A DNA stretch of 40,962 nt from a virus: the IMG/VR virus record IMGVR_UViG_3300025646_000104, positions 1 to 40,962 of that record. The stretch is one strand, 5' to 3'. Positions 1 to 40,962 of this stretch are shown piece by piece. The position numbers were made by a program, and so were the translations under genes. How positions within the stretch are numbered: the stretch's first letter is position 1; the number at the start of each line of letters is the position of its first letter. Below the pieces are notes generated by a model. It saw only the letters and a list, made by a program, of their open reading frames with translations. It did not search any database and had not been told where the DNA came from.

Positions 1-110
1 AATACTGCGAAGCCAGCCTTGGCCTGAGCAATCAGGAGGATGTTGGTGAGTGCCCCGCAATGTTTGACCTGGTTTGGCCAAGTTTGATTGAACCAGACGA
101 AGACGAGTAG
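1..110 (+). CDS. Small acidic protein, C-terminal part (5'-truncated by window start)
   Basis: Reading from base 3, 35 codons end in TAG at 108-110. The encoded tail is identical to the last 35 residues of the complete 44-aa gene at 40103-40237, beginning at YCEASLGLSN. It is acidic and ends in DEDE. The related gene at 125-226 follows at once. No known domain; function unknown. It sits just after the fibre genes if the genome is read as a circle, so a small virion or fibre-associated role is possible but only inferred. Confidence 0.6.
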   Translation, partial: YCEASLGLSNQEDVGECPAMFDLVWPSLIEPDEDE

Positions 111-118
111 TCACCTTC
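1..118. repeat. 118-bp exact direct repeat, left copy
   Basis: Bases 1-118 equal 40128-40245 with no mismatch; base 119 (t) differs from 40246 (a). The repeat covers the 3' part of the small acidic gene and a few bases after it. It begins exactly at the first base of the window. An exact overlap of k-mer size at a sequence end is typical of assembly of a circular or terminally redundant genome, but a real duplication is not excluded. Confidence 0.85.
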
Positions 119-124
119 TCTACT

Positions 125-226
125 ATGTCTGACAAAACTGCCTGGGAGGAATACTGCGAAGCCAGCCTCGACCTGAGCGATCAGGACGATGTAGGCGAAC
201 CCGTAGAAGAACCTCCCACTGATTAG
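125..226 (+). CDS. Small acidic protein, paralogue of the preceding gene (33 aa)
   Basis: ATG at 125, TAG at 224-226. The product starts MSDKTAWEEYCEASLDLSDQ and ends EEPPTD. It shares the W-x-EYCEASL-LS-Q-DVGE core with the 44-aa protein at 40103-40237, then has a shorter, different tail. The DNA shares the stretch starting aatactgcgaagccagcct. This is a tandem duplicate. It is absent from the right-hand copy of the cassette, where the 44-aa gene is followed directly by the DUF7936 gene. Function unknown. Confidence 0.6.
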   Translation: MSDKTAWEEYCEASLDLSDQDDVGEPVEEPPTD

Positions 227-244
227 TCCACGTCGCTACTCACC

Positions 245-266
245 GGGGAGTTAGCCATAACTCCCC
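245..266 (+). other. Perfect 9-bp hairpin upstream of the DUF7936 gene
   Basis: GGGGAGTTA (245-253), loop GCCA, TAACTCCCC (258-266) form a perfect inverted repeat. It is followed by AAAA, not a T tract, so it is not a classical intrinsic terminator for rightward transcripts. It lies 35 bases before the ATG at 302. It may stabilise an mRNA end or act as a weak terminator. Confidence 0.6.
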
Positions 267-301
267 AAAACCCGTACATTTCAACTGACACCACAAAACC
301 A

Positions 302-619
302 ATGTCCGACACCACCTACGCCTGGAACGTCGCCAACATGGAGAGAAATCTCTCTGACGGGATGGTGACAACTGTTCACTACACCGTGTCCGCGCACGAC
401 GGCACCTACAGCAGCAGCGCCTACGGCAGCATCGGCTTGGAACCTGCAGATCCTGACGCGATGATTCCATTCGCTGATCTCGACGAGTTCACCGTCGCCA
501 GCTGGGTCGCCAATCACTTCGGGCCCGAAAAGGTGCAGGAGATCCAAGCCGCGCTGCAGAACCAGATCGACCTGCAGCGCAATCCTGTCACCGGCAATGG
601 CGTGCCCTGGGCTGCTTAG
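302..619 (+). CDS. DUF7936-family phage protein
   Basis: A 105-aa protein with the family hallmark W-N-VANMERNL-DG-V-T-VHYTV near residues 8-30, then a 'DGTYSSSAYGSIGLEP' segment, and a C-terminal helix followed by GVPW near the end. These features match the small DUF7936 proteins found beside fibre and lysis genes in cyanophages; their function is not established. It is flanked by two strong hairpins (245-266 and 655-676), so it may form its own transcript. A diverged paralogue lies at 40314-40676. The ATG at 302 fits the paralogue's start region. Confidence 0.7.
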   Translation: MSDTTYAWNVANMERNLSDGMVTTVHYTVSAHDGTYSSSAYGSIGLEPADPDAMIPFADLDEFTVASWVANHFGPEKVQEIQAALQNQIDLQRNPVTGNGVPWAA

Positions 620-654
620 TGGCGGTCTCTACTCCTCTACTGCCATAAAGCACC

Positions 655-676
655 GAGCCCAGCTAACGCTGGGCTC
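655..676 (+). terminator. Terminator-like hairpin after the DUF7936 gene
   Basis: GAGCCCAGC (655-663), loop TAAC, GCTGGGCTC (668-676): a perfect 9-bp stem followed only by a short TT. It separates the DUF7936 gene from the lysis cassette and sits 13 bases before the late motif at 690. A hairpin followed by a promoter-like site fits a transcription-unit boundary. Confidence 0.55.
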
Positions 677-689
677 TTACGTTGCAGAC

Positions 690-701
690 GGGCAACTTAG
701 G
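690..701 (+). promoter_or_regulatory. Late motif GGGCAACTTAGG, copy upstream of the lysis cassette
   Basis: Sequence GGGCAACTTAGG. It lies 22 bases before the GTG start at 724 and just after a terminator-like hairpin. The equivalent position before the paralogous gene at 40733 carries the same element (40698-40709), although the surrounding DNA has diverged. Conservation of the element between the two copies supports function. Confidence 0.6.
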
Positions 702-723
702 CGGAGAGCTACCGCACCGGCTG

Positions 724-966
724 GTGAGCGACGAGGACTACACAGCATCAGCCCCAGTCGCCGAACCGACGTGGTTTGCACAAGCTGTTCCCGCGTTGCT
801 GGTTGCGGCGGTCGTTGGCCTATGTGGTTTGTTCCTGCAGGTCACCAAGATCGAGACCGGGTTAGCCACGGTGCTTGATGACGTGCGCGAGCTGAAGAAC
901 GACTCAAAAGAGCGTTTGAACGACATCGACCGCCGCGTCAGAGCGCTTGAGATGCAGGGCCGCTGA
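724..966 (+). CDS. Membrane protein with C-terminal coiled coil, holin-like candidate
   Basis: An 80-aa protein with a GTG start at 724. Residues about 22-42 (VPALLVAAVVGLCGLFLQ) form one transmembrane helix. They are followed by an amphipathic, charged helix ending KNDSKERLNDIDRRVRALE. One membrane span plus a coiled coil resembles XhlA-like and other phage membrane proteins in lysis cassettes. A holin or accessory lysis role is inferred from topology and from the endolysin 500 bases downstream. The GTG is chosen because the paralogue at 40733 has GTG at the same point and no similarity upstream. Confidence 0.55.
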   Translation: MSDEDYTASAPVAEPTWFAQAVPALLVAAVVGLCGLFLQVTKIETGLATVLDDVRELKNDSKERLNDIDRRVRALEMQGR

Positions 967-970
967 GTGC

Positions 971-982
971 CGGCAACTTAGA
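971..982 (+). promoter_or_regulatory. Late motif CGGCAACTTAGA, copy upstream of a small membrane gene
   Basis: CGGCAACTTAGA, starting 5 bases after the preceding stop codon and 17 bases before the ATG at 1000. Same core GGCAACTTAG as at 690. Confidence 0.55.
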
Positions 983-999
983 GCACCTGCGACCACCGC

Positions 1000-1140
1000 A
1001 TGGAAACCACCGCAATCCTGGCACTTGTGCTGCTGATCGTCAGCGAAGTGCTGCCCTACACGCCGCTTAAGGGCAACGGCATCATCCAAGAGATTGTGGA
1101 GGTGCTGCGTAAGGTCTTCCCTTACAGCGCCAGGAAGTGA
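1000..1140 (+). CDS. Small membrane protein of the lysis cassette (46 aa)
   Basis: ATG at 1000, TGA at 1138-1140. The protein starts METTAILALVLLIVSEVLPY, so residues 4-18 form a hydrophobic helix. The remainder is a short amphipathic tail ending PYSARK. Size and topology fit a small class III-type holin or a membrane accessory protein, and it lies directly upstream of the endolysin operon. The stop overlaps the GTG of the next gene (GTGA at 1137-1140), so the two are translationally coupled. The holin role is inferred, not shown. Confidence 0.6.
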   Translation: METTAILALVLLIVSEVLPYTPLKGNGIIQEIVEVLRKVFPYSARK

Positions 1141-1457
1141 GCCAACGGGCGTATCGCATCTGGGCCGCCGTAACCCATGAGATCCTGCGGCTTTTGTGTG
1201 ACCATCGCCCCGCGCTACGGCACAACACCATCATCCGCGCTGTCTTGGAACACACTCGCACCGATTGGGTGGAGTGGAAGACAGCGATAGCAATGCGCGA
1301 GGTCGATGAGTGGGTGGCTGAGATGCACCACCAGTGGGAGGCGGAACACGCAGCGGCAAATGCGCCAGTCATCACAGAACTGCCACCGGATGGCAGCAAA
1401 GCGCAGGAACTGCTGGGTGGTGAACTGCGCATTCGAGCACCTTGGAGCAAGGACTAA
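1137..1457 (+). CDS. Unknown protein upstream of the endolysin
   Basis: A 106-aa protein with a GTG start overlapping the previous stop. It is helical, with W/H/E-rich segments such as WVAEMHHQWEAEHAAANAP near residues 60-80. No transmembrane segment and no recognised domain. Its TAA (1455-1457) overlaps the ATG of the endolysin gene (1457), which places it in the lysis operon. It could be an accessory lysis protein; I do not recognise the family. Confidence 0.6.
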   Translation: MSQRAYRIWAAVTHEILRLLCDHRPALRHNTIIRAVLEHTRTDWVEWKTAIAMREVDEWVAEMHHQWEAEHAAANAPVITELPPDGSKAQELLGGELRIRAPWSKD

Positions 1458-2524
1458 TGGCACCGATTCAGCTGTGCAGCGCAGCCAAGCATTACAAAGA
1501 GCTGTCGCATCAGCTAGCAGCCTGGAACTGGTTGCAAGGTCAGCTAAGCGATCAGGTGCTCAGTGAATTTGCAGAGCTGTACCGCGCAGACCCAGAACCC
1601 AAGCAACTTTTGCCGCCAGCATGGCTTGCGCCAGCGCTAAAGATCATCCGTGAGTTTGAAGGCTGCAAGCTGGAGGCCTACAAGTGCCCAGCTGGCGTCT
1701 GGACTATCGGTTGGGGCACAACCCGCCTAATGGATGCACCGGTGCGCAGTGGCGACAAGATTAGTCAGGCACTGGCTGATGAGCTGCTGCAGAACGAGGT
1801 GGAAAACCTGTTCGGCCCTGGTGTGCTGCACCTGCTGCCGCTGGCGAAGCAATGGAACCCAGAGCAGGTCGGCGCCTTGGTGAGCTTTGCCTACAACCTT
1901 GGCCTCGGTGCGCTGGAAGAAAGCACGCTGCGCAAACGCCTGCTGGCCGGTGAAGAGCCATGCAAGGTCGTGCGCGAGGAGCTGCCCCGCTGGGTTCATG
2001 CTGGTGAAGCTGTTCTGGCTGGCCTAGAGCGCCGCCGTGCAGCAGAGATTGCGCTGTTCTGCGGTGAGAAGCGCCTACAAAGTCCGCCGCAGCAGGGATC
2101 ACCGCGACTGACGCCACAGTCACCTTTCAGTGCCAAGCTCACGCCCAACATCAGGCTCGGCGAGTTCGCTTTAGATCAAGCTGCCCGCCGCTTTCAACAG
2201 CAGCACCAGATCGAAACGGCCACCACGCTGGCCAACTTCATGGAGAAGGTGCGGCGCGAGTTCAAAGGTTTGCCAGTGATTATCACCAGCGGCTACAGGC
2301 CCAAGGCTGTCAACGATGCCGTGGGTGGTGCCAAGAACTCAGAACACCTCTACAGCCGCGCCAATGAAGGCGCTGTGGACTTCTACATCGAAGGCGTGCC
2401 GATCCTGCAAGTGCAGGCCTACTGCGACAAGCACTGGCCGTATTCCGTTGGCTACGGCGCGCCAAAGGGCTTTGTGCATCTCGGTCGCCGCGCAGACGGA
2501 CAACGCCGCCGCTGGAACTACTGA
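1457..2524 (+). CDS. Two-domain endolysin: GH24 lysozyme plus M15 peptidase
   Basis: A 355-aa peptidoglycan-degrading enzyme. Residues about 55-205 are a GH24 (T4-type) lysozyme. E68, C77 and T83 have the exact E-x8-(D/C)-x5-T spacing of the catalytic triad, with cysteine in the middle position, followed by TIGWGTT. Residues about 230-355 are an M15-type D,D-/L,D-peptidase: 'SGYRPKAVNDAVGG', then H297, D308 and H341 as probable zinc ligands. The two domains would cut glycan and peptide bonds respectively. There is no signal peptide, so a holin is expected. ATG at 1457 is chosen over a TTG at 1442 because it forms the TAATG coupling with the upstream gene. Confidence 0.88.
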   Translation: MAPIQLCSAAKHYKELSHQLAAWNWLQGQLSDQVLSEFAELYRADPEPKQLLPPAWLAPALKIIREFEGCKLEAYKCPAGVWTIGWGTTRLMDAPVRSGDKISQALADELLQNEVENLFGPGVLHLLPLAKQWNPEQVGALVSFAYNLGLGALEESTLRKRLLAGEEPCKVVREELPRWVHAGEAVLAGLERRRAAEIALFCGEKRLQSPPQQGSPRLTPQSPFSAKLTPNIRLGEFALDQAARRFQQQHQIETATTLANFMEKVRREFKGLPVIITSGYRPKAVNDAVGGAKNSEHLYSRANEGAVDFYIEGVPILQVQAYCDKHWPYSVGYGAPKGFVHLGRRADGQRRRWNY

Positions 2525-2525
2525 T

Positions 2526-2711
2526 ATGAGCGAACCCAACATCAGCCGCCGCATTCAGCCTGGCCTCTGGATTGTGGAGCGCCCCAAGACTGGCGTGAAA
2601 GTGTGGATGGCCATGGCCAATGGCATCACCTACATGAGCTACGACGAGAACAGCACACGGCTCTGGCTGAGCCGTGAACTGGACGAGCCTGAACCACCAG
2701 CGGCGGCCTAG
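2526..2711 (+). CDS. Small unknown protein at the end of the lysis operon
   Basis: A 61-aa protein, ATG at 2526 two bases after the endolysin stop. It has a compact beta-rich pattern (QPGLWIVERPKTGVKVWMAM, then YMSYDENSTRLWL) and a proline-rich tail. No known family. The close spacing makes it the last gene of the lysis operon. Promoter P1 begins at the base after its stop. Confidence 0.6.
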   Translation: MSEPNISRRIQPGLWIVERPKTGVKVWMAMANGITYMSYDENSTRLWLSRELDEPEPPAAA

Positions 2712-2740
2712 TTGACTAGCGCTAGCGCATAGGCTAGTCT
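2712..2740 (+). promoter_or_regulatory. Sigma-70-like promoter P1 with CTAGC operator
   Basis: -35 TTGACT (2712-2717), 17-base spacer, -10 TAGTCT (2735-2740). The spacer contains CTAGCGCATAGGCTAG overlapping both hexamers. The same TTGAC-17-TA layout with CTAGCG/GGCTAG in the spacer occurs at 6822-6850 and 12535-12563. It points right, toward the membrane-anchored HTH gene at 2789. Confidence 0.65.
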
Positions 2741-2788
2741 TATGAGGTCAGAGTTCCTCGGCTCTGGCACAGCTATTTCAACTCCGCC

Positions 2789-2977
2789 ATGACAACCACC
2801 TTCGCGTGGGTGGCGGCAATCTTCCTCCTTCCGTTTGCACTCCTCTTTGTGCTGACGGAATCTCGCCAGCAGCGGGCCATTGGTCTGCGTCGCTCTGGCT
2901 GGTCCTACAAGCGGATTGCTGCTGCTCTCAACTGTTCACCTACCACTGCTCGCCGGCTTGTCACGCAAGCCCTTTGA
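2789..2977 (+). CDS. Membrane-anchored helix-turn-helix protein
   Basis: A 62-aa protein. Residues 5-23 (FAWVAAIFLLPFALLFVLT) form one transmembrane helix. Residues about 30-62 form a resolvase-like helix-turn-helix, GWSYKRIAAALNCSPTTARR. It is expected to sit in the inner membrane with the DNA-binding part in the cytoplasm. Its own promoter with an operator-like spacer lies 49 bases upstream. Role unknown; a regulator tied to the membrane or a small anti-host protein are both possible. Confidence 0.65.
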   Translation: MTTTFAWVAAIFLLPFALLFVLTESRQQRAIGLRRSGWSYKRIAAALNCSPTTARRLVTQAL

Positions 2978-3140
2978 AATCATTAAGCATTCATGCAGGA
3001 TTTCAGCCTGCCACCTTTGACCGTGTTCTGTGCAATACCCAAGGCCACATACTCGCCACTTCATACCTCCTTTCGTTTTGATGTATTCGATCACTGGTTC
3101 TTCCAACGGAATACTTAACCCAACCGTCTAGGTTCCCGCT
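2978..3140. other. Intergenic gap before the NblA-like gene
   Basis: 163 bases, AT-richer than its surroundings. It holds a short hairpin (GCAGG/CCTGC near 2997-3013) without a T tract. Several TTGA-like hexamers occur (near 3017 and 3078), but none has a convincing -10 at 16-18 bases, so I call no promoter. A start signal for the NblA-like gene must lie here. Confidence 0.35.
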
Positions 3141-3362
3141 ATGGCATGGGGTGAGTGGATGGTGCCCCAGCCGGGGCCAGAGCACCTTCTCACCTTGGAG
3201 CGTCAGAAGCGAGCGGTTGAAAGCTACGATTTGGCACAAGCGCAGGCAATGCTGATCAAGCTGTGTCAGCTCTCCATGCAACAAGACTTGATCATTCGCG
3301 GCGCTACGCGGCGGATCGCAGAGCTTGAATGCACTCTTGCCCTTGAAGACCGCCAAGTTTAA
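3141..3362 (+). CDS. NblA/Ycf18-like protein (putative phycobilisome degradation protein)
   Basis: A 73-aa protein. The region LTLERQKRAVESYDL-AQAQ-AMLIKLCQLSM-QQ-LIIRG follows the NblA pattern: a helix with scattered charges, a 'sleQAQelL..Ly.q' turn, then a second amphipathic helix. Length fits NblA (about 55-75 aa). NblA is an adaptor that targets phycobilisomes to Clp protease, and freshwater cyanophages are known to carry it. The match is by eye and the family is short and variable, so this is tentative. The gene stands alone and its 3' end overlaps the convergent sigma gene by 59 bases. Confidence 0.5.
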   Translation: MAWGEWMVPQPGPEHLLTLERQKRAVESYDLAQAQAMLIKLCQLSMQQDLIIRGATRRIAELECTLALEDRQV

Positions 3363-4218
3363 GCCGTAATGTATTCATTGCACGCTTGTGCATCTGTTCT
3401 GTTGCCTGACGGCTGACGTTCAAATCGTTGCAGATCTGCGTGAATGGAGTTGGCCGGGAATCGCCGCAGTAGTAGCGCCTGCGGATGATGTGCTGATACT
3501 CCTTGCTTAGATCAGCAATCGCATCCTCTAGTAGATCGCTGTACTGCCGCAGGTCATCGGGTTCAGGATCTAGGCTGTTTGGATCAGCCACCACGTCAAT
3601 GAAGGCGCTGTAGTTGTCACCGCCTGGCATCTTCTGATCCAAACTCACCACGCCTGCATTGTGGTTGAGGTAACCCAGCAGCGTTTGCTTTTGAATGCCG
3701 CAGTGATCCGCTACGTCTTGCACCGCTGGCAGCTTGCCGCGCTCTAGCAGGTGCTTTTGCATGTAGTCCATCGCCTTGCGCAGCTGGTCGTTCGCCTGCA
3801 TCGGCAGGTGAATCATTCGGCTGTGGCGATTGATCGCTCGTGTAATCCCCTGGCGAATCCACCAATAGGCATAGGTGCTGAACTTGTAGCCTAGGCCAGG
3901 GTCAAACTTTAAGATCCCCGAATCCATGCCGACAAGACCTTCTTGGATCAGGTCTTCAAGGCTCAAGCTGCCGCCGTAGCGTTTGTACTTTCCAGCGACG
4001 TTGACAGCCAGACGGACATTAGACAAAAAGAAACGCTCACGAGCGCGGCGCCCTTTGTTGATGATGCCTTGCTGGCGTCGTGTGGGTTTCTCAATGTCTT
4101 TGAGCGCCATCCAAGCCTGCACTTGACGCGCCAGCTCGATTTCCTCATCTGCAGTGAGGAGTGGGTAGCGGCGCGAATGTTGAATGATCCAATCAACGGA
4201 TGTGCCAGTCGTGGCCAT
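3304..4218 (-). CDS. RNA polymerase sigma-70 family factor (primary/group 2 type)
   Basis: A 304-aa protein with all core regions: region 1.2 (residues 7-40, LLTADEEIELARQV), region 2 (about 57-130, including LSLEDLIQEGLVG and YKFSTYAYWWIRQGITRAI), region 3 (about 134-210) and region 4 (about 225-288, with HTH FTQICNDLNVSRQATEQ). It should bind host core RNA polymerase and redirect transcription. It closes the leftward early operon, so it is probably made early and used for middle or late genes. ATG at 4218 is chosen because it opens directly on region 1.2; longer starts would overlap the dCTP deaminase gene. No clear Shine-Dalgarno sequence. Confidence 0.92.
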   Translation of the reverse strand: MATTGTSVDWIIQHSRRYPLLTADEEIELARQVQAWMALKDIEKPTRRQQGIINKGRRARERFFLSNVRLAVNVAGKYKRYGGSLSLEDLIQEGLVGMDSGILKFDPGLGYKFSTYAYWWIRQGITRAINRHSRMIHLPMQANDQLRKAMDYMQKHLLERGKLPAVQDVADHCGIQKQTLLGYLNHNAGVVSLDQKMPGGDNYSAFIDVVADPNSLDPEPDDLRQYSDLLEDAIADLSKEYQHIIRRRYYCGDSRPTPFTQICNDLNVSRQATEQMHKRAMNTLRLKLGGLQGQECIQALRSAA

Positions 4219-4288
4219 CGTCAGCAGTGTGGGAGAAAGTGATTGGTGTGTTGGGCCGGCACCTGTCGATGACCGGCCACGTTTGCGA

Positions 4289-4870
4289 TCAGACTGTTGC
4301 CAGCGTGACGCCGTGCTCTTGGTCCTGATACTTGCCAGAGCGTTTCTCGTAGGTGATGTCACAAGGATCACCCTCAAAGAACAGCAGCTGACAGATACCC
4401 TCGTTGGCATAGATGCGGCAGTCAGCACCGGAGGAGTTAGAGAACTCCAAGGTGAGGTGGCCGCGCCAACCGGCTTCTGCAGGGGTCATGTTGGCGATCA
4501 CACCCATGCGGGCATAGGTGGACTTGCCAAGGCAGATCACCGTGACATTTTCCGGTACGCAGAGCTTTTCTAGGGCGACGCCCAAGCCGTAGCTATGAGC
4601 GGGCAACACGAAGTAGCGGCCCCGTTCATCGCTGTGCAACTCGACGTTACGCAGGTTGTCAGGGTTGAACGCCTTGGGATCCATGATCGTGCCAGGTACA
4701 TGCTGGAACACGCGGAAGTCCGCAGGTGAGAGGCGGATGTCGTAGCCGTAGGAACTGCAGCCGTAGCTCAGCACCTTGTGGCTGGCGACCTGGCGGATGA
4801 GCGTTGGCTCAAAGGGCTGGATCATGCCGGCGTCAGCACGGACACGAATCCAGTGGTCGGCTTTGATCAC
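4289..4870 (-). CDS. dcd: dCTP deaminase
   Basis: A 193-aa enzyme converting dCTP to dUTP, feeding dTTP synthesis. Family signatures are present in order: SSYGYDIRL (substrate loop), GKSTYARMGVIANMTPAEAGWRGH (with the catalytic glutamate in PAEAGW), 'YANEGICQLLFF' and SGKYQDQ near the end. GTG at 4870 overlaps the stop of the upstream gene (GTGA), so this start is preferred over longer options. It is the second-last gene of the leftward early operon. Confidence 0.93.
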   Translation of the reverse strand: MIKADHWIRVRADAGMIQPFEPTLIRQVASHKVLSYGCSSYGYDIRLSPADFRVFQHVPGTIMDPKAFNPDNLRNVELHSDERGRYFVLPAHSYGLGVALEKLCVPENVTVICLGKSTYARMGVIANMTPAEAGWRGHLTLEFSNSSGADCRIYANEGICQLLFFEGDPCDITYEKRSGKYQDQEHGVTLATV

Positions 4871-5022
4871 TGCGTTGCCTCCCGTGCTTTCTTGGCCAGC
4901 ACCCACGAGGCAAACGCCACAATCAGGCTGGCGGTCTGATTGTTGATCGGTGCGGCGTGGGGGTAGCTATCGCGCCACCACTCGGCCAGCAGGTCTTCAA
5001 GCGTCGCCGTTGTCGTTGTCAT
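4867..5022 (-). CDS. Small unknown protein (51 aa)
   Basis: ATG at 5022, TGA at 4867-4869. The product starts MTTTTATLEDLLAEWWRDSY and has a helical C-terminal half with a hydrophobic stretch (SLIVAFASWVLAKK). It overlaps the end of the upstream 54-aa gene by 26 bases and the dcd start by 3, as expected in this tightly packed operon. A longer start at 5100 is possible but would overlap more. Function unknown. Confidence 0.5.
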   Translation of the reverse strand: MTTTTATLEDLLAEWWRDSYPHAAPINNQTASLIVAFASWVLAKKAREATQ

Positions 5023-5161
5023 CGCTCTGGGTGAGAAGGCCGGTGTAGGTGGACTTGAGAGGGTGACCAGCAGGCAGATCAGCACGGCCGCTGGCGGCAT
5101 AGGCAGCCTCTAGACGGTCTTGCCGCGCTTGCTGCTCAATCGGGTTGCAGTCGGGATTCAT
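4997..5161 (-). CDS. Small unknown protein, cyanophage type (54 aa)
   Basis: ATG at 5161, TGA at 4997-4999. Sequence pattern: MNPDCNPIEQQARQDRLEAA, then GRADLPAGHPLKSTYTGL and an acidic tail. The 'NP-EQQARQD-L...GR-D..HP..-TYTGL' pattern recalls small proteins I associate with cyanophages, with no assigned function. TGATG coupling with the upstream gene (stop 5161-5163) supports the start. Confidence 0.65.
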   Translation of the reverse strand: MNPDCNPIEQQARQDRLEAAYAASGRADLPAGHPLKSTYTGLLTQSDDNDNGDA

Positions 5162-5448
5162 CAGAACGGCATCCCCACTGGTGCGGCCTCTTTGGCCTTT
5201 TGATCGCTCACAGCCAGCAGCAGGTAGTCATTGCCTGCCTTGCTGACGCGAGGGCGCAGGTTGGCACGAAGCTGCACGCACGGCTGGCCTTTGTCATTGG
5301 CCACCGGGTTTTGGGTGAGCGCCCAGTTGTAGAGCTTTTCGATCTCTTCTACCGGTACATCAGACGATGCCCAGTAGGCGCCTTCGGTTTTTTTGTCCTG
5401 GTTGCAGGTGAACCAGAGCGTGAAGGCATCAGGTGCGAAATCAGCCAT
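5161..5448 (-). CDS. Unknown early-operon protein (95 aa)
   Basis: The product starts MADFAPDAFTLWFTCNQDKK and ends 'SDQKAKEAAPVGMPF'. It looks like a small alpha/beta protein; 'ANLRPRVSKAGNDYLLLAVS' gives alternating strands. No motif recognised. It overlaps the RHH gene end by 8 bases on the upstream side and is coupled (TGATG) to the next gene. Its place between an annealing protein and a dCTP deaminase suggests a DNA metabolism role, but this is only context. Confidence 0.6.
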   Translation of the reverse strand: MADFAPDAFTLWFTCNQDKKTEGAYWASSDVPVEEIEKLYNWALTQNPVANDKGQPCVQLRANLRPRVSKAGNDYLLLAVSDQKAKEAAPVGMPF

Positions 5449-5644
5449 CAGTCAAGGAAGGAAGGTTGAAGTAACGGCGCAGCGCGTCATGCACAGCGCC
5501 GCTTGGGGTGAGCTGGTGCTCATCCGCGTGTTGGCGGATCAGCTGCATTACGTCTGGCCAGAGGTGGGCGCAGACCGCAACGCTTTTGGTGCTGCGGCCG
5601 TACCGCCGCCGGGGCATCGGTTTGCCTTTGCTAGCGCTAGTCAT
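5441..5644 (-). CDS. Ribbon-helix-helix (CopG/Arc-like) DNA-binding protein
   Basis: A 67-aa protein. A basic N-terminus (GKPMPRRRYGRSTKS) leads into a short strand (VAVCAHL), helix A (PDVMQLIRQHADEHQ) and helix B (PSGAVHDALRRYF), the usual RHH order. It should dimerise and bind a short palindromic operator. Its first codons contain a TAGCGCTAGC palindrome. The ATG at 5644 overlaps the upstream stop by 8 bases. It is one of three RHH-like proteins in the window. Confidence 0.65.
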   Translation of the reverse strand: MTSASKGKPMPRRRYGRSTKSVAVCAHLWPDVMQLIRQHADEHQLTPSGAVHDALRRYFNLPSLTDG

Positions 5645-5894
5645 TTAAGGCACACCAGATGTGAGGAGTGGCACGGTGGGCGTAAAAATCAACAGGCTGA
5701 ATTGTTAACTGGTTGACATCTACAACACCCAGCCCATGCAGTGAAAGCCAGCGCTGCTTTATTGCCTGATAAGAGCAAAAGCGAAGCTGCTCAGGCACTG
5801 CGTTTGCCGAGGCTGCAAACTGCAGCACTGTGCCATTTATACCGATTACGCATAAACCGTCAGGATTCCTGAGGAGCCAGTAGACCCGGTGCAG
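5637..5894 (-). CDS. Unknown protein with unclear start (85 aa from a CTG)
   Basis: The frame ending at 5637 (TAG) looks coding: 'VYWLLRNPDGLCVIGINGT', later FCSYQAIKQRWLSLHGL. Its stop overlaps the ATG of the RHH gene, as in a normal operon. No ATG, GTG or TTG precedes the good part closely. Three readings are possible: a CTG start at 5894 (used here); an ATG at 6080 in the same frame, which forms TGATG coupling but gives a low-quality N-terminus; or a +1 frameshift from the gene at 5860-6096 at its TCC-TGA end. Function unknown. Confidence 0.45.
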   Translation of the reverse strand: MHRVYWLLRNPDGLCVIGINGTVLQFAASANAVPEQLRFCSYQAIKQRWLSLHGLGVVDVNQLTIQPVDFYAHRATPHIWCALND

Positions 5895-6096
5895 ATACGG
5901 ATCGCTGCAAGAGGTTGAGATCTGAGCGGATCCGCTGCAGGAGAACGCGTTTGGCGCAGTGGTTGCCAAAGTTGGTGAGCCGAGCGTTGTACGCAGCTTC
6001 TGCGTAAGCGTCTGCTGCTGTGCGTTCAAAACCTTCCAAGGCGGCTGATACATGCGTGAGAGCAAGTCGGATGTGCTCATCAGGCGACGACGGCAT
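5860..6096 (-). CDS. Helical unknown protein (78 aa)
   Basis: ATG at 6096, TGA at 5860-5862. The product is Ala/Leu/Arg-rich and almost wholly helical (HIRLALTHVSAALEGFERTA, later LLQRIRSDLNLLQRS). It overlaps the end of the annealing protein gene by 17 bases. The stop context is TCC TGA C with CAGGAA just upstream, and continuation in the +1 frame would join it to the next coding stretch. No family recognised. Confidence 0.55.
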   Translation of the reverse strand: MPSSPDEHIRLALTHVSAALEGFERTAADAYAEAAYNARLTNFGNHCAKRVLLQRIRSDLNLLQRSVSAPGLLAPQES

Positions 6097-6778
6097 TGAG
6101 CTGCTCCATCAGGAAGTCGCGGTGTGCGGCGGTCTTGATGTAGTCGGCGGCCTTCTTGTCCGGCGGCAGGCTGAACCGCTCTTGAAAGGCCAGCACGATC
6201 TGCTTGCGGCGCTCATCCGACACCTTCAGCACCGCTTCCACCAATTCTTGGATCTCAGTGGAGCTAAGGCGATCTGGGTTGGGGGAGCTGGGTGCCTTCT
6301 TCGCTGGCGTCACCTTGGCGGCTGGTAGCTTGCTAGCGCTAGCCGTTACAGGCTGCGCATCGTCGTCTCGCATCGGGTTCTCCACCTCCACCCGCGCCCA
6401 TAGCTCGTAGCCAAGGCCAAAGGTGAAGGCAGCAGCGGTGCAGAGGCAGCGGCGGTGCGTGTCGGTCAGCGTGCGCGCCGTGATCCGCTCAAACGGGATG
6501 GGGTTGTTGCGGTTGTCCATGCACGCCTGCGGAAAGTCCGGCGTCACCTGATCGCCGTTGGCGAAGTAGCCAACGACGTAGCCAGTGCCGTCAGGGGCCT
6601 TCCAGACGTGGCCACCATCGGGGGCGCTGCTGAGCTGGAACTGCCAGCCTGGGGCGTGGACGTGAAGCAGGTGGGCGATCTTCGCCCAGTTCACATAGTC
6701 AGCGGCATAGGAACCGCTGCCCTTGGTGGAGATGTCATCGGGAGAGATGACCCCACCAAGCTGCGGGAAATCAGTCAT
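6080..6778 (-). CDS. Single-strand annealing protein, DUF1071/Sak3-like
   Basis: A 232-aa protein. Residues about 25-140 show the DUF1071 order: YVNWAKIAHLLHVHAPGWQF, a 'GTGYVVGYFANGDQ' strand pair, then MDNRNNPIPFERI and THRRCLCTAAAFTFGLGYEL. This family groups with Sak3-type phage annealing proteins that promote recombination during replication. The C-terminal 90 residues are a Lys/Pro linker plus a helical tail. It is the first gene of the leftward early operon, 44 bases after promoter P2. A PD-(D/E)XK nuclease at 11710-12384 is a likely partner. Confidence 0.75.
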   Translation of the reverse strand: MTDFPQLGGVISPDDISTKGSGSYAADYVNWAKIAHLLHVHAPGWQFQLSSAPDGGHVWKAPDGTGYVVGYFANGDQVTPDFPQACMDNRNNPIPFERITARTLTDTHRRCLCTAAAFTFGLGYELWARVEVENPMRDDDAQPVTASASKLPAAKVTPAKKAPSSPNPDRLSSTEIQELVEAVLKVSDERRKQIVLAFQERFSLPPDKKAADYIKTAAHRDFLMEQLNAVVA

Positions 6779-6821
6779 GGATGCGGTGGTATCGGGTGCC
6801 GCGTCGCTGCAGCACCCTTGC

Positions 6822-6850
6822 ATCCTAGGCTAGCCTTCGCTAGTGGTCAA
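6822..6850 (-). promoter_or_regulatory. Sigma-70-like promoter P2 with CTAGC operator (leftward)
   Basis: On the minus strand: -35 TTGACC (6850-6845), 17-base spacer ACTAGCGAAGGCTAGCC, -10 TAGGAT (6827-6822). The spacer matches that of P3 (12535) at the CTAGCG and GGCTAGCC positions. It should drive the operon from 6778 down to the sigma factor at 3304. It overlaps the 3' end of the putative regulator gene. Confidence 0.7.
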
Positions 6851-7508
6851 GCGGTTCGTCCATCGCCGCTAGTGCATTGGCAACCGAATCGGAGCCGTTG
6901 GCCGTGATCGCCTCCCACTCACTCGGCGTCCACTCGTGCCAGCCGCTTAAGACGTTGCGCAAGATGTCGCGCTGCGCAGCATTAAGGCCTTGGCAGTGCT
7001 GCTCTAGTTGCTTCCACGCCGTTGCCGGCGTCAACTTGTGAGCGGCGGTGATTGCCGCAAACCGCTCACGGTGCTGCTCGCTAAGCGCCTTGGCCTCGGC
7101 CTCGCTCAATGGCTCCGGTTGCTGCAGCCAATCCGGTGCCTCCAACTCGCCGATGAAGTGCGAGAAGAACTCAGTGGCCCGCCACGGCTGGCCGTTGACA
7201 GCGCGGATCGGCTCGGAATCCTTAAGGCGATCCTTCAGGCGCCGGTCGCTCACGCCGCTGTAGTCGCCTTCTGCCACACGAGCGTTAGCGAGTGCCAGCT
7301 GGATGAAGGTCAGCGGCTGCGGCTGCTCGGTTTTTGCGTTCTGCAGTTTGTTGAAGCTGCTGTCGCGCACGGCCGGAAAGCCGGCCTGCTCACCCCACTC
7401 ATGCAGCGTGCTGTGTATCCATCCGTTGCGGTTGCACCAGGCGGTCAAGGTGCGGCCAAAGCGCTGACGCGTGGCTAGGGGCGGGTGCTGGTAGCGGTCG
7501 TGATCCAC
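6840..7508 (-). CDS. Putative DNA-binding regulator, repressor candidate
   Basis: A 222-aa protein, GTG start at 7508. Residues about 15-75 look like a helix-turn-helix domain: FGRTLTAWCNRNGW, HSTLHEWGEQAGFPA, then SSFNKLQNAK as a possible recognition helix. The rest is helical and ends 'ANALAAMDEPLDH'. It lies between the integrase and promoter P2, the usual place for a lysogeny regulator. I cannot name the family. The repressor role is inferred from context and from the CTAGC sites on both sides of the gene. Confidence 0.5.
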   Translation of the reverse strand: MDHDRYQHPPLATRQRFGRTLTAWCNRNGWIHSTLHEWGEQAGFPAVRDSSFNKLQNAKTEQPQPLTFIQLALANARVAEGDYSGVSDRRLKDRLKDSEPIRAVNGQPWRATEFFSHFIGELEAPDWLQQPEPLSEAEAKALSEQHRERFAAITAAHKLTPATAWKQLEQHCQGLNAAQRDILRNVLSGWHEWTPSEWEAITANGSDSVANALAAMDEPLDH

Positions 7509-7520
7509 TGATGAAGGTTC

Positions 7521-7534
7521 GCTAGCGGCTAGCC
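7521..7534. promoter_or_regulatory. Operator-like GCTAGCGGCTAGCC between integrase and regulator
   Basis: The string GCTAGCGGCTAGCC contains the CTAGCG and GGCTAGCC half-elements of promoters P2 and P3, in direct contact. It spans the integrase stop codon (7529-7531) and lies 12 bases upstream of the regulator start at 7508. It could let the regulator control its own gene. No clear -35/-10 pair was found here. Confidence 0.45.
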
Positions 7535-8956
7535 TAACCCTAGGGAGGAGACGGCGCCGCAGCCCTCAAGCTTCAGCACCACCGCCTCCACCGCTCGATC
7601 CCGCACCAGCACCTGCTCCACCCAGTCGGTGAACATCCGCCGCGTGTCGTCAGGGTTGCTCTGCAGCAGCTGCCAGTAGGCCGGATCATCCAATGCCTTG
7701 CGGATGTCACGGCTGCTTAGATCCACATCCAAGCGATGCCCGTGCATCTGCAGTGCGTTCTCCAGCTTCATGCGCTTGCGCAGAATCGCGTCGCTCAGAT
7801 CTGGGTCGCGCCGCTGCTCCAGCTCGCGGATCTCCTTCTCCAGCAGCATCGCCTCATCCAGCTGCCCAGCCATCACGCCGCTCTGCAGCACGGTGTAGGC
7901 CAAGAGCTTTTCCTTGTGCTGCTGCAACTTCGCCCAGATCGCTTCCTTGACGGTCTGCACCTTGATCCGATTGCGCCTCTCGCTCGCGCAAGGGAAGTAG
8001 GCGCAGCGCAGATAGATCGGCCCCAGTCGCACATGGTGCTGGTAGCTCATGTGCCGCCCGCAGTGGCTGCAGGTCACCAGCTTGGTTAGCTCGCGTACGT
8101 AGCCCTTCAGCAGGCCGCTGCTCTTGCGGTCGGTGTGCTCGTGGATCAGCGCCTGCACCTTGGCGTGTTCCACGGTCGTGATCAGCGGCTCGTGCGCTTC
8201 GGCGATCACCTCCTTGTATTCCCCCGCCTTGAGCCTGCGCTTTTTCAGCCGCCCGTCTTTGTCTCTGTAGGTCTCGTCGTGCCCATAGACCCGGTAGCCA
8301 GCCAAGGTCGGGTTCATCAGCCAGCTGCGCATCCCCGGCACGCTGGTCCACGGGCAGCCCGGCAGCTCCTTGGCTTGCCTCAGCAGCGGTCGCAGCAGTC
8401 CATCTTTCAAAAACTGCTGCACCAGCCAGCGGGCTGAGTCGGCAGTCTCAGGGTCCAGCTCGTAGTTGGTGCGCTCTGCGTTGAAGCGGTAGCCATAGGG
8501 CGCCTTCGGTCCCAGCGGAATCAGCTGCTTGCGCTGATACGCCCGTCCGTGCCGTACCCGTTCACTCAGCCGCTCGCTCTCGGCCTGGCCGAGGTTGATC
8601 AGCATTCGCGCCACCAAGCGCCCGCCGATGGTGGCTAGGTCCAAGGCGTCATCCAGCGCCAACAGGCTTGGCGTGTCCTCAGCGCTGAAGTAGCTGAGCA
8701 GCTCAGCGCCGTGGGCCATGGAGCGGCTCAGGCGATCCAAGCGGGTGCAGATCACCCGATCCAGCTGCCCGGCCCGGCACGCAGCCATGAGAGCGTTGAG
8801 CTGTTGCCGGTCGTCCTTGGTGCCGGAAGCCACGTCGATGAACTCGACCGTCTCGTGGCCAGCTGCCGCAGCACGCAGCCGATCTAGCTGCTGCTCAAGC
8901 GCCGCCTCCTGCTCGTCAGAGCCGGTGGACACCCTGGCGTAAAGCCCGATGCGCAT
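7529..8956 (-). CDS. Large serine recombinase (phage integrase)
   Basis: A 475-aa site-specific recombinase that should integrate and excise the phage genome. The N-terminal resolvase domain starts RIGLYARVSTG with catalytic S10, followed by CTRLDRLSRSM. The middle is a 'recombinase' domain (APYGYRFN, PGMRSWLMNPTLAGYRVYG). A zinc ribbon follows near residues 300-330 (CSHCGRHMSYQHH...RCAYFPC). The C-terminus is a coiled coil (EKEIRELEQRRDPDLSDAI). ATG at 8956 is supported by an AAGGAGG Shine-Dalgarno (8966-8972) eight bases upstream. Confidence 0.92.
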   Translation of the reverse strand: MRIGLYARVSTGSDEQEAALEQQLDRLRAAAAGHETVEFIDVASGTKDDRQQLNALMAACRAGQLDRVICTRLDRLSRSMAHGAELLSYFSAEDTPSLLALDDALDLATIGGRLVARMLINLGQAESERLSERVRHGRAYQRKQLIPLGPKAPYGYRFNAERTNYELDPETADSARWLVQQFLKDGLLRPLLRQAKELPGCPWTSVPGMRSWLMNPTLAGYRVYGHDETYRDKDGRLKKRRLKAGEYKEVIAEAHEPLITTVEHAKVQALIHEHTDRKSSGLLKGYVRELTKLVTCSHCGRHMSYQHHVRLGPIYLRCAYFPCASERRNRIKVQTVKEAIWAKLQQHKEKLLAYTVLQSGVMAGQLDEAMLLEKEIRELEQRRDPDLSDAILRKRMKLENALQMHGHRLDVDLSSRDIRKALDDPAYWQLLQSNPDDTRRMFTDWVEQVLVRDRAVEAVVLKLEGCGAVSSLGLG

Positions 8957-8972
8957 TCCGCACACCTCCTTC

Positions 8973-9042
8973 GGCTACGGTAGTGGCTAGCCAACCACGT
9001 TTGAACGGGGTTGCTACCTGCCACCACCCGAAAAGCCGCACC
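8973..9042. other. Divergent gap between integrase and the rightward genes; attP candidate
   Basis: It contains GGTAGTGGCTAGCCAACCAC, an imperfect inverted repeat around GGCTAGCC, and a distal GCTACC. attP of large serine recombinases usually lies next to the integrase start and is a 40-50 bp imperfect palindrome. A CTAGC operator could equally explain the palindrome. No clear promoter could be fixed on either strand. Confidence 0.3.
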
Positions 9043-9315
9043 ATGACTGCGACCGCGCAACTGACTGCTCAACCGATCACCCGCAGCACCCTGCTGCAGC
9101 TGCTTAGCAGCCAAGGCGTGCCCTACGAGAACTTGGGGGCTGGCGTCCGAGAGGCTGCCATGTGCCTGCAGGAGGCGCAAGCGTTCTATGACCTGCCTGC
9201 GGTCCTAGAGGAGCCTCTGGGGCGCTTTCGCTGGCACCTGGATCAAGCCTTCGCGGCGTTAGAGGATTCCCGCGAGCTGGTGGGCGCTGAGGCTGATCTG
9301 CAGCAGAGCAAATAA
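9043..9315 (+). CDS. Unknown protein, first rightward gene after the integrase (90 aa)
   Basis: The product starts MTATAQLTAQPITRSTLLQL and then has helical, acidic segments (REAAMCLQEAQAFYD, FAALEDSRELVGAEADLQQS). No known family. Position right of the integrase, in the opposite direction, suggests an excision or early control protein, but nothing in the sequence proves it. The ATG is preceded by 86 bases of shared intergenic DNA. Confidence 0.55.
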   Translation: MTATAQLTAQPITRSTLLQLLSSQGVPYENLGAGVREAAMCLQEAQAFYDLPAVLEEPLGRFRWHLDQAFAALEDSRELVGAEADLQQSK

Positions 9316-9391
9316 TTGGCGCTAGCGCAGTTTATTGTTCTGACACGCGCTAGTCCCGCTCTGCGACGGCTAGCTCTTGCTATCCCCGATC
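9316..9391 (+). promoter_or_regulatory. Gap rich in CTAG elements before an RHH gene
   Basis: In 76 bases there are three related elements: GGCGCTAGCGC (9319-9329), CGCGCTAGTC (9345-9354) and GACGGCTAGCTC (9364-9375). This density suggests repressor binding sites. A TATCCC near 9380 could be a -10, but no good -35 matches it. Confidence 0.4.
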
Positions 9392-9598
9392 ATGCCCGCA
9401 GATCTATCGCTGGCCTCTCGCCGGCCGCAACGGCTGACGATCACGGTCAGTTACCACGTTGCTGATCACCTGATTCAGCAGAGCAACGACCAAGGCCGCT
9501 CGATCAGCAACCTTGCTGCCTACCTGCTGGAGAGGGCCATCACAGACCCGGACAGCGGCCCACCGATCAAGAAGCGCTGGCCCGGTGAGGGCAAGTGA
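9392..9598 (+). CDS. Ribbon-helix-helix DNA-binding protein
   Basis: A 68-aa protein. 'QRLTITVSYHVADHLIQQSN' gives the strand and first helix, and 'GRSISNLAAYLLERAI' the turn and second helix: a typical CopG/Arc fold. It is flanked by CTAG-rich DNA upstream and a strong terminator downstream, so it forms a single-gene unit. It is a good candidate to bind the palindromic CTAGC sites. ATG at 9392 is preferred over an upstream TTG. Confidence 0.75.
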   Translation: MPADLSLASRRPQRLTITVSYHVADHLIQQSNDQGRSISNLAAYLLERAITDPDSGPPIKKRWPGEGK

Positions 9599-9603
9599 GC
9601 CAC

Positions 9604-9625
9604 GGCCCCGCAAGGGGCCTTTTTT
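9604..9625 (+). terminator. Intrinsic terminator after the RHH gene
   Basis: GGCCCC (9604-9609), loop GCAA, GGGGCC (9614-9619), then TTTTTT (9620-9625). A textbook rho-independent terminator six bases after the stop codon. Confidence 0.88.
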
Positions 9626-9768
9626 GTGCGCGACTGCAGCAGTCCTGCAGCGGGTCGCAAGGGACTAAGTGACTAGCGACAGACGTTTGATCCAAATCTG
9701 CTACTCGGCGCTAGCCTCTTCCCGCCGGGAATCACCGGCGTATTTACGGCAATCACCAGCAACTACCG
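9626..9768. other. Gap between terminator and replication gene, with inverted repeats
   Basis: GCGAC (9630-9634) pairs with GTCGC (9654-9658) around an inner GACTG-CAG-CAGTC hairpin. Further on are two CTAG elements (GTGACTAGCGAC near 9669 and GGCGCTAGCC near 9709) and the short repeat AATCACC-GGC / AATCACCAGC before the ATG at 9769. A start signal for the replication operon should lie here, but no clear -35/-10 pair was found. Confidence 0.4.
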
Positions 9769-10413
9769 ATGCCACGTTTGGAGCTGCGGCTGCCCCCAGA
9801 GCTGCACGATCACATTCTGAAACAAAAGCCCAAAACCCTGTCCCTGTCTGCGTTCTGCGCCTTACTCTTGGAGCAGAATTGCGGGCTAGGGCTTGACAGC
9901 GCTAGCCGTTCCCCCCTACAACCCCCCGTTAGGGGGGCAAACAAGGATCAAGTCCTTGCTTGCTTGCCTGCTGAAGAAAACGATCCATTGGATTGTCCGG
10001 TCGTTGTGGGGGAGGGGGTCCAGGGGGAGGGGTCTTGCGATTCCTTGGTTCACCTGACGACTGTCCCAGTCAGCAAGATCAGTGGCATCAAGCTGCTGCG
10101 CGACACGCTGGCGTTGCCTGAGTTTGATTACTGCCGTGATCTGGCTCTGGACTTCTGGAACAGCAAGAAAGGCGGTAAGAGCGCCGCTGCGGCAAAGCTG
10201 CTGCTGACTGGCCTACGGCAGATCTATGGCAAGTACGGCCCACAGGCCGTGCTGGAGCAGCTGGAGCAGGGCATCGCCTGTGGTTGGAAGAGCATCACGC
10301 TCAAGAACTATGAGACCTTTGCTTTGCCTAGGCGCTCTTCGATGTCCTCCTCCATTGAGCGCGAGCACGAGGAGCACCGCAAGTTCCTTGAGATGTTTGG
10401 AGGTGCAGCGTGA
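9769..10413 (+). CDS. Putative replication initiator with RHH-like N-terminus
   Basis: A 214-aa protein. Residues 1-40 look like an RHH domain (RLELRLPPELHDHILKQKP, then SLSAFCALLLEQN). Residues about 45-95 are a low-complexity linker encoded by G/C-tract DNA. Residues about 105-190 are helical and contain LDFWNSKKGGKSAAAAKLLL and 'GIACGWKSITLKNYE', a pattern common in the C-terminal part of phage O-type replication proteins. Like lambda O, the gene may contain the origin. It begins a coupled rightward operon. The replication role is inferred from pattern and context. Confidence 0.5.
   Translation: MPRLELRLPPELHDHILKQKPKTLSLSAFCALLLEQNCGLGLDSASRSPLQPPVRGANKDQVLACLPAEENDPLDCPVVVGEGVQGEGSCDSLVHLTTVPVSKISGIKLLRDTLALPEFDYCRDLALDFWNSKKGGKSAAAAKLLLTGLRQIYGKYGPQAVLEQLEQGIACGWKSITLKNYETFALPRRSSMSSSIEREHEEHRKFLEMFGGAA
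9922..10032 (+). other. Origin-like tract inside the replication gene: CCCCCC/GGGGGG hairpin and G-quadruplex
   Basis: CCCCCC (9922-9927), loop GTTA, GGGGGG (9932-9937) form a perfect hairpin. At 10008-10032 four G runs (10008-10012, 10014-10018, 10023-10027, 10029-10032) separated by loops of 1, 4 and 1 bases fit a G-quadruplex. Both fall in the linker of the putative initiator, where protein constraint is weak. In lambda-like phages the origin lies at the same place in gene O. Confidence 0.4.
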
Positions 10414-10805
10414 TCACCCAAGAACAGTTCAGCAGCGTTCTGCTTGGCCTGTCCCGCCTGCTGCCTCAGTACAAGAACCTTGATGCCATGGCTCTTGGCC
10501 TGGCGTGGATGACGTTTCCTGAGAAGGCCAAGGAAGAGCTGACGCTTGATGTCTGGGTGTATGCGGCTGGGCAACGCCGCCTTGATCCAGCACCGCCTGA
10601 GAACGTCGCGCTTGACCTGCAGCTGCTGGATTACGTCTACCGGAACCGCGATGGCCGCGCCTGCGTGGACTGGGGCCTCAAGGCCGACCTACCGGATCGG
10701 ATGCAGCGCCCCAACGTGTTCAACCCGCAGCCGGTGCCAGGCCAAGTGGTGCTGCCGCCAGAGCCGGCCGTGACCAACCCGCTGCTGCAGGAGGTGCGCT
10801 GGTGA
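10410..10805 (+). CDS. Unknown protein of the replication operon (131 aa)
   Basis: GTG start overlapping the previous stop (GTGA). The product starts MITQEQFSSVLLGLSRLLPQ, is helical for about 90 residues (WMTFPEKAKEELTLDVWVYA, LDYVYRNRDGRACVDWGL) and has a proline-rich tail. Its position directly after the initiator-like gene matches lambda P or a helicase loader, but no P-like or ATPase motif is visible. Treat function as unknown. Confidence 0.6.
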   Translation: MITQEQFSSVLLGLSRLLPQYKNLDAMALGLAWMTFPEKAKEELTLDVWVYAAGQRRLDPAPPENVALDLQLLDYVYRNRDGRACVDWGLKADLPDRMQRPNVFNPQPVPGQVVLPPEPAVTNPLLQEVRW

Positions 10806-11134
10806 CCTACGGACCCCTGTTTGACTTTTCTGCTAGCGCTAGCGAGGCTGCGAGAGACCACGGCGTCGCCACGGTCGCTCGTAATGCCGGCACCGAGTTC
10901 ATGGAGCAGGCCAAGGCCGTGATCCTTGAGCGCCTCTCCGGCACCGAGTGTCTGGCTGAGGAAATGCGCCGCGTCTGCGAGGAAGCCGGCGTCGTGCCCC
11001 ATCACCACAACGCATGGGGCAGCTTGACCAATCAGCTGGTCCGCGCAGGCGTCCTGATCGACACCGGACGCTTGGGCAAAAGCACCAGCCTGCGCAGCCA
11101 CGCCCGCCGCCAGCCGATCTGGCGTGTTCGCTAA
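10802..11134 (+). CDS. Probable winged-helix-like phage protein
   Basis: A 110-aa protein, GTG at 10802 coupled to the previous gene. The second half has 'TNQLVRAGVLIDTGRL' followed by LRSHARRQPIWRVR. The pattern 'HNAWG.L...LV..G.L..TG.....RSHAR..P.(W/Y)RV' resembles small phage proteins that I take to be winged-helix DNA-binding. Residues 10-15 are encoded by the palindrome GCTAGCGCTAGC. Last gene of the coupled set; probable DNA replication or control role. Confidence 0.6.
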   Translation: MTYGPLFDFSASASEAARDHGVATVARNAGTEFMEQAKAVILERLSGTECLAEEMRRVCEEAGVVPHHHNAWGSLTNQLVRAGVLIDTGRLGKSTSLRSHARRQPIWRVR

Positions 11135-11154
11135 CCACTATTCCTAATCAAATC

Positions 11155-11499
11155 ATGCCGATTACAAGATCAAGCGACTTTCCTAAATCAGATGCTCGCT
11201 ATCCAGATCAATGGGGGCCATGGAAGTTTCAGGTCTCTGGACTCAAAAATGTCAATGCCGACTATTCGATCCAGTGGGCAAGAATTAACCACGGCACTGA
11301 TGTTTTGGCATGGGTAATTCAGCTTTCAAATAAAAATCGAAGCCTTTATGGTGCCACTGTTGTTCAAGATCTTGTTGATGCTTTTAAGGACGTTTTAGGG
11401 CTTTGCATGATGAACGACGCTGAAAAGCCAGTCAACGGCGCGCAGAAAGCCAAAGAGTATCGACGGAAGCTTAAGGAACAAGCATTGTCTGCCAAATGA
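11155..11499 (+). CDS. Unknown protein with AT-rich codon use (114 aa)
   Basis: ATG at 11155. The product starts MPITRSSDFPKSDARYPDQW and has a folded-looking core (WKFQVSGLKNVNADYSIQWA, VVQDLVDAFKDVLGL) and a basic helical tail. No family recognised. The DNA is clearly richer in A/T-ending codons than its neighbours (Asn AAT, Lys AAA, Ile ATT), suggesting recent acquisition. Its stop overlaps the next ATG (ATGA). Confidence 0.6.
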   Translation: MPITRSSDFPKSDARYPDQWGPWKFQVSGLKNVNADYSIQWARINHGTDVLAWVIQLSNKNRSLYGATVVQDLVDAFKDVLGLCMMNDAEKPVNGAQKAKEYRRKLKEQALSAK

Positions 11500-12002
11500 A
11501 CATCTTTAATAAATCTTCTGTCGAACTAATTTTGCGCCACGGCATCCAGAAGGGCTACTGGACTATGGAGCAGCTCGACTTTCCGACCGCCAACTTCGAG
11601 CGTCAAATCTCAGAAGCTCGTCAATCACCCTTCTTCGGACCTGATTTCGTACCCGCCAAGGCCTATGTCAATCCACTCCGCAAAGGCTCAACCGTTGAAG
11701 TCGTCGCCCATGAGCCCGAGCAAGACGACTTGGCTTCAGCCGCTAGCGCTAACGAGGGACAGCAGCACGTGGACCTACTGCCTGCTGAATCAACAGCAGC
11801 AGGTGATCCATCAGTTTCCTGTGAGCGTCACGAGCCTGATCTCAGCCGTGACCAAGACCCCCATGCAGATGGAGGCGATCATGGCCAGCCGTCACATCTG
11901 GGAACCACGGGGCAACACGATCCACCGTGCCCTGGAGGTGATGGCGCACCAGCGGTTCAACCCGAACCCACCAGCCGACCTTTCGCCAGCGCCCCATGGT
12001 GA
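11496..12002 (+). CDS. Unknown protein whose 3' half overlaps the nuclease gene
   Basis: The first 85 residues look real: MNIFNKSSVELILRHGIQKG, YWTMEQLDFPTANFE, then FVPAKAYVNPLRKGST. They resemble small phage proteins with a 'L..GI.KGYWT.E.LD.P' pattern. From about residue 90 on, the frame overlaps the nuclease gene and becomes Pro/Gly/His/Asp-rich, like a shadow frame. Either the protein truly runs to 12002, or a stop has been lost, or a frameshift joins it to the nuclease. Function unknown. Confidence 0.45.
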   Translation: MNIFNKSSVELILRHGIQKGYWTMEQLDFPTANFERQISEARQSPFFGPDFVPAKAYVNPLRKGSTVEVVAHEPEQDDLASAASANEGQQHVDLLPAESTAAGDPSVSCERHEPDLSRDQDPHADGGDHGQPSHLGTTGQHDPPCPGGDGAPAVQPEPTSRPFASAPW

Positions 12003-12384
12003 CTACGGCGAATGGATCGAGCCGTTGCTCGCTGATCCGCTCTGGGATCGGGTGACCGTGATCGGTGCTGAAGTCATGGCCTACAGCCTGCGCCGCAACG
12101 TGGCCGGCACTGCCGACCTTGTGCTGCGCTTCGCCGATGGCACCTACGGCATCGCCGATCTCAAAACCCAGAGCCGCAAATCCTCCACGCCCTACGACAC
12201 CCGCCTGCAACTGGGTGCCGGCGTCGAAATGATCGGCGACCACTACAAGCTGCTGATCTCCCGCTGTCTCACCCTCTGGTCACGGCCCGGCAGCCTCACG
12301 ATCCAAACCCACACCGCTGACGAATGCCTGCAGGCTTGGCTGGACATCTGCGAGCAGTACGCCGCACGCTTCCGCCCCTTCTAG
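11710..12384 (+). CDS. PD-(D/E)XK (RecB-like) nuclease
   Basis: A 224-aa protein. From ATG 11710 the motifs fall in RecB-family order: 'FPVSVTSLISAVTK' (36-49), RGNTIH with H72, E121 (IGAEVMAYS), D136 (GTADLVLRF), then D150-x-K152 (IADLKTQ) and Q167 near LQLGAGVEM. This fits a phage exonuclease working with the annealing protein encoded at 6080-6778. The start is uncertain: ATG 11665 is in frame, and the fold could begin just after 11750. The 5' part overlaps the previous gene by up to 293 bases, which is unusual. Confidence 0.75.
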   Translation: MSPSKTTWLQPLALTRDSSTWTYCLLNQQQQVIHQFPVSVTSLISAVTKTPMQMEAIMASRHIWEPRGNTIHRALEVMAHQRFNPNPPADLSPAPHGDYGEWIEPLLADPLWDRVTVIGAEVMAYSLRRNVAGTADLVLRFADGTYGIADLKTQSRKSSTPYDTRLQLGAGVEMIGDHYKLLISRCLTLWSRPGSLTIQTHTADECLQAWLDICEQYAARFRPF

Positions 12385-12398
12385 GCCGCTAATCAGCC

Positions 12399-12514
12399 GC
12401 CGCTAGTCCACCAGCGGCACATCCCGTGCCACTCTTATCAAGCCGGGATGGCCCGAATACAACACCCGCAAGGGGAATCAGGGCAGGTGCATGCGGCACC
12501 ATCGGAATCCCGGC
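12399..12514 (+). ncRNA. Structured leader or small RNA candidate upstream of P3
   Basis: Nested and competing stems: GCCGCT/AGCGGC (12399-12418); GGCAC/GTGCC (12416-12430); GCCGGGAT (12442-12449) with ATCCCGGC (12507-12514), enclosing CCC-GCAA-GGG and GGTGC-ATGCG-GCACC (12486-12500). ATCCCG at 12421-12426 can also pair with CGGGAT at 12444-12449, giving two exclusive folds. The gap holds no gene. It matches no RNA family I can name. It lies upstream of promoter P3, so it is not the leader of the P3 transcript. Confidence 0.4.
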
Positions 12515-12534
12515 ACCCAATCCCTAGCCAAACC

Positions 12535-12563
12535 TTGACGCCTAGCGTTGGCTAGCCTATTCT
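12535..12563 (+). promoter_or_regulatory. Sigma-70-like promoter P3 with CTAGC operator
   Basis: -35 TTGACG (12535-12540), 17-base spacer CCTAGCGTTGGCTAGCC, -10 TATTCT (12558-12563). It points to the ATG at 12600. The spacer matches P2 in 14 of 17 positions (CTAGCG and GGCTAGCC), which is best explained by a shared repressor. Confidence 0.72.
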
Positions 12564-12599
12564 CCTGATCACGGGGGCGACCCCACCGCACAACCAACC

Positions 12600-12851
12600 A
12601 TGAACCCGCTCTGCACGGTTCTTCCAGCCACCAAGCCCAGCCGCACGGACTGGTGTGAGCGCTATCTCTTCAACAGCGCCATCCTCTCCGACTGGTGCCA
12701 CGAAGACGATCTGGAAGACATGCACGCCACCTTCATCGAGGCTGGCATCCCCTACACCGTCCAGTTCGTCCCGCCCGCCGCTGAGCTTGACGACAGCTCT
12801 TGGTCAGAAGAGCTGCGCTCTCCTGAGTCCCGCAACTCTTTCATGCGCTGA
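12600..12851 (+). CDS. Small early protein under promoter P3 (83 aa)
   Basis: The product starts MNPLCTVLPATKPSRTDWCE and continues with acidic helices and 'EAGIPYTVQFVPPAAELDD'. The 'A.IPY.(V/F)' segment recurs in the next gene (DHGIPYFTHN), so the two may share a small fold. It is the first gene after P3, a common place for host-takeover or control proteins. No family recognised. Confidence 0.6.
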   Translation: MNPLCTVLPATKPSRTDWCERYLFNSAILSDWCHEDDLEDMHATFIEAGIPYTVQFVPPAAELDDSSWSEELRSPESRNSFMR

Positions 12852-12853
12852 CC

Positions 12854-13030
12854 ATGGCTAGCGCTAACGAGCAGCAGCTTGCCTTCTTGCTTCAGCAAGC
12901 CATCACAAGCGACATCCACGAAGAAGACGCCGCCGACTTTCTCGACGACCACGGCATTCCCTACTTCACCCACAACCGCCAAACCCTCATCACCCTCGCC
13001 TACCGCAACGGCTGGAGACCTCACCAATGA
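12854..13030 (+). CDS. Small early protein (58 aa)
   Basis: ATG at 12854 two bases after the previous stop; TGA at 13028-13030 overlaps the next ATG. The product starts MASANEQQLAFLLQQAITSD, with an acidic helix and DDHGIPYFTHNRQTLITLAY. The start codon sits inside the palindrome-like GGCTAGCGCTAAC. It shares a GIPY-containing segment with the 12600 product. Function unknown. Confidence 0.55.
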   Translation: MASANEQQLAFLLQQAITSDIHEEDAADFLDDHGIPYFTHNRQTLITLAYRNGWRPHQ

Positions 13031-13221
13031 CTTCCCCATCTCTCCCCCCTTTCGTCACTCGCACTCATCGCCGCGTCTACGCCCGCCCTGTGCAACCTTC
13101 ACGCCGCCCGCATCGCACCCCACAACGCAAGCCCTCCTTTCTTGAGCGCCATGGCGACCTCATCACCTTCATCTGGTCCTGCACCCTCATCGCTGCTCTC
13201 GTCTACACAGCCTTCTCTTGA
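13027..13221 (+). CDS. Small basic membrane protein (64 aa)
   Basis: The N-terminal 45 residues are basic and proline-rich (RVYARPVQPSRRPHRTPQRK). A single C-terminal transmembrane helix follows (LITFIWSCTLIAALVYTAF). The arrangement is of a C-tail-anchored protein with a cationic cytoplasmic part. ATG overlaps the previous stop (ATGA), and its 3' end overlaps the next gene by about 70 bases. Function unknown. Confidence 0.55.
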   Translation: MTSPSLPPFVTRTHRRVYARPVQPSRRPHRTPQRKPSFLERHGDLITFIWSCTLIAALVYTAFS

Positions 13222-13507
13222 ACCCCTGCTAGAAGAACTCACATCACTGGCCAAGCGTGAGAAGGAAATCCAAGCCCGACGACAAGAGCTGCTTGACCTA
13301 CTGGATCAACTGGTGGAAGCGGGCGAAGCAGAAGACACGCTCTCGTGGAACGACTGCAAAATCACACGCCGCAGCCGCAAGTCCGTCACCTACCCGCAGC
13401 ACATCCTTGAGCAACGCGAACAGCTCAAGGCATCCGAACGACTATCACTCGCCTTGGGCGAGGCCTCGGTAACCATCAAACACTTCTGGGAAATTCGCGG
13501 CGCATGA
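13151..13507 (+). CDS. Coiled-coil protein, possibly Gp157-like
   Basis: A 118-aa protein: Ser/Pro-rich start, a long coiled coil (PLLEELTSLAKREKEIQARR, continuing to about residue 60), then ITRRSRKSVTYPQHILEQRE and TIKHFWEIRG. The layout, a coiled coil followed by a short basic Trp/Phe-containing tail, is seen in small phage proteins of the Gp157 or nuclease-inhibitor type, but this match is loose. ATG 13151 is preferred over TTG 13142. Its TGA overlaps the next ATG. Confidence 0.55.
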   Translation: MATSSPSSGPAPSSLLSSTQPSLEPLLEELTSLAKREKEIQARRQELLDLLDQLVEAGEAEDTLSWNDCKITRRSRKSVTYPQHILEQREQLKASERLSLALGEASVTIKHFWEIRGA

Positions 13508-13686
13508 CCATGACCAAGACCAAACTCAAACCCACAACCCTTCCCGTCAACCTCACCTCCTACCAACGCGCTATCGACGCCGCCGCTCGCACCGTCTCCG
13601 GCATCCCCCGCCAACAACTAGAAGCCATCGTCGCTGCCGTCATCACCACCATCGGCAAACCAACTCATGACGACAAAGCGGCCTGA
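13504..13686 (+). CDS. Small unknown protein (60 aa)
   Basis: ATG at 13504 overlaps the previous stop (ATGA). The product starts MTMTKTKLKPTTLPVNLTSY and has one helical segment, 'QQLEAIVAAVITTIGKP'. No family recognised. It overlaps the start of the next gene by 20 bases. Position is in the P3 operon of small early genes. Confidence 0.5.
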   Translation: MTMTKTKLKPTTLPVNLTSYQRAIDAAARTVSGIPRQQLEAIVAAVITTIGKPTHDDKAA

Positions 13687-13843
13687 ATACCAGCCCTGCA
13701 AGCTCGTCTCTCTCTGCGGTCAGTTCCTAACCCCTAATGGCACCTTCTCCGCAGACCCTGCCACCGCACTCACTGCAGAACGCTGGTGGCTTGAGCGAGA
13801 ACAACGACGCATCAACACTGCCACCATCATCCTCCGCGCCTAA
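13667..13843 (+). CDS. Small unknown protein (58 aa)
   Basis: ATG at 13667, TAA at 13841-13843. The product starts MTTKRPEYQPCKLVSLCGQF and ends RRINTATIILRA, with 'TAERWWLEREQRR' in between. It has the look of a small folded protein with a Trp-rich helix. It overlaps the long upstream part of the RusA frame, which makes the RusA start uncertain. Confidence 0.5.
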   Translation: MTTKRPEYQPCKLVSLCGQFLTPNGTFSADPATALTAERWWLEREQRRINTATIILRA

Positions 13844-14267
13844 CGCCATCACGTTTGACGTGATCGGCATGGAGGCCGCCACGCAAGGCAGCAAGCGCCA
13901 CGTCGGCCACGGGATCATGCGCGAAACCAATCAACGCCTCCGCCCTTGGCGCTCTCTCGTCACCGACGCCGCACTAGCCACACAACTGCCTCTCATCAAT
14001 CAGCCCGTCAGCATCTCCATCACCTTCCGCTTCCTTCGACCTAAAGGCCACTACAACAAATCCGGCCTCTCCCCTAAAGCTCCAGCCCATCTAACCTCCA
14101 AGCAAAAGGGCGACATCGACAAGCTCTCTCGTGCCATCCTTGATGCCCTCACTGGCAGCCTTCTTCAAGACGATTCGCAGGTGGTGCAGCTATCTGCTCA
14201 CAAGCGTTACTGCACGCCGCAAGAAAAACCTGGCGCGCTCATCACCATCATCCCGCTGGCAACCTAA
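13737..14267 (+). CDS. RusA-family Holliday junction resolvase
   Basis: The core is clear: ITFDVIGMEAATQGSKRH (first strand and QGSK motif), later KQKGDIDKLSRAILDALTG and DDSQVVQLSAHKRY. These carry the conserved aspartates (GDIDKL, DDSQV) and Lys of RusA, which cuts Holliday junctions and branched DNA before packaging. The ATG at 13737 would overlap the previous gene by 107 bases. The domain itself starts near 13847, so the true start may be a non-ATG codon close to there. The stop TAA lies inside the late motif at 14257-14268. Confidence 0.85.
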   Translation: MAPSPQTLPPHSLQNAGGLSENNDASTLPPSSSAPNAITFDVIGMEAATQGSKRHVGHGIMRETNQRLRPWRSLVTDAALATQLPLINQPVSISITFRFLRPKGHYNKSGLSPKAPAHLTSKQKGDIDKLSRAILDALTGSLLQDDSQVVQLSAHKRYCTPQEKPGALITIIPLAT

Positions 14268-14268
14268 A
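14257..14268 (+). promoter_or_regulatory. Late motif TGGCAACCTAAA overlapping the RusA stop
   Basis: TGGCAACCTAAA; its TAA is the stop codon of the RusA gene. It is 18 bases before the ATG at 14287. This is the leftmost copy of the motif in the packaging/head region. Confidence 0.5.
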
Positions 14269-14286
14269 GCAGCGGCACCCTGTGCC

Positions 14287-14601
14287 ATGGAACCCTGGTC
14301 CATCGTTGCAGAAGATCCCAAGACCGGCGAACCCTTTGGGCTCGTCCTACAACACGACGCTGATCCAGAACTCGCCGAACACATCGCTCGCAACCTCCTC
14401 GCCACCTTCCGCCTCACTGGTGGCTACCTCCCCACCAGCGGCCCTAAATCCCTCAAAGGCCACTACCTCTTCCTCTACACCGTCTCGCCAGAACCCATCC
14501 CCCGCCTAGCCAGCATCTGGGCACACTCCTTCGCTGATGCCGAAGACAAGCTCAACATCCTCGCGGCAGACGGCACACTCCTCATGCCCTCCTCCGGTTA
14601 A
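14287..14601 (+). CDS. Unknown protein upstream of the terminase (104 aa)
   Basis: The product starts MEPWSIVAEDPKTGEPFGLV, has a helical middle (ELAEHIARNLLATFRLTGGY) and ends in 'FADAEDKLNILAADGTLL'. It looks like a small soluble alpha/beta protein. No family recognised. It is preceded by a late motif and followed nine bases later by the small terminase gene, so it is probably transcribed with the packaging genes. Confidence 0.6.
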   Translation: MEPWSIVAEDPKTGEPFGLVLQHDADPELAEHIARNLLATFRLTGGYLPTSGPKSLKGHYLFLYTVSPEPIPRLASIWAHSFADAEDKLNILAADGTLLMPSSG

Positions 14602-14610
14602 ACTCCGGCC

Positions 14611-14934
14611 ATGGCAAAAAAGAGCACTAACGTAGAAATTGATGAGCGGGTCAACGCCGTTTACGACCTGCTACTTCGTGCATACAGTCGCACCCAAATC
14701 GTTCGCTACTGTTCGGATCAGTGGAATGTAGGCGAACGTCAGGCCGAAAACTACATGGCTCGTGCACGCCAGTTGATGCAACTGGACGCCGAACTTGAAC
14801 GCCCGCAATGGCTAGCCGCCGCAGTTGCACGCCTTGTTGAATACGAACGCCGAGCCTCTGAATCCAATCAGCTAGGCATCGCTCTCAAGGCCCTAGAAGA
14901 CCAAGCCAAACTCCTGCGCTTTGAGATGTCGTGA
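14611..14934 (+). CDS. Terminase small subunit (putative)
   Basis: A 107-aa, wholly helical protein. Residues about 10-52 contain a helix-turn-helix-like stretch (VYDLLLRAYSRTQIVRYCSD, then VGERQAENYMARARQLM), suitable for recognising a packaging site. The C-terminal helix fits oligomerisation. It is coupled to the large terminase by a GTGA overlap, the classical terS-terL order. Sequence similarity to known TerS families is not obvious by eye, so the call rests on fold and position. Confidence 0.7.
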   Translation: MAKKSTNVEIDERVNAVYDLLLRAYSRTQIVRYCSDQWNVGERQAENYMARARQLMQLDAELERPQWLAAAVARLVEYERRASESNQLGIALKALEDQAKLLRFEMS

Positions 14935-16280
14935 GCCTGCTCACTGGCATCACTGAACCAACGCCGCTGCTCAGCTTCCTCGCCTCACCGTCGCAGCAGG
15001 ACACCACAGACCTCTTGGCACGTATCCGCCAAGACCTGCACCCTGGCCAACTTGCCTTCGTCGAAGACCAGACCACTGAAATTCTCGGCATCTCCGCCGG
15101 CTACGGCGCCGGCAAAACCCGAGCGCTAGCCAGCAAGGCCGTTCACCTCGCTGCCAGCAATCAGGGCTTCATCGGCATCGTCATGGAACCGACCGGCCCA
15201 CTGATCCGCGACATCTGGCAGAACGACTTTGACGACTTCCTAGAGGCCTACGACATCCCCTACACGTTCCGCGCTTCACCGCTCCCGGAATACGTGTTGC
15301 ACCTTCCCGGCGGTGATACCAAGATCCTGTGCCGCAGTTTTGAAAACTGGCAGCGCTGCATTGGCATCAACGCCGCATGGTGCCTCTGCGATGAGATTGA
15401 TACCGTCCCACCGTCTACGGCCAACAAAGCCTTCCCGAAGATCCTTGGCCGTCTCCGTGCCGGGAACGTCCGCCAGTTCGGTGCAGCCTCCACACCTGAA
15501 GGCTTCCGCTGGATGTGGCAAACCTTCGCTTCAGAAGAGACCAAGGAACGCGCTGATCGCAAGCTGATCAAGATGCGCACGGCAGACAACCCCTATCTGC
15601 CGCCGGACTTTATTGAGCGCCTCCAGGCCAACTACGACCCGAACCTGCTGCAGGCCTATCTCAACGGTGAGTTCGTCAGCCTCACCACCGGCCAGGTGTA
15701 CGACCGCTTCAACCGTGAGCTTCACGTTCAGAGCGTGGACTGGGATCCAGAAGAGCCGATCCTGCTTGGCATCGACTTCAACGTTGGCAACATGAGCGGC
15801 GTCTTAGCGGTGCGCCGTGGCCGTGAGCTGCACGTCTTTGACGAGATCACCGGTGCCCACGACACCGATGCCTTAGCCCAAGAAGCTCGCCGCCGTTACG
15901 GCAAAGCACGCATCCTTGGCTACCCCGATGCTTCCGGTGCTAACCGCAGCACCAATAGCTCCCGCAGCGACATCGCCATCCTGGAGAGCTACGACATCAG
16001 CAACATGGCACCCTCAGCCAACCCACCGGTGCGCGACAGGATCGCAGCGGTACAAGCGCTGCTAGAGAACGGCATGGCTGAACGCCGCCTGTTTGTCGAT
16101 AAGCGCTGCAAGAAGCTGATCGAGTGCCTAGAGCTGCAGAGCTACAACGACAAGGGCGACCCTGACAAAGACGCTGGGTACGACCACATGAACGATGCGC
16201 TCGGCTACATCGTCCACCGCTGCTTTGAAGTGGGGCGTGGCCACAGCGGTAAAGCAGTGCGCAATCTGCGCCTGTACTGA
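14931..16280 (+). CDS. Terminase large subunit
   Basis: A 449-aa packaging motor and nuclease. Walker A GYGAGKT at 57-63, Walker B WCLCDE at 150-155 (D154, E155) and a coupling segment AASTPEGFRWMW near 186-197. The RNase H-like nuclease has D282 (LLGIDFNVG), D333 (GYPDASG) and D418/D422 (GYDHMNDALGY). It docks on the portal and translocates DNA. GTG at 14931 overlaps the TerS stop. Length and motif order are normal for the Terminase_6 type. Confidence 0.93.
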   Translation: MSLLTGITEPTPLLSFLASPSQQDTTDLLARIRQDLHPGQLAFVEDQTTEILGISAGYGAGKTRALASKAVHLAASNQGFIGIVMEPTGPLIRDIWQNDFDDFLEAYDIPYTFRASPLPEYVLHLPGGDTKILCRSFENWQRCIGINAAWCLCDEIDTVPPSTANKAFPKILGRLRAGNVRQFGAASTPEGFRWMWQTFASEETKERADRKLIKMRTADNPYLPPDFIERLQANYDPNLLQAYLNGEFVSLTTGQVYDRFNRELHVQSVDWDPEEPILLGIDFNVGNMSGVLAVRRGRELHVFDEITGAHDTDALAQEARRRYGKARILGYPDASGANRSTNSSRSDIAILESYDISNMAPSANPPVRDRIAAVQALLENGMAERRLFVDKRCKKLIECLELQSYNDKGDPDKDAGYDHMNDALGYIVHRCFEVGRGHSGKAVRNLRLY

Positions 16281-16281
16281 T

Positions 16282-16295
16282 CGGAAACCTATAGG
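16282..16295 (+). promoter_or_regulatory. Late motif CGGAAACCTATAGG
   Basis: CGGAAACCTATAGG just after the terminase stop and 17 bases before the ATG at 16313. It includes the palindrome ACCTATAGGT, and outer CTGATC/GATCAG arms (16278-16283 and 16299-16304) can pair. Confidence 0.5.
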
Positions 16296-16312
16296 TAGAT
16301 CAGTTGCCTGCC

Positions 16313-16813
16313 ATGGCCCGCACCTACAAACGTGACCAAAACGGTCGTTTCGCTGGTGGTGGCGGCGGTGGTAGCAAGGGTGGCGGTGGCGGCACCAGTA
16401 CAAGGTCAAAAAACACTGCACGCGCCAATGACCTCAAGGCCAAAGGCACGACTGCTATCGGTGGTCGCGTCAAGGCCCAAGGCTTTTCAGGGCAAAAAGG
16501 TGCCCAGCAGCGTGCTGGTGGCCTTCGCAGTCAGTCCACCGTCAGCTTGAAGCTTGGCAAGAGCACGGCTGGAGCAGGTACTCGCTCCGCGTTGAGTGCC
16601 AATGCAGCGCAGGTTGGCAAAAGCCGCTCAAAAGCAGCTTCAAAAGGCACTGAAAAGATGGCCAAGGCGCCTGCAAATGCTGCCAAGGCTCGTTACAAGC
16701 AGCTCAGCGGAGAAGCTCGCAAATCGTCGCCTTTCCGTTCGGCATCTGATAACAGGAAGGCTGCTGGAGCCAAGCGCAGCCTCAATACAATGATCAAAAA
16801 GCGCGGTCGCTGA
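16313..16813 (+). CDS. Basic, low-complexity virion-region protein
   Basis: A 166-aa protein with the common phage start MARTYKRDQNGRFAGGGGGG, then Gly, Lys, Arg, Ser and Ala-rich low-complexity sequence to the end (NTMIKKRGR). There is no hydrophobic core, so it is probably disordered and nucleic-acid binding. It lies between terminase and portal. A role in DNA condensation or as an internal head protein is possible. ATG 16313 is preferred to a TTG at 16304. Confidence 0.6.
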   Translation: MARTYKRDQNGRFAGGGGGGSKGGGGGTSTRSKNTARANDLKAKGTTAIGGRVKAQGFSGQKGAQQRAGGLRSQSTVSLKLGKSTAGAGTRSALSANAAQVGKSRSKAASKGTEKMAKAPANAAKARYKQLSGEARKSSPFRSASDNRKAAGAKRSLNTMIKKRGR

Positions 16814-16944
16814 TGAAATCACAAATCACTGCTGTTGGCCGGTTGCTTAAACCAGCCCTTGGTCAGCAGCAGTTGTTTAAGGTCATCTCTATCAAGCAAG
16901 ATGGCACTAGCAAGGTCATTGTCAATAGGCCTTTGGCAACCTAA
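16813..16944 (+). CDS. Small unknown protein (43 aa)
   Basis: ATG at 16813 overlaps the previous stop (TGATG); TAA at 16942-16944. The product starts MKSQITAVGRLLKPALGQQQ and ends 'GTSKVIVNRPLAT', with a strand pattern (LFKVISIKQDGTSKVIVN). The stop lies in a late motif. Probably a small beta protein; function unknown. Confidence 0.5.
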   Translation: MKSQITAVGRLLKPALGQQQLFKVISIKQDGTSKVIVNRPLAT

Positions 16945-16945
16945 A
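16934..16945 (+). promoter_or_regulatory. Late motif TGGCAACCTAAA upstream of the portal gene
   Basis: TGGCAACCTAAA, identical to the copy at 14257 and again supplying the upstream stop codon. It is 10 bases before the GTG at 16956. Confidence 0.5.
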
Positions 16946-16955
16946 GAAAAGGGCT

Positions 16956-18425
16956 GTGCACTTCAATCTCGCTGCCACTGAACTCAAGCCCGTCCTGTCC
17001 ATTCAGGATCTCGGCGTTCACGATCCCGGCATCGCCTGGCAGCGGATGCAGCTCCGCTGGGAACTCATCGAAGAGCTGATCGGCGGCACGCTGCAGCTGC
17101 AAGCCGCAGGCCGCCGCTATCTGCCGCAGGAGCCCAAGGAATCGGACGAGAGCTATCTCGCACGTCTGCGCCGCAGCGTCTGCCCGCCGTACTACCAGCG
17201 CCTAGAGCAGATGCTGGCCGGCATGATCAGCCGCAAGCCAGTGCGGCTCGACAACGTTCCTGACCCTGTGCAGGAGCAGATGATGGACGTTGACCTGCAG
17301 GGCAATGACCTCAACGTCTACCTGCACAGCCTGGCCCGCACTTGTCTGCGCTACGGCCACGTTGGCGTGCTGGTGGACTTCCCTCGTGGTGATGAAGGTG
17401 ATGACACACCGGTCACCGACTTTAACCGTCCCTACTGGGTGAGCTACAGCCCACGGGACATCCTCGGCTGGCGCACTGACGTGGTGCAAGGCACGCAGAA
17501 GCTGACGCAGCTGCGCCTGCTGGAGCGCGTCATCGTGCCATACGGCGAATACGGCGAAGAGGTCGTCGAACAGGTGCGCGTGCTGACGCCCGGTGCGTTT
17601 CAGCTGTTCCGCAAGCAAGCCTCTCGCTCCCGCGACTGGGAGCTAATTAGCGAAGGCCAGACCACGCTCGACGAGATCCCCTTTGCGGTCGCCTACTCCA
17701 ACCGCATCGGCATCCTGGAATCCACCCCGCCGCTGGAAGAGGTCGCGCACCTCAACCTGCAGAGCTACCGCGTCAGCTCGGACCTCAGCAATCAGCTGCA
17801 CATCGCTGCTGTGCCTCGCTTCCATCTCTACGGCGTGCCAGCTGAACTAGACGAGATCACTGCTGGCCCTGACTCCGCCATGGCGTTGCCCGTTGATTCA
17901 CGGGCTGAGTTTGTAGAGCCGCAAGGCACTTCGTACAACTTCCAGTTCCAACAGCTGGACCGCATCGAACGCCAGATCAATCAGCTGGGCCTGGCCGCTG
18001 TGATGGGTCAGAACATGACCAACCAAGCGGCAGAAGCCAAGGCCATTGACCGCAGCCAAGGTGATGCCGCCCTGATGACCGTGGCTCTTGGCCTGCAGGA
18101 TCTGATCGACAACTGCCTGCGCTTCCACAGTGCCTTCCTCGGTCTGCCAAACAGCGGCAGCAGCATGGTCAACAACGACTTCGTGGCCCGCACGCTGGAG
18201 CCTGGCCATGTGGCCGAGCTAATCAAGCTGCGCCTCAACGGTGACATCACGCAGGAAACCCTGCTGATCCAGTTGGCCGATGGTGAGTGGCTCTACGACG
18301 ATTTCAACGTCGATCAGGAAATTGAAGCCACCGCAGCGCAGCAGCAATCACGGCTGGATGCACAGGCTGCGCAGCTCGATGCAAACCTGCAACAACTTCC
18401 AGGGCAACCTAATCAGCAACCCTGA
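16956..18425 (+). CDS. Portal protein, DUF4055 family
   Basis: A 489-aa protein. Family-type segments are visible: 'SDESYLARLRRSVCPPYYQR' and 'LEQMLAGMISRKPVRLD' (residues about 65-105), ARTCLRYGHVGVLVDFPR (about 125-142), 'YSPRDILGWRTD' and ITEEVAHLNL-like helices later. The C-terminus is Gln-rich (QQQSRLDAQAAQLDANLQQL). Twelve copies should form the ring at the capsid vertex through which DNA passes. GTG start; length normal. Confidence 0.82.
   Translation: MHFNLAATELKPVLSIQDLGVHDPGIAWQRMQLRWELIEELIGGTLQLQAAGRRYLPQEPKESDESYLARLRRSVCPPYYQRLEQMLAGMISRKPVRLDNVPDPVQEQMMDVDLQGNDLNVYLHSLARTCLRYGHVGVLVDFPRGDEGDDTPVTDFNRPYWVSYSPRDILGWRTDVVQGTQKLTQLRLLERVIVPYGEYGEEVVEQVRVLTPGAFQLFRKQASRSRDWELISEGQTTLDEIPFAVAYSNRIGILESTPPLEEVAHLNLQSYRVSSDLSNQLHIAAVPRFHLYGVPAELDEITAGPDSAMALPVDSRAEFVEPQGTSYNFQFQQLDRIERQINQLGLAAVMGQNMTNQAAEAKAIDRSQGDAALMTVALGLQDLIDNCLRFHSAFLGLPNSGSSMVNNDFVARTLEPGHVAELIKLRLNGDITQETLLIQLADGEWLYDDFNVDQEIEATAAQQQSRLDAQAAQLDANLQQLPGQPNQQP
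18402..18413 (+). promoter_or_regulatory. Late motif GGGCAACCTAAT at the portal gene's 3' end
   Basis: GGGCAACCTAAT lies within the last codons of the portal gene, 26 bases before the scaffold ATG. Because it is in coding DNA it is weaker evidence than the intergenic copies. Confidence 0.4.
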
Positions 18426-18439
18426 GCCTGTGGCTCTAC

Positions 18440-19123
18440 ATGCCCGACAACGACACCGCTCCTGTGGAGCAGTCTGCAAACAACGCTGATCTGCAAGCCC
18501 TGCAAGCAGAACTCGATGCCATGCGCCGCAAAAATGCGGAGCTGCTGGACGAGAAGAAGAAGCTGGCCAAGAAGCTGCCTGAAGTTCCCGATGGGGTTGA
18601 TGTCCAAGAACTGCTGGACTTCAAGCGCAAGGTGGAGCAGCAGCAGCTGGAATCCAAAGGCAAGTACGACGAAGCGCTCAAAACCTACGAGCAGCAGTAC
18701 CGCGAACGTGAATCGCAGCTGCAGGCTCGTGTCGCAGAGTTAGAAGCCGAGAACCGTGAACTCAAGGTGATCGGTCCTGCGGTCGCTGCTCTTGCCGACA
18801 CCGTGCACGATCCCGATGAGGTAATCAGGTTGCGGCTTAAGCCTGATCAGATTGAGCGCGAAGCAGACGGCAGCGTCGTCGTCGTGGACGGCTACCAGCG
18901 CACACCGATCAGCGACTGGGCACGCACCAGCCTGCCGCAGTACCGCCTGAAGGCACCTAAACCTGCAGGCACCGGTGCACCGGTTGGCCGCAGCAGCGCT
19001 GAACTACCTGCCGGTAGCAAAAACCCCTTCTCGCGTGAGCACTACAACCTCACCGAGCAGGCGCGGATCTACAAAACCGATCCTGAACTCTACGCACGCT
19101 TAAAAGCTGCAGCTGGTAAGTAA
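18440..19123 (+). CDS. Capsid scaffolding protein (putative)
   Basis: A 227-aa acidic protein with a long coiled coil over residues about 15-110 (LQALQAELDAMRRKNAELLD, later ESQLQARVAELEAENRELKV), and a C-terminal basic region (REHYNLTEQARIYKTDPELY). Coiled-coil proteins directly before the major capsid gene are typical scaffolds that guide shell assembly and bind the capsid protein with their C-terminus. No protease motif is seen. Portal-scaffold-capsid order supports the call. Confidence 0.78.
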   Translation: MPDNDTAPVEQSANNADLQALQAELDAMRRKNAELLDEKKKLAKKLPEVPDGVDVQELLDFKRKVEQQQLESKGKYDEALKTYEQQYRERESQLQARVAELEAENRELKVIGPAVAALADTVHDPDEVIRLRLKPDQIEREADGSVVVVDGYQRTPISDWARTSLPQYRLKAPKPAGTGAPVGRSSAELPAGSKNPFSREHYNLTEQARIYKTDPELYARLKAAAGK

Positions 19124-19217
19124 CTCCCTTTGGCATACTTACAGGCAAGAGGGAAGGCTGTGCTGACCCATTGGCCTGTGGCCGCACCACAAACCACTCT
19201 CTTCAGGAGAAAAGACC
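19124..19217 (+). promoter_or_regulatory. Leader of the major capsid gene with strong ribosome binding site
   Basis: 94 bases without a gene. AGGAGA (19205-19210) seven bases before the ATG is one of the best Shine-Dalgarno sequences in the window; most late genes lack one. The leader includes TTTGGCATACTTACAGG (19128-19144), a loose relative of the late motif. High translation of the capsid gene is expected. Confidence 0.55.
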
Positions 19218-20273
19218 ATGGCGGCAACAGTCCGCTCGGATATCGTCATCCCGGAGATTTTTACTCCGTATCTGGAAGAGGCCACCACTCTTCGCAATGC
19301 TTTCATCGCTTCCGGTGTTGTGCAGCCCCTTGAGGCCCTCAACGCTGTTGCCGATGGCGGCGACTACGTGAACGTGCCTTTCTTCGATGCCAACCTCAGC
19401 GGCGACGCTGAAGTGCTGGCTGACAACGCCAGCCTGACCCCTGGCAACATCACCGCCGACAAGCAGCGCGGTGTTGTGCTGCATCGCGGCCGTGCGTGGG
19501 GAGTTCGGGAATTAGCGAAGCTCGCTGCCGGAGCTGACCCGATGGCCGCCATCGGTAACAAGGTGGCTGCTTACATCGCTCACCAACAGCAGAAGGATCT
19601 GCTGGCCACCCTTGCTGGTGTGTTCGGTGCTGTGGGTTCTGCCAACACTGGCGCTGCCTTCATCGACCTGACCTTCGATGCCGGCGGTTCTGGTGAGACC
19701 CCCCTCACCCCTCGCCACGTTGCCAAGGCTCGCGCCCTGCTGGGTGATCAAGGCGACAAGCTGAGCGCTATCTGTATGCACTCGGCTGTCTACTACGACC
19801 TCGTTGAGCGTCGTGCCATTGACTACGTGACTGCAACCGAAGCTCGCGCTACCGCTGCTGCTTCTAACGCTGCCACCCCCGACGTGTTTGGTGGTTCCGT
19901 GGCTGGTGCTTACACCGCCGATGACAGCGTGCCCTTCTACATGGGTATGCGCGTGATCGTCTCCGACGATGTGCAGACCAGCGGCTCTGGCTCCTCGAAG
20001 AAGTATTCGACTTATTTCTTCACCCCAGGAGCAGTCGCATCGGGTGAAGCCCAAGGCCTCAAAACAGAGGTGGACCGCGACATCCTCGCGCTGGCCGACT
20101 ACATGGCTGTGTCTTGGCACAACGTGTTCCACCCCATCGGTTCCCAGTACCAGACCGCCGGCGGTGCTAACCCCTCGCAGGCAACTCTGGCCACCATCAC
20201 CAACTGGACCAAGGTGTACGAGACCAAGAACATTGGCATCGTGCGCGGCACCGTCACCAGCAACTTCGACTGA
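19218..20273 (+). CDS. Major capsid protein (HK97-like fold)
   Basis: A 351-aa protein. Typical coat-protein features are a first segment with IPEIFTPYLEEATTLRNAFI, ALNAVADGGDYVNVPFFDAN as part of the extended arm, RGRAWGVRELAKLAAGADPM as the spine helix region, and 'SAVYYDLVERRAIDYV' and VRGTVTSNF-type strands near the end. Length and position after the scaffold are normal for coat proteins of cyanobacterial siphoviruses. No N-terminal protease cleavage site is evident. Confidence 0.85.
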   Translation: MAATVRSDIVIPEIFTPYLEEATTLRNAFIASGVVQPLEALNAVADGGDYVNVPFFDANLSGDAEVLADNASLTPGNITADKQRGVVLHRGRAWGVRELAKLAAGADPMAAIGNKVAAYIAHQQQKDLLATLAGVFGAVGSANTGAAFIDLTFDAGGSGETPLTPRHVAKARALLGDQGDKLSAICMHSAVYYDLVERRAIDYVTATEARATAAASNAATPDVFGGSVAGAYTADDSVPFYMGMRVIVSDDVQTSGSGSSKKYSTYFFTPGAVASGEAQGLKTEVDRDILALADYMAVSWHNVFHPIGSQYQTAGGANPSQATLATITNWTKVYETKNIGIVRGTVTSNFD

Positions 20274-20284
20274 GGCTGATCTTC

Positions 20285-20440
20285 ATGGGACTGACCGGGT
20301 TCAACCTGGCTCGTCGTGAAGAAGAGGAGGCTGCTGCTTCGGCAGTGGCCTCTGTTTCTACAGAGCCGGAAGTCTGCTCCATGCCTGAGCAGAAAGAAGC
20401 CCCCAAGCGCGGGCGCAAGAAGGTTGAGGAGGAAGGCTGA
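20285..20440 (+). CDS. Small charged protein after the capsid gene (51 aa)
   Basis: ATG at 20285, TGA at 20438-20440. An acidic middle (ARREEEEAAASAVASVSTEP) is followed by a basic end (PKRGRKKVEEEG). Such short charged proteins with KRGRKK tails often follow coat genes in cyanophages, with unknown function. Its stop overlaps the next ATG (TGATG). Confidence 0.55.
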   Translation: MGLTGFNLARREEEEAAASAVASVSTEPEVCSMPEQKEAPKRGRKKVEEEG

Positions 20441-20697
20441 TGGCCGTCTTCCAAGCAACCGAAACCGCTGGCACTCCTGGTGGTGCTGGCTTCGAGTTGA
20501 TCACTGACACCAGTGCTCATACCGGGCGCTTCTTTCGCCTCTATGCACTTGAGGCATCGGTGATCAACACGGCCACGGTGCAAAACGCCAGTGGTAACAC
20601 CTTCTCTGCTGTACCCATCCCAGCAGGCGGTGCCATTGATGGGTTGTTCACCTCGGTGACGCTCACCTCTGGCAAGGTTGTTGCTTACAAGGTCTGA
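20440..20697 (+). CDS. Small beta-rich head protein (85 aa), decoration candidate
   Basis: The product starts MAVFQATETAGTPGGAGFEL and has alternating strands (TGRFFRLYALEASVINTATV, GLFTSVTLTSGKVVAYKV). This resembles small proteins next to coat genes that decorate capsids or fill head-tail positions. The role is inferred. It is coupled on both sides by TGATG overlaps. Confidence 0.55.
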   Translation: MAVFQATETAGTPGGAGFELITDTSAHTGRFFRLYALEASVINTATVQNASGNTFSAVPIPAGGAIDGLFTSVTLTSGKVVAYKV

Positions 20698-20834
20698 TGG
20701 CCGTGAAAGCTAAGGCGGGTGTTGGTGCTCGCCTTTTTACCAAGGGCAAACCCAAGAAGACCCGGCAAGGGTATGGCCAGCACAGCCGGCCAAATCACGG
20801 GCGCAAAAAGCTGAGAGGACAAGGGCGTGGCTGA
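20697..20834 (+). CDS. Small very basic KKTRQG protein (45 aa)
   Basis: ATG at 20697, TGA at 20832-20834. The core is KGKPKKTRQGYGQHSRPNHG followed by RKKLRGQGRG. I recall the 'KKTRQG.G.HS.P.HGRKK.RGQGR' pattern as recurrent in cyanophage structural clusters; no function is established. With about one third Lys/Arg it should bind nucleic acid. Coupled to its neighbours; overlaps the MuF gene by 8 bases. Confidence 0.7.
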   Translation: MAVKAKAGVGARLFTKGKPKKTRQGYGQHSRPNHGRKKLRGQGRG

Positions 20835-21840
20835 TCTGTCGCAGCAAGTTGAGGAGTTCCTTCGCAATGCGCTGCGGCAAAAACAGCTAGAAGATCGCCT
20901 GATCCGTCAAGCACTGAGAGACCTACGCACCACGCTGATCGCCGTAGAGCGAGTAGTCGGTCAGTCTGGTGTGCTTAGCGTTGGCCCTGGCCGTGAGCAG
21001 ACCATCAGTGCGGTGGTGGCGGCTGTGGCCCGCAGCGTGCAGGAGAGCTTTGGTGTGCCGCAGCTGGCGGCATTGCAAGAAGCCCTGCGGCCGTTTGTGG
21101 AGCAGCAGCTGAGCTTCGCCCGCCGCATGGTCACCATGGCCGGCGGTGACCTAATCAATGAAGGCGCAGCGTCAGCATCTACGGCTCAGGTGCAGCGGAT
21201 CGTCAACGATGCCGTGGTGGCCGGGAAGACGATGAGCACGCAGCTCACGCAGAGCCTGCCGGCGTTGGTGGCTGATCGTGTGGAGCGCTTTGCACGCCTT
21301 GGTCTGTCAGACATCGGCGGTGAAACCTTCGCCACCTACGAGAGCGCCGTGGTGCGCATCACCGAGAACAACGTCGAAGCCCTGATCCGCACCGGTGTGC
21401 AGGAAGTGGGCAATGCCGCGCAGCAGGCGATCTATGAGTTTGAAGCGGACCCGGACTGGATGGGACCGGACGGCTTGGCCTGGACGGCCGTACTCGACTC
21501 GGACGTGTGCCCGATCTGCCTGAAGCTGGACGGCAAGCGGTTTCCGACCGATTACCGCAAGGTCTCACCGCACCCGCAGTGCCGTTGCTATCTGGTGCCT
21601 TGGAAGTGGCGCAATGAGGCCATGACTGATCCGCAGGGCAACCCAGTGCAGCCCAATCGGCTTGCTGATGGTGATGGCCCAGAAGGTGCGCTCTCGTTCA
21701 AGGTGGCTGCCAAGCAGTGGGTCAAAGACAACCCCGAGACTGCTCAGGCCATCTTTGGCAAGAAGTTGGGCCAACGCTTGTTAGACGGTGAGATCAGCTT
21801 TGATCGTGCCGTCAAGCTCTGGCAGTCACCTAAGCGCTAG
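20827..21840 (+). CDS. Minor head protein, Mu gpF/SPP1 gp7 family
   Basis: A 337-aa protein. Residues about 195-260 hold the family domain: 'AIYEFEADPDWMGPDGLAW', WTAVLDSDVCPICLKLDGKR and SPHPQCRCYLVPW, with the CPxC and HPxCRC cysteines. The N-terminal half is helical (QQVEEFLRNALRQKQLEDRL). The C-terminal 'LSFKVAAKQWVKDNPETAQA' is common in the family. These proteins sit inside the head near the portal. GTG start. Confidence 0.85.
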   Translation: MADLSQQVEEFLRNALRQKQLEDRLIRQALRDLRTTLIAVERVVGQSGVLSVGPGREQTISAVVAAVARSVQESFGVPQLAALQEALRPFVEQQLSFARRMVTMAGGDLINEGAASASTAQVQRIVNDAVVAGKTMSTQLTQSLPALVADRVERFARLGLSDIGGETFATYESAVVRITENNVEALIRTGVQEVGNAAQQAIYEFEADPDWMGPDGLAWTAVLDSDVCPICLKLDGKRFPTDYRKVSPHPQCRCYLVPWKWRNEAMTDPQGNPVQPNRLADGDGPEGALSFKVAAKQWVKDNPETAQAIFGKKLGQRLLDGEISFDRAVKLWQSPKR

Positions 21841-21842
21841 GC

Positions 21843-21854
21843 GGGCAAGCTAGC
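21843..21854 (+). promoter_or_regulatory. Late motif GGGCAAGCTAGC
   Basis: GGGCAAGCTAGC two bases after the MuF stop and 17 bases before the ATG at 21872. This is the 'AAGCTAG' variant also found at 23016, 24725 and 34071. Confidence 0.5.
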
Positions 21855-21871
21855 GGCAAGGGTGTGCCGCT

Positions 21872-22429
21872 ATGACCGTCACTGTCGTTGCTACTGCTGG
21901 CGCTGCTGATGCCAACAGCTATCTGACCGTGGCGGCTGCTGATGCCTTGGCTGATTTGTACCTCGGTACCCTCAGCTGGTCATCGGCCACGACCGACAAC
22001 AAAGGTCGTGCGCTGATCATGGCCACGCGCTATCTCGATGAGTTGAGCTACATCGGCACCAAAGCCACATCCACACAAGCACTGCTCTGGCCTCGCAGCG
22101 AAGCGCAATGTGGTGACTGGAGCTATACCAGCAGCGAGATTCCCAAGCAGGTCAAGCAGGCTACGTTTGACCTCGCCGAATACCTGCTGGGTGATGGTGA
22201 TGCGCTCTTGGGCGGTGGTGCCTCCAGTCGTGAGCTGATCCCTGGCATCCCTAACGCCAACCTGAAGCGTGCAAAGGTCGATGTCATTGATGTGGAGTTC
22301 AAAGACGTTGGACAAGCTGAAAGCAAGAACGCTCTGAACCTGCTGCCACATCTGATCAAAGTGCTTGGCTGTCTATGCCTGAGCGGTGCTTCCGCATCGG
22401 TTGGAACTATTCGCGTGGTGCGAAGTTAG
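21872..22429 (+). CDS. Head-tail connector, DnaT-like ssDNA-binding family
   Basis: A 185-aa protein. 'ADANSYLTVAAADALADLYL', then KGRALIMATRYLDELSYIG and LWPRSEAQCGDWSYTSSEIP match phage 'DnaT-like' proteins, which in tailed phages occupy the first connector (adaptor) position after the portal/MuF genes. It ends with a variable hydrophobic segment. Annotation as DnaT-like is historical; a structural role is more likely here. Confidence 0.72.
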   Translation: MTVTVVATAGAADANSYLTVAAADALADLYLGTLSWSSATTDNKGRALIMATRYLDELSYIGTKATSTQALLWPRSEAQCGDWSYTSSEIPKQVKQATFDLAEYLLGDGDALLGGGASSRELIPGIPNANLKRAKVDVIDVEFKDVGQAESKNALNLLPHLIKVLGCLCLSGASASVGTIRVVRS

Positions 22430-22432
22430 ACT

Positions 22433-23026
22433 ATGGCCATGCGCGTTGCTTCTGGCCAGTTATCACTCTTCGCTGCACCACCTGCTGCAGTTGAAAAGAA
22501 GCGCACGCTGAACCATCTCGCCAAGCCGCTGACCCGTGAGGAGCAGCGACGCTTTGGCCGCATGTATGCCGAAAACATCGGATTGATCCGCATGTTCGGC
22601 GGGAAGCTTGGCCGCAAATACGGCCATTGCATGGCCCGTGAGGACATTTACAGTTGCGTCGACTTGGCCTTCATCAAGGCCTGCAAAGCATGGGATCCGG
22701 CTAAGGGAAAACTGAGCACGATCTTCTGGACGTTTGCTCAAGGCGAAGTGCTGCACTTCCTGCGCGGTAGCAACTGGACAATCAAGGCCAGCCATAAGGT
22801 GCGCCTGCTGGGTAACCAAGCGCGGCGACTGATGGCCTTGGGTTGGCAGACCCCTGCCATCTGCAAGGAATTGAGCTGCAGCCGTCAAGATCTCAAGGAT
22901 GCCTTGCTAGCAACGGCTGGCATCGCGCACGATGTCAAAGGCTTTGATCTGCACGTCTGCCCGCGCCTGACACCAATGGAGGTGCTTGAAGCGGAAGAAG
23001 AACTAGAGCTAGCAAGGGCAAGCTAA
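22433..23026 (+). CDS. Second sigma-70-like protein, inside the head-tail cluster
   Basis: A 197-aa protein. Residues about 71-112 (DIYSCVDLAFIKACKAWDPA and KLSTIFWTFAQGEVLHFLRG) follow sigma region 2.1-2.4, and GSNWTIKASHKVR continues like the start of region 3. A second helix-turn-helix at about 134-158 (ALGWQTPAICKELSCSRQDL) stands in for region 3 or 4. It is shorter than ordinary sigma factors. It may direct host polymerase to late promoters, or have become a structural-operon regulator. It sits between two late motifs (21843 and 23016). Confidence 0.75.
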   Translation: MAMRVASGQLSLFAAPPAAVEKKRTLNHLAKPLTREEQRRFGRMYAENIGLIRMFGGKLGRKYGHCMAREDIYSCVDLAFIKACKAWDPAKGKLSTIFWTFAQGEVLHFLRGSNWTIKASHKVRLLGNQARRLMALGWQTPAICKELSCSRQDLKDALLATAGIAHDVKGFDLHVCPRLTPMEVLEAEEELELARAS

Positions 23027-23028
23027 GG
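23016..23028 (+). promoter_or_regulatory. Late motif GGGCAAGCTAAGG upstream of the tail tube gene
   Basis: GGGCAAGCTAAGG overlaps the stop of the sigma-like gene (its TAA at 23024-23026) and lies 21 bases before the GTG at 23050. Confidence 0.5.
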
Positions 23029-23049
23029 CATCTGCCTTTCGCTTAGCCA

Positions 23050-23799
23050 GTGGCTGGAACCTACTTTGCAGCGTTGGACCTCCGCTTCTGGGTGAAGCTG
23101 GGCACCACCGCATCTGCCTCGCCAACAGACAACACCTCAATGACTGAGGTGCTGTCGCTCACCAATACCTCCATCTCGGTGAGTTCTGATACCCAGCAGG
23201 TGCTGGATTATCAGTCGGACTTTGGCTTCACCAGCCAGATCGTGACTGGCAACAGCTACACGATCAGCTGCGCCCTAAATCTCGACCCCACCTCTGAGGG
23301 TTACAAGATCCTCAAGCGTGCTGCACAGGATTCCGCGCAGAACGTGGCGGTGCAGTGGTATCGCGAACTGCCTCTGGTGGGCAGCAGCAACGCCGACCCA
23401 CAGGTGGACGCTGGTGTGGCGTTCGTATCTAACTGGAGCGAATCGCTGGAGGCTGGTTCGATTGCTAGCTGCAGCTTCGACCTGCTGGGCTATGGCGCAC
23501 CGAAGAACTACCAGCAGGGTGATCCTGTTGCCACGCTGACCGTCACCAGCGGCGGCGCCGGCCTGGCTGCTGCAGCGTCTGCTGTGGCCCTGGTGCCTCT
23601 GACCCCTGCCAACGGCAATGGTTCCGGTAAGGGTGCCACTGTGACCACCACTGTGGACGGCTCCGGTGTAATCCAGACTGTCACGGTTGTTTCTGGTGGC
23701 AACAACTACAAGGTCGGCGATACTCTCACCATCCTGGATGCTTCGGTTTACGGCACTGGCGACACTGCTGCTGTACTGACCGTCGCTACGGTTGCCTGA
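23050..23799 (+). CDS. Major tail (tube) protein
   Basis: A 249-aa protein. The first 160 residues form a beta-rich tube domain (AALDLRFWVKLGTTASASPT, DFGFTSQIVTGNSYTISCAL, VSNWSESLEAGSIASCSFDL). Residues about 165-249 are a Gly/Val/Thr-rich surface domain with 'GGNNYKVGDTLTILDA', a pattern common in phage surface Ig-like or YadA-like repeats. An intrinsic terminator 29 bases downstream closes the unit, as usual for this abundant protein. GTG start. Confidence 0.75.
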   Translation: MAGTYFAALDLRFWVKLGTTASASPTDNTSMTEVLSLTNTSISVSSDTQQVLDYQSDFGFTSQIVTGNSYTISCALNLDPTSEGYKILKRAAQDSAQNVAVQWYRELPLVGSSNADPQVDAGVAFVSNWSESLEAGSIASCSFDLLGYGAPKNYQQGDPVATLTVTSGGAGLAAAASAVALVPLTPANGNGSGKGATVTTTVDGSGVIQTVTVVSGGNNYKVGDTLTILDASVYGTGDTAAVLTVATVA

Positions 23800-23827
23800 G
23801 CAAACTAAGCTGTCGGGTGAGTCATGA

Positions 23828-23858
23828 AGCGGCCAGCTGGAGATGGCCGCTTTTTTTT
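23828..23858 (+). terminator. Intrinsic terminator after the major tail protein
   Basis: AGCGGCCA (23828-23835), loop GCTGGAGA, TGGCCGCT (23844-23851), then a run of eight T (23851-23858). It ends the rightward head-tail transcript before the convergent genes. In the reverse direction there is no T tract. Confidence 0.92.
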
Positions 23859-23860
23859 GC

Positions 23861-24310
23861 CTACAGCCCGCTGATGCCGTCTAAGCGTCGCCACTGCTCA
23901 GCAAAAAACTGTTCTAGCGGCTGCTTCTCTAGTGCCGGCTTAATCCAGTTTCGACCGGGTACAACCGTGCCACGGTTTGTGGTGTAGCCGGTCAACACCA
24001 GCGGTGCATAGGTGAAGCCTGATTTGCTCTTGGCGCCCCATGTGAAGCGCAGCTCTGTGGCGCTTGGGCGATCACGGCGCTGTGAACGCAGCAGCCCGCC
24101 AAGATCCACGATGTCCCTTGGGCTGGTCACTGTTTGACCGTTGCGTCGTTTGGTGGCACGCGGCCAAGTGAACTGCGTAGTTTTGATTTCTTCCTTGAGC
24201 TGATCACCCAAGACCTTGCCATAGCTGGTCAGGATTTGCGGCACCCTTAGCTTGAGCTGATTGGCATTCCAACCGGTCAGCTTCAGGCTTGCCTTGATTT
24301 GAATCGGCAT
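23861..24310 (-). CDS. Head-tail joining protein, HK97 gp10-like (leftward)
   Basis: A 149-aa protein: 'IKASLKLTGWNANQLKLRVP', then a helix LTSYGKVLGDQLKEEIKTTQ, and 'YAPLVLTGYTTNRGTVVPGR' followed by NWIKPALEKQPLEQFF. The order 'Y..(V/L)..G......R.(F/W)..PAL.......' is the hallmark of gp10-like tail-completion proteins. It runs opposite to all surrounding structural genes. It is coupled to the upstream gene by TGATG at 24308-24312. Confidence 0.65.
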   Translation of the reverse strand: MPIQIKASLKLTGWNANQLKLRVPQILTSYGKVLGDQLKEEIKTTQFTWPRATKRRNGQTVTSPRDIVDLGGLLRSQRRDRPSATELRFTWGAKSKSGFTYAPLVLTGYTTNRGTVVPGRNWIKPALEKQPLEQFFAEQWRRLDGISGL

Positions 24311-24705
24311 CAGTTCTGACGGTAACGAACCAGCCGGATCTTGTCGCCCAGGACCTGCTGCAATGTTGAACCAATGGTGCCGGAGGCGCCAAAGGGAAAG
24401 CGCGAGCCGATGACCTCACAGGCCACGCTGCCTTGCCCTGCAAAATTGAGCGTGCCAGTCACACCGGGCTTGATGCGGGCATCAAGGGCTTGCGGGTTGA
24501 CCGCATACCCTTCAAAGGTCTCCACCTCACTGTCAACGCCTGGAAAATCTGACGAGGACGAAGCGCCTTGCCGCAAATAAAGGTTGACCTGCAGGGTTTC
24601 AGTCGCAGGCAACACGTTGCCCGTGGTTGGATCCGTGATAGTGCCAACAGTGGGCAGCTCAAAGACTGCAGTGGCGTTGGCGAGCCCGGCGAGTGCACTT
24701 GTCAT
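24310..24705 (-). CDS. Head completion/stopper-like protein (leftward)
   Basis: A 131-aa protein, beta-rich: 'TAVFELPTVGTITDPTTGNV', LQVNLYLRQGASSSSDFPG, GVTGTLNFAGQGSVACEVI and IGSTLQQVLGDKIRLVRYR. Size and strand pattern fit a head-tail stopper. Together with the gp10-like gene it forms an inverted two-gene cassette between tail tube and tape measure. Its ATG directly follows a minus-strand copy of the late motif (24706-24718). Confidence 0.55.
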   Translation of the reverse strand: MTSALAGLANATAVFELPTVGTITDPTTGNVLPATETLQVNLYLRQGASSSSDFPGVDSEVETFEGYAVNPQALDARIKPGVTGTLNFAGQGSVACEVIGSRFPFGASGTIGSTLQQVLGDKIRLVRYRQN

Positions 24706-24738
24706 GATCTAGCTTCCCGCGAAAGGGCAAGCTAGATC
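24706..24738. promoter_or_regulatory. Divergent pair of late motifs
   Basis: The plus strand reads GATCTAGCTTCCC, GCGAAA, then GGGCAAGCTAGATC. So the minus strand has GGGAAGCTAGATC (24718-24706) ending at the leftward ATG, and the plus strand has GGGCAAGCTAGATC (24725-24738) 17 bases before the tape-measure GTG. The two form an almost perfect inverted repeat. One element points into each divergent gene. Confidence 0.6.
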
Positions 24739-24755
24739 TAAAGCCGGTCAGATGC

Positions 24756-27026
24756 GTGGCGGAGAGTCTTGGCTCAGCTGTATTAAGTATCAGCGTTGAC
24801 GACTCTCGCCTGAAGGCTGGTTTGCAGGCTGCTGAGCGACAGGCTCGCTCAACTGGTCAAGCTGTTGGCCAAGCATTTACGGCAACCAATAAGCCGATTT
24901 TGACTGCAGCCAATGGCTTGCAGTATTTCGTTGATGCACAAGGGCGAGCGCGTGATGCGACAGGAAAGTTTCTCACCGTTGCACAGCAGCAGGCTGCTGG
25001 GCTAGATCGGATTGGTGTTGCAGCTCAAGGCACTGGCCTGCGTCTTGGCGAGTTTGCAACCAAGGCTGGCATTGCGCTTGCAGTTTTGGAAACAGCAAGG
25101 CGTATTGCGTTCTTTACAACTGATCAGATTACGCAGCTGGATTCTGCCAGTGCGGCAGTGGAGACCTTGGGTGTTGATTCGCAAGAGTTAAAGTCTAGAC
25201 TTAGGGCGCTTTCTGTTGAACTTGATAGCAACATCAGCCAGATTGATCTCACCAAGGCTGCCTATGACGTGGCTAGTTCTGGTTTTTCTTCGGCTGCTGA
25301 TGCAACGCAAATTCTGAGGGCAGCTGCCATTGGTGCCAAAGGTGGTTTTGCTGAGGTCAACGATGTTGCCTCTGCTCTGACCGGCGTTCTTAATGCCTAT
25401 GGCCTTTCAGCTGCTAGCGCATCAAAGATCGTTGATGGCTTTGTGCAGACACAGGCTGATGGTGTGATCACGGTGCGCCAGTATGCAGCGGAAATCGGCA
25501 ACATCGCTTCGATTGCTGCCGCGTCAGGTGTTGGCATTGAAGAGCTGAACGCTGCGATTGCGACGGCAACGCTGCGCGGTGTTCCTGTTGCGCAGACCTT
25601 CACAGGCCTTCGTCAAGCGCTCGCCAGCATTATTAAGCCATCAGAGCAAGCCAAAGAACTAGCGCAGTCGCTAGGTATTGAGTTCAACGTCAACGCCCTG
25701 CAGGCAAAAGGATTTGGCGGTGTCCTCACTGACATTCAGCAGAAGACAGGTGGTGCGGCCGACAAAATTGCCGTTTTGCTTGGCAGTGTTGAGGCGCAAG
25801 CTGCAGTGCAGCCTTTACTGAATGATCAACTGGTCAAGTACAACGAACTCTTGGGTCGCCAGGCTGATGCCTCTGGTGAGGCTGCCAAGGCAGCCGGTAC
25901 GAATGCCAAGACAATCAGCAGCGGACTGCAGCAGATCGGTAATGGCTTTTCCAATCTGGCAACAACCCTTGATAGCAAGCTGACCCCACTGCTTGGTGGC
26001 TTCATTGCACAGCTCAATAATGTGCTGGCCAAACTTAATCAGGTGTCTGCGTTGACGCCTGAGCAGGTCAAAAGGAGAGATACAGAAGCGGCCAATATCG
26101 TTCAGCAAGCGATTGGCCCACTAGGTGGTAGTGGCTTTTTTGGTGCTGTCACGGTTAAGTACAAAGGCAAAACCTATAAGGGCTCTGCAACTGGTGTTAA
26201 AGAGGCCATCCTTCAAGATCTTCTTAAGGAAGAGCTGGCCAAAGTTAATGAAGCAACTGGAGCCAACTCCACTGCCACAGCAGCACCTGCAAGCGCTTCA
26301 GCGCCATCGGTAGCAGCCGAAGGCGCGAAGGAGGATGCAAAGCGCCTTGCTATCCAAAAGCTTGGCCTTTTGGAGCTGCAGGTCTTGAAATCAAGGACTG
26401 CTGCAGCCAATCAGTTGGCAACGGCTGAAGGCACAGCGCTTTTGGTCCTGCAAAACAAGCTTGGGATTGAAGAGCGGGTTGCGCAAGCAAAAGCAGCGCA
26501 ACTCAAGCTGCAAGAAGAGCTGGCAAAACCGGCTGGTGATGGCAAGGACGGCACCCGTAGCAGCCAGCGTGTTGATGAGCTATTGATCGCCCAGCAAAAG
26601 GCCAATGCCGAAGTGCGCCAAGCCTATGCCGAAGCCGGCGCCAGCTTGGTAAAGAATGCCAAGACTGCTGCCGATGCTTTGAAGTCGGCGCGTGATAGTT
26701 ACAACTCACTGGTGCGATCTAACCTTGACTTCTTGACCCCTGGATTTGCTCGCAGTCAAATCGCCCAGGCGCGTGCTGCCATTCAACCCTTGGTTGATCG
26801 CGGTGTGATTCGCCAAGGCATAGACATTTCCTCGCCGGACCGACTGTTTGAGCTGGCGAACTTCGCGGAAAGCTTTACGAAAGCGGAGCGTGATCTTGGT
26901 CAAGCTATCGACGAGAACACCCGAGCGCAGAAAGAGCTGCTTAACAAGGACTGGAAGGTGACGGTCAACGTTCCTGGCGGAAGCGCCAGCGGTGATGTCG
27001 TTGGCGCCGTCAACTCAAGGCTATGA
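24756..27026 (+). CDS. Tail tape measure protein
   Basis: A 756-aa, mostly helical protein that sets tail length. The N-terminus has 'SISVDDSRLKAGLQAAERQA'. Residues about 120-330 match the phage tail tape measure core (AAYDVASSGFSSAADATQIL, 'AAASGVGIEELNAAIATATL', TFTGLRQALASIIKPSEQAK). The C-terminal half has long coiled coils (ARLQEELAKP-like heptads). The GTG at 24756 fits the motif spacing. Codon use favours GTT, GAT and GCT more than neighbouring genes, suggesting separate ancestry. Confidence 0.9.
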   Translation: MAESLGSAVLSISVDDSRLKAGLQAAERQARSTGQAVGQAFTATNKPILTAANGLQYFVDAQGRARDATGKFLTVAQQQAAGLDRIGVAAQGTGLRLGEFATKAGIALAVLETARRIAFFTTDQITQLDSASAAVETLGVDSQELKSRLRALSVELDSNISQIDLTKAAYDVASSGFSSAADATQILRAAAIGAKGGFAEVNDVASALTGVLNAYGLSAASASKIVDGFVQTQADGVITVRQYAAEIGNIASIAAASGVGIEELNAAIATATLRGVPVAQTFTGLRQALASIIKPSEQAKELAQSLGIEFNVNALQAKGFGGVLTDIQQKTGGAADKIAVLLGSVEAQAAVQPLLNDQLVKYNELLGRQADASGEAAKAAGTNAKTISSGLQQIGNGFSNLATTLDSKLTPLLGGFIAQLNNVLAKLNQVSALTPEQVKRRDTEAANIVQQAIGPLGGSGFFGAVTVKYKGKTYKGSATGVKEAILQDLLKEELAKVNEATGANSTATAAPASASAPSVAAEGAKEDAKRLAIQKLGLLELQVLKSRTAAANQLATAEGTALLVLQNKLGIEERVAQAKAAQLKLQEELAKPAGDGKDGTRSSQRVDELLIAQQKANAEVRQAYAEAGASLVKNAKTAADALKSARDSYNSLVRSNLDFLTPGFARSQIAQARAAIQPLVDRGVIRQGIDISSPDRLFELANFAESFTKAERDLGQAIDENTRAQKELLNKDWKVTVNVPGGSASGDVVGAVNSRL

Positions 27027-27772
27027 CTGTCACCATCGGACCTTTCACCGCGTCCACCCTGACGGCTCAGCCGTTCGGCTACGACGAGACCGAGACCATT
27101 AGCGGCCTTACGGCACGCAAGTGGCGAATGTCAGGGCTACTGACCCCAGCCCAGTGGTCGCAGCTGCTGAGCGTCTACAACAACTGGCGCGATGCTCGCA
27201 TCACTGACACCGACACGCTGCTTAGCGCCAGTGTGGGCACCACCGTCAGCTTGACCGCCAGCGCCAATGGCTTGAGCTGGGCCGGTGTGGCCTGCTGGTT
27301 CCTCAACGCCCCTGTGGGTGAGCAGGTCGGGCCGTACATCAGCACCACAGCTGAGGTGGTGGACGCTGCGCAAGCGCTAGCAGTGCTGCTACGCCAGCAA
27401 GAGAAGAACCGCCAACGCAGCGAGGCCGAACGCCCTGACCTCGGCACGATCACGCTAGGCACGGTGGTGATCAAACTCACCAGCCCACTGGAAAGCCGCC
27501 AAGACGGTCCATCAGTGGCGATGACTGCGGCAGGCACCAGCTACATCACTGGCCCGCTCGTAGCGCACCGGGTCTATGCGGTGGAGGGCTACATCACCAG
27601 CGGCACCTTTGACAACTTGCTGAACTGGTACGACACGACGGTGGCAGCGGTGCCAGCAGTGGGCAGTTGGTTTCCCACGACTCCACCATCAGCCAGCGCT
27701 GAAGTGATCATCAACGCGGGTGTGAAGAGCACCCGATACAACGTCAGCCTCACTCTGCTGCAGATCCTCTGA
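27023..27772 (+). CDS. Distal tail-type protein
   Basis: A 249-aa protein, ATG at 27023 overlapping the tape-measure stop (ATGA). The N-terminal half reads as strands (VTIGPFTASTLTAQPFGYDE, ARKWRMSGLLTPAQWSQLLS) and the C-terminal half has 'GTSYITGPLVAHRVYAVEGY'. Position directly after the tape measure and before the large hub protein fits a Dit-like tail-tip ring. No strong motif confirms it. Confidence 0.6.
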   Translation: MTVTIGPFTASTLTAQPFGYDETETISGLTARKWRMSGLLTPAQWSQLLSVYNNWRDARITDTDTLLSASVGTTVSLTASANGLSWAGVACWFLNAPVGEQVGPYISTTAEVVDAAQALAVLLRQQEKNRQRSEAERPDLGTITLGTVVIKLTSPLESRQDGPSVAMTAAGTSYITGPLVAHRVYAVEGYITSGTFDNLLNWYDTTVAAVPAVGSWFPTTPPSASAEVIINAGVKSTRYNVSLTLLQIL

Positions 27773-30303
27773 TGGCCATCGACATACGCGCCACCGTCAG
27801 CTGCAGCCTGGGCACGCTGATCAGCGGCAACATCAGCGACGACTACATCCAAGGCAACGGCCTAGTGAAGGTGCGGGGCAGCTGTGAGCTGAACGGTGTC
27901 GTCACCCCAAAGCCTGGCGCGGTTGTGACCTTCAGCTACACCCGCAACGGTGTAACGACCGCAATCCCGCGCAAGCTGCGGGTGCTGAGCAGCTTTGCCG
28001 ACCCGTTCCGCCGAACCACCAAGGTGGAACTGGGTTGCAAGCTGACCTACTTGGAATCGCTTGGCCCCAAACCGTCAGCATTGGACCCAGACGAAGACCG
28101 TCCAGCAACAGAAACTGGCCGTCGCCAGCAGTGCCTGAACGGTTACATTGAGTATCCAAAAGAGAACAACGAAGAAGACGGCTCCGTAATTCCCGTGCCG
28201 ATCAGCGCATCAGGGATTATGGCCAAGTGCTTGGGGGCGTTGGGCATAAGCGCTAGCGGTAATCCGCTCACAAACCGCTTCATGATTGACGAGTTTGATT
28301 TCTCGTCAGGCTATGTGCAGGTGTTAAGCGACTTGCTTCTCTCGGAGGGCTACTTCGGCTATCTCGATGCCACCGAAACTCTGCAGGTGATCAGCCTGCA
28401 TGACGCTTCCACTACCGGCCCACGCATCACTAAAGACGATGTTGTTGACATCAACGGAATCGGCGTCGGCGAGCTTCCCGGTGAAGCTGTATATGTGCGT
28501 TATCAATCGCTAAGGCTTGTTGAAGACAAGCAAGCCCAGACAGAGCAGGAGCGAGAGGAGCGTGAGCAAAGCTACGCAAAGAACAGCGACGACTCTTGGG
28601 AGTTTGAGAGCCAAACGGGTGAGCCAGAGCCGCACACTATTCGTTACGTGTTTGGCGGTCAGACCTACGAAGAGACTTACGACCACACTCCTTACACTGA
28701 AACAAGAACAACCTTTGGTAAGAACGACGGCTGGGACAATGACACCTGCGTGATCTATAGCTCCAAAGGTGAGGGTGCTGATTTAAGCAACAAGCCGATT
28801 CGACGGCTTACCCGCAACCGCAGGATGCTAGCAGAGGCAGCTGGTTCCTATGTAGCGCAACTGCGTAGTGCAGACATTGGCGTCAATGCTCGCCTGCAGG
28901 CGAATGAAGAAATCGAGACTCTTTACAAGTACAACGAAGACGGTGAGCAAGTGCAGCAGATAGAGCGGCGCTATCTGCCTGAGTTTGCTTGGGTTGGGAG
29001 CTTAGACATCAGCGCTGTCTACCAAAGCGGCGGCACCACTAGCTGGTACGTAGTCAGTTCAGATCTGATCTTAATCAGCGAGGTTATTACTGACACCGAA
29101 ATTATCAAGTCACCGAGACCACGCGGCATGTATCTGGCGGCTGGCGAGGAATGGCTCCCTACGGTCCTTGGCACCAAAACAACTACTACCACAAGGGTCA
29201 ACTGGGCACTTTCACTTGGCGGTCAGCAGGCCATTGCAGAGATCAAAGAGAACAGTCCTTTTAGTAATGCCGACCAGCTAGCCGCTTTTCTTAACTCAGC
29301 CAAAGAAAACGTAGTAACTGAGGACGTTCAGGTATCCACCCAACGTCAGTACGGCTTACCTGCGGGTGAGGTTAGACCGCCAGCTAGCGAGCGTCTCTTG
29401 CAGGCGTATAGCGCCCAAGCTGGCGAGGACTCCAGCATCAACACCGAAACCGTGGAGGAGCTGGCGTTTGCTGCGGGCGGCACGGGCGGCGGTTTGGCAC
29501 GGGACGTGGTGTTCACCATGCCGTACCAAAGCGACGACTACCTGAGCGCGTCTGGTCTGATCGTGCGCGGTGATGCAGCAATCAAGGCGCAGCGTTACGG
29601 CACCATCCAAAACCGCCTGCTGCTGGGCAACCGCTACGGCGTCAACCTGCAACTCCACCCGAAGCATTTACCAGCAGCGCCGTTTGCGCCGATCTACCTG
29701 AAGAGCGACAGCCTTACGGTGCAATACCGCGCCAACGGCATGAGCTGGGCATTTTCCAGCGATGGCGTTGTGGCCAGCGTCGATGCGCTGTATTGGGGCG
29801 TAGCCGGCGGCAGCGGTGTGCCGTGGGTGCCGGTGGCGCCAGGTGTTACCACCTTCCCAGACGAGCCAACTGTCACCGTCAACCCGAGCACAGGCGTTGC
29901 CGAAGCAACGGTGGCTGCGGTCATCCCCCCTTGGAATGAAACGCTAACGCTGCTGGGCCGCAGCCGCACCCGCTGCGATGTGGTGCCCTATCCCTATGCG
30001 CTGAGCAGCACCACCGAGTTGGGTGCTCTGGTGACACGCACTCGTGCGTTGTATGCCCTGCGCCTCGAAGCTGGCACCGGCGCGTTCGGTGTAACCGGCC
30101 AGCAGGCCAACCCCAACCCAGCAGAGACCGGCAACCTTGTGTTGACGGGACATCCCGCCACATTGCTGCACCACTATGTGTTGCAAGCAAAGGCCGGGGC
30201 GTTCTTCCTAACCCCAGAACCAGACAACTCGTATTTTGAGAACTGGGCATTGCAGCACTACAGCTTTGAGAGCGAACTGCAGCCTGTCTGGTGGGCTGAC
30301 TAA
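27772..30303 (+). CDS. Large tail-tip/hub protein (Tal-like)
   Basis: An 843-aa protein. The first 200 residues are beta-rich (IDIRATVSCSLGTLISGNIS, 'GAVVTFSYTRNGVTTAIPRK', LGCKLTYLESLGPK), as in hub proteins of baseplates. The middle is variable and charged. The C-terminal part (VPWVPVAPGVTTFPDEPTVT, YFENWALQHYSFESELQPVW) looks like a receptor-facing domain. Order tape measure-Dit-hub supports the role. Coupled to the previous gene by TGATG. Confidence 0.7.
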   Translation: MAIDIRATVSCSLGTLISGNISDDYIQGNGLVKVRGSCELNGVVTPKPGAVVTFSYTRNGVTTAIPRKLRVLSSFADPFRRTTKVELGCKLTYLESLGPKPSALDPDEDRPATETGRRQQCLNGYIEYPKENNEEDGSVIPVPISASGIMAKCLGALGISASGNPLTNRFMIDEFDFSSGYVQVLSDLLLSEGYFGYLDATETLQVISLHDASTTGPRITKDDVVDINGIGVGELPGEAVYVRYQSLRLVEDKQAQTEQEREEREQSYAKNSDDSWEFESQTGEPEPHTIRYVFGGQTYEETYDHTPYTETRTTFGKNDGWDNDTCVIYSSKGEGADLSNKPIRRLTRNRRMLAEAAGSYVAQLRSADIGVNARLQANEEIETLYKYNEDGEQVQQIERRYLPEFAWVGSLDISAVYQSGGTTSWYVVSSDLILISEVITDTEIIKSPRPRGMYLAAGEEWLPTVLGTKTTTTTRVNWALSLGGQQAIAEIKENSPFSNADQLAAFLNSAKENVVTEDVQVSTQRQYGLPAGEVRPPASERLLQAYSAQAGEDSSINTETVEELAFAAGGTGGGLARDVVFTMPYQSDDYLSASGLIVRGDAAIKAQRYGTIQNRLLLGNRYGVNLQLHPKHLPAAPFAPIYLKSDSLTVQYRANGMSWAFSSDGVVASVDALYWGVAGGSGVPWVPVAPGVTTFPDEPTVTVNPSTGVAEATVAAVIPPWNETLTLLGRSRTRCDVVPYPYALSSTTELGALVTRTRALYALRLEAGTGAFGVTGQQANPNPAETGNLVLTGHPATLLHHYVLQAKAGAFFLTPEPDNSYFENWALQHYSFESELQPVWWAD

Positions 30304-30319
30304 ACCCTGACTTGAGCCG

Positions 30320-30676
30320 ATGGCAGCCCCGAACCTACGAGTTCCGACCACGATCACCGGCAAGACAGCGGTGGCGGCGTTGACCACCAGCTTGGCGGCG
30401 GTGGTGACAAACAGCGCTGCCAGCGGCAAGGTCTACAAGCTCAACGCAATCCGCGCTGCCAACGTCAGTGGCGGCACGGTGTCAGTGGACATTGCGATTG
30501 AGCGCAGCGGTGTTGCCACTTACGTGATCAAGGCCGGCGCTTTAGACACCGGCAAAAGTCTGATCGTGACTGACAAGAACGAGTACATCTACCTAGAAGA
30601 GGGTGATGTGCTGAAGGCCAAGGCATCGGCAAGCAGCAGCATCGACCTGAGCATCAACTATGAGGAGATCAGCTGA
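30320..30676 (+). CDS. Small tail-tip accessory protein (118 aa)
   Basis: Beta-rich: 'SGKVYKLNAIRAANVSGGTV', SVDIAIERSGVATYVIKAGA, GDVLKAKASASSSIDLSINY. This pattern is frequent among small fibre or baseplate accessory proteins of phages ('V.L..I.V.N.SG....V.I'). It starts 16 bases after the hub gene stop and is coupled (TGATG) to the next. Exact role unknown. Confidence 0.6.
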   Translation: MAAPNLRVPTTITGKTAVAALTTSLAAVVTNSAASGKVYKLNAIRAANVSGGTVSVDIAIERSGVATYVIKAGALDTGKSLIVTDKNEYIYLEEGDVLKAKASASSSIDLSINYEEIS

Positions 30677-31563
30677 TGGCAATTACTACCACAACTTGGA
30701 CCACCTCAGCTGCGCAGGATTGGGCTAGTGCGACTTGGCAGACTACCGACCCGTCATACCTACTGAACACTGAGTTGTCGTCGTGGATCAATGCGATCAA
30801 TGACACAACCATCATCGAGATGGTGGCCAACCCTGGCACTGCCACCAACCGAGCGGACACAGATTATGTGCAGTGGGTGCTACGAGCACGCGAGGCGGAC
30901 ACCACGAGCGACTGGGGCATCTTGTTCCACCGGCGCTTTGCAGGTACTTCAGTAAATACGATTAACGATAGGCTGTACTACAACAGAACAGCCGGAAGCG
31001 CAAACAACGGCTACGGTGCATACAGTACAACAAGTGGAAGCTACGCCTATACCGAAGATTTTGCATATGGAGGGGCTGCTTTCGTCGCGTATGAACCTGC
31101 TGGCACCCGTCCGTGGTTTGTCTACAGCTGGCGCGACAGCGCTGTCCAGCGCTACTCCACGCATGTGCTGATGCGCCTAGACACCAGCGACCTGATTTCT
31201 GGTGGATACTACCCAGCCTCTGCAGTGTCCAAATGGATATACGTGACCGGAGGCAATAACAATTCTGCGCCTCTTTATCCGTTCATCCGCCATGTGCCCG
31301 TCAAAGGCAACAACACTACTTATACGCCAGTGCGCGGAAATGGTGAGTCTAGCGGGGGTCTTTCCGCTTGGATTCCCGACAACACGAACGGCAACGGTTA
31401 CTTTGGAACACTAACGCCGCAGTTTGGCTACAACCACTATCTCGGCCGCCCGTCAGACGATTTTCTGACTAGCAATGCCAACACAGGCGTCTGGGGGGAT
31501 ACAACCACCATCGGCGGTAGTAACTACACCTGTATCGGTGGCCTTTGGGTGAGGACCAGCTGA
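30676..31563 (+). CDS. Tail fibre or receptor-contact protein (295 aa)
   Basis: The product starts MAITTTTWTTSAAQDWASAT and is rich in Tyr, Gly, Asn and Thr throughout ('SANNGYGAYSTTSGSYAYTE', GNGYFGTLTPQFGYNHYLGR). Such composition is typical of exposed fibre domains. No known fold recognised. It is coupled to both neighbours by overlapping stop/start codons. Confidence 0.55.
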   Translation: MAITTTTWTTSAAQDWASATWQTTDPSYLLNTELSSWINAINDTTIIEMVANPGTATNRADTDYVQWVLRAREADTTSDWGILFHRRFAGTSVNTINDRLYYNRTAGSANNGYGAYSTTSGSYAYTEDFAYGGAAFVAYEPAGTRPWFVYSWRDSAVQRYSTHVLMRLDTSDLISGGYYPASAVSKWIYVTGGNNNSAPLYPFIRHVPVKGNNTTYTPVRGNGESSGGLSAWIPDNTNGNGYFGTLTPQFGYNHYLGRPSDDFLTSNANTGVWGDTTTIGGSNYTCIGGLWVRTS

Positions 31564-31763
31564 TGGCTGTCGTGACTGCGCTTGGCTACTCCTGGCCAGA
31601 CCCCACCGGCGAGGTGATTTTTAGCGTCAGCGCTCCGGTGCAGCCGAGCGAGATTGATCAGCTGCTGCAAAACCCGATCTTCGTCAATCAAGTGGCTGCC
31701 CCTGCTGGCGCCGACTTCCCCATGGAGCCTGGTTGGCGCAAGGTTGTGCGCGTGATCGGCTGA
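31563..31763 (+). CDS. Small tail accessory protein (66 aa)
   Basis: ATG at 31563 overlaps the previous stop. The product starts MAVVTALGYSWPDPTGEVIF and ends 'EPGWRKVVRVIG', with 'SEIDQLLQNPIFVNQVAAPA' in the middle. Small, possibly a chaperone or spike cap of the fibre gene before it. The late motif at 31765 follows at once. Confidence 0.5.
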   Translation: MAVVTALGYSWPDPTGEVIFSVSAPVQPSEIDQLLQNPIFVNQVAAPAGADFPMEPGWRKVVRVIG

Positions 31764-31764
31764 C

Positions 31765-31776
31765 GGGCAACTTAGG
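31765..31776 (+). promoter_or_regulatory. Late motif GGGCAACTTAGG upstream of a fibre gene set
   Basis: GGGCAACTTAGG, identical to the copies at 690 and 37781. It begins two bases after the previous stop and is 24 bases before the ATG at 31801. Confidence 0.6.
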
Positions 31777-31800
31777 CAAACCCTGTCGCGTTGTCGGTAG

Positions 31801-32223
31801 ATGGCCGAGTTCACCAAGTTCCACTCATTTGTGGAGGCGCTGGCAGAGGGTAAGCACAACTTTCAGACTGCCACGCTGAAGGTGATGCTCACTAACACCC
31901 AACCCAGCGCCAGCGATAGCGTCGTAGCCGACATCACTGAGATCGCCGCAGGCAACGGTTACACCGCCGGTGGCAATAGTGCCGGCACGGTCAGCAGCAG
32001 CCAGACCAGCGGCACCTACCGCCTGATCTGCAACGACCCGACCGCGTGGACCGCCAGCGGCGGCAGCATTGGACCGTTTCGCTGGGCTGTGCTTTACGAC
32101 GACAGTGCCACCAATGACGAGCTGGTGGGCTTCTGGGATTACGGCGTAGCGACGACGCTTAACAGCGGCGAAAGCTTCGTGGTCGATTTTGACCCGACCA
32201 CCGGCGTCCTCTCGATTGCCTGA
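31801..32223 (+). CDS. Tail fibre-family protein (140 aa)
   Basis: The sequence follows a common phage fibre or capsid-fibre pattern: KFHSFVEALAEGKHNFQTAT, LKVMLTNTQPSASDSVVADI, TEIAAGNGYTAGG, and 'GSIGPFRWAVLYDDSATNDE' to the end FDPTTGVLSIA. These are single beta-domain virion proteins of unknown receptor. It is the first gene after a late motif. Confidence 0.7.
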   Translation: MAEFTKFHSFVEALAEGKHNFQTATLKVMLTNTQPSASDSVVADITEIAAGNGYTAGGNSAGTVSSSQTSGTYRLICNDPTAWTASGGSIGPFRWAVLYDDSATNDELVGFWDYGVATTLNSGESFVVDFDPTTGVLSIA

Positions 32224-32225
32224 TC

Positions 32226-32624
32226 ATGGCTTCTGTACTGACGATTACGCCAAAAGAACTGGAGCGCCAGGCCGTCGCCCTGTTTGAAGGCCGCACCTAC
32301 AAGATCTTTCTGGCTGTCAGGGGCAGCCTGACGGTGGCTTCTACCGCTGCGGAGTGGGAAGCAGCGGAACTGAGCGGCAACGGCTATGCCGCTGTGACCG
32401 GCACCATCGGCACCGGCAGCTACAACGCTGGCACCACCCGCTACGAGCTACCAAACATCACCGCCCAATTCACCGCCAGCGGTGCGGGTTATACCTACGA
32501 CACGATGTGCCTCAAGATCGGCACCGAGCTGTATCTGCACAGCATCAACGTCGAAACGCCGTCGATCACGTTGGCCGCCGGTCAAAGCAAGAGCTATGTG
32601 CTGCAGCTGGCGCAGGATGACTGA
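32226..32624 (+). CDS. Second fibre-type beta-domain protein (132 aa)
   Basis: It starts two bases after the previous gene. 'GRTYKIFLAVRGSLTVASTA', ELSGNGYAAVTGTIGTGSYN and 'RYELPNITAQFTASGAGYTY' give the same kind of fold as the 31801 product, with its own N-terminus. It probably partners that protein in the virion. Its stop overlaps the next ATG (TGATG). Confidence 0.6.
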   Translation: MASVLTITPKELERQAVALFEGRTYKIFLAVRGSLTVASTAAEWEAAELSGNGYAAVTGTIGTGSYNAGTTRYELPNITAQFTASGAGYTYDTMCLKIGTELYLHSINVETPSITLAAGQSKSYVLQLAQDD

Positions 32625-33949
32625 TGGCCACCACCATCAACGTCACGAGCGGCGATGGTGATGGCGGGCTGTTGCGCCGTGACCGCGAAGCGCGTGATGC
32701 GCAGCGCTACCGCGATCTAGTCCAGCGGCGTGATGCACGGGTGCGCGGTCGCGCTGAAGCCGCGCAGCAGCAACCGGAGCAGGTGGCGCAATACGGCCGA
32801 TCCGCCCCTGCTGTTAGGCGTGCGGGTCTACGCCCTGCGGCCCATCGCTTTGGCGGCAAGTACGGCGCACTGCAGCTGGTGATCCGCGCTGCACGTTCGT
32901 CAGAAACAACTGTGCGAGACACAGGCCGCGTGAATGGTGACTCTTTGAGCCTGCTGTACGCCGAACGCTTGAACCGCCCGGTCACCGAGTTTGTGCTGGA
33001 CGACGTGCAGTTCAACTTGGCGTCGGTGTTCACAGAGACCTACAGCAGCCGCAGCGTTGATCTAATTGAGAGGTACATGGATGCCAGCTTTGATGGCACC
33101 ACCTTTTACATGGTGGAGGTCATCACCGCTGAGCTGTTTGCCAGCATCGGCAATGTGGCCCCAGAGCAAACGCAGACATCGCGTTATGCGGCACAAGCCT
33201 TTGGTTTTCTGCGCACCGTCAACATCAGCACAGGTGTACTCAGCAGCACTGCAGTGGATTTAGGGCTCTTTGTCGCTACACGCACCAGTGTCTACTCAGC
33301 GTCCTCACCACAAAACCCGCTCTTCTTCACGGTCGTCAGCAACACAGAGACAGTTGACTACACACCTGGCGACTACAACGGCACTGAAGCGATGCTTACC
33401 GCTTTGGCACCAGATGAACCCCACCACCAGCTGGTGGCTTGGTACGAAGAACCGGCGCAGATCATCCCGTTTCTATTTGACTTGACGCAGCCACATGATG
33501 TCTTCCCATACCCGCTGGGGGTTGACTATGCCGATGGTGTGACCGATGCGCTCTACGACCTGCTGTACCTACCCATCTTTGATGCAAGCAGAGACGAGTT
33601 CTACGACTTCGTACCAATCCACACCGCCCATCAAAACTTAGACCGCTTTGCTGTTGGTGCCGTCGTGCCTACCATCACCGGCACCCAGTACCGCCTGGAA
33701 AGCCTGCCGATTGAGCCTGGCCAAGCGTGGGACACCACAGAAGACAACTTCAGGATCTCACCAGCACCTCAGCCGTTGTGGACCAGCTGGCCGCGCATCA
33801 TCGGCAACATGATCACGATCAATGGCTTTGAAGGCTATATGTCAGGCGCCCAAGCGTTGCCAAGTAGCGGCGGCACTAACAATGCCGCAGCGCACTACCA
33901 ATGGTTCTCCAACCGGCGCTATGGCGCTCCTTACATCATCCGCCGCTAA
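32624..33949 (+). CDS. Large unknown tail-region protein (441 aa)
   Basis: The first 85 residues are basic, Arg/Gln-rich (RRDREARDAQRYRDLVQRRD, RGRAEAAQQQPEQVAQYGRS), probably a flexible tether. The rest looks like a globular or beta-propeller-like domain with repeated aromatic acidic segments ('YDLLYLPIFDASRDEFYDFV', GQAWDTTEDNFRISPAPQPL). A receptor-binding or virion enzyme role is possible. No catalytic motif was recognised. Confidence 0.5.
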   Translation: MATTINVTSGDGDGGLLRRDREARDAQRYRDLVQRRDARVRGRAEAAQQQPEQVAQYGRSAPAVRRAGLRPAAHRFGGKYGALQLVIRAARSSETTVRDTGRVNGDSLSLLYAERLNRPVTEFVLDDVQFNLASVFTETYSSRSVDLIERYMDASFDGTTFYMVEVITAELFASIGNVAPEQTQTSRYAAQAFGFLRTVNISTGVLSSTAVDLGLFVATRTSVYSASSPQNPLFFTVVSNTETVDYTPGDYNGTEAMLTALAPDEPHHQLVAWYEEPAQIIPFLFDLTQPHDVFPYPLGVDYADGVTDALYDLLYLPIFDASRDEFYDFVPIHTAHQNLDRFAVGAVVPTITGTQYRLESLPIEPGQAWDTTEDNFRISPAPQPLWTSWPRIIGNMITINGFEGYMSGAQALPSSGGTNNAAAHYQWFSNRRYGAPYIIRR

Positions 33950-34081
33950 ATGATGACCCCCGATCAACTCCTGCAGCAGCTCAAACTGCTCACCAGCGCC
34001 AACCGTCATGCGTTCCTACGCAGCACGGCAGAGCGCAAGTTGCAAGAAAAGCTATCTATGCCTAAACCACCGGCAAGCTAG
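33950..34081 (+). CDS. Small helical protein (43 aa)
   Basis: ATG at 33950, TAG at 34079-34081. The product starts MMTPDQLLQQLKLLTSANRH and ends 'KLSMPKPPAS'. It is a short basic helix. The stop codon lies inside the late motif at 34071-34082. Either ATG (33950 or 33953) could be used. Function unknown. Confidence 0.45.
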   Translation: MMTPDQLLQQLKLLTSANRHAFLRSTAERKLQEKLSMPKPPAS

Positions 34082-34082
34082 G
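34071..34082 (+). promoter_or_regulatory. Late motif CGGCAAGCTAGG upstream of the tail chaperone genes
   Basis: CGGCAAGCTAGG, supplying the TAG stop of the 43-aa gene and lying 16 bases before the ATG at 34099. Confidence 0.5.
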
Positions 34083-34098
34083 TTCGCTTCTTACTTAT

Positions 34099-34671
34099 AT
34101 GCCTCTGCTCCCGTTCATCAAGCCACCGGCACCCACCACCACCCGCCGGATCGGTACTGAACACAGCGGCATCATCGAAATGGAAGAGCGCGGTGGCCTC
34201 ACCGTTGGTGAGAGCGCCGTGATCGCAGAACTGCTGGCCGATCAACAGAGCAGCTTCGTCACCGGCGCCCAGATTGCAGATGCGATTGCCAAGGAGGAAG
34301 AGATCAGCCTGAGCGAAGCGTTCAGCATCATCGAAGGTGCCATCACCGGCAGCGATCAAGAGGATGCGGCCAAGGAGATCCGCCTCCGTCATGCCGAGCG
34401 CATTGCCCAGGTGGCCAAGTGCTACAGCGCTGCTGGGCAGCGCAACATGGAAGCCTCCGTTACAGCGCTCGTGCAAAGCCGGCTGAGCCTGCCGGACTGG
34501 ACGATGGACGACACCCGCAAGCTGGATCGAGTTCTCTTCCAAGGCATCTGGCAGCTGGTGCTCGACGAGCAAGCCGCTGAAGAGATGCCCAGTGAGCCGG
34601 TGACGGAAGAGGAGCTGGGAAAGCCGCGAGCGGCCAGTGGCAAAAGCCGCAAACCGACTGGGCCGCAATAG
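34099..34671 (+). CDS. Tail assembly chaperone, gpG-like
   Basis: A 190-aa acidic, helical protein ('GLTVGESAVIAELLADQQSS', EISLSEAFSIIEGAITGSDQ, DWTMDDTRKLDRVLFQGIWQ). It should bind the tape measure protein and recruit tube subunits, as lambda gpG does. A GGGAAAG slippery site at 34617-34623 in the proper frame allows -1 shifting into the downstream frame to make the longer GT form. Unlike in lambda, it lies after, not before, the tape measure gene. Confidence 0.75.
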   Translation: MPLLPFIKPPAPTTTRRIGTEHSGIIEMEERGGLTVGESAVIAELLADQQSSFVTGAQIADAIAKEEEISLSEAFSIIEGAITGSDQEDAAKEIRLRHAERIAQVAKCYSAAGQRNMEASVTALVQSRLSLPDWTMDDTRKLDRVLFQGIWQLVLDEQAAEEMPSEPVTEEELGKPRAASGKSRKPTGPQ

Positions 34672-35273
34672 CGGCTGATCTGTTTCACCACTACCCCGGC
34701 ACCTACAGGCGAGAGCTGTTTCACGCGGAGCTGCGGCGTGAGGTGCTGCAGATGTGGCGTGAACTGCGGCGCATCCAACGGGAGCAGGCGGCCCTAGCCG
34801 AGCTGCCCACCGCCCAGTTGATGGCGCTCACCGCCAACATCAACCGCGACAGCAAGAAGCAAAGCAAGCCGTTCACCGCCAACGACTTTGCGTTGTTCCA
34901 AGGTGAGCGGGAAGATGACAAGCCGTTCCGCCCCGATGTAGCGGCCGTCGCGTTGGCATTGCGGCACGAGGGCAAAGCCCCGCCGATGCTGCTCACCTGC
35001 TGGCAGCAGGTGTTGGCGAGCGCCACGGAACACTGCAAGCCTCCGAGCCCACGCGCTTGGCACAGCGACGACGATGCGGTGTGGGTGCTGGCCCCTGCAT
35101 TTGAGGGCAGCAACGTGCGCGGCGGATTGGTGCTTGTTCGTGGGCCGATCAGCGGCAGCGTCTTACTGCGCGACCTGGATCGACCATTGTTGACCCACCG
35201 CGTCGAACTACCCAAGCGCAAGGGGTTTGGCTGGATCGAAGCTGGCCTGCTGTTGCTCGGACCGGAAAATTAG
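34099..35273 (+). CDS. Tail assembly chaperone, gpGT-like product of -1 frameshifting
   Basis: The G frame shifts by -1 at 34617-34623 and continues to TAG/TAA at 35273, giving about 391 aa. The -1 frame is open across the junction and reads AASGQWQKPQTDWAAIAADL, then FHHYPGTYRRELFHAELRR and 'ELRRIQREQAALAELPTAQL'. The segment 'DW..I.ADLF..Y..T.REL' is what is expected at the start of a T domain. The last 120 residues form a beta-rich domain (DDAVWVLAPAFEGSNVRGGL). No separate start is needed for the T part; a GTG at 34743 is a weaker alternative. Confidence 0.65.
34617..34650 (+). promoter_or_regulatory. Programmed -1 ribosomal frameshift site
   Basis: The heptamer GGGAAAG (34617-34623) is read G-GGA-AAG in the gpG frame, the exact lambda G/T slippery sequence. 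After a 6-base spacer, GCGGC (34630-34634) can pair with GCCGC (34646-34650), a suitable stimulatory stem-loop. The zero frame stops at 34669-34671 and the -1 frame is open to 35273. Confidence 0.78.
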
Positions 35274-35276
35274 GGC

Positions 35277-35678
35277 ATGAACTTGCTGTCACTACGCACC
35301 GAGCTGGAAACCACGCTGGTGGACGTGCTGGGTGTGTATGTGCTGGCCAACGGCACCAAGACCCCAGCGATCAGCGTGCGCGGGGAAGGCGAGAGCCTGC
35401 CGGCCAACACGACCGTGCATGGTTTGGAGTGCGTGATCCTGCGCGAACCGGAGCTGGTGCCGATCCGCCAGTACAGCCAAGAGCAAGCCTTCAGCCGTTG
35501 GACGCTGTATCTGGTGGACTGGAGCGGTGACGCCAGCCTGCAGGATGTGGCGGGGCGGCTGCTTTGGGCCTACCCCAACAGCAACGCGGTGAAGATCAAC
35601 GTGCCGCGTGGTGCAGGCCCCAGATCGCAGATGCGCGTGGACATCCAGACCAACCCAGACCGCGTACCGGAGCTGTAG
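35277..35678 (+). CDS. Tail terminator-like protein (133 aa)
   Basis: The product starts MNLLSLRTELETTLVDVLGV and has 'KTPAISVRGEGESLPANTTV', LECVILREPELVPIRQYSQE, then FSRWTLYLVDWSGDASLQDV and 'VPRGAGPRSQMRVDIQTNPD'. A helix, then strands with a central WTLYLVDW, fits tail-terminator/completion proteins (gpU-like fold). It follows the chaperones by three bases. The call is by pattern and context. Confidence 0.55.
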   Translation: MNLLSLRTELETTLVDVLGVYVLANGTKTPAISVRGEGESLPANTTVHGLECVILREPELVPIRQYSQEQAFSRWTLYLVDWSGDASLQDVAGRLLWAYPNSNAVKINVPRGAGPRSQMRVDIQTNPDRVPEL

Positions 35679-35681
35679 GCA

Positions 35682-35694
35682 CCGGCAACTTTGG
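35682..35694 (+). promoter_or_regulatory. Late motif variant CCGGCAACTTTGG
   Basis: CCGGCAACTTTGG between the stop at 35678 and the ATG at 35697; one core base differs (TTTG for TTAG). It ends only two bases before the start codon, so any promoter here would give an almost leaderless mRNA. Confidence 0.4.
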
Positions 35695-35696
35695 GT

Positions 35697-36047
35697 ATGG
35701 CAATCACCCCAGCGAGCTACAACATCAGGCCGCAGCGCAGGGCCGATTACGAGCTGCTGGTGCAGTTCAAGGATTCCACGGGGACCGGCATCGACATTGA
35801 CGGTTGGACCGTGTTGGCGCAGGTGTGGGACAAGGCACGCACAACCAAATATGGCGACTTCACCGTGAGCGAGGTGGATTACAGCACCGGCCAGGTGAAG
35901 CTCACCTTGCCTCATGCTGTGACCGCTGCGTTACCGCTCGGTGATGACGCTCGCTACGACGTGATGCTCGTCAACTTGACAGGGTTGCGTGAGTATTACC
36001 TTGAGGGAATTGTGCGGCCCAGCGAGGGCTTCACGACACCGGCATAG
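35697..36047 (+). CDS. Baseplate/fibre N-terminal domain protein (116 aa)
   Basis: The product starts MAITPASYNIRPQRRADYEL and continues 'LVQFKDSTGTGIDIDGWTVL', AQVWDKARTTKYGDFTVSEV and YDVMLVNLTGLREYYLEGIV. This strand order (a 'D.TG..iDltGw.v.aqvrd' motif) is typical of BppU-like and related upper-fibre domains. ATG 35697 is chosen over a TTG at 35691. Confidence 0.6.
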   Translation: MAITPASYNIRPQRRADYELLVQFKDSTGTGIDIDGWTVLAQVWDKARTTKYGDFTVSEVDYSTGQVKLTLPHAVTAALPLGDDARYDVMLVNLTGLREYYLEGIVRPSEGFTTPA

Positions 36048-36049
36048 CG

Positions 36050-36337
36050 ATGGACAACTCCGTTGAGGTGATCAGCACCGGCCAGGTCGTCATCACCGAG
36101 GTTGAGGAACAGGTTGTAGAGGTCACTGCCCCAGCAGCACCGGCTGCGGTGGTGGTGGCAACTGCTGGCCCGCAGGGTCCACCGCTGATCAGTGTGATCA
36201 CAATGAGCGACCTCACGGACGTGGAGGTTGCGGCGCCAGTGGAGGGAAGCGTCTTGTACTACGACAGCACGACGGATCGCTGGAGAGGCAACGACATCAA
36301 TACGCTCACCACACTGACTGACGGCGGCAACTTCTAA
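36050..36337 (+). CDS. Small fibre-connector protein (95 aa)
   Basis: Acidic N-terminus (MDNSVEVISTGQVVITEVEE), a 'GPQGPPLISVITMSDLTDVE' segment with a collagen-like GPQGPP, and SVLYYDSTTDRWRGNDINTL followed by DGGNF at the end. The 'LTDV.......G..L.Y......W..' pattern is common in phage fibre modules. It starts two bases after the previous gene's stop. Confidence 0.6.
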   Translation: MDNSVEVISTGQVVITEVEEQVVEVTAPAAPAAVVVATAGPQGPPLISVITMSDLTDVEVAAPVEGSVLYYDSTTDRWRGNDINTLTTLTDGGNF

Positions 36338-36346
36338 GCCGGCCAG

Positions 36347-36358
36347 CGGAAACCTAGG
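36347..36358 (+). promoter_or_regulatory. Late motif variant CGGAAACCTAGG
   Basis: CGGAAACCTAGG, like the copy at 16282, 26 bases before the GTG at 36385. A second weaker GGCAACTTCTAA overlaps the end of the previous gene. Confidence 0.45.
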
Positions 36359-36384
36359 CGCAACGCAGTGTCTCGCCTGTAACC

Positions 36385-37218
36385 GTGGCCAACACCATCC
36401 GCATTAAGCGCTCAACGGGCAGCAGCGCACCCGTGAGCCTGGCCAATGCGGAGTTGGCCTTTTCTGAGGGCAATGCTGTCCTGCATTACGGCACCGGCAC
36501 AGGCGGTGCAGGCGGTAGCGCCACCAGCATCATCAAGATCGGCGGTGCGGGTGCATTTGTCACCCTAGACAGCGCTCAGACAATCAGCGGTAACAAGACC
36601 TTCACTGGCACGGTTGACCTCAGTGGTGCCACGCTGAACGGCAATGCCACCTTTGGTAGCAACGTCACGATCACCGGCGACCTTGTTGTCTCGGGCACGA
36701 CCACAACGGTCAACTCCACCACGGTGGACGTGGCCGATAAGAACATCACCTTGGGCAATGTCGCTACGCCCACGGATGTCACGGCTGACGGTGGTGGCAT
36801 CTCGCTGTTAGGCGCCAGCACAAAGACCTTTGCGTGGCTCAATGCCACTGACAGCTGGACCTCTAGCGAGGACATTGACCTGGCCAGCGGCAAGGTCTAC
36901 CGCGTCAATGGCAACACGGTCCTGAGCGGCAGCAGCCTGGGCAGCGGTGTCACCGGCTCCAGCCTCACAAGCGTCGGCACGCTCACCGGCGGTGTGTGGA
37001 ACGCCAGCGTGATTGGTGTGCAGTACGGCGGCACCGGCGTGGCCACGTTGACCGGGCTGGTGAAGGGCAACGGCACCAGCGCTTTCAGTGCAGCAGTGGC
37101 TGGCACGGATTACCTCAGCCCCAGTTCCGAAATAGATGGAGGAAGCTACCTATGGATCTTCGGTCTGACTGGGTTGGTGCTCAGTGCATTGATGAGTGCT
37201 GCCTCGGTGGCGTGCTGA
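36385..37218 (+). CDS. Tail fibre protein, probably altered at its C-terminus
   Basis: A 277-aa protein, GTG start. The N-terminus NTIRIKRSTGSSAPVSLANA is a common fibre-attachment motif, followed by beta-helical repeats (AQTISGNKTFTGTVDLSGAT, 'GNATFGSNVTITGDLVVSGT'). It reaches GTDYLSPSSEIDGG, where related fibres usually end or change domain, then has an odd hydrophobic tail (LWIFGLTGLVLSALMSAASV). That tail overlaps the end of the convergent HNH gene, so insertion of the HNH gene may have replaced the original 3' end. Confidence 0.75.
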   Translation: MANTIRIKRSTGSSAPVSLANAELAFSEGNAVLHYGTGTGGAGGSATSIIKIGGAGAFVTLDSAQTISGNKTFTGTVDLSGATLNGNATFGSNVTITGDLVVSGTTTTVNSTTVDVADKNITLGNVATPTDVTADGGGISLLGASTKTFAWLNATDSWTSSEDIDLASGKVYRVNGNTVLSGSSLGSGVTGSSLTSVGTLTGGVWNASVIGVQYGGTGVATLTGLVKGNGTSAFSAAVAGTDYLSPSSEIDGGSYLWIFGLTGLVLSALMSAASVAC

Positions 37219-37699
37219 TATGTGCCCAGCGGATCCCTCGGCGGATCAAGCTGATTGTTGATACAGAGACATTGAACCGGCGTGCCAACTCCACACCGGT
37301 CATGCCTTGAGCTAGCCCCTGTTTGATCTGGGCTGCTTGCTCTTCAGTCAGCTTGCTGGTTCCCACCTCAGATCCACGTTTGAGTGGAGGCGGCACGTGA
37401 GTGCCGTGGGAAAGCATGTCTTGAAAGTTCTGAAGCTGGGTGCCGGCATATAGATGCGCCGGGTTGCAGCACCTGCGATTGCCGCACCGATGGTTTACCT
37501 GTTTACCAGCGGGGTCACCCTTAAACAGCTTGTAAGCAAACCGATGAGCGGTTTGCACCTTCTTGTCCCAAAACAACTGCCCATAGCCAGGCCCGCCGAC
37601 GCTGAGTTTCCAAGTCCAGCAGGCATCCAATGAAGGAATGTCTACGCGCTGCAAGAAATACTGGATCGCAGCAGCTGGATCCGATACTCTTTGGCTCAT
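37181..37699 (-). CDS. HNH homing endonuclease with C-terminal HTH
   Basis: A 172-aa protein on the opposite strand to the fibres. The HNH_3 motif is seen in CWTWKLSVGGPGYGQLFWDK, TAHRFAYKLFKGD and 'QVNHRCGNRRCCNPAHLYAG', with paired cysteines for zinc and the catalytic His in VNHRC. The C-terminal 'SKLTEEQAAQIKQGLAQGMT' plus RFNVSVSTISLIRRGIRW is a NUMOD-type helix-turn-helix. Free-standing homing nucleases of this type spread by cutting related phage genomes. ATG 37699 is chosen; an in-frame start 29 codons upstream lies in poor sequence. Confidence 0.88.
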   Translation of the reverse strand: MSQRVSDPAAAIQYFLQRVDIPSLDACWTWKLSVGGPGYGQLFWDKKVQTAHRFAYKLFKGDPAGKQVNHRCGNRRCCNPAHLYAGTQLQNFQDMLSHGTHVPPPLKRGSEVGTSKLTEEQAAQIKQGLAQGMTGVELARRFNVSVSTISLIRRGIRWAHISTPPRQHSSMH

Positions 37700-37824
37700 C
37701 AGCCGTCCTCTAACACGGTTGGTCACGGGGTAGGAGCTGACACTCGCTATCCCACACCTATTTTGCCAAGCCTGTGAGAGGGGCAACTTAGGTCGTCCGG
37801 CTAGATAGCCACCTGGACGGCCAC
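37700..37824. other. Gap between HNH gene and next fibre gene
   Basis: It holds the upstream region of the leftward HNH gene and the late motif at 37781-37792 pointing right. No promoter could be assigned to the HNH gene. No other structure seen. Confidence 0.4.
37781..37792 (+). promoter_or_regulatory. Late motif GGGCAACTTAGG upstream of the last fibre genes
   Basis: GGGCAACTTAGG, identical to 690 and 31765, 32 bases before the ATG at 37825. It lies in a true non-coding gap between divergently arranged genes. Confidence 0.6.
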
Positions 37825-38049
37825 ATGGCTAACACGATCAAGCTCAAGAGTTCTGCCGTTGCAGGCAAGGTGCCCACCACCAGCGACTTGGCGCTTCGAG
37901 AGCTTGGAATCAACGTCTATGACGGCGCGATCTATATGAAGCGCAATCAGGGCAGCGATGAGATCGTGCGGATCGCTTTTGCGAACCAGGACTATGGGCT
38001 GATCACGGGTAGCGCTAGCGGGACGCTCGATTACGGCGCTCTCGTCTGA
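37825..38049 (+). CDS. Short fibre N-terminal domain protein (74 aa)
   Basis: MANTIKLKSSAVAGKVPTTS, DLALRELGINVYDGAIYMKR and 'DEIVRIAFANQDYGLITGSA' match the N-terminal attachment module common in cyanophage fibres ('IKLK.S..AGKVP.tsdL..gElaiN..DG.iy.k'). It resembles the start of the fibre at 36385. It probably links the following large fibre to the tail. Its stop overlaps the next ATG (TGATG). Confidence 0.72.
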   Translation: MANTIKLKSSAVAGKVPTTSDLALRELGINVYDGAIYMKRNQGSDEIVRIAFANQDYGLITGSASGTLDYGALV

Positions 38050-40088
38050 TGGCAACCCAAGTTCAGAATCGTCGCGGCACGACTGCGGAGCACAGCACCT
38101 TCACGGGTGCAAATGGTGAGCTGACGGTCGATACCGACAAGGATGTGGTGGTAGTCCATGACGGCAGCACGGCTGGTGGCTTTCCGATGCTGCGGCAGGA
38201 CCAGGCCAACCTGCCTACCAGCGCACCTTCAAACGGGGTTTATATACCCTCCAGCAACAACGTAGCCATCTCGACTAATGGCACTGGGCGGTTGTTTGTT
38301 GATGCGAGTGGGAATGTTGGGGTTGGCGAAAGTCCTAGTGTTGCACTTGACGTATTTCGCACTTCCGATACTTCTGTACAGCTTTTTCGTGCAGGAGCAA
38401 ATAATGTCGCCAACACAAGTTTGGCGAGGGTAAATTTATCCGTTACAGCAACAGGCGGCATTAGCCTTCTCTCGGAAGGTTTTGGTACAGCCGCTGGTGC
38501 TGATTTCTTGGTGTTCGGTACAGCAAATAACGAGCGGATGCGCCTGGACTCCAGTGGCCGCTTAGGTCTGGGGACTAGTAGCGCTCAGACAAGATTACAC
38601 GTACAAGACAGTATTGCCGGCGGTTCAGGCGGAACAGTAGCAACTCTGCAAAACTTTTCAGATACTGGTGCTGACACTCGCTATGCCGGCCTTAATTTTC
38701 GGATTGGTAGTGATAACGGCACTTCAGCAATTCGCGCTTATAGGACTAACTCTGTAACCAACTACGAAACAAATCTTTCGTTTTGGACTAATCCTGCAGG
38801 TGCAACACAAGATCCTGTTCGCGCAATGACGATTGATTCGTACCAGCGTGTAGGGATTGGCACTACTACGGTTAACAGGCAATTAGTTCTCAACGATAAC
38901 GGTCTTGCCTGTCTTGCTCTACAGAATTCCACAACTGGCAATAATGCGACAGATGGATTCCAAATTCAATTAGCTGGATCGGATGCTTATGTTTGGAACT
39001 ATGAAAACGCTCCTTTAATCTTTGGCGCAAATAATGCAGAACGACTTCGCGTCGACAGCTCCGGCAGGCTCTTGGTGGGCACGTCTACGAGTCGTCAGGT
39101 AACCATTGGCGAATCCGCCGGCTGGGATCCCCGTGTTCAAGTAACAAAGACAGGTACTGATGGCGGCAATATCGCAGCGTATAGCTGGTCTACATACAAC
39201 ACCAGCACTGGCGGTGGTCAGGGCATTGGTCCCGACATCGTATTGGCTCGTTCAAACAGCAATACAGAGGGAACTCACGTAGCTCTTGCAGGCGCTCAAC
39301 TTTTGGGCAGAATTACTTTTAATGGTTCAAATGGTTCTGCGTTTGCCGCAGGGGCTTATATTGCTGCTACGGCAGATGATGCATGGGCATCGGGTGATCA
39401 TCCAACGCGCCTAGTGTTCTCCACTACGGCGGATGGGGCGTCTTCTCCGACGGAGAGGATGAGGATTCAAAATGATGGAAATATTTCTGTCGGATCTGGT
39501 GCAGCCACAACTTATCGCTTGGGGCTTGCCGTTGCTAGCGGCGCTGACAAAGATGTTTTCCTTGCAGGCATTTCTGGTGCAAGCAATGGATTCCAAGTCA
39601 ACTGGATCCATGCAAGCACGGCTCTATCGGTAAAGTTCAATAACATTACGACTACAGCATCTGCTGCAAACGCTTTCCTTGATAGCGCAGATGGTAACCG
39701 CATCTACCGTTCTACATCTTCACTTCGTTACAAGAAAGATGTTGAAGACCTTGATCAACTCAAAGCCGACGCAGTTTTTTCGTTGCGTCCCGTCTGGTAT
39801 CGCTCCAAGGTTGAAAGCGACCGCAGTGATTGGTCGTGGTATGGCTTGATTGCAGAAGAAGTTGCAAAAGTTGAGCCTCGCCTTGTTCATTGGACGTATC
39901 TAGATGATGCCTTCGACATTGAAGAAGTTAATGGCAAGATCGAAAAAACACTCAAACCAGATGCCGAACTGGTTCCTGACGGCGTTCAGTACGACCGCTT
40001 AACGGTTCTACTGTTGGATGTTGTTAAGAGGCAGCAACAAGCAATTGAAACCCTTGAGGCCAAAGTTGCAGCTCTTGAGGCGCAGTAG
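38049..40088 (+). CDS. Tail fibre with C-terminal S74-type chaperone
   Basis: A 679-aa protein. The N-terminus has ATQVQNRRGTTAEHSTFTGA and TVDTDKDVVVVHDGSTAGGF, a common fibre module. The middle has repeats of 'ERMRLDSSGRLGLGTSSAQT' type ('NAERLRVDSSGRLLVGTST', TERMRIQNDGNISVG). The C-terminal 120 residues are an intramolecular chaperone: TSSLRYKKDVEDLDQLKADA, 'WSWYGLIAEEVAKVEPRLVH' and a coiled coil ending LEAKVAALEAQ. The chaperone trimerises the fibre and usually cuts itself off at the serine before LRYKKD. The 3' two thirds are AT-richer than the N-terminal part. Confidence 0.85.
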   Translation: MATQVQNRRGTTAEHSTFTGANGELTVDTDKDVVVVHDGSTAGGFPMLRQDQANLPTSAPSNGVYIPSSNNVAISTNGTGRLFVDASGNVGVGESPSVALDVFRTSDTSVQLFRAGANNVANTSLARVNLSVTATGGISLLSEGFGTAAGADFLVFGTANNERMRLDSSGRLGLGTSSAQTRLHVQDSIAGGSGGTVATLQNFSDTGADTRYAGLNFRIGSDNGTSAIRAYRTNSVTNYETNLSFWTNPAGATQDPVRAMTIDSYQRVGIGTTTVNRQLVLNDNGLACLALQNSTTGNNATDGFQIQLAGSDAYVWNYENAPLIFGANNAERLRVDSSGRLLVGTSTSRQVTIGESAGWDPRVQVTKTGTDGGNIAAYSWSTYNTSTGGGQGIGPDIVLARSNSNTEGTHVALAGAQLLGRITFNGSNGSAFAAGAYIAATADDAWASGDHPTRLVFSTTADGASSPTERMRIQNDGNISVGSGAATTYRLGLAVASGADKDVFLAGISGASNGFQVNWIHASTALSVKFNNITTTASAANAFLDSADGNRIYRSTSSLRYKKDVEDLDQLKADAVFSLRPVWYRSKVESDRSDWSWYGLIAEEVAKVEPRLVHWTYLDDAFDIEEVNGKIEKTLKPDAELVPDGVQYDRLTVLLLDVVKRQQQAIETLEAKVAALEAQ

Positions 40089-40102
40089 CCCTACTCACTT
40101 CT

Positions 40103-40237
40103 ATGTCTGATTCCGAATCCTGGAATGAATACTGCGAAGCCAGCCTTGGCCTGAGCAATCAGGAGGATGTTGGTGAGTGCCCCGCAATGTTTGACCTGGT
40201 TTGGCCAAGTTTGATTGAACCAGACGAAGACGAGTAG
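40103..40237 (+). CDS. Small acidic protein, complete copy (44 aa)
   Basis: ATG at 40103, TAG at 40235-40237. The product starts MSDSESWNEYCEASLGLSNQ and ends LIEPDEDE. It follows the last fibre gene by 14 bases. The last 35 codons are identical to bases 3-110, and the product is related to the 33-aa protein at 125-226. Function unknown. Confidence 0.65.
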   Translation: MSDSESWNEYCEASLGLSNQEDVGECPAMFDLVWPSLIEPDEDE

Positions 40238-40245
40238 TCACCTTC
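40128..40245. repeat. 118-bp exact direct repeat, right copy
   Basis: Identical to bases 1-118. After it the sequence continues differently (actaggcgggcaacc) and leads into diverged homologues of the genes at 302 and 724. The distance between the copies gives a unit of 40,127 bases. Confidence 0.85.
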
Positions 40246-40313
40246 ACTAGGCGGGCAACCGGCCTACTCAACTGGTTGCGCCACTCTTAGCCTTAATTCA
40301 CCGGCACCTGATC

Positions 40314-40676
40314 ATGCCTGATAACAATCCCGCACCTGGCATCGACTTCCCCTTCACCGTGTGGAAGGTCGCCAACATGGAGCGCAACCTTGACGCTATC
40401 GGAACGGTCTTCACGGTGCATTACACCGTGACGCACTTCCGCGATGGCGAGCAAGCTGGCGCCTACGGCTCTATTGGTCTAGAGGCACCTGCGGAGGGCA
40501 CGGGCATCCCTTACGCCCAGCTCGATGAAGACACCGTAGTGGGCTGGGTGAAATCGCACTTCGGCGACGAGAAAGTCGAAGAGATCGTCCAGGCACTCGA
40601 CGCCCAAATCAGCGAAAAGCTGGCGCCTAGCAAGTCCAGCGGTGTGCCTTGGGTTGCTGCACCTGCAGCTGCTTAG
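40314..40676 (+). CDS. DUF7936-family protein, second copy
   Basis: A 120-aa paralogue of the 302-619 product. It keeps the core W-K-VANMERNL, 'VFTVHYTVTHFRDGEQ', AYGSIGLEAPAEGTGIPYAQ and GVPWV, but differs in much of the rest and has a longer N-terminus and an alanine-rich tail. The upstream gap (40238-40313) has GCAACC/GGTTGC arms but no hairpin like that at 245. Function of the family is not known. Confidence 0.7.
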   Translation: MPDNNPAPGIDFPFTVWKVANMERNLDAIGTVFTVHYTVTHFRDGEQAGAYGSIGLEAPAEGTGIPYAQLDEDTVVGWVKSHFGDEKVEEIVQALDAQISEKLAPSKSSGVPWVAAPAAA

Positions 40677-40697
40677 TCTCGCCGACTAATAGGGCGC

Positions 40698-40709
40698 CGG
40701 CAACTTAGA
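40698..40709 (+). promoter_or_regulatory. Late motif CGGCAACTTAGA, right copy
   Basis: CGGCAACTTAGA, preceded by a short CGCC/GGCG hairpin, 23 bases before the GTG at 40733. Spacing matches the 690 copy, while most bases around it differ. Confidence 0.55.
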
Positions 40710-40732
40710 CCAAGCGCCCTACCCGCCCTGCG

Positions 40733-40962
40733 GTGACTGACGAGGAGTACAACGCCTCAGCCGCCGCTGAGCAAAGCACTTGGGTTTCTCAAGCAGTGCC
40801 CGCCCTGCTGGTGGCTGCTGTAGTGGGCCTTTGCGGCCTGTTCCTCCAGGTCACCAAGATTGAAGCGGGCCTTGGCACCGTCTTAGAAGACGTGCGGGAA
40901 CTGAAGAACGACTCAAAGGAACGCCTAAACGACATTGACCGTCGTGTGCGCGCCTTAGAGAT
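40733..40962 (+). CDS. Membrane protein with coiled coil, second copy (3'-truncated by window end)
   Basis: GTG at 40733. The visible 76 residues start VTDEEYNASAAAEQSTWVSQ, then VPALLVAAVVGLCGLFLQVT and the charged helix ending DIDRRVRALE. The membrane and coiled-coil parts are nearly identical to the 724-966 product at the protein level, but many synonymous bases differ. This shows divergence under purifying selection, as between two related phages. Confidence 0.65.
   Translation, partial: MTDEEYNASAAAEQSTWVSQAVPALLVAAVVGLCGLFLQVTKIEAGLGTVLEDVRELKNDSKERLNDIDRRVRALE

Follow-up and report, generated by a model that had tools for sequence, protein, structure and literature searches.

In the portions of the cited papers drawn on here, NblA is described as a small helix-loop-helix protein (PMC4103541) that forms a four-helix bundle of dimers (PMC7966870). 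Its N-terminal LTMEQ motif serves ClpC (PMC5083919, PMC4103541), and its C-terminal residues bind the phycobilisome (PMC5083919). Two modes of action have been proposed for NblA, in which it either directs ClpC-ClpP to phycobiliproteins or acts by mimicry to loosen the antenna rods; the same portion of the 2012 paper leaves open which applies (PMC4103541). For the marine cyanomyovirus proteins, assignment as NblA rests on HHpred, according to the part of PMC9602691 used. The literature drawn on, likewise in part, also includes PMC6157547 and PMC3751600.

We analyzed a 40,962-nucleotide stretch of viral DNA (IMG/VR record IMGVR_UViG_3300025646_000104; hereafter the window), in which a 73-amino-acid (aa) open reading frame (ORF) had been flagged as a possible auxiliary gene of the NblA type. 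The original prediction noted that NblA is known in some freshwater cyanophages; the portion of PMC9602691 used widens this statement, as phage nblA is not found in freshwater only.

A conserved small gene in the window

The ORF was present exactly where predicted, with the following features.

3141-3362, plus strand: NblA-like gene, ATG start, 73 aa, stop codon included (based on the ORF call, a PF04485 match, relatives and selection)
3141-3161, plus strand: conserved M-x-W-x-x-W-M head, codons 1-7, with a predicted short helix at residues 3-7
3195-3299, plus strand: stretch matching PF04485 (profile positions 10-44 of 50), which does not reach into the region shared with the neighboring sigma factor gene

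Relatives of the 73-aa protein were found to be encoded in 72 IMG/VR loci, as confirmed by tblastn, and more distant sets of relatives were reached from locus L075 and from phage KBS-S-2A. Selection was analyzed in codons 1-54, the region outside the overlap, after setting aside L069, L070, L067, the distant groups, and copies that were truncated or carried insertions. The median pairwise pN/pS was 0.25 (47 distinct sequences, 1081 pairs). Differences from the window at codon positions 1, 2 and 3 numbered 493, 259 and 1059, respectively, and in 62 of 64 sequences both alternative forward frames were interrupted by stops. The 73-aa ORF is a real gene under purifying selection; a chance ORF is ruled out by the 72 IMG/VR relatives and the pN/pS of 0.25. 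Because the PF04485-like stretch lies outside the overlap, the sigma factor gene does not account for its conservation.

A recent copy of a host gene was also considered and rejected. Genome contigs scanned for relatives of the protein yielded none, which says little given that two short N-terminal peptide patterns served as the query; scanning with the sigma factor instead likewise found nothing. A plasmid search with an NblA fragment returned two weak Nostoc matches.

Similarity to NblA

The sole Pfam match of the window protein was NblA (PF04485; hmmscan, E 0.0046). The match was specific but fell below the gathering cut-off of 25 bits (17.8 bits for the window protein), as did every other PF04485 score inspected, among them that of the member at L045 (21.2 bits). 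The protein is very diverged, as first described. Across the family, 23 of 32 members matched PF04485 at E values up to 10 (best 2.4e-4). Searched singly with PF04485, the members from S-CBS1, KBS-S-2A, S-LBS1, L075, L079, L083, L118 and L120 gave no match; the same was true of the NblA published for S-SCSM1 and of five myovirus relatives. PHROGs and NCBIfam contained no match to the window protein.

In reciprocal searches, the family profile found NblA ahead of anything else, both in the PDB set and in the phage records, where it missed two of the known or likely cases. A 32-member profile searched against 177,635 PDB sequences gave six matches at E<=10; four were NblA, including the top two (E 0.0028 and 0.0055). 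A 40-member profile was searched against 21 phage records and matched all 8 that belong to the family. Among the 13 records outside the family, it matched only S-SCSM1 (E 0.0016) and Ma-LMM01 (E 0.0059), each time at the gene annotated as nblA. The two that it missed were S-TIM5, with a published NblA, and Nodularia phage 2AV2, with a PF04485-like gene. NblAs have also been published for podoviruses; the five podovirus records searched, which may or may not include those, gave no match with either PF04485 or the family profile.

Profile-profile alignment with hhalign gave a probability of 83% for the family against classical NblA (P 9e-6, 55 columns) and of 91% against myovirus NblA (P 1.3e-6, 43 columns), while the classical and myovirus sets aligned to each other at only 22.5%. 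With the settings of our null test, under which the two probabilities were 86.5% and 92.6%, none of 200 column shuffles reached either real score. The real classical and myovirus comparisons scored 33.1 and 35.5, and with reversed profiles the scores fell to 9.1 and 10.9. The window group alone (29 rows) aligned at 78% to classical and 67% to myovirus NblA; the marine and estuarine group alone (11 rows) aligned at 9.7% and 78%, respectively. These sequence comparisons support the originally predicted NblA-like reading, in the form of a probable distant homologue that lies below Pfam's formal threshold.

Predicted structure

An AlphaFold2 model built from 40 sequences had a pLDDT of 90.9 and a pTM of only 0.61. 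It contains a Trp-rich helix (residues 3-7) and a short arm (13-27) that turns tightly into a long arm (31-72). The model thus has the small helix-loop-helix form of NblA in helices 13-27 and 31-72, and shows the two-helix hairpin that had been named as a structural check. Foldseek found no match to the model in the PDB, but this negative cannot be weighed, because a Ma-LMM01-type NblA modeled as a control itself came out poorly (pLDDT 69.9, a single long helix). VIA likewise gave no PDB match, there being nothing to compare after the empty Foldseek search.

In the BFVD, the model resembled D6PIK3 (Foldseek E 4.4e-3, 31% identity), a 71-aa viral protein without a name and perhaps a further family member; the second match was the unnamed A0A8S0I5P4 (E 0.063).

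A DNA-binding helix-turn-helix was rejected for the 73-aa protein, which has no such Pfam match. A nearby ORF at 2789-2977 (plus strand) does have one (HTH_23, E 8.2e-8); it encodes 62 aa with a hydrophobic N-terminus as judged by eye, and has relatives in 10 of 88 loci.

Cultured members of the family

Three isolates were found to carry family members, namely S-CBS1 (gp26), KBS-S-2A (CPKG_00010) and the freshwater phage S-LBS1 (A32), all labeled "hypothetical protein" in the isolates' records. The S-CBS1 and KBS-S-2A members were found at about 35% identity. A32 was missed by tblastn but aligned to the family at 95.9% with hhalign (71 columns, 27% identity), and was the sole six-frame match in the S-LBS1 record at E<=1 (E 1.4e-10). 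According to the isolate records, the hosts are CB0201 for S-CBS1, WH7803 for KBS-S-2A and Synechococcus TCC793 for S-LBS1, so that the known family members infect phycobilisome-bearing Synechococcus, a point in favor of the NblA reading.

In the portions of the NblA and cyanophage literature drawn on, no nblA assignment to these three phages was found. The term "nblA" is absent from the main text of the S-LBS1 paper, "nbl" is absent from the KBS2A paper in the portion used, and the part of a 2017 table seen gives no photosynthetic gene for the S-CBS1 group (PMC5332604). An earlier assignment in cyanosiphoviruses may nevertheless exist, given that a figure legend in the portion of PMC9602691 used includes a cyanosiphovirus symbol, and given Nadel et al. 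2019, a study represented here through PMC9602691.

Neighboring genes

The gene is flanked by two conserved genes on the opposite strand.

2936-3106, minus strand: conserved divergent small ORF (phrog_36325, E 3.6e-8)
3304-4428, minus strand: convergent sigma-70-family gene, longest ORF (Sigma70_r2, E 5.4e-16; phrog_351, E 1.9e-49)
3304-3362, both genes: tail-to-tail overlap of the NblA-like and sigma factor genes, 59 bp

The predicted convergence with a phage sigma factor was borne out, whereas the description of the gene as standing alone was wrong: on one side lies the conserved divergent ORF, and on the other the convergent sigma factor gene, which usually overlaps it. The true start of the latter may be an ATG at about 4218, judging from where relatives start to align. 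Among relatives, the overlap ranged from 0 to 191 bp and was mostly 59 bp. The convergent sigma factor gene adjoined the NblA-like gene in 68 of 88 loci. The remaining 20 comprise 10 loci that end no more than 249 bases from the gene, and a marine group of 10 (L077-L086); in the five marine-group records searched, which may be fragments, there was no sigma region 2 match. Conversely, S-CBS3 has a sigma factor gene and lacks a family member. The expectation that the two genes always occur together fails in S-CBS3 and in these marine-group records.

In 78 of 88 loci, the marine group excepted, the divergent ORF adjoined the NblA-like gene. The gap between them was 23-49 bp in most relatives, and the two overlapped in two. 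A lysozyme gene precedes the NblA-like gene in the window and in most relatives, with a lysozyme match in 67 of 88 loci. In S-LBS1 the order is lysozyme, minus-strand ORF, A32 and minus-strand sigma factor gene.

Several further observations were made in these regions. At L079 (4460-5356) and the similar loci L077-L086, the NblA-like gene lies without a sigma factor gene beside a dCTP deaminase-like gene, as judged by eye, and in L079 a weakly phrog_36325-like ORF (E 0.027) lies on the other side and is convergent to the NblA-like gene. The contig G001 (L007) has a second sigma-70 region 2 match at 29824-30036 (minus strand, E 1.9e-11) besides the one that adjoins the gene. The window also encodes a large serine integrase-like protein at 7529-8965 (minus strand; phrog_95, E 1.6e-58), which was found in the fetched flanks of 22 of 88 loci. 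If the phage is temperate, NblA would have to stay silent in lysogens.

A repeated motif near gene starts

A copy of a short motif, and a possible second one, were identified between the divergent ORF and the NblA-like gene.

3128-3137, minus strand: GGNAANNTAG element facing the divergent ORF (GGGAACCTAG)
3108-3117, plus strand: possible degenerate GGNAANNTAG copy facing the NblA-like gene; any role in the window is a guess

In 41 distinct upstream regions of the window group, the copy facing the divergent ORF was found with no more than one mismatch in all 41 and without any in 31; for the copy facing the NblA-like gene, the corresponding numbers were 15 and 12. The window contains 13 copies versus 2.2 expected, a count reached in 0 of 200 Markov-1 simulations, although these enrichment figures are optimistic because the motif was defined after viewing this window. 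The copies are located at 691, 972, 3128 (minus), 21844, 24709 (minus), 24726, 31766, 34072, 35264, 36348, 37758 (minus), 37782 and 40699. All 13 are followed 3-33 nt downstream by a same-strand start codon opening at least 46 codons; for random positions, the rates on the two strands were 41% and 27%. The motif was above expectation in L004, L009, L026, L049 and L075, weakly or not above it in L006, L016, L043, L045 and L059, and absent from L002, L003, L118, L079, L083 and L120; it is missing at the S-CBS1, KBS-S-2A and marine-group loci. A sigma-70 promoter scan of 2400-4500 found none. We regard GGNAANNTAG as a candidate promoter or operator of the phage; that the phage sigma factor reads it is a guess.

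Proposed function and alternative explanations

We propose, with a probability of roughly 0.68, that the product of this gene is a divergent cyanosiphovirus NblA, with bleaching as its putative activity. The protein would dimerize into a four-helix bundle, as cellular NblA does, and the dimer would bind phycobiliproteins. These could then be brought to the ClpC/ClpP protease, or the antenna rods could be loosened by mimicry. In the course of infection the host antenna would thereby be stripped, which would free amino acids and reduce light capture. The gene may form its own short transcription unit between the lysis module and the sigma factor gene. Speaking against an NblA are the sub-threshold Pfam scores, the isolate and marine-group members without a PF04485 match, the two records that the profile missed, the empty PDB searches with the model, the partly kept ClpC motif and the pTM of 0.61. 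If this is true, antenna stripping reaches widespread small-genome cyanosiphoviruses, and the three isolates with cultured hosts make it readily testable.

Across the 40-member alignment, L17, L19, E20, R24, L41, A55 and I59 are invariant, as are M1, W3, W6 and M7 of the Trp-rich head (40 of 40), and the head is absent from all NblAs aligned here. At the position of LTMEQ, E14 is kept in 29 of 29 window-group rows, most of which read P-G-P-E-H; S-L-E-E is the majority reading among the 11 marine and estuarine rows. The ClpC motif thus appears to be kept only in part, and together with the invariant Trp helix this leaves room for altered targeting. It is unlikely, in our judgment, that the protein is an NblA-fold adaptor retargeted to another host protein, a single phycobiliprotein class or another protease: the invariant head and the altered LTMEQ position speak for it, but the core still retrieves classical NblA in reciprocal searches. 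Somewhat more plausible, though tentative, is a separate viral NblA branch in which the Trp-rich helix replaces the ClpC-binding motif and alters which antenna protein or protease is engaged.

The neighborhood raises two other explanations. The convergent sigma factor gene, present in 68 of 88 loci with 10 of the other 20 ending within 249 bases, could point to a partner or antagonist of that factor (an anti-sigma factor or co-activator) that resembles NblA only as a helical hairpin. Since the two genes part both ways, in S-CBS3 and in the five possibly fragmentary marine-group records, we do not read the protein as a sigma partner, and the profile matches are specific to NblA; this explanation is very improbable. 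Least probable is a small accessory protein of the lysis module or of the virion structure, its NblA likeness arising from convergence of two short helices. The location of the gene behind that for lysozyme, seen in the window and in the majority of relatives, the sub-threshold Pfam score and the empty PDB Foldseek search would fit such a protein, but column shuffles and reversed profiles score far lower than the real alignments, and NblA ranks first even though the PDB set is rich in other helical proteins. A divergent NblA remains our preferred reading.

Comparison with known NblA systems

Classical NblA (PF04485) was represented by the cyanobacterial structures 1OJH, 2Q8V, 2QDO and 3CS5 and by the Ma-LMM01 phage NblA. 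Like these, the window protein is a small acidic-basic helical protein without other domains, its core aligns with theirs, and its model forms a hairpin shaped like a helix-turn-helix. Unlike them, the window family lies below the Pfam cut-off, has a Trp-rich N-terminal helix and appears to keep the ClpC motif only in part; the W-G-L-type C-terminal end of the aligned Ma-LMM01 and 1OJH proteins is missing. The marine cyanomyovirus NblAs (S-SCSM1, S-SM2, S-SKS1, DSL-LC03, S-SCSM2R and S-TIM5) differ from the family in being about 54-66 aa long, without a Trp head, and encoded in large myovirus genomes. The isolate genes gp26, CPKG_00010 and A32 belong to the family and share the gene order of the window (minus-strand small ORF, gene, convergent sigma factor gene), the S-CBS1 and S-LBS1 members having longer C-terminal tails. 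Judged by the profile alignments, the cyanosiphovirus family may bridge the classical and marine myovirus NblA groups, which hardly recognize each other (22.5%).
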